From NCBI GenBank assembly GCA_015956445.1, contig WIUZ02000001.1, positions 1,736,001 through 1,800,000 on the forward strand: a DNA stretch of 64,000 nucleotides, written 5' to 3'. Position numbers and translations under genes: made by a program. Source of the stretch: Thelephora terrestris. Taxonomy: Eukaryota; Basidiomycota; Agaricomycetes; Thelephorales; Thelephoraceae. The stretch's first letter is position 1. Each line of letters begins with the position of its first letter. Of the stretch, positions 1-64,000 are shown piece after piece. Under the pieces are notes generated by a model that was not told the DNA's origin, did not search any database, and saw only the letters and a program-made list of their open reading frames with translations.

Positions 1-183
1 ACACTGTCCCCCTTCATTCTCCTCATCTCGGTTCTCTTCCGCATCCGGCCATCCAAAATGAGATTCTTCACGACATTTGATTCCTTCTCGTAGCTATCTT
101 ATGGACTCAATCATCTCTCTCAACCCCACGGACCTCCGCCCCTGTATAACACATGATGTACGTGATGGTAAATTCCGTAAAGC

Positions 184-3100
184 TTATGAAGAAGAAACCC
201 TCGCTTTTGGCGCTGCTCCGAGGACAGATCCCAAGAACTTGGGTAAAAATCTCTCCAGTCGTTCCTCCGTCGTGGCCCACAGTCGCTGCTGCTTCTCTGT
301 CCGCAAATCAGGCTCTGAGGGTGGAACGAGCAGTCCGGCCGCATTCATGACGAGAATGACATTTTTCAACGTCTCTGGGATGGCCTCGTGCTGAGGTAAG
401 GTTACGGATGAGTGAACGGTTATCGTCGGGAAAACGTGGATGTATACCAATTGGTCCTGACGGTCAACGTTCATCAACCGATCCAACAAATCCAATACCT
501 GTATCCAGACGACGCGAATATCCGTCTGACTCTCTCCTTCCTTCACCTCCAGCTGCATGAACGCCTTACACAACAGCGAAGCAGCTCTCAACCTAGTCTC
601 CGGCATTCCAGCGGGATCCCGGTTGGAGACTTCTGGTTTCAACAGTTCGTCCACCAGAGGGAAAACAATGCGATTGAAGGCTTCCTCAACTTGCGCCTGG
701 TCCGCATCCTCCAAGAGGATGTATTGGCCAAGCAAGACCCGCTGGAGGTTAGTTATTGCGACTTGGCGGATCTCTCGCGAGGAATTGATGGACTGTCGTT
801 CAAGAGAAGCCATAAGTGGAAGACAGAACTGCCTCCATGCTATTGAGGGGTGAGAACTCGGCCATGAAAACTTAACCCAGCGGTACCAACCTTGACTTTT
901 GGGTATGTTGTGATTCTGGACGAACGACGGTATGAATTGCTTTAGCTCGAACAGTAACTCGACAGCTTTTCTTCCCCGCTCGATTACTGGCGAACTTTAG
1001 AGCTGGTGAGCACCTCACAAAGTAACAAAGGACATGGACCCACTTTTGGGAGCTAGGCTGTTGCTGCCTTCTTCCAGCAGGACTGCGTTTCTGGGAGCTT
1101 ATCAGCGCGCTTGCGGCGCTAGCATACTCGTCTAATATGCTGATCAGCCCAGGGAAGCTGTCAATCGTGACCTGTTGTTTTGGCCCATCCTGGACGTAGT
1201 CCGTCACGATCTGGAAGGTAGCTTTCGCTGCCTCTTGGTGGGTGACTGTACCACGGAATATCGAGAACACAATGGTCCACTCAGTTTGCGAGCTAAGATA
1301 GGTCAAAGTCAAATCTTAGGATTAGAGCTGTTCAACGAAGGGGGCTCACGTAACGATGTCGGGCGCTTGAATGAGGGGTACAACACCAGACACGATCTGC
1401 TCCGCGGCCGAGAGAGCAATAGATGGCGGAAGCCTCCCAATAAGGTCCAGAGCAATGTACAACTGGTCACGCATGGCAGGCTAGAGGTAACATTTAGATT
1501 CAAGGAGGTTGAGGGCCTTTTGCACTCCACACCTTATCGGTGATCAGAGATGTCAAACGGAAAAGCCCGACGATAGCACGCTCGACGAGCAACGCACTGT
1601 ACTGTGTCGTGGTTTCCAGAAGCGCCCCGATGTGTTCGAAGACGATCGGCCTAGCCTCTTTCGTCAACCCCGGATGTCACCAGGCGAGTTGGAAGAAGAC
1701 CAACCATAACTCTTCAATGTGTTGTGGCGCCTGCCTCAGGATGCTGACCATCGTTTCCAGCAAGTAAACGGAGGCAGGATCGTACGGAAGAACATATTGG
1801 CCCTCAGAGTTACGGTTCGACTGATTGTACTGGGGAGTTTGCACTGTCTCATCGCCCTCGAGTTTCAACCTTGCGACTGTTCGCTCATGAGCCAGAGCCT
1901 CCAGAGCTCGCACAGCAGCCGCCAGCGCATCCGAGTCCAGGTTCCTGCCGTTCATTAGTTTCCTCATTGACCGAATTTATCGAGAACCGACATTATCTGC
2001 GAGTATAACTCGTCCAGCCGGCAAGAAGTTATGCAGTCGATCGTGCACAACGTGCTCTCGACGTCAGAATCAGTAGCTTCTGGGACTTGTTCGCTGGAGC
2101 TGTATGGAGTTAGTAAGTAGGACGAAAGTGCGGACAGCAGTCCGTCACTCCGAGGTTGAGGCTGTGAAGGCACTTTGCCTCGCAGGAGAATTACAGAGGC
2201 GCCACTCAAGAAGTCCTCCATCTGGAGCATACTCGAGGGGAGCAAGCTGTGTAAAAAGAGGTTCGTGAACATCTCGAATATCTATTTACAAGTAAGCTTC
2301 CGTTTGTTCCAAACTTATATTTCAAACGCACTTGTGTCCAACCTTCCCTTAGGGCGTTTCCGTTTCCGTTCACGATATTGAACAAGACAACAGCGGCAAG
2401 CTGTCCGCGGAAGTTTGTGCCAAATTTGACGGAGATAGTAGAAACGGTGACAGGCTGATTCTCCACAGTAACCACAGGGTAGTTTGGAACACGCGTAGGA
2501 AGTTGTTCCGACAACAGACTTGTAGCTTGAGACAACGAAACCACGACGTAGTCGAAAACATCGGGGAGAACGAAGTGCCCAGCAAGCGTTGCACACTGCC
2601 TAAAGCCAGCGATAGACCGTTCAATGACATGATCATCTTCAAAAGAAGTGAAAGCGTAAGCAACCGCGGAAATCACGGGTTTCCAAACTGCCTCAAACAT
2701 CTTCTTGTCAAACACTGGAGTATTGTGTGAGATGTAGGGATCTATAGGTGACATTAGAACCCAGCACGCCGCGATCAACTCGAACATACCAGCTTGCTTT
2801 GAACGAGCCAATAATTCCTTCCACGCGTACTCGAACCCCACTTGACCTGTGTGTTCTTCTGGCATGACGATCTCTTGTTTCCGAATCTGGTCGTAGATTG
2901 TTCGCTGGTGGTAGATATTGAGCGTCGTAAAACGCGAAATTGATATACGGAAACGCACAACGAACTCGGGACTGAAGCTTTCCCCGTCGTTTATACCACG
3001 AACGTTGCGTGAATAATCTTCTAGGGTCATCTTTTTCTGCTTGCCGGTAAATGCCAGAAGTCACGAGGTAATGATCAGGGATACTCACCCTAATTTGGGG

Positions 3101-5670
3101 ATTGTGCAAATCCGTGTTCAACATGATGATTGAGTACGATAGGACGAAGACGGCATCCTCGTTCTTGACCTCAGCTGGGACACATGAGTTTTCTGATCGG
3201 ATCAAAGATGACATAACTCGGCGTACCGGGTCGATAGGTCATGAAATGGTTCGCAAAAGTGTTTGTTATGCGCGCGATCTGCTGCGACTCCCCTGGGAGC
3301 CGGAACGTCTCCAATAATTCTCGCAGTGCCTCCGCAACACCTTTCTAATAAATGTTGATCACTCGGAACCAAATCGAAAGTAATATCGCACGAACGTCTT
3401 TGAAGTCGAACAGTCCTATAAACGCTTCCAGCACGTCAAGGTTGTCTGGCTTTGAGATGAAGTCGCCAAGTATCCGTTTGTCAATCCGAGCGCAGCTCTT
3501 GAGGAATTCGGCCAAGCTCCGTGGGCGAGGGACATCTGGGTCAGCGTAGATCAACCTATTCTCCTCCAAGAACACAAGCCCGAATTTTGGGTTTGCGTTG
3601 AAGCGTGCCACGCCAGTGGAGACCATATTCTTGGTGGATTTCTTATCCAATAAGCCCTGTACCACTGGGAACCCCTAGTCAACATATTTCATTAACACGA
3701 TTGTTAGTTCAACGAGGCCACGTCCGCACCGCTGGCCAGTCTTCGGATGACTAGTAACTGTCTTTCAGTATATTTGAGACCAATGATCAGCACATTGCGC
3801 TCACATCCATCCGCTTCGCCATGTGATCGATAAACGTAAGCAAGATATCCAGGCAGAGGTAATTCGAGGCTTGCACTTGTTGGATCATGTAGCCGCCGGC
3901 GTTCGGGATAGGATATACTCCCTGAGAAGGGAGTCAGCCCGATGAGGAAGACATGACCCAAATACCAACTTGAGTCAAGAACTCGATGAGCCGCTCGAAC
4001 ATGTTATCGCAGTTTGGGTCGCAGTCGTAATTGACATATAAGTCAACCATGAAGCTAGGGTGGCGAGAGATCTGTTTCAAAGTCTCGAGCATGATCTCCC
4101 TCGTCTCTCCCCTCGCGGGTGCAGGGGCAACTGGGGGTCGGGGAGTAGCGGAAGACTTGCGGGATTCCGAACTGATGTCCGTCGCCGTGAGAAGGGGGGA
4201 GGCATTCGAGGGCGTGCCTGGGGTTGGGGTCAATGCGCCCTTTCTTACCGAGGAAGGAGGTATAGGCGGGGCAAGCCGGTCGATGGTGAAAGCTAAGAAC
4301 AGCTCCTGTTGTAGCTTGAGGTGTGATCGCATCGTTTCAAACATGGTAGATATCGTGCGAAGGGACAAGTTCAAGATCGCGGGGTTGTCGGAGCGGGCCA
4401 ATTGGAAAAGGTATTTACAACCGTGGTCGATTACGAGTGCGATCAAGGAGGGAAAATCGCACATTCGTGGGCCAGCAACGTCGAACATCGTGTTGAGGAT
4501 TCCAAGAGTAGTCAAACGTGTCGAATCTGTATGCATTTGGTCGGCGGGATCGAGGATGTTGATGATGACTCGTAACAGCTCGATGATTGACGGGAGTCCA
4601 TCTAGGGAAATCAGCATATAGACTGCTCGAAACTGATTCAGGACATACACTCAGTCCTTTCAAGGGCAGCCGACGAAGGGGGAAGGACGTTGTGATCAAC
4701 GCTTGGCTCAACCGATATTCCAGGTTCCGTTGGTGTGCCTTCTGATACCGAAGGTACAGCGGTAGCAACCACGGACAACTTCAATTCGGAATCATCCTCG
4801 CTCACGGTACTCTGCAACTTGGGCTCCTCGATTGCGGGGTCCAAGTCAAATAATCTTGCAAATACCGTCCGCACAACGTCGTGCATCGTCGATTCAGCGG
4901 CGCGGCGCAGGATCTCTAAGAAGGGTTAGACTTGACCAGTCCGCCAGTGAGCGTTTTACCTACCACTTAACCGCATCTGACAACAGGTGGTCAGAACCGT
5001 CTCCAACATCTCACACACTTCGATATCCCCGAGCACCTTGCCGACTGGGCTGCACATGCAATCTCGAATAATCGCCATGATCTTGAACAGGACGACTTCG
5101 TCACCAGATGAGTCGCTGGGCTCGAATTTACAGTGGGAGATGGTTGCGCTGAGTTCGGTCAGGGCATTCTCCACTGATAGCGAATCCAATGTGATCAAGC
5201 CGGACAAGAATAGGGAGTGTAATGAGGACAGGGCAGTGGATGTGATCGGTCCAGTGGACAACGGTGAGCGGATGATCGCGAAGAAGGGTGACAGCAGTGA
5301 GGTTAAGGGGATGCTTCGGATGTCTAGGAGGTAGCCGTGAGCTACTAGGAATGCTATTCTATGGAGGATACCACGTACCGGTAGCCGCGTTTATCTCCCG
5401 CTTCAGCTCCTGGAAGTTTAGCATCAGATCCCTCTCCGAATTTCCAGATTGGCCAGTTGAAGAGTCAAGTGTGCTGGGTCGCCGGAGTCCGAGACTACTT
5501 GCAAGGGCAGAGTCGCGTGCACTGAGCGAGTAATGAAAGGAGGACCAGCGGGAGTTCTTACGCATCGCCGAGGTTACTGCCAGGATCTCGGCATACAAGG
5601 TGTGCTTAGGTGACACTGCAGACGGCGGTGATACGAAAGCATGACCAGAGGTTGTCCTCGTTGAGGACAT
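184..5670 (-). CDS. gea1: Sec7-domain ARF guanine-nucleotide exchange factor (GEA/GBF1 family)
   Basis: Large Golgi ARF-GEF that loads GTP on Arf GTPases for COPI budding. Reading the minus strand from the ATG at 5670, the N-terminus carries the family's DCB start (YAEILAVTSAMRKNSRW). The HUS region follows, then a Sec7 domain around 3.1-3.7 kb. That domain contains the glutamic finger FRLPGESQQIARI (about 3.25-3.3 kb), with the catalytic Glu present, and the Sec7 motif YSIIMLNTDLHNPQ (about 3.1 kb). Downstream HDS segments end in the GBF-like tail LKNVILVMNAAGLLVPPSE, with a TAA stop at 184-186. The gene is split by many short introns, so no single frame spans it. It lies 126 bp downstream of the proteasome gene on the same strand. 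GEA/GBF1 is preferred over BIG/Sec7 because of the N- and C-terminal signatures. Family assignment is firm; individual exon borders in the HDS part are inferred. Confidence 0.93.
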
Positions 5671-5796
5671 CCTTCAACTGGTATGGCGTTGAAGAGAACG
5701 TGTCAGAAGGCAAAGTTCAATGAAACCCTCCACGTTGTCGATCGTGGTAGGTGATAGTATTAGGTTACATAAGCCGACATTTCTCTCACTAGTCGT

Positions 5797-7034
5797 CTAC
5801 TGCCCCTCAGGTTGGTCCGCCGACCGAGATAACATTGCGGCTTGGCCAGCCGCAGTGGCTGCCAGTCTCGATTTTTTTCTCTCCGCCTCTGGAGAAATTG
5901 TCAGTGAGAACGAGAAAGCACACCACTTGGTCCTCACCAGCTTCCTTCTCTCGCTCGATGTCTTGAACGATCGCTTCAATCTCAGGGAGTTCCAGGCTCT
6001 GGAAACGCGTCAAGAGGCAGGTTAACCGTGAGCCCGAACTTGAAAACCTACCGTGATTTTGTTGTACCCGTCCAACACGCTAATCTCGATGTTTTTGGCG
6101 CCCGTTTGGACGACCTCGAGCAGACTCTTAATCGTCAATTTAATTGACTCGTCCCGCGTCATGTCATCTTTATGGTTTTTCTCCAAAAACTCCCGTACGG
6201 TTTTAGCTGAACGACCAATAGCGTTGGCCTTGATCGTGCTCGATCAGTACGGCCAGTGAGAACAGTAGAACGTCCAAACCTTCCAGGCACTATAGATACC
6301 ACTTGGCTCGGTCATGTACAAACGAGGTCGAGTGTCGTTGGGATCGAACCCGACGATGAGAGTCGCGATACCAAATGGCCGGACACCTCCTGATTGTGTG
6401 TAGCGCTGGAAAACTGAGGACCCCGAACAATTAGCGATAAGGATACCACAATCACCTGTTGGATACCCGCGATATGTCGAGTAATGTATTCAATGGTAAC
6501 GGGGTCTTCTACGGTAAGTCGGTGGCTCTGGCACTCTATTCGGGCCTTGTCAATAAGCACTCGACCGTCAGCCGTAAGGCCTGTGGGGTTTAAATTGTCA
6601 GTGAGCTCGTCGAACGGGGAGTGCACATTAATGCCCACCGGCAAAGGCCAGGCAAACGTGATCATCGAGCATGACGACTTTGCGGACAGTCCGAGGGTCC
6701 TGGAGTTGCAAAACCGATTTCTTCTCGACACCAAGGACTACGACGTCCTTGCCTCGAACCCCAACCTTGCAGCCAGTTAGTGACTAGTTTTCCCGCAAAA
6801 AATGCCATGAAAGTTGGCCCATACAGCACATGTTCCCTTTCGTACAGCTTCATTTGCGTACTCAACCTAGAGGCATGTCCGATTAGATGGCGTTCGAAGG
6901 GCATTCGGCTGGCCATACTTGGAATAGATGACCATCGGGGGAGAAAACGGTGAGAGCTATAAGCAACGTCCAATCAGAACACTAAATCTGACATGATTAA
7001 GTAGATACAGACCTCTGTCGTAGGACCTGGACAT
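5797..7034 (-). CDS. PRE6: 20S proteasome subunit alpha-4 (PSMA7/Pre6)
   Basis: Alpha-ring subunit of the 20S proteasome core. The start is the ATG at 7034 (MSRSYDRA), followed by the alpha-subunit signature [20 protein letters not shown] assembled across three short 5' introns. Then come [36 protein letters not shown] and, near the C-terminus, a lysine-rich tail typical of PSMA7. The last exon is joined by an intron of about 40 nt (GT at 5933), giving a stop near 5797. If that short intron were not removed, the tail would end at 5807 in another frame. The gene starts 151 bp from the ATG of the divergent ZUP1-type gene, which suggests a shared promoter. Family identification is secure; the last 30 residues are less certain. 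Confidence 0.93.
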
Positions 7035-7185
7035 AGCTGTATGTTCGTGGTCGGTTAGCAGGGATCACTTACGCGTCCGATCCCGTTCACGGGATGTGAC
7101 TCTCACGTGGTCTGGCCGCCATCAACTTCCGAAGTCCACCTTCCACCGCTGGCTGAATCCAAATATCTGACTGCTACTGCGGGCA
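7035..7185. promoter_or_regulatory. Divergent promoter between PRE6 and the ZUP1-type gene
   Basis: Only 151 bp separate the two start codons. The interval holds a perfect interrupted palindrome, ATCCCG-TTCA-CGGGAT (7080-7095), and a CACGTG E-box-type hexamer (7104-7109). No TATA box is obvious. Both genes act in ubiquitin/proteasome biology, so a common regulator is plausible, but that is inference. Confidence 0.6.
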
Positions 7186-9009
7186 ATGAGCTCAGCAAAC
7201 GGAGGGTACGATGAAATTGAATTCCTGTATTCAAAGCCCTCGTATGTCTTCTAGGTCTCCACCTTGGCAATCTTTGAGACCGGTCTTGTAGTGAACCATT
7301 CCCTTGCCAATTCTGCGGAATAGAACTCTCCGGACTAAAGGAGGAGAAGAGACAGGTTCACTATGAAGATCACCTTTCTAATCGGGGCCTGTTAAGTGGC
7401 TCTGGTTCTACCCAAGAACCGCCGAGCGATGGGAGGAACATGTTCTGGCGTCCGTCCTTTGATTCCGTGCCACCTCCAAGTAATTTCACCCCGAATCTCA
7501 TTCCCCTCCTCAAGAAATCTTTGGCAGTCTCTCATCAAAACGGGGAGACTAGGAAGGCTGCCTTGTGTTATACCAAGAGCGTTCACGTTGGCGTGCAGAT
7601 GTGGGATTTAACATGGGGTTCGTCTCCCTCAGGTCTTGCCTCTTGTGAATGTGGGCCAAATTACATATTTTGCCACTAGGTTGCGGGTGCGCGACCTTCA
7701 TAATATTTGCCTGGTGGAATCCGACCATCTTTTAGATATAGAAATTTCCTGATGGCATGCATCGCCTTAATGGAACAGACCACACAGCCTGGATATGTGA
7801 AGCTGTTGAAGCATCCCATACCTCCAGGGGTCGAGAATCTACAGCGATGGATAGAGAACGCTTGGGACCTTGGTGGGTCTCCCGAGCTGGGCGCCATCAG
7901 GCGACTGACGTTTGCGAAGGCTACGACGCTGAAGGAGCGAATCAACTTCAGCGACGGCTACTGGGCACACGCAAATGGATTGGCACTGCAGGTATGTAGG
8001 ACGTATGAACTTCAAACGATGCTCGTCCGACCCTTCGTCAACAGAACTTTACGTCGCATTCATTTCCCGAGGTGTCCCGTATGTCCTTTCCCACGAGAAC
8101 CACTCGCCGTCACTCAGCACTCCCCAGATGTGATCTAGTAGACTTCCACACTGATCGAACAGGTGTGATCTCTTTATCATTCGGACTGCTAGTTCCTGAC
8201 CCCCGGGTAGACAGCGCTGCTGAGAAGGTAGTGAAATGGATCACAACCTACTTTTCTCCCAGTCGTGAAGGTGTTCAGACCGTCAACGATGTGTTAAATG
8301 GGGCGGTGACCGTGACGGAACGTATGCCGGTGATTCTCCAGCACGCGGGCCACTCCAGGACGGTGGTTGGATACGAAATTCAGAGGAATGGGGAGTGTAA
8401 TCTCCTCGTATTCGACCCATCCAAGTGAGTGATTAATCCTCCCTCCTCACCCAGTCCCTCACTGTTACTTATCAGACAACTACGTTTGCCATCACGCACA
8501 GCTGCACCTGGGCTGCAGGGCGGTGTTGAAACAAGATCGCATGCCTCAAGAGATAGAAAGCTCATGGATCGCATAAAAGACACCATGTTCCATCCGATTA
8601 ATGAGATCAAGGCGCGAAAGCGGAAAGAGAGTCCAGCTGTTATCGATCTCACCCAACCGACTTTGAAGAGACCCCGCTCTGCAAGTGGTAACGATGTTGT
8701 TGGTGAAGCTACAGAAACCTCACACTCCAAGTCCGTCGAAGTGGAAAACCAACGGGGCCGACCTCCGCCGATAGAACCCGACGACGAACTACCACCGACG
8801 AGAGGCGATGTGACAAGGCGCATGCTAAACTGGTCGAGACTTTCGATGAAGCGGATAGGGTGAGCACCATCAAACACACAAATGAAATCAGCTGAAAAAA
8901 AATTTGCAGGAAGAAGGACAAGTATCAGATCCTTCACTTCTCCCTCAGGGACCCCCTCACGGATGCAGAAAAGTTGCAAAGAAGGGTCGTTACAAGCCTC
9001 AAACTGTGA
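7186..9009 (+). CDS. ZUP1: ZUP1-type (peptidase C78) K63-polyubiquitin-specific deubiquitinase
   Basis: Cysteine peptidase of family C78; the animal homologue ZUP1/ZUFSP cleaves K63-linked ubiquitin chains. The start is ATG 7186 (MSSANGGYDEIEFLY). An intron leads into a single C2H2 finger (CQFCGIELSG...H...H, about 7.31-7.37 kb). The catalytic domain follows: LIPLLKKSL, then WGCGYRN with the nucleophilic Cys assembled from a 7-nt exon at 7680-7686, GYDAEGANQLQRRLLGTRKW, ELYVAFISRGVPCDLVDFHT, and ILQHAGHSRTVVGYE with the catalytic His (about 8.34 kb). The C-terminal strand KYQILHF precedes the TGA at 9007-9009. The second exon junction of this domain uses a 47-nt intron (7875-7921). There is one zinc finger rather than the four in the human protein, so ubiquitin binding N-terminal to the peptidase is reduced. 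The gene diverges from a proteasome subunit gene. Confidence 0.88.
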
Positions 9010-10274
9010 CACGGCTTCGTTCAAACCTATTTGTTTTGTTTTGTTTTCGGCAGACCATGCTCCTACTATGTTTTACTTCAGGTCTCACAAGCAACAGGAT
9101 CACGCAGTGTTTCACAGCAGCAATGGAGGACTTGAGGCCCTTTTGCTTGTGATACTGCGGGCGATGTTCACGGCGCACGACGATTGGAATGCCTAAGGAG
9201 GTCCATAGTTGACTAACTTGTCTTTGGAAACACGAGTGCTCAGCACCGATGCCACGAGCTCGAAACCGGCGATGAGCGATGACTCTATTGGCCCGATACT
9301 AGCCCCCTGCGCCTCATCAGGCAGTGTTTTCGTGACAACACATAACAGTCACTAGGGGTGGCCGTACTCCTGTGTTTGTGGATGGGATTGAACGGTGTTC
9401 CAGGAACGGTTAGACCCCATGGCACGGTAATTAATTTGGGCCGTTTTCCGCACGAATGGCTACCTTTAATCCTCGTTCATCCTCAATGGCTGTGGTTGAA
9501 AGAACGTAAAACTTGGACTCTCTCCCGGGGTAGAAGAGGGCGAGAAAGGCGCCAAAGCCACCCGTAAACCACGACGCCTCGGTTTGGTGTAGCAAGTGTT
9601 TCGAGAACGGGGAAGCACCAGAAAGAGATACCCCGTTTTGAGGTTCAGCTGCTGCCCGTGACTCACCGCGATCGTCGGTCGATCGCGCCGAGGATGCGTT
9701 TTGGCCCGCGCGATGTCAAAGCTTCGAGCTTCGAGTTCCACGGGCGTAGGTGCCCAAACCCCGCGAATAATGACTGATCATCGCGAGGGATTTGTGCTCA
9801 ATGCGTCTGGTGTAACGGCTCCCAACATGGAGCAACGGCGCTCCGCGCAACCCCGGAACGTGCCTGGCTTTTTTGCCGTGCGGTTGAAAGCCGACGTCGT
9901 TGCGCCCCCGAAGTTTTACATTGAGCGACGGTGGGCAGTATCCATTAAAAAAACCGCTCAATCGTTGCCGACGGACGCAAACGGTTCACAAAAGGGCCCA
10001 CGGCGGGATTGTCCGTCCGATCAGTGCAAGAACAATGGAGGATCAATACTCTATAAATCTGAGGCTGCTTGGTTCCGTCTGGTCGTTAACACGCCTACTG
10101 GGTTCAGGCATTTCTTTCATCGTTCTCTCCGTTGACGACCACTTCTTTCCCTGCCCCTTTCAATTCCTTACGCCAGCACACACCCCTGTCTCCTGCTTTA
10201 TTTGACCATCTTCCATTCACGAAATCGCCGTTTCCCCCTTTCACTCCCCTAAACCTGAGCTGGATCTCTCAACT
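9010..10274. other. Intergenic stretch upstream of the AA9 gene
   Basis: I find no convincing gene here. Open frames are short and show no domain or spliceable continuity. The 3' end of the C78 peptidase gene lies at the left and the AA9 promoter at the right. Confidence 0.5.
10052..10057 (+). promoter_or_regulatory. TATA-like box upstream of the AA9 gene
   Basis: TATAAA lies 218 bp upstream of the AA9 start codon, followed by a pyrimidine-rich stretch (10.13-10.26 kb) of the type found before fungal start codons. The position fits a long 5' leader; the transcription start is not visible. Confidence 0.4.
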
Positions 10275-11534
10275 ATGCGCCACTTCACCATCCTCGCTAC
10301 ACTGTTTGCCACTGTCACCTACGTGGCCGCTCATGGCTACGTCACTGCAGTCACTGCCGACGGTCAGAGTCAGTCCGGTTGGCTTCCTTTCTCCGACCCG
10401 TGAGTGTGTAACCCCTTTTGTTGTTTGGGATGGGCGTTCTGACAAGCCTCATCAATGAAATCCTGCTTCGGACCCACAACAGCTACTTGAGCCCTGTCCC
10501 AACTCGGGTCATTCGCAAGATCCCCAACGATGGTCCCGTGCTCAGCATCTCAAGTACCGATATTGCCTGCAATCAAGGAGGCAATGTCGGTACGAACGAC
10601 ACGTTCGACGTCAATGCTGGAAGCGACATGACTTTCAAGTGGACCAACGTACGTTTCTCGGTCGCTATCTGTTGGTCACCTTCAGACTTACTTTTATGTC
10701 ACTGACCCAATACAGTGGCTAGAAGATCACAAGGGTCCCGTAACCACGTTCATGGCTTCCTGTAATGGAGACTGCTCTAGCTTCACGGCTTCCAATGGCA
10801 AATGGTTCAAGATCGATCAAGGCGGATACACGAATGGACAGTGGGCCTCGGATAAGTTGATCGCTAGTACGTCCGACTCTGTTTCAGACACTCTGAATCA
10901 TGCGTTGATTCCCTTGTTTTGCGATGTAGATGGAAACCAGTGGACTTCCAACATCCCAGCTGGGCTGGCCTCTGGGCAATACGTCAGTTATTTTTATTGC
11001 ATTCGTGTTCAGCTGACAGCTGACGCTTCTTCCTTGCCCGCAGTTGGTTCGCTATGAGATCGTTGCCCTTCATTCCGTAGGCGAGCCTCAGTACTACCCA
11101 GGCTGCGTGTACGTGTTCCTTCCGGTTTCGGTCCATGTTCCGTTGACTCAAAGAGCTCCCTTCCATATAGTCAGGTCAACGTCAAGAATGGAGGTGCTGA
11201 TCAGCCATCTGCAAGCGAACTCACCAGCTTCCCTGGAATGTACAACGGATTCGCGTGGCCTGACATCTATACCGACAATCTCAACGGATTCGTTGTCGCC
11301 GGTCCCAAAGTCGTCAGCTTCGCCGATAACAGTACTTCCAACCCTACTCCTCCCTCTTCTTCCTCCAGCGTTTCCCCCAACTCCTCCGGACATTCTTCCA
11401 CCGCCTCTCGCCCCTACTCTACGAGCACTCCGGCAAACCCCAGTAACACCAGCACGTGCAGGACAAAGAGGAGCGCGTCCAAGAAACGTTCTTTTTCCGC
11501 CCATCGCTTCCACCGACGAAGCAGCAACCATTGA
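10275..11534 (+). CDS. AA9 lytic polysaccharide monooxygenase (secreted, cellulose-active family)
   Basis: Copper-dependent oxidative cleavage of cellulose or related glucans outside the cell. The start ATG 10275 opens a 19-residue signal peptide ending VAA, so the mature protein begins with the obligatory His (HGYVTAV). Exon 1 ends at 10399 and the next resumes with PYLSPVPTRVIRKIP. Further family marks are FKWTNWLEDHKGPVTTFMA with the second copper His, then VRYEIVALHS, and GEPQYYPGC with the axial-site Gln-x-Tyr. The last exon encodes PGMYNGFAWPDIY and then a long Ser/Thr/Pro-rich tail ending in a basic segment before the TGA at 11532-11534. There is no cellulose-binding CBM1 and no clear GPI signal. 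At least five introns are present. Identity as AA9 is secure; substrate is not deducible. Confidence 0.93.
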
Positions 11535-13776
11535 ATGGTCTCCTGCATTCTTTCTCTCTTCTATACTATCTATCACGTTCCTTGGTGCGTGTTTGCAGTC
11601 ACTATATGACTTGATTTGCCTACTCACACGTCATCTTCTTAAGCTTCCCTGCACGAGCCATGATTCATATATTTGTACGAATCACATGAAACGATGTGCA
11701 CGAGTTGCACCTATTCATTTTGTGCTTAGATGCCGCAAAATTGACGCTAAGCCCGGGGTGTATTATTCAATTGGATTGGATTTTCACCTCGTGCACGGGA
11801 TGAGGGGGGAAAACTCGATCGTTTTCTCCCAACTGCCCTGGGCCACCGGCCACCCTTTGACTTCTTATCTGTTGTATTTTTATGTTTCACGTTTGCGTTT
11901 GGGGCATTGCATGCTTTCCAAGTGGTTTTTGAACTAGGACAGAAGGAGATGGTGTTTCGCGTTTTTGCTCCTGTACCTAATCATCACTGCGAACAATGAC
12001 ACCGATTGAATCGAGACACGGAAACCTCACGTTGGATTTGGGTCATTGGCACCGGGCCTCAACGCCGCGACGCAGGTTGGATCATTGGGTTTAAAAAGAA
12101 AGAATAGAGTCGGGTCTGGCCGTTACACACACTTTGTTGGAGGGGCTAGGGCACGCAGCATGGTGACGGAGCACACGAGCTTTGACTCGTAATAATAGGC
12201 TCTGTAAGACGTACAAGATGTGTAGCTGGTTGTATCACAGGTACAGTCGATGCGTGCAAGGTATCTCCATGTGGTATAGTACCCGCCCAGGACAGTTTGA
12301 GCGCGATCGAAGCTGTGCCCCTGGCCTTGAATTCCGAAACGCGTTCCTCAACTCCATTCTCTCCATCCTTCCGGTGAGACCCCCCCTTGGCTACTACGCA
12401 GGCCCCATTACCTCAACGTGAGGGTAGAATAGAGTAAGGTATGAAAAGAGCCCGGTAGCTGATGCTTTTTTGACACCGTTCAACCTGAAGCACGCCCGCA
12501 TCAAACAAGGACTCGTTGAATACAGCTTCCACTCACGTACACTCCAAAGTCGACGACGCTTCGCGATCAGCGAAAACCGTCACGTCAGACCGTCGACACT
12601 TTCCACACGGCTGTCAACCCGGCCAGCTTTAACGTTTACCCAGGGTTATCTAGACGATCAGAACTGATAACCCAGATCACGATGCATCATGCATCATCAG
12701 CGAAGACCCACCAGCCCTGACAATCACCCCTCGGTCGGAATGCCCGACTTGGCCCACAGCGTGCGGGGACAACGTGGGCGGCGCGAACCCTCTGTTCCCC
12801 CCGCTCGAGGCGCCGGTAGAGAGGGGAACGCCGGTCAGCACTACGATCCTCCCGGGTCGAGATAAATGTGATTTCATTTTCAGTGGCTGCAAGTCGGATC
12901 CCACTAGAATCACCACGCGGAGAAAAGTCCCGAGGGTCCGGGACACGCCATCGTTCCGAACGCACTTATCAGGCCGAATTGATGCACGAGAGACGAATGA
13001 GATGACAATAAGGTAGATAATATAGGGTATTAATATTAATAATAACGGAGCATACGGACGCACGTGACCCCGAGGACAACAAAGAAGGCAAAGGGGAGTG
13101 GGGGAAGGACCAAAAAGTACATAGGAACCCATGGGTGGACCGGAGAGACGCAATTCCCCGGTCATAATATCGATAACCTGAGACACATGGATGACGCACT
13201 CCCTGGAATACCAGCGAGGGTTTCAACTACGTAAAAAGAGACGGTGAATACTATAGTAGGGGTATTTGGTGCTACCAGAACAGACCGAAAGAGGGGAGAG
13301 GAAGGCGGTCAAAAGAGCGTTTACAATATGAAGTAATAATGACAATTGAAAGATGGAATGGGTGTCCATGGAGGATGCGAGATGCAGAGGGACGGTATAC
13401 AATGAAAGATTGTATGGGTGGAGCAGAGCAAAGTAACTTACAGGATAGCGACGTAATAAGAGAGCGAATAATGGTTAGGGCTGGTTTCGAGTGAATGCGC
13501 TGTTTGCTGAGCGCTGAGACCGCGTTAAAATATGAGGAAGTGATCGGCGATAGGGTGAGGAGAATAGGGAAGGAGCGTCTGGGTGCACTGTCTTCATTTG
13601 ATCTTTCGAGACAGAGACATATTAAGCCAATATGTGCACGTATCCGTGTTACTGTACGAGCAGCAATAAATATGCTGAAAGAGATGCAAAGCAGAATAAA
13701 CGGGCGTGAATGTTGAGAAAGCGTTTGTTTTGGCAGCGAGGGGGGTACGAGGAGGCTCGACCTGGGTGAGAAAGGG
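11535..13776. other. Long convergent intergenic region
   Basis: About 2.2 kb between two convergent genes (AA9 and the homeobox gene). It must contain both 3' untranslated regions. Open frames of 150-250 codons occur on the minus strand (12.7-13.2 and 13.3-14.0 kb), but they lack ATG starts or family features and look like chance frames. I see no transposon termini. Confidence 0.5.
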
Positions 13777-15174
13777 TCACACTCGATTACGTCTTGAGCC
13801 TCCGCCGTCATAATAGTCGTCGGGGTTCCCTCTATTCCGACTCGGAGACCTATACTGTCCAGAGGCTCCTTGCTGGGTCTGCGATGGGCGTGATAACGAG
13901 AAGTAAGCAACGTCGGTGGGAGATGGAGTGATATAAGTCGTTTGTTGGGAGTTCGCACTGACGCTGCCCGCTCGAGGTGGTGGCATTTGTATAGTCGATA
14001 CGCTGCTGGGCCCGGACCGAGATGATCCACTGTGGTGAGCGCCTGGCGGGTTGTTCGATCCGGTACCTCGAACTGAAGTCGACTGGCGGTGGGTGTTCCG
14101 CATAGACTGTCGTTTGTTTTGAAACCTTAAATGAGGTGTAAGCTGACTGGTGATGATGTAAAAAATACGAGGCGTACCAGATCTGCACACTCCTTGGAGT
14201 CATGTTCAACTTCCCTGCTAGGTCTTGTCGTTCCTCAGTGGAGGGAAAGGCGGTCCGGGCGTACACCTCGTTCAACACTCGTAACTGCTCCGCGTCGGCG
14301 CGTTTTCTCTTCTTTTTCGGAGGGGGATGCTCCTGAGTGGCGACCTGTACCGGGGCGACCTGCGCCGGAGCTTGGCGTGAATATGGGGAGGTAGTATGCG
14401 CGGAGCTCCTAGTTCGCTCCACTAAGGTAGGCCCACGGCGAGAACCGGTCGACGGAGACGTGGGGGGGTTCACTGGAAGAAAGCGATTGTCAGGGAGCAT
14501 GCCCTGAGAATGGTGCTGGGGCGGGTACTGGAAGGACGGTGCGGGGTATGAGGCGACGGGTGAAAAGTCGGGCTCCGGAATGCGAGTTGCAGCGGATGTG
14601 CCTCCGTAGGGGTTCGGTTGCCATCTTTCGTCCCGGAGGTGACTTCCAGAGACATTAATGGGAGGTAATATAGGGTGATTAGAATAAGAAGGAGAGGGAT
14701 CCCTAAAAGATTGATAAGGTTGCTGAACCTGCGGAGGTGCCGGATATGAGTAGTGTAAACGAGGGTCGTCTTCGTCGGGAAAAGCTGATTGTTGCCCCAC
14801 TAAGAACGACGGTGAGTTTGAGGCCACGATCGACGTCGAGGTTGACTTACTCGTGTTGTAGTTGGACCAAGTGGACGAAGGGTCGCTGAGAGGGTCATTA
14901 TATTCGTTTCTTCGCTCGGGCTGCGACTGATTCTGATCGTAGGAATGAGAGGGCTCGGCTAGTGATGAAATGAAAGCACAAATGAAAAATTAACTAATGT
15001 GGTTAATACTCGAGAAAGCGACCGACCTGTGGGACGCGAAGAGCGGAACACAGACAACGGCGGGAGATTCCACAAACTCCTGTGAGAACCGTTGCCTTGG
15101 GATGAAGGAGGCCTGCGTCCTCCTCGACCAAAGCATCCTGAGGAATGATGACCGTCGTCCGGGTAAGCAGACAT
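13777..15174 (-). CDS. Homeobox transcription factor
   Basis: Nuclear DNA-binding regulator. The ATG at 15174 opens an exon (MSAYPDDGHHSSGC) joined to EPSHSYDQNQSQPERRNEYN across an intron with a CACTAG acceptor. A Pro/Ser/Tyr-rich region precedes the basic patch PPKKKRKRAD and a homeodomain (EQLRVLNEVYARTAFPSTEE...LNMTPRSVQIWFQNKRQSMRN). An intron splits the conserved Trp codon of helix 3 (WFQNKR) at about 14.12-14.18 kb. The tail is Ser/Gln-rich and ends SRRNRV at 13777. It resembles fungal Yox1/Phx1-like homeodomain proteins rather than mating-type HD1/HD2 proteins, because it has the typical 60-residue domain and lies alone, with no partner HD gene beside it. An additional upstream exon cannot be excluded. 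Confidence 0.87.
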
Positions 15175-16165
15175 AATAAAGTTACAGAAAGGGTGTACCA
15201 AAATCGGAGAAATTCCGCGGGTCGGGTGAATATGTATGCGCGGTACATGCTGAGGCCATGAGAGTGCTCAAATCCGAACTGAGCAGAGCGTCTGGTCCAC
15301 GCGGTGAACTTGTGGCTGATCTTGGTCGATCGAAACACAGAGTGTTTGATGTGAGGAGAAGTAGGGGGGAGTCTAAGAGTGGGCAGCACGGGATGGTGTC
15401 CAAAGGGTCTCGCAGATGTCGCGCGGAGGAGAAATCATCGGCTTAAAGGAGGGACGTTGCTTTAAGTATACAAAGTACGTGACGGAGGGTCGCGAGGATA
15501 CGGCACAGATTCCGCTGGTGTGGATCGAGTGGCTGGCACGAGGTGATTGAATTTTGCCGCGCGGTTGCATCATGTAATGAGGGAATTCAAGTATGCTCTG
15601 AGGACGTAAGGAAGAGAGCGAGTGCCAGTTGCGTTGACCAAAGTGTTTGTTCCTATGCCGGAATGTACCAATGCATTGTAAGAAGCAGGGATTGATGCAA
15701 ATACCAGATCGGGTCGACTGAGCAAACGAAAATCGCGGCTAGGTTCCAATTTAGGGTTTCTTTTTAGACGCTTTGATAATTCACACAGTTTAAATACCGT
15801 CGGCAATCCCCGCAGAAGGAACTTGCCGAAGAAAAGATGAAACACCAGTGGACGGGGTCTTGCACCGCTTCAACTACGTGTATATCACGCTTTCGCTTTT
15901 GTACAAAAGTTTCATGAAATAAATCCACTCTCGTTCCATTTTTCCGAGGGATCCTGTCACAAACGCTGATCAATCTATCACCACTCAGCCGTCCACCTCC
16001 TCAGAACACATTCACGAAGATCATGAACACAGACCGCAGCGTCTGCAATAGGACTCGGACAAGAATGGAGATTTTGCACGTGACACCATGTCACTCACTG
16101 CCGGATATGGACACAAGTGATTCTGTGCCTCTCACCGTTCCATCTGAGGTTTGTGCTTGTCGGTC
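15175..16165. other. Divergent promoter region, homeobox gene / NDR kinase gene
   Basis: Roughly 1 kb between two divergent start codons. No reliable coding exon is seen. Frames with splice-like ends near 15.2-15.4 kb on the minus strand could be 5' leader exons of the homeobox gene. Confidence 0.45.
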
Positions 16166-19655
<3,490 letters not shown>

Positions 19656-21246
19656 CGATCTCACGACAAACTCACGACATTTTATGACTATTTGACCGCC
19701 CCCATTAACAGTGTTGTATCTCACTGTACGTCTATACCTGTTCTTTTACTTACTCTCATTTGTTACACGCTAAGTACAATGTGTCTACTTTATGCCCACG
19801 ACACAGACAACGTGACCTTTTTTTTCCGCCGAGATCTGCGAGGGTTTCAATTTTCGATCAGACCCGATCGAAATGGAACCCGGGGTTCCCGGCATCCGGT
19901 GGTTGGTTGACAGGTTTAGGCCAGTGAACGTACCAGATGCGCGACGCCAGTGGGCTGGACAGCTCCGAGTCACAGTCGAGTGGGCGAGGAAGACCCTGCC
20001 ATTCACTGTTGTGAGTATGACGCCCAGCTCCGAGTTCACCTCCCCGTCGAAGCGCGGATCTCGTGAGCCGAGTAAGCCGAAAATGGTGAGCGTTCTTCGA
20101 AGTGAGTTTCTGATGGAATCTGAGGAAAGGCGGGGGTGCTGCACGTTCGCTACAATTCAGATGTGGTCTGGACGCTAGGTCTCCCGCTTGGCGGGCCAAG
20201 GTGTGTAAATCACAGTCGTTCTGCGAGTCGGCAAGTGATTTTCCGTAAGGGTGAAAATACCTCCGTTTCTCCAGAAAGGGCGCCAGCAGCCGAGTTTCGC
20301 GCTGCCACCCAAGGAGCGCGCAGGCTCTCGATTGTTTCCCCAGAAGCACGTTCACACGCGGAGAGCCATCCAGTCCCTAGGCTGTTAAGCGCCAGCATCC
20401 GGGTTCTGGTTTCCCCGCAAGTGGGGCATTCCGCAACATATTTTTCGAGTTCCGCTTCCATCTTAGCCCGTTCACCAGAAGGGTAAAGTCATCCAGGATC
20501 TGGAACTGTGCAGCGACTCAATGATAATCAGGCCGAGGTTGACCATCAACCATCTGTGATTTGTCGGATCGGCTACGACGTCCGACCTTTCTCGAGCCCT
20601 ATGTTTACCTCCCAGGCCGAACCATAAGTGGTATTCAGCCAATAGTGTTTCGTATCTTCGGGAGCAGCAACACTCCATGATCCAACGACGATCATCGACC
20701 TGCTCGCAGATCATCCCCCTGGAAAGAAGAATGGGCACCCGCCCTACCCGACGTCCGGTGATTCTGTACTGATAAATTTCCCCGCCCAGGTCGCAAATCT
20801 GATTTTGATGCACGTCCGAAGGCTCTGATCAAGCCCGTACGATTCCTCTCGAAACACCGGGCTTCGCTCCAGACTCTTGCTGACTTCTCGAACCGTACAT
20901 TTGTGTCTCTCCCCAGCCGGTGGATCGTAGTGCTTGGTTGAATTTATTAACGTCCAATAAATAAGATACACGTCATCCAAAGAATACACGAGGAAAGGAT
21001 ACAAGAGTGTGGCAAAAGGCACTGGGAGGATTGAAAGTCGATAAATAATCCGAGTTGCAATATAAGGGTCACCAGCGGTTTCAAGGTGCGGCATGGGTCC
21101 AGATGCTGATGAATAGCACAACCATAGTAAAAGTGAAGCATTTGGCGCAGGGCCGCAGTGAAGGGGCTTGACGGGGCGACGTTGAAATCCAATAAATAGT
21201 GAGTGGGAAAACGCGTAATGATCGAGAGCATGGCGGGCAGTCTCTA
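19656..21246. other. Intergenic region with a doubtful minus-strand coding segment
   Basis: 1.6 kb between convergent genes. On the minus strand at about 20461-20210 an ATG-started frame begins MEAELEKYVAECPTCGE, with a CxxC pair. A second frame near 20144-19990 (FDGEVNSELGVILTTVNGR) could be a spliced continuation. I cannot join them into a recognisable protein, so this is noted only as a candidate. Confidence 0.25.
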
Positions 21247-22142
21247 TCAACGGGAGAGTGGATCTTCGGTTCCGTCGTCGGGCGAGCTGTCCCTGCCCTC
21301 CGCGCGGGGAGTGTCGTGGACTCGTGCGTGCCGGCGCATGTTGCTCTGAACGCTAAATGCACGGCCGCACCCGTGATGAGGGCAGACGAATGCTTAAAGG
21401 AATCCTTGTGAGCTGATGAATCTCCGGCTGCGGCGAAACAACATACGCTTCTCCCCGGTGTGGGTGTTCGTGTGGGTCTTGAGACTACTGGGGCGGTTGA
21501 AAGTCTTGCCGCAATATGTACATTCGTACCTCGCGTAAGTCTGCGAAAACCTATCGAGTTGTGGCGGAGCAGAGGGGGGTTCGTTGAGGGGAGAGAAAGT
21601 AGGAAGCCGTGGGGAGTCCTGGGGACCGTAAGTGCTATGATTCCGGGATCGGGGATAGGGCTGGTCAAGGTGGAGAAGCTGGGCCGTACCCCTGTACGGA
21701 GAGGAGCTGGCACTGCGATAGTGCCGTGCTGATGATCGACCATAGTCATCTGACAGAGAATGTCCGTGTTGAGGGTGTGAGGGCCGCATATATTCTGGAT
21801 AGGAAGGTAGTGAACGAGTGGAGGCCAAATGACCGGGGTTACGGGGTGGAAGTGAAGGGGAAGGGATGTACTGTGGGGACACCATCGAGGGTGAATCCGA
21901 AATTACGCGAAGATGTGGAATATGTGCGTGAGGAGGCATTTGGTCAAGAGGTAGTGGGATGGGAACGCCACGAACTTCGGAAATGTTAAGGTTGGGTGAA
22001 TCTTCTGTAACGACACCGTCAGTCGGGAGAGGAAGTACGGTTCGAAAAATTTACCCCTGTACCAGGCACGAATGGGAGGGAGCACTGGCCGTTCATCGTC
22101 CCGATGTCTTGAAGGCCCAGGCGTTGGAGGATGGGACTGCAT
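21247..22142 (-). CDS. Two-finger C2H2 zinc-finger transcription factor
   Basis: Putative DNA-binding regulator. ATG 22142 starts a short exon (MQSHPPTPGPSRHRDDERPV) joined in phase 1 to VRGVPIPLPLDQMPPHAHIP. A low-complexity Ser/Pro/Tyr/His region then leads to two tandem C2H2 fingers: CTYCGKTFNRPSSLKTHTNT, the linker HTGEKPF, and CPHHGCGRAFSVQSNMRRHA. The intron between the fingers is 53 nt and falls just after GEK. A short acidic tail (DSSPDDGTEDPLSR) ends at TGA 21247-21249. Finger spacing and linker are canonical. Target genes are unknown. Confidence 0.85.
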
Positions 22143-22588
22143 TCAGCCAAGGTGGTTGAGACAATGGACGAAGAGGGACAGGGGACCCTGGAGTACCGTA
22201 GCGCCGATTATCTATAATCCTGATGCTTGGACGTCAGTAAGCGCCACATACTAGGTTTGTCCCGAGGGTTCGTCGGCCAGAATCCGTCGGACAGACGACG
22301 TCAAAGTGTAACCAGGAGGATTACTAGATACGATCAGAGCTCTCCATCAGTGGCTCGCAAACAATGGCTTTAGGCGATCGGAGAGGACAGCTTGCACAAA
22401 CGGACGGAAACGAAGGCTGCGCGAGATTTATTCTTTGTAAAGTTGTCGGCAATCATGCAGTTGTTGACCGGGTGGCCGAGGTAATTCCTCTGTTGATCTT
22501 CGATCGTTGAGCAGAGTGAAAGTAGATTGACGTGAGTGCTACAGCTACCACAAGGAGATTACCCTGGCTAAGAGGGCCGGGAGACCGA

Positions 22589-23162
22589 TCAAGCAACCTT
22601 CGGAAGCTCTTCTGGGGTCTTGGTAGTCAGGGACAACGCGTGGAGTCCGCACTTGAATTCGTCTGCAAGTGCAGTGTTCACCATCCTGTGGCGCTGGAGA
22701 GTGCTCTGCGAGTCGCTCGTAAGGAGGGATGATTGGCAGAGCATTGTTTGAAGTACACGTACCCTGCCCTTGAAGACTTCCGACACTATCTGAACCGAGA
22801 AATCTGGACATTTCGTATTCAGCGTTCCGCAATGCGTGTTGAGTTGAAAGGGAGTCACAGACGGGTTTCACCATTCGCAGCATCATTGTTTCTCATGGCG
22901 GCATGATGCCTATGTTGGAAGGAATCATTCGTAATTACGAGCCCCGAAGGTTGGAAGAAGCGGGTTAGCTTGCAGGGTTATCAGAGGAAGGCCGAGTGGG
23001 GGCTATGCTGAATGCAACGTGGACGAGTACCTTGTCCACGATTGAGGATTCCATCGGACCAGGAGCAGTTGACGAAAGAGACATCTGTGCAAGCGCAAGA
23101 ATGGGAATGTGGGAGCGGCGAAGGAAGGAGGACCGTGAGACCGAACAGATCTTGACGAACAT
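22589..23162 (-). CDS. BOL1: BolA-like protein, probably mitochondrial
   Basis: BolA proteins partner with monothiol glutaredoxins and help deliver Fe-S clusters. Read across three introns, the minus strand gives GPMESSIVDK, LTRFFQPSGLVITNDS, QHRHHAAMRNNDAANGETHF, SVQIVSEVFKGRSTLQRHRM and GLHALSLTTKTPEE, ending at TGA 22589-22591. The sequence matches the BolA fold throughout, including the HRxVN helix and the GLHALS signature. The upstream ATG at 23162 adds 26 residues rich in Arg/Ser with few acids (MFVKICSVSRSSFLRRSHIP), resembling a mitochondrial presequence. A second in-frame ATG at 23084 could start a cytosolic form. Assignment to Bol1 rather than Bol3 rests on the THFSVQIVS...F-KG pattern and is moderate. 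Confidence 0.9.
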
Positions 23163-23312
23163 GGAGAGGCGGAACCATCCAAAGGCTGTCGATCATATTC
23201 AAGCTGATGCACATCACCTGTCACCATCATCTCCGCTTTCACCTTAGTCGCGGTCTTCCGTCCGACTGTGAGAATCGACGGAATTCACAGTTTGCTGCTT
23301 GCTAGCTACACA

Positions 23313-24321
23313 ATGAGAAGCGAGCTTCACAAAGAACCACCTCCTGACATCGAGTTCCCCTACTTCGAAGTCACCTACTACGACCAGCCAGCGAGCGCAG
23401 GTATCACAATCAAGGCAACCGATGCCCGAAGCAAACGCTGGCCAGACACCTCGCAGTCATTTCACAGTGACGGTAGCATCAGCGGCTTGAAGCCCTCCAA
23501 TGACGATACGCAGCATCAATGGAGGCAGAAGCTCGGGGAACTCTTGACAAACAATTTCCTCCTCGCTGATCAACATCTCAGCGGTATGATTTGCACCTCC
23601 TTCTCTGACCTCGTTAATCAAGTCCCTGAATGATAAACAGCCCATCTTAAGCCGATGATAGGCCGGCGGTGCTTTCTGATTGAGTTCCCCTCGGATTACA
23701 AAATGTTCACCCACACAAAGGATGGCCGAGTAGACCATTATCTCATTGGTACGACCATCCGCTGATCCTGTCGCCTTCATTTCAACGTGATTCATCTTTT
23801 CCATCAGGATCGAAAACCGTCAATTCCTTCAGGTCGCCCCAGGAGTTCTTTGTTCACGCTCGTTGGCTTATGATGGGGGCAGAAAAGGACCCCGATGGGT
23901 ACCCTGATTGCGAGTGCAAGTACTGTGGCGTCACTCGTTCCCAAAGGGATATCGACAAAGAGTTCCAGCTCCCCGGACGTAAGGATTCTAAGAGCTCCGG
24001 ACATCATTCAGGCCGTCACGGTGCCACTTCAACTGCAACGAGCGAGGCGATCATCTTGCAAGCCAAGGATTACAGAAACCTGAAAAAGCCGAATACGGAG
24101 TAAGGCTTGTGCTACTGCATCTCTCTCTGAATAAAGTTCTGAATCACACTCAACCATCAGGACCAAGCAACCAGCCCCCAAAGGTATCGAGTCCATCGAC
24201 CCGGCCTTGTTATGATGACCAACTCCCAGGGATTTGGTATGCGAGCATACGAAAACGAGGGTCTAATTTACGAATAGTGATATTTCACAATGATACGTTG
24301 GTTTGGAGAACCTTCGTCTAG
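23313..24321 (+). CDS. Clr2-type transcription-silencing protein, apparently C-terminally truncated
   Basis: Resembles the N-terminal half of fungal Clr2-like proteins, which act in heterochromatic gene silencing. Exons from ATG 23313 give FPYFEVTYYDQPAS, ITIKATDARSKRWPDTS and QKLGELLTNNFLLADQHLSA, then (after an intron from 23584) HLKPMIGRRC and YKMFTHTKDGRVDHYLIG. Another intron precedes FRSPQEFFVHARWLM and the Cys motif DCECKYCGVTRSQ (about 23.9 kb), then IILQAKDYRNLKKP. After two more tentative introns a segment with LVW is reached, and a TAG at 24319-24321 closes the frame. The large C-terminal Clr2 region, normally following an ELVW-like motif, could not be traced downstream. It is either a truncated paralogue or a decaying gene. 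Start 150 bp from the divergent BolA gene. Confidence 0.6.
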
Positions 24322-25625
24322 CAACGCAGTTAAATGCATCCGGGTTCCCAACGTCTTCGTGATAACAAGGCGGTCACTCCATCGGTTGGACACACCGCTG
24401 ACACTTCGTCACAGGAGGGTTACGAGGGCAAACCAAGTTTTGTTTCTAGCCGGTGGTGTCCCAATTCACAGGAGCGGGGCACGGATTGCCAGACATGCCA
24501 AGCCCCCTCCACGAAAGGGCATCGCGGGAAGTCTGGGCGCTGGGGGAATCGGTAGGAGAATAAGACGATCGTCCGAATCCGGGTTCGCTATGTGCGTAGA
24601 TCTCGAGCAATGTCTTGACGGTTCGTTTGTAGGAGGGAACATCCCGTGCGAACAACGGCCCATAGCCGGTTGAGCAACGCTGGCAGCCAACCTCATGCCG
24701 CATCTTTGATTGCAAAGCTGACACAGTCCCAATAAACTGGACAAGCCAACGTAAACGCGCGCTCGAATTTGGGCGTCGAGCCTAGCGATTCACGACCCTG
24801 CTGGCACGATGCGATCCCGTCGATCTCGGCCCAATCCCATCGCAAATCCTTTGCCCTTCGAGTATCATTCTACTCGCGCGTTCATCTCTTTGAGGAACAG
24901 GACGGAGATTGACGGCAGATGCTAGCGCGGGTTCGATGTCAGCTCTATCAAAACTCCCGAAAACGTACTCTGCGTAGGGCCGCTTGACAGGAAATCCACC
25001 ATGGGATCACGATGGCCGCCCACCCTGCGCGTTCGGGGACATACGCGAAGAGTGCCTTCCGGCTGTCCCAGAGAGGTTGTGGTTAGACATGCGAAGTTGT
25101 CGCGCTGAGCGTTCGGGCTTCGTGTCTGACACGGGTTCGTCGGCCTCTTGGGAAACAGTGGAACTTGAAACGCTTTGTCGTCCGAGGTGCTTCGTGGTGC
25201 CTTCATCCATGTATTCCGCAGTTATGAACTGGTGCTGGGTGAACAACGAGGAAAGAGCGCGAGCTTGGAGATGACGATTCCTTTCTATGGCCAAGGAAGG
25301 ACGTTCCGAGAGGTGCAGTCGCCACGGATCGCACCACCTTGAGCCCCGGATAACGGCTAGGGTCTCCCCTTACTTAGTGAAAATGTTTGAGGTCTAGAAA
25401 GTCCGCAAGGGCCATTGAAAGTCACAAATGGCGATGCCCGCCTCCTCCATACTCCTGTCTGTGCTTCTCCGATAGCCGTGAAATCAATGGTACGACGCTT
25501 AAAGATAGAACCGCGTGAGAGTACTGTACCGACACGACAAATACAGTACCCTTTCCACTAGTGAGCTTCAAACTACGCAATCAAAGTCGTTGAAGCTTTC
25601 CAGAATGATCGACCCTGCTCTTTAG
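24322..25625. other. Unassigned region between the Clr2-like gene and an unknown gene
   Basis: About 1.3 kb where I can neither continue the Clr2-like protein nor find another one. It may hold decayed Clr2 exons or 5' exons of the next gene. Confidence 0.4.
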
Positions 25626-26303
25626 CAACTGTCGTCCATTGCCACTCGAATGGGTGAGTGCTATGATGTTGTACCCAGACCAATCCGGATATTCTGAAAC
25701 ATGACTTGAAGCGTCCGAGGAACAGCTAACCTTTAACAAGCCGCATTCACCAGCAGAGAATGCTTTAGAGGCGTTCTCCGCCGTGGCCCACACAATCAAG
25801 CATGAGATACTCAAGTCCCGTCACGACTGGAACAAGCATGAGCCTAGGATGTGGTCGCGCGCGGCACACCTCTCCGACCACGAATTGACGCACTTCGACC
25901 TCAAACAGGATCTCGTCCTGGTCTCCAGCGCATTGAGCACGTACGGGACGATTATCCTTGGAAAGATCAGAATCCCCGCAATCAACGACGATCAGGGCGA
26001 AGGATTCATTCACGTCAGGTACGTTCTTTTTACGAGAGTCGTGCGATTCGAAAAGTCAGGAACGGAGATCTCACCTTTGTTGATCCTCGTGGTCTAGGAT
26101 CCATGACCCACCCAACAAAGTATTGCGCCCACCGCCTATCGCTACCGCTTCCATCGCTCACACAATAATCATTACAGGGAACCGAAGACGTCATGTTTCA
26201 TTCGATATTCACCGATGAAGGTAATCGGGACAGGGACGGACATCCGAAAACCTGGCAAGCCGTCCAGACCATTGATACTCCTCTAGTTTTCTTCAACGAG
26301 TAA
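25626..26303 (+). CDS. Conserved-looking protein of unknown function (3' exons)
   Basis: Not recognised. Four exons splice cleanly: one ending RPLPLEW at 25653 (donor GTGAGT), then 25741 onward (PHSPAENALEAFSAVAHTIK, LVLVSSALSTYGTIILGKIR, EGFIHVR), then a 22-nt exon near 26096-26117 (IHDPPNK), then GTEDVMFHSIFTDEGNR ending VFFNE at TAA 26301-26303. The phase agreement across three introns and the lack of stops argue for a real protein. The segment reads as a globular alpha/beta protein with no Cys-rich or membrane part. The start codon was not identified; the exon beginning at 25626 probably follows another intron. No function is proposed. Confidence 0.6.
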
Positions 26304-26424
26304 CCCGGGGGACCGGCGCAGGAAGGGGTTGTTCTTGTGTATTTACGAGCAATGATTTCATTTTTGTATAAACATCTCACCATATCAATCATTTGCGAGC
26401 TTAGGAAGGACAAAGAGGCAAGTG

Positions 26425-26433
26425 AAAAAAAAA
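26425..26433 (-). terminator. RNA polymerase III terminator of the tRNA-Leu gene
   Basis: Nine consecutive T residues on the minus strand directly follow the discriminator base of the tRNA, the standard Pol III stop signal. Confidence 0.9.
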
Positions 26434-26526
26434 TGACAGTGACGAGATTCGAACTCGCGCGGGAAACCCATCACGGTAATTGGTTAATACCTAAACGTGA
26501 CGCCGTAACCACTTGGCTACACTGCC
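26434..26526 (-). tRNA. tRNA-Leu (anticodon UAG) with a short intron
   Basis: Seven-base-pair acceptor stem GGCAGTG / CACTGTC with discriminator A. D-arm GCC...GGC with AAGTGGTTAC loop, anticodon stem TCACG / CGTGA, anticodon TAG followed by G37, a class-II variable arm with a GGG-TTT-CCC hairpin, and T-arm GCGAG-TTCGAAT-CTCGT. About 13 extra bases (TATTAACCAATTA) after position 37 form the usual nuclear tRNA intron. The long variable arm and UAG anticodon fix it as leucine (CUA). Confidence 0.93.
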
Positions 26527-26691
26527 GCTGACCAGATAAGGGACTTTGTGCATATTCATCATCGTTGAATTGGAACCGCTTTGGTTACGAAATCTTTAAT
26601 TATGATTTTTGCCTCTTCGCTTCGCTCCACGCCGAAGTGTGGCCACCGCACCAGTTTCTACTGATTTGGTTCAGCTGGTTCAACTTCAACC

Positions 26692-27333
26692 ATGGACGAC
26701 GATAGCATCACCGGCTCTTCAGCCTCCTCATGTTCGTCTTCCTCGCCCACAACGACCCCTTCCAGCCTGTTCAGTGGTCGCAAGCAGACCGCCAACACCA
26801 AATCCACCCGGCTTGATCCTGCTCCTGACGAGGTGGATCCTGTCTCGTTGGTTGGCAAGACGTTGGTGCAAGTACGCAGGTCACCGAACCACCCTAGTAT
26901 CACCCTCCACTTCTCCGATAAAACATCATACCAAATCCGAGTCGACGGGTACAACCCGCAGTTCCCTGGTCTCAGCAAAGTTCTGGAGATGAACGCCCAG
27001 CTAAATGGGGTATTCCCCGAGAGCGGCGGCCAGGCTAACGTAAACCTGACCGTTGACCGATGCACTTCGATTCGGATGCGGGACAAGGCGTTTGATGCCC
27101 GAAGCTCCAAGGAGACGAGCTGGGATCAGACGCACCTTGGGGTGGTGTTCAAATTCAAGGAGCGCGACGGCTGGCATTGCCTGTGGGCGATGCTCGCTGA
27201 TAATGACAGTTCGACGGGGCTGTGCGTCTTCAGAAGCTTTGAGGACGTATACATTGCGCAGGCCCCTACACGTCCACTCAACAAGGGACATAATAAGCGG
27301 CGTTCCCGGCATGAACGTCAAATGAGAGTCTAG
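26692..27333 (+). CDS. Hypothetical protein, 213 aa, intronless
   Basis: A single uninterrupted frame from ATG 26692 to TAG 27331-27333, unusual here because nearly every neighbour is split by introns. After a Ser/Thr-rich N-terminus (about 35 residues), the protein reads as a beta-rich globular domain: LVGKTLVQVRRSPNHPSITL, FSDKTSYQIRVDGY, GQANVNLTVDRC, VVFKFKERDGWHCLWAML, TGLCVFRSFEDVYI. The C-terminus is basic (NKGHNKRRSRHERQMRV). No signal peptide or membrane span. I do not recognise the family. The steady alternation of hydrophobic residues supports a real protein. Confidence 0.72.
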   Translation: MDDDSITGSSASSCSSSSPTTTPSSLFSGRKQTANTKSTRLDPAPDEVDPVSLVGKTLVQVRRSPNHPSITLHFSDKTSYQIRVDGYNPQFPGLSKVLEMNAQLNGVFPESGGQANVNLTVDRCTSIRMRDKAFDARSSKETSWDQTHLGVVFKFKERDGWHCLWAMLADNDSSTGLCVFRSFEDVYIAQAPTRPLNKGHNKRRSRHERQMRV

Positions 27334-27540
27334 AGGTGCGTTTTCTGCAATGCAAAATCAGGGCTTGCTGAGTGACATCGTTCATGTTGTAGCGGCCGTT
27401 GTCTGTAAGAAAACTGTTGACATTCTATCTGTTGTCTCCATCCAATGTTGTCTGTAACTTGATGTGTGTCTGTTTCCCTAGCCTCATGTTACTCGCCCCC
27501 CACATCCCATCCCCCATGTCAGAGTGTTTTCACCAAGTCC

Positions 27541-27650
27541 ACCTTGTTGTACGATTATCCCCACGTCCTCGGATGTTTTCTCTACCCTGCACCTTGTTAC
27601 CCCACTTCCTCGGATGTTTTCTTTAGCCTGCATCTTGTTATCCCGTCGAC
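27541..27650. repeat. Imperfect short tandem repeat
   Basis: A unit starting ACCTTGTT and containing TCCTCGGATGTTTTCT occurs at 27541-27590, again at 27591-27631 with a 9-nt shortening, and partly from 27632. It lies in the 3' region of the preceding gene. Confidence 0.6.
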
Positions 27651-29224
27651 TATATACGCATACAGGACTTTTATGCTACTCCGGCCGTCTCACAGATTCA
27701 ATGGTTCCATGGTAACGACGTGCAATAAATCACCATGTATGATGTTCGGAAGTCGGGCCTGTTCGGACCCTAGATGGCCTTATTGTGAGAGGCATGTAAG
27801 TATTGTAAGGTACCCGTAGTTGACGGAGCGAGGGAGCGGGAGTGCGATGAATGAGGCTCATTCGAACAGTTCAGGAGAAATGGCTGTTGATCGATAAGTG
27901 GAATGGATGCTAGCACAGCTCCATGTGAGTACAGATATCCCTAACGTGTAGTAATAGTAGGGCGCGTTTGCATTGAGTTGGACCCTGCATCGCTGAGAAT
28001 TCGAAGAGAGGGAGGAGAACGGTGAGAGCGACCGCAATTTCCGAACATTTTCCATCCCGACCGCACTAGCCACGTATTGAGGCCTCGAGATCTAGACTCG
28101 AGAGAAGACCACGTAGAGTTAATCACCGGATAAATGTTGAAGCTGAAGTCTGCATTCAGGTACGTATACAGAACGTCGACTTGGGGAAGGGAAATCTCTC
28201 GTCGGTACCTTGCCACGGTAGATCCTGACTCACGGAAATCAAGGTACGCATACAATCCAGGCGTGGCGTCGGGGCACCCGCTAAGAAGCGCAACTCGTGT
28301 GTATCCAAAAGATGCAAGGGATGCGCTCGTATCGCGCAAAGCTCGGCAAACGACCTTGACCGATACCGATGATTGCACCGCAGATTTGAATGCCGGGGGT
28401 GGGAAAAGCCCGGACGTTTGAAGTGACACAGAGAGCGGCGCTGGCTGTTTGAACAGGCGCAGCCGAGGCCCTTGGACAGCCTGCACGGGCTGAGAAAAAA
28501 AAAGAGGGTTCTGACGTACAATGTGCGAAGGTTCTGGCTCATGGAGAGATCCAGGGATGGTCAGGGTTCGTTGTTATCGTAAACGGATGGGTGAGCAATA
28601 GAGTAGATGGACAAGCTGGAAGGGAAGAAAGGACGATTTCACGAATTATTACCTTAGGCCCCACCGCAAAGCGCGCTGATGGTCAGTTTCAATGCGCATC
28701 TTTGTGAAACAATACTTGTCGGGGTGCCTTCGGACCATCGAGCGAAGGACAGGACGTGCTCTCTCACACGCCTTGGTGGCAACATAACGTAAAGCGTAGA
28801 CCGCATCTTTTCCGGACAACAAGGACTTCATCGGGGTGGGTTCGCCCCTGAAGGGCATATGACCGCTGACCTATCGGGCGTTATTGGGCGGGATCGCGTG
28901 GGGTCGAGAGCGCTCGGTTAGTCCTGGACTGTGTAGATCCACTGAAGAGGCCATAGGATGGTATCAGACGACACCGGTCGCGATTGGATGCCTTTCACTC
29001 GTCTCGCGCGCATGAGGTCCTGAGACACAAATCCATGGGAACTTTTTCGGCCCTGTGACGGCTGACGAGGATCCAAAAGCGGATCCGTCTATTCCCCGCA
29101 CCCCACAAAGGTTTAGCAGACCCGTTCTTTCCTTTCGGCAACACGGAGCGGTTCCGACCTCGAGCAATAGGAAAGCGCCACGGGGCCGCCTGGGTTTCCC
29201 ACGATTGGTAACTTGCAAGGATCG
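27651..29224. other. Intergenic region with doubtful minus-strand exons
   Basis: No firm gene. On the minus strand a frame from ATG 28542 (MSQNLRTL) meets a plausible donor (GTACGTCAG) and an acceptor preceded by nine T residues (near 28490), continuing in an open frame to about 28.2 kb. Its basic Ser-rich start could be a presequence. A separate ATG-started frame at 28858-28649 (KDAVYALRYVATKACERA) is also open. Neither was recognised, and they may be chance frames. Confidence 0.25.
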
Positions 29225-29882
29225 ATGTCTTCCTCGACCGATTCTAGAAAATCACCGGCAAAGGTCACTTTCTCCCACCTCACACAGAACAACATCGGCG
29301 TGGTGCGGAAACTGAACTCTGTGCTGTTCCCGGTAAAATACGCCGAGAAATACTACAAAGATATCCTTGCCCTGGAGGTAGAGGAATTCTGTCAACTCGG
29401 TGAGCGCGCCCCCTTAATCGCACTTGGGAAAAAAGCGGTTTCGCGCCCTCTAACCGGAAGGACCACGTAGTGTATTACAATGACATTCCAGTCGGAAACT
29501 TCACGTGTCGACTGGAGTCAGAGTCAAAAGGGCGCACTTCCCTCTACCTGATGACAATGGGCATCCTGGCGGTGCGAACGGTCTGCTCTTTCACATCAGA
29601 ACGTCAAAATGACGTGTCTTCTCGTCGTTTTGCCAGCCCTACCGGTCGCGAGGCGTAGGTTCGCAAGTGATGAAAAAGTTGCTGGACTCTGTCACTCAGT
29701 CTCAATCTCCGAAGATCGACCGTATATATCTCCACGTTCAGATATCGAACACGGCCGGGAGGGCGTTTTACGAACGGCACGGGTTCAGAGAGGCGGGTCT
29801 TCACAAGGATTACTACAAGAAGATCCAACCGAGAGATGCTTGGATACTCGAAAAGGTCTTTGCTGATTCTTCCACCAGCTGA
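29225..29882 (+). CDS. NAA50: N-terminal acetyltransferase of the NAA50 type (GNAT fold)
   Basis: Naa50 acetylates N-terminal Met-starting peptides and associates with the NatA complex. ATG 29225 opens VTFSHLTQNNIGVVRKLNSV and FPVKYAEKYYKDILAL. A GTGAGC intron after FCQL leads to VYYNDIPVGNFTCRLE and LYLMTMGILA. A second intron precedes PYRSRGVGSQVMKKLL, carrying the acetyl-CoA loop R-x-x-G-x-G. The C-terminal half IDRIYLHVQISNTAGRAFYE, YYKKIQPRDAWILEK closely follows Naa50, and the stop is TGA 29880-29882. About 175-180 residues, the normal size for the family. Assignment over other GNATs rests on the LHVQ-SN..A..FY and YYK.I.P.DA motifs. Confidence 0.92.
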
Positions 29883-30299
29883 TTATCTAGCCGGCGGCGG
29901 CCGTAGGAGATCGCGTGGTGGGCCACCACCAAGCCTAGTAAGCACTATAATCAGCAGTGGGGTAGCATTAGTCAAATTCGGTATCTCTCTCCGCTCGTTC
30001 TCCGGTGTCCGTAGCTCATGTGTACGAAAGATTGCGATCAACCCGAAGCTTACGCGATTGAAACATCATATAGATTGTGTCAAGATCAACGAAAATTAAC
30101 CCAGTAAACCAAGAGATATTTACGACTAGTAAGGAACAGTGCAATATACGACATCAGAAAGCAGTTCGAAATCAACGGACTTGCGCGTGCGAACGAAACG
30201 AGTAAAAAAAGAGGTCTCCTGCGTGCTCGGACGTCTCCGTACGGTGAAGGTGTGAAACAAGATTAACGCTCGCTATCAGCGTTGCGAGGAATAGATTCG
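29883..30299. other. Convergent intergenic spacer
   Basis: 417 bp between NAA50 and the C2H2 gene. It carries 3' untranslated regions; nothing else is seen. Confidence 0.5.
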
Positions 30300-30950
30300 C
30301 TACTGTTTCAATGGGCCACACTTCTTGACGGTCTGGAGTTTCTTGATCGGTATTAAATCGCCAGAGGTGGGGCAACGTTCGCTTACCTGATGCCTCTTTA
30401 AGGCGTCCTTACGGGTGAAAGCCTTTCCACAGGACTCGCACGGAAAAGGTTTGTCGCCGGAATGGGTGTCCCTATGTCGCTTTAGGTCGTGTTGTCGATT
30501 AAAGGATAAGGCACACATATCGCAAGCGAACGGGCGTGGCGGAGAAGCCGGATATTGCATGGAACCATCGATCGGCGACTGTGGCACATATTGTGTCGGG
30601 GTAGGTGGGTAATGCACTTGGGTCGACTGAGGTCCGCGTGGATCCGGAGCGCCGTGATAATCGTCATTGTAGAGCTGAGGGTTGTTCACCATAGTGGGCA
30701 CCTGTTGCCGGGAGTATGACGTAGAGGAATTTGGATCACGGCCGTAAGGGTAATCGTGGGCGTAGTCTTGGCGCATCATGGGGTCGTGCATCTGGTCCTG
30801 GTGGACCGCTTGTCTCGGCATCTGGGGATGGGGGTACTGAGGTTGATTGTGGAGGGGGATGGAATGAGACTGGGGCAGGGTGGAGGGGTTCCAGGTAGAT
30901 TGATGGGGAGTGTAGGAATAAACGTTGGTAGGATCTCTCCTCGTGTCCAT
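30300..30950 (-). CDS. C2H2-type zinc-finger protein with an atypical second finger
   Basis: ATG 30950 begins a His/Pro/Gln/Tyr-rich N-terminus of about 135 residues. Two fingers follow: CDMCALSFNRQHDLKRHRDT, the linker HSGDKPF, then CESCGKAFTRKDALKRHQ. A GTAAGC donor at 30386 and a CTCCAG acceptor at 30333 define a 54-nt intron. Splicing yields HQTVKKCGPLKQ, so the second finger is C2HC (Cys-Cys-His-Cys). Because the intron is 18 codons long with no stop, the frame stays open if it is retained, but the last zinc ligand is then displaced. The stop TAG is at 30300-30302. Probably a nuclear regulator; similar DALKRH-type finger pairs are widespread in fungi. Targets unknown. Confidence 0.83.
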   Translation of the reverse strand: MDTRRDPTNVYSYTPHQSTWNPSTLPQSHSIPLHNQPQYPHPQMPRQAVHQDQMHDPMMRQDYAHDYPYGRDPNSSTSYSRQQVPTMVNNPQLYNDDYHGAPDPRGPQSTQVHYPPTPTQYVPQSPIDGSMQYPASPPRPFACDMCALSFNRQHDLKRHRDTHSGDKPFPCESCGKAFTRKDALKRHQVSERCPTSGDLIPIKKLQTVKKCGPLKQ

Positions 30951-31884
30951 GAGTGCAACGTGGGTGAGAGTGGGTGTGCGATAGGTACCGAACCGTGGAT
31001 GGCGGTAGCGTAGAGGGCGAACCTAGGCTTCATATATGGAACGGTTTGACGCTGGGGGAGAAAAGGAAATGTTTCAGGCACGGTTCCCAGAGGAGAAAGT
31101 GCCACCCTGTTGCCACCAGAGCAAGGGTAGAATGCAGAAAAAAAGGACCGGCAAGATGGCATCGGCAACCGTCGTAGGAGCCGAAAGCGGTTAGCGAGGG
31201 GATAGACAATGACAGGGCCTTGAAGCTTTCAGCCATAAGCTTCCGAAACAGGTCGACGTTCACTGTAGAATGCGGGATATCCCAGGAACAGGACGGGAAG
31301 AAACGAACGGGACAGATCACCGATTCCTGTCGCGAACAGATTTCCCACGTCAAGCGGAAATTTTTGATCCTGGCCGACATTGAGAACAAAGAGGGACGAA
31401 GGAGCAATTTAGAGTGTCCGTCTGTCAGGGAACGTGTAAGCGGTCAGAAGAGAGTGGAGTGATGGTGCTCGAGGGCCGAGGCTGAACCGCAGGAAGCGGT
31501 AATCCGACCATCATCGCCGGGAACACTACGGCCAAAAGGCGGTCATGGTCGAGGTAGGTTGTGCGGCAGTCCCACCGACCGTTCCCACAGCGCGAGTAAT
31601 CCAGCCTGTGCAAAAAAAAATGATACAGTGAGCTAGGTCGCATCACAATTAGTGAGCCACGTCCAAGACCGCCCCACCTCGGATCGTGGGCAAAAGAACT
31701 CCAGCCTGGGGTGGCCTCATCCTTTGCATTACCTACGCCTGCCGATAACGTCCCGGTCAGCTAACCTGGCAGCGCGGCGTCCACGATGATTGCAGCGCAG
31801 AAACAACCGCACATCTAAGCGACTCGCCCCGGACTTTCCCGACCCTGGTTGGTCGCGTCTCCTCATCCGCAGCCAGCGCCCACA
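30951..31884. other. Divergent intergenic region, C2H2 gene / CREG-like gene
   Basis: About 0.9 kb with promoters for both flanking genes. No supported coding exon. Confidence 0.5.
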
Positions 31885-32954
31885 ATGTTTTCCCTCAACC
31901 CTCAAATATGCTGGACGTTGTCGCTCTGTTTAATGTTAACGTTGTTCCCAATCTTAACTAGAGGGGAAGAAACGGTGTTTGATGCAGGTCAGACCCGATC
32001 GGTCCATCTCAGTGGCGAGACTTGAGCTTGAGCTTGAACCTCATTCTGGGCTACCTAGCGCGCATCAGCAGAAGGCTCGTAGACTCGTCTCCAGATTCCG
32101 TGGGCACCTTTGCCACCATCTTCCCGTCGGACCATCCGGACCTCCCAGGTACTCTCTGGGGTCATTTCCCAACCTATCATCGCCAACGCCTTTGTTCACC
32201 CTGTTCACAGGCGAACCATTCTCCCTCCAGCAATATTACGCAAGGTACGAGAACCGTCGGCATTCAAAATTACACCCTAGTATTGTCCGATTGACAGTGA
32301 TTACGATCTGCACGCCAAACAGCTGTCACACCAATGGTTCCTTGGCCCTCCTCTTCCTCCCCATCTCTCGGCATAGCAAAAATATTCTCAGGTCTGCCAA
32401 CCACTCTGCTTCGTTGTCTGTGGCTTCCCCCCACCCGGCCGCCTGGAAGCCTCGGGTATCTTTGATTGGTTCCGTCACCGTCTTCCGAGACGTTGCCAAC
32501 ACTCCAGATGAAGACCAGACCGCGTCCTGTTACTTAAAGCGCCACCCCGATGCTGTGCACTGGTTGCCAAAAGATAAACACCAACCACACGTGGTGAGCA
32601 TGACTTCTCAACAACTCTTCTTCAGAGTAATCAACGTTGCTGATCACCGTCCGTTAGGCATATTGGGCGAGGTTTGATCCTTATGTGCGCGGTCTATGCT
32701 TCTGATAGCTGATGTTGATCCCGGCCTTGTACTGATGCTTACTTCTCCAGGCGATATATTTCGTTGGTGGATTCGGAAGGTGAGCACCCGTGCCGGGTCT
32801 CATGATAGAAGCAAAAGCTAATCCCTCCTCCATTAGCTCCCACTACATCGGCTACATTCCCCTTGAATTGTATCAGACGGCGCTTCGGCCGGAGTCTCCC
32901 CATGATCCAAAGAGCATCGCAGGAAGAATCCTTATTGACCAGACCCAGAGCTAG
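31885..32954 (+). CDS. Secreted CREG-like protein (flavin-reductase-like split-barrel fold)
   Basis: ATG 31885 opens a hydrophobic signal peptide (CWTLSLCLMLTLFPILTRG). After introns come ARISRRLVDSSPDSVGTFAT, IFPSDHPDLPG, EPFSLQQYYASCHTNGSLAL, LFLPISRHSKNILRSANHSA, SLIGSVTVFRDVANTPDEDQ, YLKRHPDAVHWLP, AYWARFDP, IYFVGGFGSSHYIGYIPLE and YQTALRP, ending at TAG 32952-32954. The order matches the CREG / pyridoxamine-phosphate-oxidase-like fold: PSDHPDL near the start, RHP-A in the middle, FVGGFG..HYIG at the end. CREG proteins are secretory-pathway glycoproteins that seem to lack enzyme activity; the role in fungi is unknown. NHS, NGS and NHT-like sites could be glycosylated. At least six introns; the one at about 32.69-32.75 kb is the least certain. 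Confidence 0.85.
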
Positions 32955-33131
32955 CCTGGGAACATCTCGGATAAGAAGAAAGTCACCCCAGAAAATGTGT
33001 CAATTGTAGATGTAACCACTGACAGACGAATGTCAATATTAGTTTAGCACCAGCGTCCATCCCTGACCCTCAATTATCTCCACCTTCGTATGCTAATCAT
33101 TCGGCCACGGAACGTAAGGTCCAGAACGGTC

Positions 33132-34905
33132 CTATTTCGCTTCAAACAAGATGTCCCCGAGTAACTCTCCCAGCAAATTTACGCCCTCTGCGTCCTCCTT
33201 TTTCCGGACGAGCCTTGGATCAAAAGCAGTTTCTATAGTCTTTCGCAGGGAACCATCGTGCAGCTCCTCGTCCCAGCCTGCGTCACGCCCTCCTAGCTCC
33301 TGGTGATCGTTCAACGAGGCATACGCGACCAGGAGCTCGTATTTGATCTTGCAGTACATCCCAACGTTGTTTTGACCCTTATAAGAAGCAGAGACGAGAG
33401 GCCCCACGGTCGATTTCCAGTTGGGGATCGCGTACGTTCGCACGACAGAGTCCCCCATATTTGATCCTTCTGGGCGTTCTTCCTCAGTTCTGGCTCCTCT
33501 CGCTCGAGGTGCGGCCCGTTTGGCCTTGACGGGTCCATCGGACCGGGAGAGCTGTCCGAGGTAGTGAATGCAGACGAGCAGCTTGAAGTGGAGATATGGC
33601 TGTTTGTCCGGCAAGTATTCAAGCGCGGTTTGTAACAGGGGCCAGTCTTCGATCGGGACCCGGCCGCATAGAGCCCCGACGAACATGGGAAGGTCAAAGC
33701 GCGTGGTAGACGTCAAGCTGATCAACTTGTCGAAGAACGGTGATAAGAAGCGGTCGCTCGGTGCAGAGGGAAATCGGATGATTGCCGCGCACCTGAGAGA
33801 GTAGCCTGATTCCACTGCCTTTGCGCTGCTTCTTATGCTGAGAAAGAGATAACAACACGATATCTAAAATAGCACCCGCATCCCATCTGGGGTCATCGTT
33901 GCGGGACCCCGGAATGGTAAGCAATAGGAGTGGAGAGTAATAAGCTATAGGAAACGCCGTCGATGTATTCAGCAGAGACGTCACGTCCAAAGAAAAAGAG
34001 GGGTAAAGACGAAACCCACATACTCACGTTTTCCTTCGTTCTCGGTCGTTTCAGCGTCCCTCTCGAACAACGAGACTAGCCACTCTAGTACAGGCCAGGC
34101 GTCCTCGCTGACTGGGACCGAGAAGTCCTCTCCGTCCTCGTAGGACTCTTGTTTGGCCTTGGGCGGTTTGCGCTTCGTTCCCTTCCCCTTTCCCTCCGCT
34201 TCGGCGACTGCGATGTCCCATCGTACGAACCCCGGCCTTAGCATGCTCCAGACGCTGGTGGCAGACTTGACGCTCAACGACGCAACGCGGGCGATCACCG
34301 AGTCGTCCCCGTCCAAGTCCACATCCGTCCCCTCGGCCCTTCCACGTATCAATGACGGATCCGGATTGGAGGGGTAATTTGGAAACGCTCGAAGGAGGGA
34401 AGCAGGAGAGTTTGTCGCCGCGAAGGAGAAGAGGAGCGTACGAGCAACATCTACAGCCTGTTGAGAGGGAAGTGGGGAGTACCTCAGTGCGGTTTCGTCC
34501 GGTATGAACGGAGTGCTTTCAGGACTTGCACCGCTCCCTGCCCCTTTCCTCGGAACGGCGGCAGAAGCTCTGAGTGCGGGCGGTACGCCCAGGGCTATAC
34601 AAGTGGCCTGGCGGATGTGGGCTCTGGATGTCGGAGGGGGCGAATGCGACCACCAGTAACACCCCAAATACCCACCACATATAATGTCAGAATCTTACAA
34701 ACTAAAAACGCGAAAGAAACGGTGTGGGTGAACAAGACACTGACGGTAACGGCGAGTATTCCGGCGAGCGGATTTGGTCGAGCGAGGCTAACGCGGCTTC
34801 ATACTGTCCCTCCTCGAAACCTCCGTCCACGAGTCCGGCCAATTGTTTCGTGACTTTTCGTTCGCCGACGCGCGGTTGAGGGACCTTTGAATTCGCTCTG
34901 AACAT
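33132..34905 (-). CDS. Conserved hypothetical protein, helical-repeat-like
   Basis: I do not recognise a named family. From the ATG at 34905 the exons give VTKQLAGLVDGGFEEGQYEA, ALASLDQIRSP, AHIRQATCIALGVPPAL, VDVARTLLFSFAATNSPASL, VSEDAWPVLEWLVSLFERDA, YYSPLLLLTIPGSRNDDPRW, DAGAILDIVLLSLSQHKKQR, MFVGALCGRVPIEDWPLL and LGELLGDILFEAK, with the stop at 33132-33134. The pattern of amphipathic helices suggests an alpha-solenoid. A Lys/Pro-rich patch (KGKGTKRKPPKAK, about 34.17 kb) may be a nuclear localisation signal. Regions upstream of 34905 are in frame but contain no ATG before a stop. Several exon joins (about 34.6-34.75 and 33.8-34.05 kb) are approximate. Confidence 0.62.
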
Positions 34906-35376
34906 GTGGACTTTAGGTTTAGGTTTCGTTCCACTTTTACTCGTTGTGGTTGGGGTAGAGCCAGCGGGGACGTGAGAGGTGCGATTACCAAGTGATCGGG
35001 TTAGCCGTTATGTGTAGCGCGTCAGATTTGAAATGCGACCATTAAATGGTCCCGGATCCGGACCCTGTTAGATTATAGGCTTCTCTCACTAAGAGGGTAG
35101 ATAGGTGCTACGAGTAGTTCGTAGGAGTTGTGCGCGTATACGCGAATGCCGTCCGATCAATTTATGGGTGACTGAACTTCAGCGTGCGGTCCGCCGATAT
35201 AGAGATCGCCTTACGCAAGAATTACGCAGCGGGGGTAGTAAATCGCACGAAGAACGTGCGAGAAGAGGTAACGGTGCCGGAAGGCGTCGAGAGAGACTTG
35301 GGTTCAGCGGCGGTGCCCTACTACTGTTGGACTGGCCCGGGTGTAGACTTGTTTTCAGGCTAGGATTGCGATTTTC
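34906..35376. other. Intergenic spacer
   Basis: 471 bp between two minus-strand genes. It should contain the promoter of the hypothetical gene at 33.1-34.9 kb. No coding exon is supported. Confidence 0.5.
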
Positions 35377-38069
35377 TCATCTCCAGTCAGGACGCTCATC
35401 CTCGAGGCGTTTCCAAACGTGGAATAAAGGGACCGCAAGGATGATTTTTTCTGCCGTACCGACTCCGTAACGGTTTTGGAAGATTGACGTGTGCGCGCTA
35501 GCAATGATGAGAAGTAGTAGAGAATGTCACCGTCGCGTTTTCCTCTAGTGAATGCATTCAGAATGGCCATCACGATAGTCCGATTGGTGCCAAATGTGAT
35601 CACAGGCCCAGATCAGACGAAATGAAACGTACGGCACAATGTTATTAGAATGGAAGAGCTCATGGGCATTCAAGGTGCACTCTCCGCCCATTCGTCCCCC
35701 CTCGAGCCCCAGGCTTTCTGCTGCACGGTAGGCGCGTTTGCTGGCAGGTGGCACATGACATCCCGCAGCAGTGCTATCCTTGACATCGTCGACCATAGTC
35801 AGCGGTACATTACGTCCCACCCGCGGATGGGAAAGAAATGGCGAACTTGAAACACTGGTCCGTAAGCAGAGCTCCCGAGTTGCACTCTGGCCAGCGTGGC
35901 ACTCCTCGTATCCCGCTCCGTCGTCGGTGACCGTGTAACCGTACCCAGACCCCTTGGTCAGCGGAGCCAGGCGTTGGGACGTGATCTGAGGCCAACGATC
36001 AGAACGGGGTGATGTCTCCACATTGACAGGTCAAAATATCTCGCTCTAGCCAACACAGGAACAAGCCCGGGAGGGTATTCCAAAGAAATTTTCGACGCGT
36101 GATGCGTTCGACTCCAATACTTATCTTGGGAGTGCGTCCTTCCAGATAGAACAAACCCCGCTGGAATCTGGAAACACCACCATATGGCACCAAGAGTCTA
36201 CCCCCGGAGCTAAGAGGGTCACCTTGGGCTCGGAGTCAGTTGACAGGCACGCTATCGGGAAGTGGGGAATCGAGTTGTCAGCAATCGCCCCCCTGCTGCG
36301 CAATAATAACCACACCTTGGGGTCACCGGAAAAGAACGGTGCGTGGCTATCCCTTCGATCCGTGTACCCGCCGAATATGTCGTACACCGCCAAGGGTTTC
36401 GAACATCGGCCCAACATGGAACGTGCCATTGGACATTCCAAAAGCAGCACCATCCGTTGAACCGCGGATTATAAACATTTCGGTCCGCCTCTGACGTTTA
36501 CCAACAAAGCTTGATTTTTAGCCCAATTATGACCTTCAGCAAATCTCTTGGTGGATTCGAGACCACGGCCGAGAATGTTCCAGCTTTTCAGCACACAGAC
36601 CAATCGTCACACCGTAGGGGCACACTCACGTCTATCAGCGAGATTGCGAATAATACTGCAAGGACGACATCACTCGGAGCGCCTTGAGCAGTGGTACCAA
36701 GATACACTTCAATTTCACCCTGAGCGGGTCGGCGAGAATTGTGCACTCCTTGGGCTGTCGAAGGAAGCCAGGCTCTGGAACAGTTGGTGCCAACCAAGGA
36801 CAGTCGAAGAGCATCAATGGCCAGGTCATCACCAGCGTCGGGTTTTCACAGAGTACGGGGCCATGAAGTTAATAGAATGTCGCAAAAGCGACGAATCTTA
36901 AAAATGTGACATTGTTCAAGGGTATCTAGAATATGCATTAAAAGTTGAATGTACCAGGTTCCTCTCCTGAACTGTAGGGAACTGCAGACTGCAGAGTGAG
37001 TCCGTGTGAATGAGCGGGGGAGAATATGGAGATGGGGGAGACTTACAAAAGAATCGATAGGATCAATGTGGTGAGTGATTGACGGTACATGATGATGGTA
37101 TTGTTGTTGACGATGATCTGGAAGTTGCCGAGGAACGCGGGGATCGTAATAAGGATTGTTGTTGGGTACGTGATGGTATGAATACGGTCGGTCGGACAGA
37201 GAAGGTGCAAGTGATGGTAGGCCATTAGGATATGCGTATTGTGAGGAGACGTGCACGCTTGAGAGGGGTCGAATAAGCCAAGGTGGGAGCGTGGGAGGAA
37301 ACAGACTGGAAACGTACCTGGAGCGCCTATCTACAGATAGGTCTTCTCCGATGGTGGAGGGTATTTGAATTAAAGGTTCGCTAGACGACCAAAGGGTTAA
37401 TCTGTTCGGCCAGAACGGGCATGGAGCGAAAGCACTCACGTAGCGCGGCGAGTGGGTTGTGAAGGCAAGGCAAGGTCGAGATTTTCCCGTTTGGGGGTAG
37501 CGTCTCGTGTCGGGGGACCGGATTGCTCAGACGAGCCAGCGGTAGAGGGCCTCGGAATCTCATACGACTCTCGGCTATGCGCTTTCCTCGTGGGTGTCGA
37601 CCGCTTCCGTGTCGGCACACCCTCGGGCCATGTGCACTGTTTTGGCGACGGGGGCCAGGTCAGTCAGAGCGTCTTGGAATAAACCGGTCACGAGTGTAAC
37701 TTGCCTCTCTCTGGCCGTGAGTGCACCGTAAGCAATTAGGCTTGGTTTCGTCACACTAGCCGAGTCGGGAAACGGATGAGAGATCTATGAAAGCGAATAG
37801 AGGAGAGAAGCGCGCGACGGACCTTAATTTTCTTCCCCCTGCAGGTCATGCAACCGGTCTTACTGCGAGTGTACTTCGGACGTTTCCGCTGACCAGCCTC
37901 GACCCTGGGAGCGGGGGAGGCGACATGGATGGAGCTCTGCGACTGACTGTTAGGGCTGTCATACCCACAGGAGGGATATTCTGCGTTAGCTGGGCTGGAG
38001 GGGAACGAAGGAAGTGGATGCGAGATTAGCGAACGGGTAAAAAGGATGGAGGGACGGAGAAGGCACTGA
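35377..38069 (-). CDS. PRO1-like Zn2Cys6 transcription factor (start exon not identified)
   Basis: Fungal binuclear-cluster regulator. The exon from 38069 gives a Ser/Pro-rich lead, then YTRSKTGCMTCRGKKIK. After an intron comes CDETKPNCLRCTHGQRE, and a GC-AG intron (37704-37637) supplies the sixth Cys in CTWPEGVPTRKR, completing C-x2-C-x6-C-x6-C-x2-C-x6-C. A disordered Tyr/His/Pro region follows (37.05-37.4 kb). The middle domain has IDALRLSLVGTNCSRAWL, APSDVVLAVLFAISLIDV and LAVYDIFGGYTDRRDS. The C-terminus has WPVITFGTNRTIVMAILN and SIFQNRYGVGTAEKIILAV, ending KRLEDERPDWR at TGA 35377-35379. This order matches PRO1-type regulators of sexual and fruiting-body development. Several mid-gene exons (35.7-36.3 kb) are not fully resolved, and no ATG was found in frame upstream. 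Confidence 0.78.
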
Positions 38070-38645
38070 CTAGGACATGGAGGTAACCTGCGGAGGGATA
38101 CAAGTCAAACGTCGCGTTGGGTCTTATACCAACGCTTGGGTGGCACAAACCCCGTTAAGAACTCAGCCAGCTGGACATTTGTCCCATATTTGAAATTGTG
38201 GAATGGATCGATGAGGCCCGAACCGGTTCGTTTCAGATCACCACACACACCCATCAGCTTCTCTTTCCATCACGGCAACTTGTTCCGGAAGTTCTTGCTC
38301 CTGCCCGTCCCAAATAAAATACCCTATAACAGCCAGTGTCCCTATGCAGGTCAGGCATCGCGGAAACTCATCTTAACTTTTGGGTATGTGTGTGCGCTAC
38401 AGGGACCCAGCTGGCTTTGGGGTGATCTGCAATTCACTCATTTATGTCATCGTCTCACTCTTTGATGATCTCTTACCGCAAGCATCATTCGATGTTCACA
38501 CTCAGCCCGTTCAGTAATCTGTGCGATGTTTCTGCGTGTTCAGGCCTCCTCGACGAGTCACCAAGTCAAATGTGCCCATCGCCGAATAGTCCATGAGTCT
38601 GCCCCGAGTACAAACGACAAAATTACCTCCCCACCATCTCATGAT
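38070..38645. other. Intergenic region upstream of the Zn2Cys6 gene
   Basis: Holds the promoter and probably the missing first coding exon of the PRO1-like gene, plus the 3' end of the next gene. An ATG at 38078 is followed at once by an in-frame stop, so it cannot serve as a simple start. Confidence 0.4.
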
Positions 38646-40536
38646 CTACGCATATCCCCAATCAAAAACCGAGCGAGTGGAGTGCTTCCTGTCCAGTCCG
38701 CACTCCTGCCAATTCGGACTCACATCCTCCACCTCGTCCCCACACTCCGAACCTGTCAGCATACATGGCTGACGCAACCACTCCTCGTCCTCCTGCATCG
38801 AGTCACGGAGCACCCTCTGTGCCAACACAATATCCATATGTAGCGTTTGCTCAGACCCCTCGGGTCCACGTGAGGCATCCGAATTTGATCCTTCTCCGAT
38901 AACACACCCCCGACGGATAATCCCTTCCCCTAACTTCTCATCCCTGCGTACCTCCACCGAACGTAAAGTGTCAGAGTCTGGATGCACTTGGGGCTCGAGC
39001 ATGTGATACAGTTCCTGGAAGAGCGCTTGTTGTTTCGGCTGCTTTCGGTCGTCACCTGTTTTTACCGGCACCGCGTGATCTTGCAATTGTGAAAGCTCGC
39101 GGGGATGTGTCGAACGAACAAGCTCGAAGGATTTACGGTCCTTGACTGCCGCCGCCTCGCGAAACGAGATTCGCGGATCCGTTAGACATTTCGCAATCAA
39201 ACGCTCGTCCTGTTGCAGATCTTCGCGTATCACGGGCTGTTGATCAAGAGGTGGCGCTTTTGGCGTAGATACCGGTGATGACGAGGGCCATTGCTCTTCC
39301 ATGTCGTTCATCAAGGAAGGAACGACCGCTGTATGAAGTTCCATCTTGGGAATAGAGTGAGTGGTTGCGGATATCGACCCCGCCCATTCTCGTGCCTTGA
39401 TCCTAGATCTAGTCCGCTCTGTTTCAAAATTCACGTGCGACGATGGAGATGTCTCCCCACGGTGCGCCCTGCCATCGGACGTCCCGATTGTTATCGGTCT
39501 CACCGCAACGGGAGGAGACACGAAACCTGAGCTGAGGCTGGATCCCGATCCATCGGCATCCGGACGAGGCACGGACATCACGGAGTAGTCCATGTTTGTC
39601 ACCTGAGAGGTCCCGAGATCAATAGGCCTTGACCCGTCTCCCCGCATCCAAGAAACTCTCCTACGCGAACTTTGCACGCGAGGGCGACGTGTGAGGCTGT
39701 AAAGCTTTGACGTCGAGGGGTCTGGCAGGGATTCATATTCAACGCCCAGTTGATGTATCGGAGCATCTGTGCAATCACGTGATTGCACTGGGGCGATGGG
39801 CCAATTCGATCGGCCCTGCGGGGAGCGCCCGACGGCGTGGGGTTGAGAGGATAAGGGTCGGTGTGAGGATTCGTGGTCATCGTCGTACGCTCTTCGCAAG
39901 GATCCCCCTTGCCATGTCTGGCGGTTTGGCGATAGTGACGGCGGTGGAGAATAGGAAGGGTGATATAACTGGCGATAGTGAGATGGTGATGCCACCTTCG
40001 ACCAGTTAGCATCGAATGTGTTCTGAGATGGACAAGTCAGTGCCTAATCAAAACGAGAGCCGAAACGCCAACAAATGGCAACGAGACTTACGATGAAATC
40101 AGCATCTTGATACGGGCGAGAAGACATAGGGTGACTGAATCGGGTTCGCTCCTGATATAAGGTTGATAGATGTTCACTCGCCCTCTGACAAGGTGAAGAT
40201 GTGAACATACCTCGCGTAGATCAGAAGTTTGGGCGTGGTTGCGGTCGCGTAAGCGGATGGGAAGTAACTGTTGACGCCCCTCCTTCAGTTTCCGGTTGGT
40301 TTGAAACTGGTAGATTGAGGATCAGTCCCGTCACTACCATCGCCACTGGAACGCACCAGGTTCCAAGCTTTCATCAAGCTTTCATCATCATGTCCTGACT
40401 CTCGGCGAGCCTCGACAGGGGGCTGATTACGAACTGCGCGGCTCTGCCATTCCAGAGCGCTTCGTGAATCTTGTCGTTGGTCGTAGAGCTGTCTGGGGTC
40501 TGTCCGTGAGGGCCCGGGTGTGCGCGAACGGGCCAT
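38646..40536 (-). CDS. Long, mostly disordered hypothetical protein
   Basis: ATG 40536 starts MARSRTPGPSRTDPRQLYDQ and a helix-like DESLMKAWNLVR. Short introns (about 40.3 and 40.03-40.1 kb) lead to a long last exon from about 40.02 kb to the TAG at 38646-38648, over 440 codons without a stop. It is rich in Ser, Pro, Arg and Asp, with short conserved-looking blocks such as LIAKCLTDPRISFREAAAV, QALFQELYHMLEPQVHPDSD and MDIVLAQRVLRDSMQEDEEW. No signal peptide, membrane span or known domain. The many SP/TP and RxxS sites suggest a phosphorylated regulatory or scaffold protein, but that is only inference. The long open frame makes it a real gene. Confidence 0.7.
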
Positions 40537-42163
40537 GTGTCTATTGACCTAGCGTGGGGATGTCAAGGGGGAGTGAAACTGACAAAGCGACGGCGTTATT
40601 TATAATCCCTCCTGCAACAACTTTCCAAAGCTGCGAACTGGATTTGAATAGGGGCGCACAGTCGCTGCGTATCCACCGGTGGCAGTGCAAATGGTGGGAC
40701 CGTTGGGTATTGGGGGCACCGCAAGCGTAAACGTTCTCGGGAACCCTTCAGTCCAGTGACTTCATCCGCACAGCATTCGCCGGGAGACCGTGGTGTGTTT
40801 CAGCGTGGACGCTTTGGAGTCGCTCGTTCGAAAGGTGGCTGAGAACAGAGCGATGGCGGAGTCCATGAACTATGGCCGACGTGGGAGGGGGGTACGGGTG
40901 CTACGGGTGGGGAATGGAAACGCGAAAGATGGAGGGAAGATCATCATCATGAGCGGATACGTTCGATCGCGAAGTTGGGACTGAATGCAAACCGCTGTAA
41001 GTACCCGCATTGAAAGCAAGCACAAGGTGTGACCCGCAAGCCTCGTCGTCCTTTGAGCAACGAGCGGTAGCCTCAGGTGCCCCCTGTTCACAAATCGCCA
41101 GCGCCGAGTTCCCCGCGGCCACCGTCGTGCCAGCGACCTTTTCCGAAAGCGGCTACTAGATCGACAATCATTAACAGAGAGAACCGGGGTACGACATTTG
41201 TCCTCGGCCTATTGGATATGGGACATTGAAGACCGGTCGGCGCGGTGTTCCGTCATGTCTGCTGCTTCATGCAGAGTATATCACAGCAGGGTGAGGGGGG
41301 AACAAAGGCTCGGCAAAGCACAAGGGTCGTGTACGCCGGCGGGGGCGTCTGGTCAGGGAACCGAGTAGAACTTGGTCAATGTGACCAGTCGATGTCGGAA
41401 GTCGACCTTTGCATACAGCTTGGACCTGCCCACCTCCGTTCGTATCTTGAAACCATTAAGGGATCCAGGGCAATGGCATTGAGAACGTGCTGTGACCTTT
41501 TTTTTTCTTATCGTCATCAAGATCATCGTCTCATATACAGCATAGCTTCCAGACTAAGGTTCAGTGAGTATTGACAATGGGTTATATTGCGGCGTAAGTC
41601 GTCGCCCTCCGACCTCGGAAGGCAGGTTCGGTTGCCTCTCACGTAAAAATCGAACCGAACCGCAAGGGGCTATTTCCCGCCCTCAAATCATCCCCATAAA
41701 CCCGAAAGGCGGCGACGAGTTCTCACAGGCTGCATCTAGCGATCCAGGTTGGACACCAAGGGCAGTAAGCAGCGGGATTGATATACACGTAAAAATCAGA
41801 CGAGGGGAGACAATTGGAGGGGAAAGCGAGCCAGCACATGCGAACGATACACACAATTACAGCATACGAGAATGAAAGAGAACATTCAAACCCTAGCTTG
41901 CGTGGGCCAGCTGGGGGACAGAAAGGTGACAAAATTGTGGCACTCCGATCCCGGGGTTGGTATGCAATTACATCGCCAGAACGACGGTCGCATTCAATCG
42001 TCCGGGCCCATCAGAATTCAGACCACGCCCTCACGTCAGTGTTTTCATGTGCTCACTGACGCTGGTGATTCAAGTTCTGGTGGCGTTGTCGTCAACGGAT
42101 CTCGGCGACTTGACCCTGGCCGGGATGTCCTGCAAAATAATTAACTCCTCAGTTTCCCCAAAG
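40537..42163. other. Intergenic region without recognised gene
   Basis: 1.6 kb between two minus-strand genes. Frames of 70-110 codons on both strands show no family features. It contains a hairpin-forming inverted repeat (listed separately). Confidence 0.5.
41625..41661. repeat. Inverted repeat (hairpin)
   Basis: Nine-base arms GGTTCGGTT (41625-41633) and AACCGAACC (41653-41661) are perfect complements, with a 19-base loop. It is not followed by a T run, and no flanking mobile element is visible. Confidence 0.6.
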
Positions 42164-44093
42164 TCAAAGGAACACCCACTCTTCTTTCGATAGCGACTTG
42201 CGGCCCTCGGGGAACGACCACCCCCACACCTGCGCGATCCATTTTGCCATCGGCACTTCGGTTTTCATAATTCTAACTATCCAACGGTGCTCCACCAACT
42301 CCTTCGGCGTGGGCCGTGTGTCTGGGTCGTGGGTGAGCCTGAAACGCAATTTTAGAAGACGGCCCACACGCAATAGAAGCCTTCACAAAGGGGGTAGGGG
42401 TTCGTAAACTCACGCTTCTTTGATGAAATCCTTCATCGCGCTGCTCCACTGCACCTTCTCCTCGTCCTCCAGTCTCGGAGGCTGGATGTGCGTGAAAAGG
42501 GGTGACGATGGACGACAAGGTTCGATACATAATAGAAAGCGCGGGAAGCCGTCGAACACCCATCAGTCATTTGTCAAAAACAGTGATGTTCACGACGAGC
42601 AAGTAATCACCTCCGAGGCAGAAATGTACATCATGAGTTCGATGGCGGGAAGATCGCTAGGGAACGGGAACCGGTTTTGAACCAGCTCTAGCAGTGACAG
42701 GCCTGTAGACCAGACATCGGACCGGATGGTGTAGGAATGACCGCTGATGCGTTCAGGCTGGATCAGAAAAGGCGCAAGGTCAGTCCCCAGATACGGAAGA
42801 AAGACCCCCCAAGGAACAACGGGTCGAGGGCAGGAGGGAGAAAAACGTAAAGAAACGCAGACAGTTTTACAAAAGGTGGGCGTTATCAAATAGGTAGAGT
42901 GGGATTACGCACGGCCATGTAGTAGCTGGTACCGGTGAAAGTACCGGCCATAGATCCGATCAGTTCACCGGACACCCCGAAGTCGCAAAGTTTGACAACC
43001 CCTTCACGGGATAGTAGGATGTTCGAGGGCTTTATATCCCGGTGAATGATCTTTTTAGTGTGCAGATATGCCAATCCTTGCAAGACCTAGAACCACGGGA
43101 ATCGGGGGGGTGATTTAGATGCGTTCGATCAACACGATGGATCCCGAACGGAAAGAGGTATGAATGATATCTTACCCCTTCCGCTAACCTGCCCGCAACT
43201 TTCTCTCCAACCCTCCACCCTTTCTCTCTTATCCGTTTCCCGACCGCCTCTAGACTGCCACCCTCACCAAACTCCATCAGGAGTTTGATCTCGCTCGAGG
43301 ACGGGGAGATGTAGGCAGCGTAGAACTTGATGATGTTCGTATGGGAAGTGGAGGACATGAACGACAGTTCCCTATCGAGCTGCTTCATGGGCATCTCCCT
43401 GGTCGTAATCGTTTTCCGGGCCATCACCAAGTCCGTGCGTCTGTCCCTGACTTTGTGTACAGCTCCGCCCGCGCCTTCGCCCAGTCGATCTAACTCCTGC
43501 AAGAATTCATCCGACCACTCGTGGCCTTGGCTGCTGCTGTTCGAAAGAACCGTATGAATGCTCGTCGTGGATGGCTTCGGTGGTGAGGCGGCGTTAAGGT
43601 CTAGACTGCGTATAGTGGTCCGTAGATCGTCCATCGTCTGAGTTTCCGCGCTAGTCGGTCTAATAGTTGCTTCGCCCGGGCCCTCCGCAGAAAGAGATGT
43701 GGGTTGAAAGGCAGCGCCTCCATAATATCCTCCAGAGAACGACCCATCGATAGATACAGATTCGTCAGGGGTCCCGTTGGTGAAACCGGATGAAAGTTTA
43801 AGCTTGGGTTTGCCCGGCTTTTGCTGACCAGGGATTGGGATCTTGAGTGATAAGGATGATGCAGGCTGACCTCTATTCGGTGGTGGGTGGGGGGATAGGA
43901 AAGACGTGGAAGAATTGGACGATGGTGAAGTTTGAATACCGTTACCGTTGGTTTGTTGCAGTTGTGATACTTTCCGGATATTCAATGGTGCCGTGGAGGG
44001 AGGCTGGTGTGTCGGGGAGGGCTGGGCGGACCTATCCATGCTCCTAGGACCAATTGGCCGTGGGCCAGACTGCAACGACGGCGGGTGGTTCAT
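42164..44093 (-). CDS. MKK1: MAP kinase kinase of the cell-wall-integrity pathway (Mkk1/Mkk2/Pek1 type)
   Basis: Dual-specificity kinase that phosphorylates the Slt2/Mpk1-type MAPK. ATG 44093 opens about 200 residues of Ser/Pro/Gln-rich sequence, with a Lys-rich docking-like patch ([11 protein letters not shown]). The kinase domain has [99 protein letters not shown] and [20 protein letters not shown], then [15 protein letters not shown]. The end is [16 protein letters not shown], with the stop at 42164. The activation segment [10 protein letters not shown] corresponds to the sites phosphorylated by the Bck1-type MAPKKK. Assignment to Mkk1/2 over Pbs2 or Ste7 follows from the ITT-linker and the C-terminal motif. 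At least four introns. Confidence 0.93.
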
Positions 44094-44490
44094 GGTGGAG
44101 GAGACTGAGGAAGGGAGGTGGTCGTCAGGATCCTTAAGAATCTTCGACGGAGAACGGGGGGTATGAGTACATAATCCGTAATCTGTATTGTTTCCCAGTC
44201 ATCCGCTTAATCGGTCAAATTGCACCCCGGCCGTTACTTATCAAAATCTTCTCTAGAAGATTCAGATTTGTTATGTACAAAGGGGTCAGCGTACACGATG
44301 ATATATATAGCGTAGAGGACGAGAGGGAAAGGGGAAACAGCCTTCCGATTTACCGACGAGATCGTCCTGTAACATCGGAGTACATAGATCATATAGAGAG
44401 AGGAGGCGAGAGAGTAGAGGAGAGAAGAAGAAAATGAAAAAAGAGAGAGAAAGTATCCAAGATCCACCAAGAACATGTCACCAACACTGA
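44094..44490. other. Intergenic spacer upstream of MKK1
   Basis: About 400 bp carrying the MKK1 promoter and the cyclin gene's 3' end. A purine-rich (GA) strand runs through 44.38-44.45 kb. No coding exon seen. Confidence 0.5.
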
Positions 44491-46020
44491 TTATTCCAGA
44501 GGGTAGGGGTTCGCCAGATCAACAAATTCGAACGCTTTCGCGTTGTATACACCACACACGGCAATACCTTGCGCAGGTGCCGCCGAGTCAAACCACGCGT
44601 CCAGATTCTCAGAGAACTTCCTCGGAAGAGGTTCGCTAATATCCGCCACCTGGATCGTCCTTTCGCTGTCTTCCGAGTCAAACGAGGCGATGGATGCTGT
44701 AGAGGAGATGGAAGAAGCTGGGGACTGAGCAAGGGGAGGAGTAGCGGGAGTGAGGACGTCGGATGTTGTGGCCGCAGACCTGCACTCGATAGCAATGAGC
44801 GTAGATTCCTCTTCCTCCTCTTCCTCTGCCTCCAGGCGACTTTGGTTCAAGATGAACCACTCCTGGTATGGATCCAATTTCGGCGGGGTCTGAGCCACAG
44901 GGAATGTTTGTGAGTTCGAACACTCCGTTCCGATGGAAGGGAGCGTTCTGCATCTTCCGATGGTCTTACTTGAAGCCCCACGAAGATTTGCCGAACCAAA
45001 CGATAGATCGGCGTGGCTTCGGGACCGGACCAACGGTTTTCCAGATTGTTTGCCAACCCAGAGCCTCCATTCCAGAGCATCGCCGAGCGCCTTTTCGCAC
45101 CGGCCAACCTCACGAGGGCTGAGACCGGACAGTTTCGCCCAAGCTCGGTTGGAATAGCACCTATCCTGGAGAAATTTTGACGCTAAAATGAGGGAGGCGA
45201 GAAAAGTTCGACGCGGGCAAAGAAGGGGGGAAGGGACGAGCGGTTCCGTCGGCGGCGCTTCACGATCCTGAGAGGATTCTTCCTGTGTGGTTTCTTTTAC
45301 GGATGCCACGGGTGCGCCCACTATCTCCGGAAGCTTTCGTCGAATGGCCTCGATATAACAAAGAGCGGTTTGGAGAACAGTTCCGGAGGTACGGGAACGG
45401 CGGATGAGCTCTTGGACGAAGCCGTGGAGAGGAGCAACACTGGGTTTCTCAGAAAGACAAGCCCCAGCTGGGCCACTAAGAGTCTGGGGCAACGGAGAGA
45501 GCGGGGGTGTTTCGACGGTAGAGGGGGAGATGGGGGAAGGGAGTTGCTGTACGCGACGCTGTATTGCAGGGTTCCAAGCACGCCATACAGACTCCTGGGA
45601 TCCATGGGACCCAGAAGCCTTGAGCGGTTGGGTTGCAACCTTAGTCGTCGTGTAAGCTGAAAGATAATCGTTCTGCCAGATCTCGGAGAGCGATCTGACG
45701 GCATGATCTACGCACGAAAGCGCAATTTCGTCAGGGACACGTGCGAAATGGTAGATTAAGCAGCGCGAGTGCGGGTGCTTACCGATGAGGTTTGCGGCCT
45801 GACGGGGCTTGCGTTCGATCACGTCGGGCGGGAGGAGGGTATGGCGAATTGTCGGATGTGTCGAATGGGGCGGAGATGTTGAAATAGCAGAGACGGGGGT
45901 ATTGAGGTAGGGGGCTGGGGGCCTCGAAGCCGAGGCGATCAAGGTAGAGTTGTAGGGTTGCCAGCGTGACCTGGCGCGGGTGCCCGCACCAGAGCTTCGC
46001 TGGGCCATCGTGTGGAGCAT
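44491..46020 (-). CDS. PCL-type (Pho85-partner-like) cyclin
   Basis: Cyclin-box protein likely to activate a Pho85/Cdk5-type kinase. ATG 46020 (MLHTMAQRSSGAGTRARSRW) opens a frame that stays open to the stop at 44491. A good donor (GTAAGC, 45782) and acceptor (GCGTAG, 45708) mark a probable 75-nt intron, giving AANLIDHAVRSLSEIW. The cyclin box is split by an acidic/Pro insert: LHGFVQELIRRSRTSGTVLQ, TALCYIEAIRRKL, then LCPRRTFLASLILASKFLQD, RCYSNRAWAKLSGLSPREVG and KALGDALEWRLWVGK. The C-terminal third is disordered, with a poly-Glu run (44.8 kb) and Ser-rich stretches ending NPYPLE. The RCYSN.AWAK.SGL pattern is characteristic of PCL cyclins. Specific PCL identity is not resolved. Confidence 0.86.
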   Translation of the reverse strand: MLHTMAQRSSGAGTRARSRWQPYNSTLIASASRPPAPYLNTPVSAISTSPPHSTHPTIRHTLLPPDVIERKPRQAANLIGKHPHSRCLIYHFARVPDEIALSCVDHAVRSLSEIWQNDYLSAYTTTKVATQPLKASGSHGSQESVWRAWNPAIQRRVQQLPSPISPSTVETPPLSPLPQTLSGPAGACLSEKPSVAPLHGFVQELIRRSRTSGTVLQTALCYIEAIRRKLPEIVGAPVASVKETTQEESSQDREAPPTEPLVPSPLLCPRRTFLASLILASKFLQDRCYSNRAWAKLSGLSPREVGRCEKALGDALEWRLWVGKQSGKPLVRSRSHADLSFGSANLRGASSKTIGRCRTLPSIGTECSNSQTFPVAQTPPKLDPYQEWFILNQSRLEAEEEEEEESTLIAIECRSAATTSDVLTPATPPLAQSPASSISSTASIASFDSEDSERTIQVADISEPLPRKFSENLDAWFDSAAPAQGIAVCGVYNAKAFEFVDLANPYPLE

Positions 46021-46655
46021 GGTTCTTGGAATGAATCGAGGGTGCAGTAGGGAGAAAATAGACGGAGTTGGGGTGTAGAATAACGGGTGCGGGGGATTAT
46101 CTAGAGTACGGTAGCATAGGCGGTGGTGACAGGTTCTTGCTGGATGTTGGATTCGAGCTCAGACTTGGGACTAGAAGAGGCAGAAAGAGATTTCGGAAGG
46201 AGCAGCGAGGATATTTGCAGAGAATACATTCTGACTTGGTGGGGAGTCGGCTGGACTGTCCCTAGAGTCGAAGACCTAGGGCTATCCAGATACGGGTGCT
46301 AGCTGAGATTTCAGCTAACACAACCGGGCGAAAAAAATCAGGAAAATTCGGAGAGGTTCAAAGAGGTGTTCTGTGCAGTTCCAGCGTGTAGAGAGGGCGA
46401 GAGTGAGGAGAAGCTTTTAGGTGAGCGGAGGTGGAGGGCTGTTCGGATGACTTGCTTAAGACCACAAGGAGTCAGTAACCACTTATGGCAACCACACTGA
46501 GTCACACCGCCCCGAGCCCGCCACTCCCCTACTCCGACACATATCGGACCTTGCGCGAACTCGTACTCACAAGAGTCATGGCGGAAAAGAAAATATCCTT
46601 AGTTCCACCCTACGTTATAACGTGCTACCGTCCCTCCTAGATTCCCTGTACTGCT
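46021..46655. other. Intergenic region upstream of the PCL-type cyclin
   Basis: 635 bp carrying the cyclin promoter and the vigilin 3' end. A purine-rich strand near 46.38-46.44 kb is notable. No gene seen. Confidence 0.5.
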
Positions 46656-49600
46656 TTAGTCACGCCCACTCTTTCCCGGTCCCCCATTCTTGATTGCCAA
46701 AATCGCCTCCTTTGCCGCTTTCACCGCTTCCTCAGTACCTGGCAAATAATCCCTTATGAGCAATCCTAACACACACGCACACAGATTGAGCAATAAGACT
46801 CACCAGCAATCACGATCGAATTGTCTTCCCGGCTCACGGTAATGTCAGCGCCAGTCTCAGACCTAAGTCGGCTCACGTTGGCGCCACGCGAGCCAACAAT
46901 CCTCGGGAATAAGCTCCGGTCAGGCATCGTCAAAAACCCGACATGGGTCATCGTTTTGGCGTGTTCAATGGCCTCTTCAATGATCTGACGAGCACGCTCC
47001 AACCCCTCTTGATCACGCGCCTTCATCGTCCACTCCGTATCACCTTCCTCGCTGTCGGAGTAGTTCTCCACCACATGCCATTGAATTCCTTCCTCGTCCT
47101 CTCCTGTTTCATCTATCCGAGCCGAAGCGGCATCAGGAGGCGGTGTCGGGATCGCAGCTTTCGTCGGTACGTTCGAATGCTCGACGTGAGCACCGAATGA
47201 CCTCAGTGTTCTGAAAATATTCCCTTGTTGGGTAACCGCATGATGATACTTCGCCGGAACCGTGATAACAGCCGTGACTAACTCTGGAGCCGGTTCCTTG
47301 ATGTGCGACTGTTGTCGGATACGAGAGTCAGACCTCCAAATCCATCGCCTTCGACCCATCTAACGAAGATGACCCACCTTGAGTTCCTCAATCGCTTTCT
47401 CGGCAGCGGACCTGGGACCAGACACCCGGACTACGTTCGCAGGGTCCGCGTCCGCCAGCGCTTCCGCGTTTTCTGGCTCTCCGCCTTGGAAGTACGAACG
47501 GGACCCTGGGAACTGGACCATGACCGAGTACTTCTTCTGCAGTTCGTTCAAGTGTTGGCCGCCACGACCGATAAGCGCACGATGCTGGGCCGCGGGAACA
47601 TCGACACCCAACACAACTCGGTCTCGCAGAGACGCCACGGCGGCTTCAAGTTCAGCCTTGATCTTCTGTACCAGTTTGGGTTCGCCGCGTATTCTGACGT
47701 CTTCCGAGTTTTCTCCTTGACGTGGGCTAACGACTCTAAGTGTCAAAAACGCACTGGAGTGGTCAACAATCACCAATACTCACAACCGAATCAGGCCGGC
47801 CTGGAGTTTAGAATCGGTAGGACCACCGCAACGGGCGATGAGGTCTTTCAGCCCTTGGCCTCCGGCCCCAATCAAGGATCGATGGAACCTGTTCTCGATC
47901 GTCATCTCCACGGTCGTCTCCTCCGGCACGGTGTTGGCAACCTCCAAGATCAGAGCTTGCGCCTCCTTGATGCCTTGCTTGTTACCCCGGACAGTGATCA
48001 CGGCCTCGATCTCAGATGATTTATCCACATCGATTTGAGCACCGGTGTTGTCCTTGATCTCTTTGATGTTGGCCCCTCCTTTTCCGAGGATCCGAGCGAT
48101 GGCACGAGCAGGAACCGTGAACGTTATCGTATGGTCGTTCTCCTTTTCGAACTCGAGAGCCTGGAGAACACTCGTCAACGTGTACACTGCGCGGGAGACA
48201 AGGAATGCTCACATCCAAGAGTTCCGCCTTGGCACCGGCAACGCCCTTCTTACCACCCTTGACAAGGACCTCGTCCGGCGCCAATGACTCACGAGTCTTG
48301 CCCTCCCACTCAGTCGCCTCGCGAGGGAATGTTATCTTGACACCATATCTGTCCTCCATCCTTGTAACGTATTTGCCATTCTGACCGATAAGGGACGGGT
48401 GATATTGACGGGGAATCTTCAGGACTTCGGAAGTTTCGTCGGCCTAGGGATATCAAGTTCTGCTCTCATTTTCAACGATAGGGCCATGCCCACTTACGTA
48501 TTGCTCAACTTGACCCAAGATGTGCTTTTTTGCCTCCTCTGCGTTTTCCTTACGACCAGTAATCTGTCACCATACCGTCAGAAATCACTTCGTGGTAGAG
48601 TCTCGAATGCTGACCTTGACCCGGGACATTTGTGGGGTTTTCTCCTTCTCCTTCTTCTTCTTCGAAGGCTCTTTGAACAACTCGGGTTCCTGTTCGAAGT
48701 GGATTTCAACCCCAAGGGAGTCCCTAATCTTGTTGATCTGGGAACCGCCAGCGCCGACAACCCGACCGACGTATGCCTGATTGATACTGAACTCGATGCA
48801 CTGAACAGAGGTCGACGGGCGTCAGTAAACTTTCCGGACCCCATCGGGAACCGTCACGCACGAAGCTGTCTTCGATCGCCTTTTCGACCGCATCTCTGAT
48901 GGCTGCAGTCGCGCGATCGACCTCCGTAGGAAAGCCCTTGATCAAGATAAAGTCTTCGGTCGCCTCCCCTGCATCTGCACCGGATTTGACTGAGAGTGAT
49001 TTGTCCTCGTCGGTGATTGCGTTCAGGGCGGCACCGAATTTACCGAAGACCGCAGAGTGCCACTTCCTCTCTACGGGAATCAATTGACTCGTGATATTTT
49101 CCGCTTCCTTAGCCATCCCCAGGACCGCGTTTGCAACATCATCCAAGTTCTTGGACTTATCCAATGGCGACGGGGAGGCAGAAGGTGAAGTAGGGTCATA
49201 CACCAACAGCAGGGAAGACTGTTCGAGAGACTCGGGAGGGAAAAACACGAGAACGTTGTATTTTCCCTGGAGCTGCTTCAACCTGAAAACCGGTGAGACA
49301 GAGCATCGTACGCAGGAGATGAACCGACCTTTCCGCGTTTCTGTGGGAAATGAACTTATGCACGGCCCAATCCACATTAATGTCCTTTGTTGCACCGTTT
49401 AACTTGCCGATCAATTCCGAGGTCTGCCTAATCGCCTCATCGACGACGTTCTTGTCTCCACTGAGCTCAAGATTAAGTGTAGTGGCAGAATCCCACATAG
49501 CAGGAGGCGGGGTGAAGACACCAAGGCCAGGGTGCGCCGTGGTGAGGACCTCGGTAAAGTTTACGCGGAGGATGTACGTCAAGATGTTTTTCGAAGTCTG

Positions 49601-50984
49601 GATTGGGCCGGGGAGGGGAAACTCGTGAATGTATACTGAGTTGGCCTTGGAAAGGACGGCAGCAAGACCATGAGGCAAGTCCTCACTCACGCCCCAAACC
49701 ATGACTGCCTCTCCGGAATCCTCTGGTTCCGGCACGATGACTACGCACTTGCGTTCCAAAAGGATGTCTTCCGCGGCTGTGCCAGTGAGCAACCTGTGCT
49801 GACGCTTGGGGAAGTTTATCGATGCAGAGGTAAGCACGGTTTCCAACCCTCCCACAGTGGACTTGATTGCCTCGACGACCCTTATGACCCCTTCCCTCTC
49901 GCCAGTGACGGTAATTTCCCTCGCAGCGGCATCGAACGAAGTTTCGACGTAGCGACCCTCAGCAGCTGCCTCGATGGCGGGACGGCGATCGCTTAGGAAC
50001 GGCAGGATATGTGGAGGGACTTCACGGATTTTCTGGGTAGTGTTGGAGGTCCTCGACGCAATAATCTCGTTGATGCGGAGACGGGCTTCTTCAACGTGAG
50101 GACGCGCACCCCTAATGGTGACCGGGATGGTGGCTTCTTGCTCGTCTTGTTCAATAACCAGAGGAGTAGTCGTGCCCGATGCCGAGGGGGTTGTGCCATT
50201 GGTAGGAAGGGTAGCGTTTGAACGAGTGAGAGTCAACCCATCCCTAGGAGGGACGTCCACACGAGCACCAGTATCTTCCCGAATCTGCTTCAGCGTCGCG
50301 CCTACAATCTAAATATCAATGAAGAAGAATAAAAGGCAAATAAGGTGACCCCACCTCTGGCTCCGATGATGAAAGGGATGGTCGACGCGGGAGCCTGGAC
50401 GATCAAAGTCACCACGGGAGAACAGATTGCAGCCAGTGCATCCTTAGCCTTGTCCAAGTCCTTCTGAGATTCGGACTTCAAGTAGAAGGTAGTCTCTTTC
50501 CTGTGATTCGTGGAAGCCTCAATTTTGACCTTGTACCTTTGGGTAATGCCCCTGGTAACCTCGCTGAGTGTCATGGGACGCCCATCCTTTCCGGCACTGG
50601 AGAGGTCGATGTCTTGAAGGATGAATGATTCGGTAACACCAGATGGCTTGATGCGGGGTCTAACACTCCAAGCGGACGTCGCGGCCTGAGTTTGAGTCGG
50701 GGCAGCCGTAGAAGGAGACAAAGACGGGAAATGCTCTTGGGAGCCGGTGTCAAGTTTATCATGAGGTGCTTGGCGGGATCGGGACGGAGCCACAGGAACA
50801 GGACCCACGGGTCCAGACAAGCTGGGGAACGGATCCGGAGCACCCTCGAGTTCGTGCCTCTTCTGCTCATGTTCGCGGAAGAGCGGAAAACCCCACGGTA
50901 GGAAATGCAGTCAGAATCACTTCCCACCTCACAGCGCATGCACCACGGATAACTGACCTGAAGCTCAGCGGCAGAAAATGCCAT
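46656..50984 (-). CDS. SCP160: Vigilin / Scp160-type multi-KH-domain RNA-binding protein
   Basis: Polysome- and ER-associated RNA-binding protein with an array of KH domains. ATG 50984 gives MAFSAAELQ, then an intron and a disordered lead (DPFPSLSGPVG...). KH repeats follow through the rest of the protein. GxxG-type loops visible in order include IIGARGG (50.37 kb), FGKFGAALNAI (49.04 kb), LIGAGGQGLKDLI (47.86 kb), ILGKGGANIKEIKDN (48.07 kb), LIGRGGQHLNELQKK (47.56 kb) and IVGSRGANVSRLRSE (46.89 kb). Some loops are degenerate, as in other vigilins. The C-terminus reads DYLPGTEEAVKAAKEAILAI and stops at TAA 46656-46658. Size (about 4.3 kb with introns) and the run of KH domains fit vigilin, not the two- or three-KH families. 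Confidence 0.92.
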
Positions 50985-51419
50985 CTTTGACCGATCCAGC
51001 AAGGAAAACCGGTTTAAGTGGAGTGTCCGAGTAACGGTAAGCCGGTGACGGGAAAACCTAGAGAGGGAGCGCAATCAAGCGAGTTGTAGTGCTGGCCGCA
51101 AGAAATGAGACGTGTTAATGAAAGAGAGGTTGGCGCTTAGACGCCACCCGCTTCCGAACTGCATCCGCGATCAGATGGAATATCGGCAATAACTGGGAAC
51201 GTTCTTCGGGATCCTGTATCAGAACACATTTTCTAGGCACCGGACAGCATATAGAGTGGACAGGGCTGCCTCAGCCCACCACATCGATGGAAGCAAGGTT
51301 TTGGCCACGCCAGGTTAGCAGTTTTCTAGTATCGGCATTAAGTGGATATTGTCCAGAACGATGGTATGCTACAAGCTATGCGATTCTAGTAAATAACGTC
51401 CTCATGCCTGTGACCTCCC
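50985..51419. other. Intergenic spacer
   Basis: 435 bp between vigilin and ERO1, both on the minus strand. Presumed vigilin promoter; nothing else is seen. Confidence 0.5.
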
Positions 51420-53328
51420 TCAGAGTTCGATGTGCAATGGGTTGTCCGTATTCCGTCGCGATCTCGAAAACACTGACGCAAAACTCTTCCTGAGTGAGGC
51501 TATGTTTGCGGCGCAGTCCTTCGCACCAGCCTTGCAGTACTCGTAGAAAGCCGACGAACGGGTTCGGAGGCTTTCCATAAGTGGAGAAGACTTCATGAAT
51601 TCAATCTAATCAGGAGCCATCAGGTGCTGCACCGTCGCTCATAGACGCTCACGACTCACATCATTCAGTGAGTTTGGTTCGCGTTCTGCGGCCCACATGC
51701 CTCTGAAGAGGTTGACGGCGTGCAAACTCTCTGCAAATCGGTGAAGGGTGTTCATGAGGGCAACCACTTCTGAGCGAGTCAGAAGATTCTTGTTGGAGTT
51801 GGGGCTAGAACCGATCAGCTTAAAAATCCAGGCGCAAGCAAGGTATAGGACTTACTCTAGCGCCTTTTCATCGAGCTCAAAGAGGATTTTCATCGCAGTT
51901 GCCACTCCCGTGGTCTGAACCTTTCCCCATAACCTACATTTATCACAACCAACACAATCCATGATCCTCGTAACATTCCTGAAGTGATCCTTGAATTGCT
52001 GCTTCAAGACCTACGCGTGGTCGTGAGTAAAGGGATTCCCGGACGAGTGATTTTCGCTTACATTGGAGTCCCCTCTGGCAAACATCAATTTTTCATCAAA
52101 CTTGCCCACTTGGTGAGCAATGTTAATGATGTTTCCCAGAAGACTCTTAGTCTGAACATCTTCTTCGTGTGTGCCCGTTGAACAGTAGTCGTATGCGGAC
52201 AGGTAAGGACCAAGCCGGGAAACTGCTCGCAACAAGAGAACAGTGTTGAAGTACATCTGCTGTAATCGGTCAGGATGTGCGCCAGCTCGATCTATGAAAC
52301 ATTGGAGGTTTGGTGCCTGCAAGGTAATTACTTCAGAACGTGTGGACTCAGCGCCCAAAGTGTTTACTTGCCCATGTTCCTGTAGTTTGATTGAAGAACT
52401 CCATGCAAATATGCGTGGATATCGATGTGTGCAAGCCTGAAATGACCTTGTAGAAGACTCTCTTCTCCACGCACGTGTCCTCAGGCCCAGGTTTCAATAA
52501 CAACGTGTCCGGAACGGAAACTACAGGTTTGCTCGATGACCAAGTGGCTTCAGATTGTCCAAAACAATTCTCCTGATATATGGCATTCCAGACACGATGG
52601 GAGGCAGGGGCAGCGTAACCGGTGAACCGTTCAGGGTTTTCAACCAGGTCGATATATTCACCCTCGGTGGAGGAGTCCAGGAAGCAGAAGTCGGAATCCC
52701 GATAGTAACATCCAGGCAAATTATTGATCTGATACATGTTCAATGACAAATGCGGTGAGGGGAATAACAAGATGCACACCTCGACCTCAGAAGGCACCTC
52801 GACCTTGCTGAGAGCACTCGCCCTCCACCTTTCAGGAATGTCATTCTGCCTGAAGTTTAGTCGCCTTGCAGAGTCTGACAGAGAAAACTTGCCTCGTCAA
52901 CCGTGGTTATGCCACACTCTCGGTTCATACAAACCCCATTCTCTTGCCAGAACGGACATTCACGGTACAGATCCACCTGAGAAAGTAATTAGGCGGGTGT
53001 CATTGGAGGAATAGGTATCACACACCCTGAAATACCTAAAGAAGGGAGTCTCCACCAATTCGTGTAGTTGTTGGAATAACTCCGAACCGACGCTGTCCAA
53101 TGCTTCAAAATTACATTCTGTTGTTTCGATCGGGCCTGTTAACTGAAGGGACCATCAGCGCTTCTAGTGCAGCAAGAGACAATGGAACAGACATACAGTA
53201 GTCTTGCAAACGGCACTTGGTGTAGCCGAAGACGGGGAATGTTCGGATGGAGATTGGGTAGAGTCAACGATGACACTCGAACTCAAGATTAACGAAAGGA
53301 ATGTAGCCATCCGTCTAACGGAGACCAT
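51420..53328 (-). CDS. ERO1: Endoplasmic reticulum oxidoreductin 1 (Ero1)
   Basis: FAD-dependent ER thiol oxidase that reoxidises protein disulfide isomerase. ATG 53328 opens a signal peptide ([20 protein letters not shown]). Next come [20 protein letters not shown] and [16 protein letters not shown], then the FAD-site region [31 protein letters not shown] and [19 protein letters not shown]. The essential C-x-x-C-x-x-C centre is visible as [17 protein letters not shown] (about 51.9 kb). The end, [20 protein letters not shown] and [15 protein letters not shown], stops at TGA 51420-51422. More than eight short introns. All core catalytic and FAD motifs are intact, so it should be active. A UPR-element-like site lies 136 bp upstream of the start codon. 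Confidence 0.94.
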
Positions 53329-53722
53329 GATGATGTAGGGCAGGTGGTGTTAAGTGAGACAGCCCCGAGTGGCTTGTTGGGAGTGGAAGAGTGTGGTGGA
53401 TGCTGTTCGCAGCTCCGGTCTTGAGAGAGCATGACCAATCAGGATGAACGAGCGATTAGTTCGCCACGTCAGTACTTCAGTACTTCAGCTCTAATAGCCT
53501 ACGACTTGAATGATTAGTCTCAATCCCTCAGGTCACATAACGTTTGTAATCAACTGAGCCTAATCCAACTACGATACACTAGAAAACTTCCCGTGATGAA
53601 TTTACTTGCTCGACTACAAAATTTTGTGATACACCGAATTACAAATTGAACGCGTCCGGTCACAACACCGTCACGCGTCGCCTTAAGTCGCGACTTGCTC
53701 TTAACCCCCCAAACCACCAGTG
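53329..53722. promoter_or_regulatory. Divergent promoter ERO1 / SMC3 with a UPRE-like site
   Basis: 394 bp between the two start codons. On the ERO1 strand it contains TGACGTGG (plus-strand CCACGTCA at 53464-53471), identical to the metazoan/fungal unfolded-protein-response element core. A short direct repeat (CAGTACTT twice, 53470-53485) lies beside it. Confidence 0.6.
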
Positions 53723-58169
<4,447 letters not shown>

Positions 58170-58962
58170 TGCGGCGAAATGCAATTGGCTTTCATCATCA
58201 TCTCGATATGGGACTTTCTCCGCCCGCGACCTCGAGGTGTACCATCACTCTCCTGTAGCATTAATATCTAATACGCCAATAGATGATTCTATAATCGTAT
58301 CACTCCTTTATTTGACCGGGTCCCTGGCGATGTGGTGCATGATCGAATGGTAGGCACGGAAACAAATGCAGGCGAGTAAGGATGTACCTGGGTGGCGACT
58401 GGTACTGAGGAAGATCCGGTTTGCCTGCACAGACAGGCCAGATAGGAAAGGTCAATGTTCATCCAACCGGGCACCAATCCACGCATTGGGCGCGCGTTGT
58501 ACAATGCCTGTTCTACGTGTCTGGTGATTTTGTTAGTCGGCCAACGCTTCCGAGGGTTAGAAAGGTTCTGTGAACAAGCAGCGGGCGGAGTTGTGCCGAG
58601 GCTGCGCCTCTCCCAGGCACGGCAAGCGGCCCCCCTTCTCACAGTGCCGCGTTGGAAATGTTGGAAGTGCCTGGGTGCTACGAATCGGAGGTGAGGCAAT
58701 CATACATTGAGTGGGTTGTACATAATGATGCGGCAGTTAGTTCTTCCTATACAGACTACGAGCCCGGGACGCTTCGGTCGTTCACCGCCAGGGAAGGTTG
58801 TGAAAGGTGGAAATTAGGTTCCTCCATTCAACATTCCGAGGAACTCCCCAATTCGACGTGTGTGGTAAGCTGGACGTCTCGCCGGCAATGCCCTGGATCC
58901 GTGGTCGAACTGTACGAAGCAGCACGCGATCCGGGAGTAAGTGAAATCAGCCCCAGGCACAA
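58170..58962. other. Convergent intergenic region
   Basis: About 0.8 kb between SMC3 and the DUF6533 gene, holding both 3' ends. A minus-strand frame at 58.29-58.7 kb has no family features and is treated as chance. Confidence 0.5.
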
Positions 58963-60341
58963 TCAGTCGATGGGTGTCTGGACAAACCTGTAAGAGCTGG
59001 AGAGTATAGATCTGACCATGTGACAAGACACCATGGGACTGAAAGAAAGGGTGAGGATGTCGCAAAGTTGGCGAAAGTGGATGAAGCCGCACATGATCAC
59101 TGCGCACAGAACGCTAGTTATTCCGAGCAGAACGCCTGGAGGAATCGAATTAGCTCGCGGATCACCTTCCATGCCAGATGACAATGACCCGTACCGCTCC
59201 CATCATTATACACGCCCACCTGGATGACAACCAGCTTTAACCGCCGGCCGGTGTTCAGGGCCGTCAAATCTGACTCACCGTGACAAATATTTGGAAGAGG
59301 AGGACCAGGAAGAAAAACCCGAGACCTTGGCGGATGAGCAAATTCGCGAAGCCCGATTTGGGGTCAAACTTGCGAAGACCGATAATCGTCAAGGTGACGA
59401 TCACACACTCTACGCCGAGAGCTGGGGAAACCGTAATCAGAGGGCGAAGGCTGATTTTGTTTCTTTTGCCACCCACCGTAGGGCGCAAATATCCCAAGAC
59501 TGTCCGCCTGTGAGCCGGGGATGACAATGCAACTTTGAAGGTCGTTGCTCCAGGCCGCGGATGAGTACCGTTTTCCGAACCCTCCACCTCGAATCAGGAT
59601 TGGCGTGGGCGACAGGGCCAACATATAGGAACACATACCTACGCAAATAAGGATAACCTCCCCTGAAACAAGCAACCCCAGTGATAGAACAATATACCAC
59701 CGGTAGGACCAGATAATGACCCTATTGCCAACTCAGTTTGGTTCACGAGCGGGGTGGGTGAGGGATATAACGTACGTGCGAACGAGTACATTTACGGATG
59801 CAGCGACAACGGCGACTTTCCCCAGAAGCTGGAGTAGCGGTGAGATACAGGACTTGAGCGGACGCGCTAGAGAAGGGACATACGACCCCACCGAGATATA
59901 GTGCTAAAAACCTGTTTGTGAACAGAGTGATTCATGATGCAAAAAGAACTCACCATCACAGTTCAGTGGGACTTTCGATGACTGAAAGAGTAGACTAAAG
60001 CTCGTCAGTGCAGGTCAAAGGTTGTTTTGGAGATGACAGTTACCATGCAATCACGAAACCTAACGTTGAGTAACGGGCGAGGAAGTATGGGATCTAATCG
60101 GTTGAATACAACGTAGAATGGGCGGAGAAGTGGACAAACCAGAGGCCATCGTAGCTTCAGCTTTCCCTCAATAAAATTAATCTCGAACCAGAGAGTTATT
60201 GAATAGTCCCACCTGCAATCAGAGTGGGTGATGCTTGCGGATAACTCGGCCGCCATGCATGGGGACTCACAGGAACATGCCGTATGTGACGAGGGTAACC
60301 TCGTCGTATATGACACCGTCTGAAAGCGTTTCCTGCGCCAT
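58963..60341 (-). CDS. DUF6533-type seven-helix membrane protein
   Basis: Integral membrane protein of a family greatly expanded in agaricomycetes. Its receptor-like topology is known but its ligand is not. ATG 60341 gives MAQETLSDGVIYDEVTLVTY, spliced into MFLWDYSITLWFEINFIEGK (the DUF6533 signature of a short helix plus W-Y-T.E..FI). Next come PLLRPFYVVFNRLDPIL, SCISPLLQLLGKVAVVAASV, RWYIVLSLGLLVSGEVILIC, LGVECVIVTLTIIGLRKF, LLIRQGLGFFFLVLLFQIFV and IPPGVLLGITSVLCAVIMCG, about seven hydrophobic helices. The tail RQLCDILTLSFSPM runs to a stop at 58963, though an intron could alter the last residues. Start choice rests on frame continuity with the first helix. At least six introns. Confidence 0.75.
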
Positions 60342-62067
60342 CTCTGGGCTTGGGCAGGAAGGAAAGCTGATGCGTCGAGTGTGGGATGGTCGTCGTGATA
60401 TAAGTCAGCATTCTGAAGCAAGTCCGCGTTGTCGGAAGCCGGAAAACTCATACTCGATCATCATCCCGATCGGCTGCATAAGCGCGTCAAAATCGTTTTT
60501 TCTGTTTTCCTCATTCCTAAACAACGTAAAGGCTTCAAAACCACAGAAAAGTGCTACCCACTTAGATTTATTTGTATGTGGCATGTATTGCCAGTCCGGC
60601 CTCAGAGTGGGCCAAGTGCGTGCGGCGCATTGGAATATTCATCAAGGGTTGGCTAAATGATTTGGCAACAACGGGTGATCCAATCTTCCCGGCAAAGGGG
60701 CGGATGGATCCAAAACCAGCATGGGAGCTTGATCTCGGCCTCCGGGGTGTTGGCCTTATGTCCCGGTGCCCATCTTGAGCACAAGTAGCGGTGATTTTTG
60801 GACGGGCAGGAGGAAACCCTCGACCACTCCGAACAATCTCAACGGGCTGCTAAGTGATCAAACTTTTAGTCACCCATTCATCTTGATGGGTCAAGTCAAG
60901 TAACTTGGCCTTGCGATTCCCCTCTCGCCTCTACAATCATGAGATGACGGAGAGTCGTGCGTTCCCTGCGATACTGTCCACTCTCTCCACGAAATTACGG
61001 CGTGCCGAGGGGCTCGCGAAATCCTGCAGGTGTCAGATAGAATTTGGCAGCGAGAGTTGGGATTGGAGTGGATTGGAGCTGTGTGTATCTCTTTGCATTG
61101 CTTCCACTGGCGGCCCTGTTGGAATACAATTATCGACTAATACGTTAGTCACGCTGAAACTCTCCTCAACAGCATTTCGTCTTGCATCACTGTCCCCGGC
61201 CCATGCAGATTTCGACCTTTTTTTCCGTGATTGTCACAGACGTACGTCCGGGGGTCACCGCTTTCCGCACATCTGGAAGTCTCCAAACTGCAAGCTCGGC
61301 CACACCTGCAATACAGGACGTGCCTTTGTAGGGCCGAGATTGGGATGACTACTACTTTTCCTGTGAGCCCCGAACCCCATTATCCTTGTGGATCACCACT
61401 TACAACCATGCCTTCAAGGATTGCTCAGTTCAGTGTGCTATCCGATACATTGTCCATTGGCACGTTGATCACGCCCGCTGTGCATTCCTAATCCCGCTCA
61501 ATCGAATGGCTGGAGGTGTCACTGCCAACTCTGCTATCGTTTCCGATCTGATTCCGACTGGACATCTCGGTCCTGCAAGCTTCAACCGTTGTAGATTTTG
61601 CCGCCTTGGCTATCCCGCTTGGTTCTACGGAAGGAGGATGCGAACAAAAACACCTGGGGGCCAAAATGAAATACGGATCATTGACTCAGATCCACGTTAA
61701 GAAGCGGCAGATATCACGCAGCGCTCAAGCGTCGTCTCGAAGAGTGGCGCTGTGCAGCTGGTTATTCGCCACGATCTCATGGAGGCAATCAACTCTGCCA
61801 CATGGGGGTTAACCATGCGGCAGAACAAACCTAGTTCACTCCCGCAACGCATGCCCTGTACAACTCGGCTGGCACTTGACCACCCATCCTTCCTTGCGGT
61901 AGCTATGAGGAGCTTTCTCATGAGTATAGTACTAACTCCTGCATCGCAGCTGGTTTTAATATGGCCCTTGGCGGTCTCGGGAGCATATTTAAACCTCATG
62001 TGTTCCGGATCCTTCGCGCCCTTTTAACAGGATAAATTTCTCTTGCTTTCGTGCGTGTCTTTCCATC
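60342..62067. other. Intergenic region with broken coding-like stretches
   Basis: 1.7 kb. Near 61.6-61.7 kb the plus strand shows a frame with AALAIPLGSTEGGCEQKHLG and, in another frame, LGPASFNRCRFCRLGYPAWF. Neither extends into a recognisable protein. Decayed gene remnants are possible. Confidence 0.35.
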
Positions 62068-62468
62068 ATGACTGCGCGGCATCGTGCTGCCCCCGGAACC
62101 CGACCTTCTCACCCTAAGGAAAAAGTGCCTCAGCAAGCGTACGATTACAGGCTTGAGTTTCCAGAGCACGCCTCGCATTCTTCGAGGAAGCGGAGAGACC
62201 ATCGCCGCAAGGAAGAACGCCGTGCGTCCGAGCGCGGTACTACATAGTAGTCGACCCAACATTTGGCGACGGACTGTATTCCTTGAACGGCCCTCTGTTG
62301 CCACTGATGGGCCGACGAATGCAGCGCGAGCGGATGTTAGAATACACGCAACATTTCTTATACTGGCACAACATAGACGAGGAATTAGACATTCAAGACA
62401 TATTTAAACCTCGTATAGCTCTTCCGATAGACTATCGCTTTTACGCTAGAGGTAAGTTGAGTACTTAG
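62068..62468 (+). CDS. Possible small hypothetical gene
   Basis: An ATG at 62068 opens a basic frame (MTARHRAAPGTRPSHPKEKV... ending RRDHRRKEERRASERG). A second frame from about 62.23 kb reads YYIVVDPTFGDGLYSLNGPL, RERMLEYTQHFLYWHNIDEE and IFKPRIALPIDYRFYARGK before a TAG at 62466-62468. A GTAAGT donor sits at the end of the second part. The two frames cannot be joined by an obvious intron. The second part is strongly protein-like. It may be part of a gene whose other exons I cannot see, or a remnant. No function proposed. Confidence 0.35.
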
Positions 62469-62537
62469 CTCCAGTACCTCGTTGAAAGTGTTCCCGAGAA
62501 CCGATCACCGTTCCGGACCGCTTGGATCCGTTCTCCC

Positions 62538-64000
62538 ATGCCGAATCCTCAATACGAAAGACTCTCGACCTCGGATGAAATTCTAGACGACGAACGGCCA
62601 CCAAGGCCGAGGTTGCATTGGAACACTCCTCTTGCCAAGTATCTGCTTCTGGCATTCACATTCGTCGTCGTCGTGTTTTGTTCCTACAAGGCCGGCCAGT
62701 GGTCCGTCGAGGATCCGCAGCGCGCCGAAGATGGTGACATCAACACGGGGATAACCAAACCCAAACCAGACAACACTTCGACTGATACTCCCACCATGCC
62801 GGGAAACGGAAAGTACAGTGTTGGATAGTACGTACTCTTGCCTCTCGTTATGTTGTGGCAGATCTGATGAGACATGTCGGGTGAACAGCTTCGTCAATTG
62901 GTATGGTATGATATAACGCATCTAGCGCATCTCTCATCGCTCCTGTCCGCAGGGGTATCTATGGACGGAAGTATCCACCCTCACTGATTCCAGCGGAGGA
63001 TCTCACGTAAGCGAGAAGAATCCTTTCAGCAAAGCGCGAAGCCCTGATCTGCAACACCAGTCATATTTTATATGCGTTCGCCAACGTCCGAGCCGATTCC
63101 GGAGAAGTTATCCTCTCCGATAAATGGGCTGACGAAGAGATCCATTACCCTGGCGATTCATGGGACGAGAAGGGCCTCTTTGGCAACTTTAAAGCCATCT
63201 ACATGCTCAAGAAGCAGCATCGACATCTCAAGCTTCTCCTTTCCATAGGCGGGTTTCTCAACCAACTACTCCCCGAAATCGATGGACTGACCGAAAACTC
63301 CGTACAGGTGGCTGGACCTATTCCCCGTCATTCCACCCCGTAGTCGTCTCCCCAGCATTCCGCAGCAAGTTCGTAGAATCAGCTGTGAAACTTTTGGAGG
63401 ACTATGGACTTGATGGCTTGGACATCGATTATGAGTATCCTCAAAACGATGAACAGGCACGAGGTTACGCCCATCTCCTAGGGGAACTTCGCCACGCATT
63501 GGATGAACACCAGCGAAAGAAAGGGATCGACTACCGCTTCTTGCTGACAGCACGTTTACTTTCCTGGTCAGGAACGGACATTGTCTCACAGTAACTTGTT
63601 TGCGTAGATTGCTGCGCCCTGTGGTCCACAGCATTCCGAAAAGTTGCACGTGGCTGAAATGGATCGTCACCTCGATTTCTGGAACCTCATGGCCTATGAC
63701 TACGGTAGGACCTCCCTCTCGTCCCCCAAACTGCTGTTCTGATTCGCGTCACTCGTTCAGCCGGTTCCTGGGATCATGCCTCTGGACACCAAGCCAATAT
63801 TCGTGGTGGACTAATCAGCGGCGCCGAGGCCGTGAAATTCTATCATTCCAAAGGCGTCCCTCGTCACAAGCTCATCCTCGGCATCCCACTTTACGGCCGT
63901 TCCTTTATGAACACCGACGGTCCCGGCAAGCCATTCTCCGGTGTCGGTCCAGGTTCGTGGGAAGCGGGCGTGTACGACTACCGTGCTCTACCCCTCCCCG
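62538..64000 (+). CDS. GH18 chitinase with N-terminal membrane anchor (cut by window end)
   Basis: Endochitinase of glycoside hydrolase family 18. ATG 62538 opens about 32 polar residues, then one hydrophobic span ([18 protein letters not shown], residues about 36-53), so the protein is predicted to be a type II membrane protein, not freely secreted. The catalytic barrel follows: [69 protein letters not shown] (D-x-x-D-x-D-x-E with the catalytic Glu), [17 protein letters not shown] and [20 protein letters not shown]. The SIGGW motif is restored only by a GC-AG intron (63249-63307). The frame runs off the window at 64000. Likely role: cell-wall chitin remodelling, inferred from the anchor. Confidence 0.93.

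Follow-up and report, generated by a model that had tools for sequence, protein, structure and literature searches.

How does a gene secure the catalytic cysteine of its product when the codon for that residue lies on an exon of only 7 nucleotides (nt)? The question is raised by a gene at positions 7186-9009, on the forward strand, of the 64,000-nt stretch of Thelephora terrestris DNA analysed here (hereinafter, the window). Judging from sequence comparisons, this gene appears to encode a ZUP1/ZUFSP-type (Peptidase_C78) predicted deubiquitinase. The answer developed below is that the locus is very probably an intact gene of nine exons, in which the 7-nt exon with the nucleophile codon would be routinely included in productive mRNA.

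Gene structure and protein family

Followed from the proposed ATG, the frame runs through nine exons that together comprise 1413 nt and encode 470 residues, with no stops. All eight introns are GT-AG, 47-62 nt long, and in phase. The exons, together with the two introns that flank the microexon, are as follows.

7186..7241, forward strand: exon 1, 56 nt, opening with the proposed ATG, the putative start codon
7292..7617, forward strand: exon 2, 326 nt, with a C24/C27/H42/H46 finger discerned by eye; it also holds the N-terminal border of the C78 domain and ends with W127 and base 1 of the G128 codon
7618..7679, forward strand: intron upstream of the microexon, 62 nt, GTTCGT...ACTAG, GT-AG
7680..7686, forward strand: microexon (exon 3) GTTGCGG, 7 nt, with the codon (TGC) of the predicted catalytic cysteine, C129
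7687..7735, forward strand: intron downstream of the microexon, 49 nt, GTGCGC...TTTTAG, GT-AG
7736..7872, forward strand: exon 4, 137 nt, begins with YRNF
7920..7991, forward strand: exon 5, 72 nt, GYDAEGANQL...RKWIGTA, with the conserved W-I-G
8045..8078, forward strand: exon 6, the second short exon, 34 nt, ELYVAFISRGVP, supported by the alignment with human ZUP1
8128..8424, forward strand: exon 7, 297 nt, CDLVDFH..., with the predicted catalytic histidine, H286, and aspartate, D307
8476..8859, forward strand: exon 8, 384 nt, a C-terminal extension without a Pfam match
8910..9009, forward strand: exon 9, 100 nt, with the TGA at 9007-9009

On the opposite strand, at 5797-7034, there is a predicted gene for a proteasome alpha subunit (Pfam match to Proteasome, 5.3e-56), which is arranged head to head with the ZUP1-type gene (7186, forward strand), the putative start codons being about 150 bp apart. 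A shared promoter could possibly link these two genes, both of which belong to the ubiquitin system.

The predicted protein matches the Pfam family Peptidase_C78 with an E-value of 8.5e-33 and 114.1 bits, against a curated cut-off of 29.1; when the protein is searched by piece, the part before the microexon has no match and the part after it scores 96.3 bits. The four distinct PDB sequences that are matched at E <=0.01 are all ZUP1, ZUFSP, or fission-yeast Mug105, namely, human ZUP1 (6ei1, 6fge; 6.3e-32), the ZUFSP of 7oje (2.6e-25), which we take to be the Tribolium protein, and Mug105 (7oiy; 3.5e-9). The comparison with C78 peptidases that the first-pass annotation had proposed comes out in favor of its reading: W-G-C-G aligns without gaps with human ZUP1, 7oje, and Mug105. 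In the core alignment, which covers D124-N133 of the predicted protein, D10, W13, G14, C15, G16, R18, and N19 are invariant with the three homologues, the rows for 7oje and Mug105 consisting of the N-terminal matched pieces only. Both WGCG and W-I-G are conserved in the four aligned sequences, and QHxGHSRT and DP(S/G) are shared with human ZUP1 and 7oje. The residues C129, H286, and D307 align with the catalytic residues of human ZUP1, presumably C360/H491/D512. This numbering is consistent with Gly-514 in the accessible part of PMC8776766. The second residue after the catalytic aspartate is a serine, as in TcZUP, where the accessible part of the same source places it in the oxyanion hole (PMC8776766).

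Along with human ZUP1, TcZUP, AtZUP, Mug105, and Aureobasidium ApZUP, which make up the ZUP1/ZUFSP family, the protein possesses the C78 domain; compared with that family, it has one finger (by eye) and carries its cysteine codon on a 7-nt exon. Many family members bear a UBZ-type zinc finger at the N terminus; here, a candidate C2H2 finger, C-x2-C-x14-H-x3-H, was discerned by eye, and the N-terminal part has no Pfam match at E <=1. By these sequence criteria, UFSP and ATG4 appear to be more distant from the C78 protein than ZUP1/Mug105. The whole genome (40.6 Mb, 60 contigs) yielded one C78 match, and ATG4 (Peptidase_C54) matches elsewhere, on contig C10. In non-fungal collections, no relative was detected in viral contigs, with either the protein or the four-sequence alignment as the query, or in prokaryote genome contigs, with the protein as the query.

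The microexon and the restored motif

The microexon, GTTGCGG (7680-7686), contributes the final two bases of the G128 codon, the C129 codon in full, and the initial two bases of the G130 codon, and the junctions read TGG G/GT TGC GG/A TAT AGA AAT, that is, W127 G128 C129 G130 Y131 R132 N133. Translation of the joined exons bears out what the first-pass annotation had maintained, namely, that the microexon contains the entire TGC codon of the nucleophile and parts of both glycine codons, and the flanking introns (62 nt and 49 nt, GT...AG) are as it had described them. It had also noted that reading straight through the upstream intron runs into a TAG; there is indeed such a stop, not at 7678-7680, as had been indicated, but at 7677-7679, where it forms the last three bases of the intron.

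How specific this solution is can be judged by enumeration. Within 7560-7790, when donors may be either GT or GC, acceptors are AG, and the minimum intron length is 20 nt, there are 1,870 splice models, 137 with one intron and 1,733 with two. The frame is open into IENAWD in 20 of the one-intron and 272 of the two-intron models, and the motif WGC[GA][YFW]R[NS] is restored by a single model among the 1,870, the one that joins 7617 to 7680-7686 and then to 7736. Thus, the proposed route to W-G-C-G-Y-R-N is the sole one in this set; a different exon restoring WGCGYRN was sought in the same enumeration, and none besides 7680-7686 was found.

As a control for chance, we performed dinucleotide shuffles of the 118-nt stretch. 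With introns required to be >=40 nt, a microexon that keeps the frame and yields WGC[GASW]YRN arose in 11 of 50,000 shuffles and the pattern AGGNTGYGGG(T/C), anywhere, in 23 of 50,000; a frame-keeping microexon of any sequence was present in 983 of 5,000, so that preservation of the frame alone is weak evidence, and it is the motif that counts. Given the frequency of the motif among both the models and the shuffles, a chance origin of the microexon is rejected.

The consequences of failing to include the exon seem to be drastic. Skipping it, by joining 7617 directly to 7736, shifts the frame, and the predicted product ends with ...TWDIEIS-stop, in agreement with the earlier assertion that skipping would destroy the enzyme, because this product stops early and lacks the active site; retention of either flanking intron likewise leads to an early stop. 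Taken at the level of sequence, then, the gene would contain a 7-nt microexon with canonical splice sites on both sides that is needed for both the frame and the motif, a microexon being understood here as an exon of no more than about 30 nt that is spliced at either end.

Splice sites and competing readings

To place the splice sites in the context of this genome, we used a simple gene-finding model, for which 264 kb of the same genome (window included) served as training sequence, with the branch motif seeded as CTNAY. The final training set consisted of 67 genes scoring >20, with 449 introns (median 54 nt, donor consensus approximately AG/GTRAGT, YAG acceptor); the ZUP1 locus, which was called in part, is not in this set. 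Unaided, the model missed the 5' half of the gene and called only 8005-9009, with a score of 9.3. The homology-based gene model has a log-odds of -9.1, negative because the coding signal is weak, and the values for three rivals are -11.2, -14.5, and -15.1.

The donors and acceptors used at the microexon are ordinary for the genome (31.6-92.4 percentile): the donor and acceptor of intron 7618-7679 are at the 31.6 and 38.3 percentiles, and those of intron 7687-7735 are at the 40.5 and 92.4 percentiles. The donors at 7622, 7633, 7655 (GC), and 7680 lie at the 0-0.4 percentile, with 7622 and 7680 at <=0.2, and the donor at 7651, within intron 7618-7679, is at the 39.9 percentile and yields no open model with the motif. 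The donor that is regenerated at the first base of the microexon once the upstream intron has been removed, GTTGCG, scores -1.4, below all 449 training donors, which makes loss of the microexon by recursive splicing unlikely. The combination of ordinary used sites and very weak donors for skipping fits routine inclusion of the microexon in productive mRNA, which is what we infer.

Such inclusion would be readily explained by intron definition, whereby the spliceosome pairs the donor and the acceptor across each short intron. The two short introns would be removed one by one, and the microexon need not host both machineries together. In either order of removal, the donor at the start of the microexon would be too poor to compete, so that the microexon would be kept. 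Skipping or retention would result in a truncated protein that lacks the active site, and the mRNA would probably be degraded. It appears most likely that the tiny exon originated through intron gain in an intron-rich lineage rather than as a regulatory device.

The alternative that fares best, and one that the first-pass annotation had suggested, is that inclusion acts as an on/off switch: variation in the inclusion of the microexon, or in the removal of the 62-nt intron, would turn the deubiquitinase on and off, the off state being a truncated protein or a decayed mRNA. The length of the exon is compatible with this scenario, since 7 is not divisible by three, so that skipping or retention kills the enzyme. 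The branch site of intron 7618-7679 scores poorly (1.1 percentile), a candidate being ATTAC, which lies 16 nt before the intron end, and the total score of this intron is the lowest among the eight of the gene (0.7 percentile of the introns picked by the model, a set that itself leans towards consensus sites). Removal of this intron is possibly inefficient, as far as the model scores go. A precedent in a fungus is offered by the glucose-dependent microexon of Trichoderma Xlr2 which, according to the accessible part of the source, likewise shifts the frame and carries essential cysteines, but differs in that it is 20 nt long, encodes cysteines of the zinc cluster of a transcription factor, and is reported to be regulated by glucose; it was found in the Trichoderma species that the study covered (PMC11121469). 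However, weak introns are a general feature of the ZUP1-type gene (six of the other seven are also below the 25th percentile), the donors and acceptors of the microexon are ordinary, the in-frame skip donor at 7622 and the microexon-internal donor at 7680 are at the very bottom of the scale, and the RNA fold of 7590-7790 shows nothing unusual (z 0.23). The splice-site scores and the fold give no positive sign of a switch, the weak branch site leaves room for one, and we consider regulation of this kind highly improbable at this locus.

Still more improbable, to the point of being rejected, is the possibility that the gene is decaying, with the cysteine exon a relic within a pseudogene. The weak coding score in the splice model and the mostly low-scoring introns of the gene would be in line with decay, but the uninterrupted run of 470 codons, the in-phase arrangement of all eight GT-AG introns, and the presence of all three catalytic residues, Cys, His, and Asp, are not.

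The rival splice models have hardly any probability left. A single GC-AG intron, 7655-7735, would dispense with the microexon altogether and, with the frame open, produce ...WGSSPSGLASCECGYRNF, in which a cysteine precedes GYRN, to give the string C-G-Y-R-N; but this model parts the invariant W-G from the cysteine, its donor, GCCAAA, is at the 0.2 percentile even before the GC penalty, and its Pfam score is 103.4 bits compared to 114.0 bits for the microexon model (fragments cut at the same ends), and it is rejected. Equally negligible, and likewise rejected, is the use of the donor at 7633 (CAG/GTCTTG), which keeps the microexon and the open frame, with a 47-nt intron, but inserts five residues, SSPSG, near W-G, disrupts the invariant W-G-C, relies on a donor at the 0.4 percentile, and scores 106.3 bits against the same 114.0. 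Finally, the in-frame skip via the donor at 7622 (<=0.2 percentile) is rejected, with 97.9 versus 114.0 bits.

Very short exons in fungi

Inclusion of the 7-nt exon being the preferred reading, the question is how unusual such an exon is. The first-pass annotation had considered microexons of this size rare in fungi, which is an overstatement for this kind of genome. Among 384 internal exons in 59 predicted genes with at least three exons, the individual predictions being unverified, 4, 7, and 10 are no longer than 7, 10, and 15 nt, respectively, whereas in intron-body-shuffled controls (five repeats), with about 319 internal exons, the means are 0.6, 1.2, and 1.4. By this model-based count, exons of <=10 nt would account for some 2% of the predicted internal exons in the genome, above the shuffled controls. 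The predictions contain clear errors, such as a zero-length exon in 8005-9009 and, in a predicted kinase gene in L019, the apparent absence, judged against GSK3, of a conserved stretch beside a called 4-nt exon, and individual predicted microexons are, therefore, unverified.

Short predicted exons, and a probable tRNA intron, were also noted in other genes. A Hrq1/MrfA-type helicase gene, which starts at about 4714 on the forward strand of L020 (G000:C1:1716001-1726000), has predicted exons of 9, 9, 14, 7, and 9 nt, the 14-nt one within an ungapped match to YprA. In the window, a GH18 chitinase-like gene (by eye) at 62538-64000, forward strand, has two predicted short exons in succession, 17 and 18 nt long, close to where the domain begins, and a tRNA gene match at 26434-26526, reverse strand, is 93 bp long and so probably intron-bearing.

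Exons this small are already known in basidiomycetes, and published ones of 5-6 bp also run counter to the claim of rarity. In the accessible parts of the respective sources, the shortest exon of Phanerochaete P450 genes is 6 bp, with microexons in nearly a third of these genes (PMC1184071), and among four bglA genes from basidiomycete yeasts, two have shortest exons of 5 and 6 bp, respectively, one of the genes having 10 microexons (PMC9142197). These exons resemble the one described here in lying among short introns, but the same parts do not describe them as bearing a catalytic residue (PMC1184071, PMC9142197). The related proposition, that microexons seldom carry such a residue, fares little better. 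A literature search for microexons with a catalytic cysteine, judged by title and abstract, found nothing related, and no description of a ZUP1-type 7-nt exon was found among the results listed for the literature searched, subscription journals being mostly outside it; on the other hand, tiny exons in critical motifs are known, the zinc-cluster cysteines of Trichoderma Xlr2 being one case (PMC11121469). Another is CYP621A of Fusarium where, as the accessible text has it, an ultra-small exon in a conserved motif was likewise inferred first from frame and motif and, like the 7-nt exon here, is easily missed by annotation (PMC12940212). The differences are that the CYP621A exon is 1 nt long, contributes to a glycine codon in the PKG motif, and belongs to a P450 of an ascomycete, and that it was compared over 20 Fusarium orthologues, with reads confirming it in two species (PMC12940212).

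Within the ZUP1/ZUFSP family itself, Aureobasidium ApZUP provides a lead. When expressed, this protein showed no activity and low solubility, and the authors drew attention to atypical sequence surrounding its catalytic cysteine, according to the accessible part of the source (PMC8776766). We hypothesize that these observations could be accounted for by a tiny exon overlooked at the corresponding position in ApZUP. A broader reading is conceivable, albeit on balance unlikely: the nucleophile of fungal ZUFSP would commonly reside on a tiny exon missed by gene finders, some recorded members of the family would be mis-spliced models, and a weak upstream intron could make inclusion of the cysteine a real control point in some species.

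Automatic annotation would easily miss this 7-nt exon, as the splice model did here, and the outcome would be either a disrupted frame or an enzyme lacking the active-site cysteine. Should the exon prove to be common to other fungal ZUFSP genes, members thought to be inactive would need re-annotation, and ApZUP could be re-tested with the corrected sequence. The 7-nt exon is also a clean test case for how an exon of this size is retained under intron definition.
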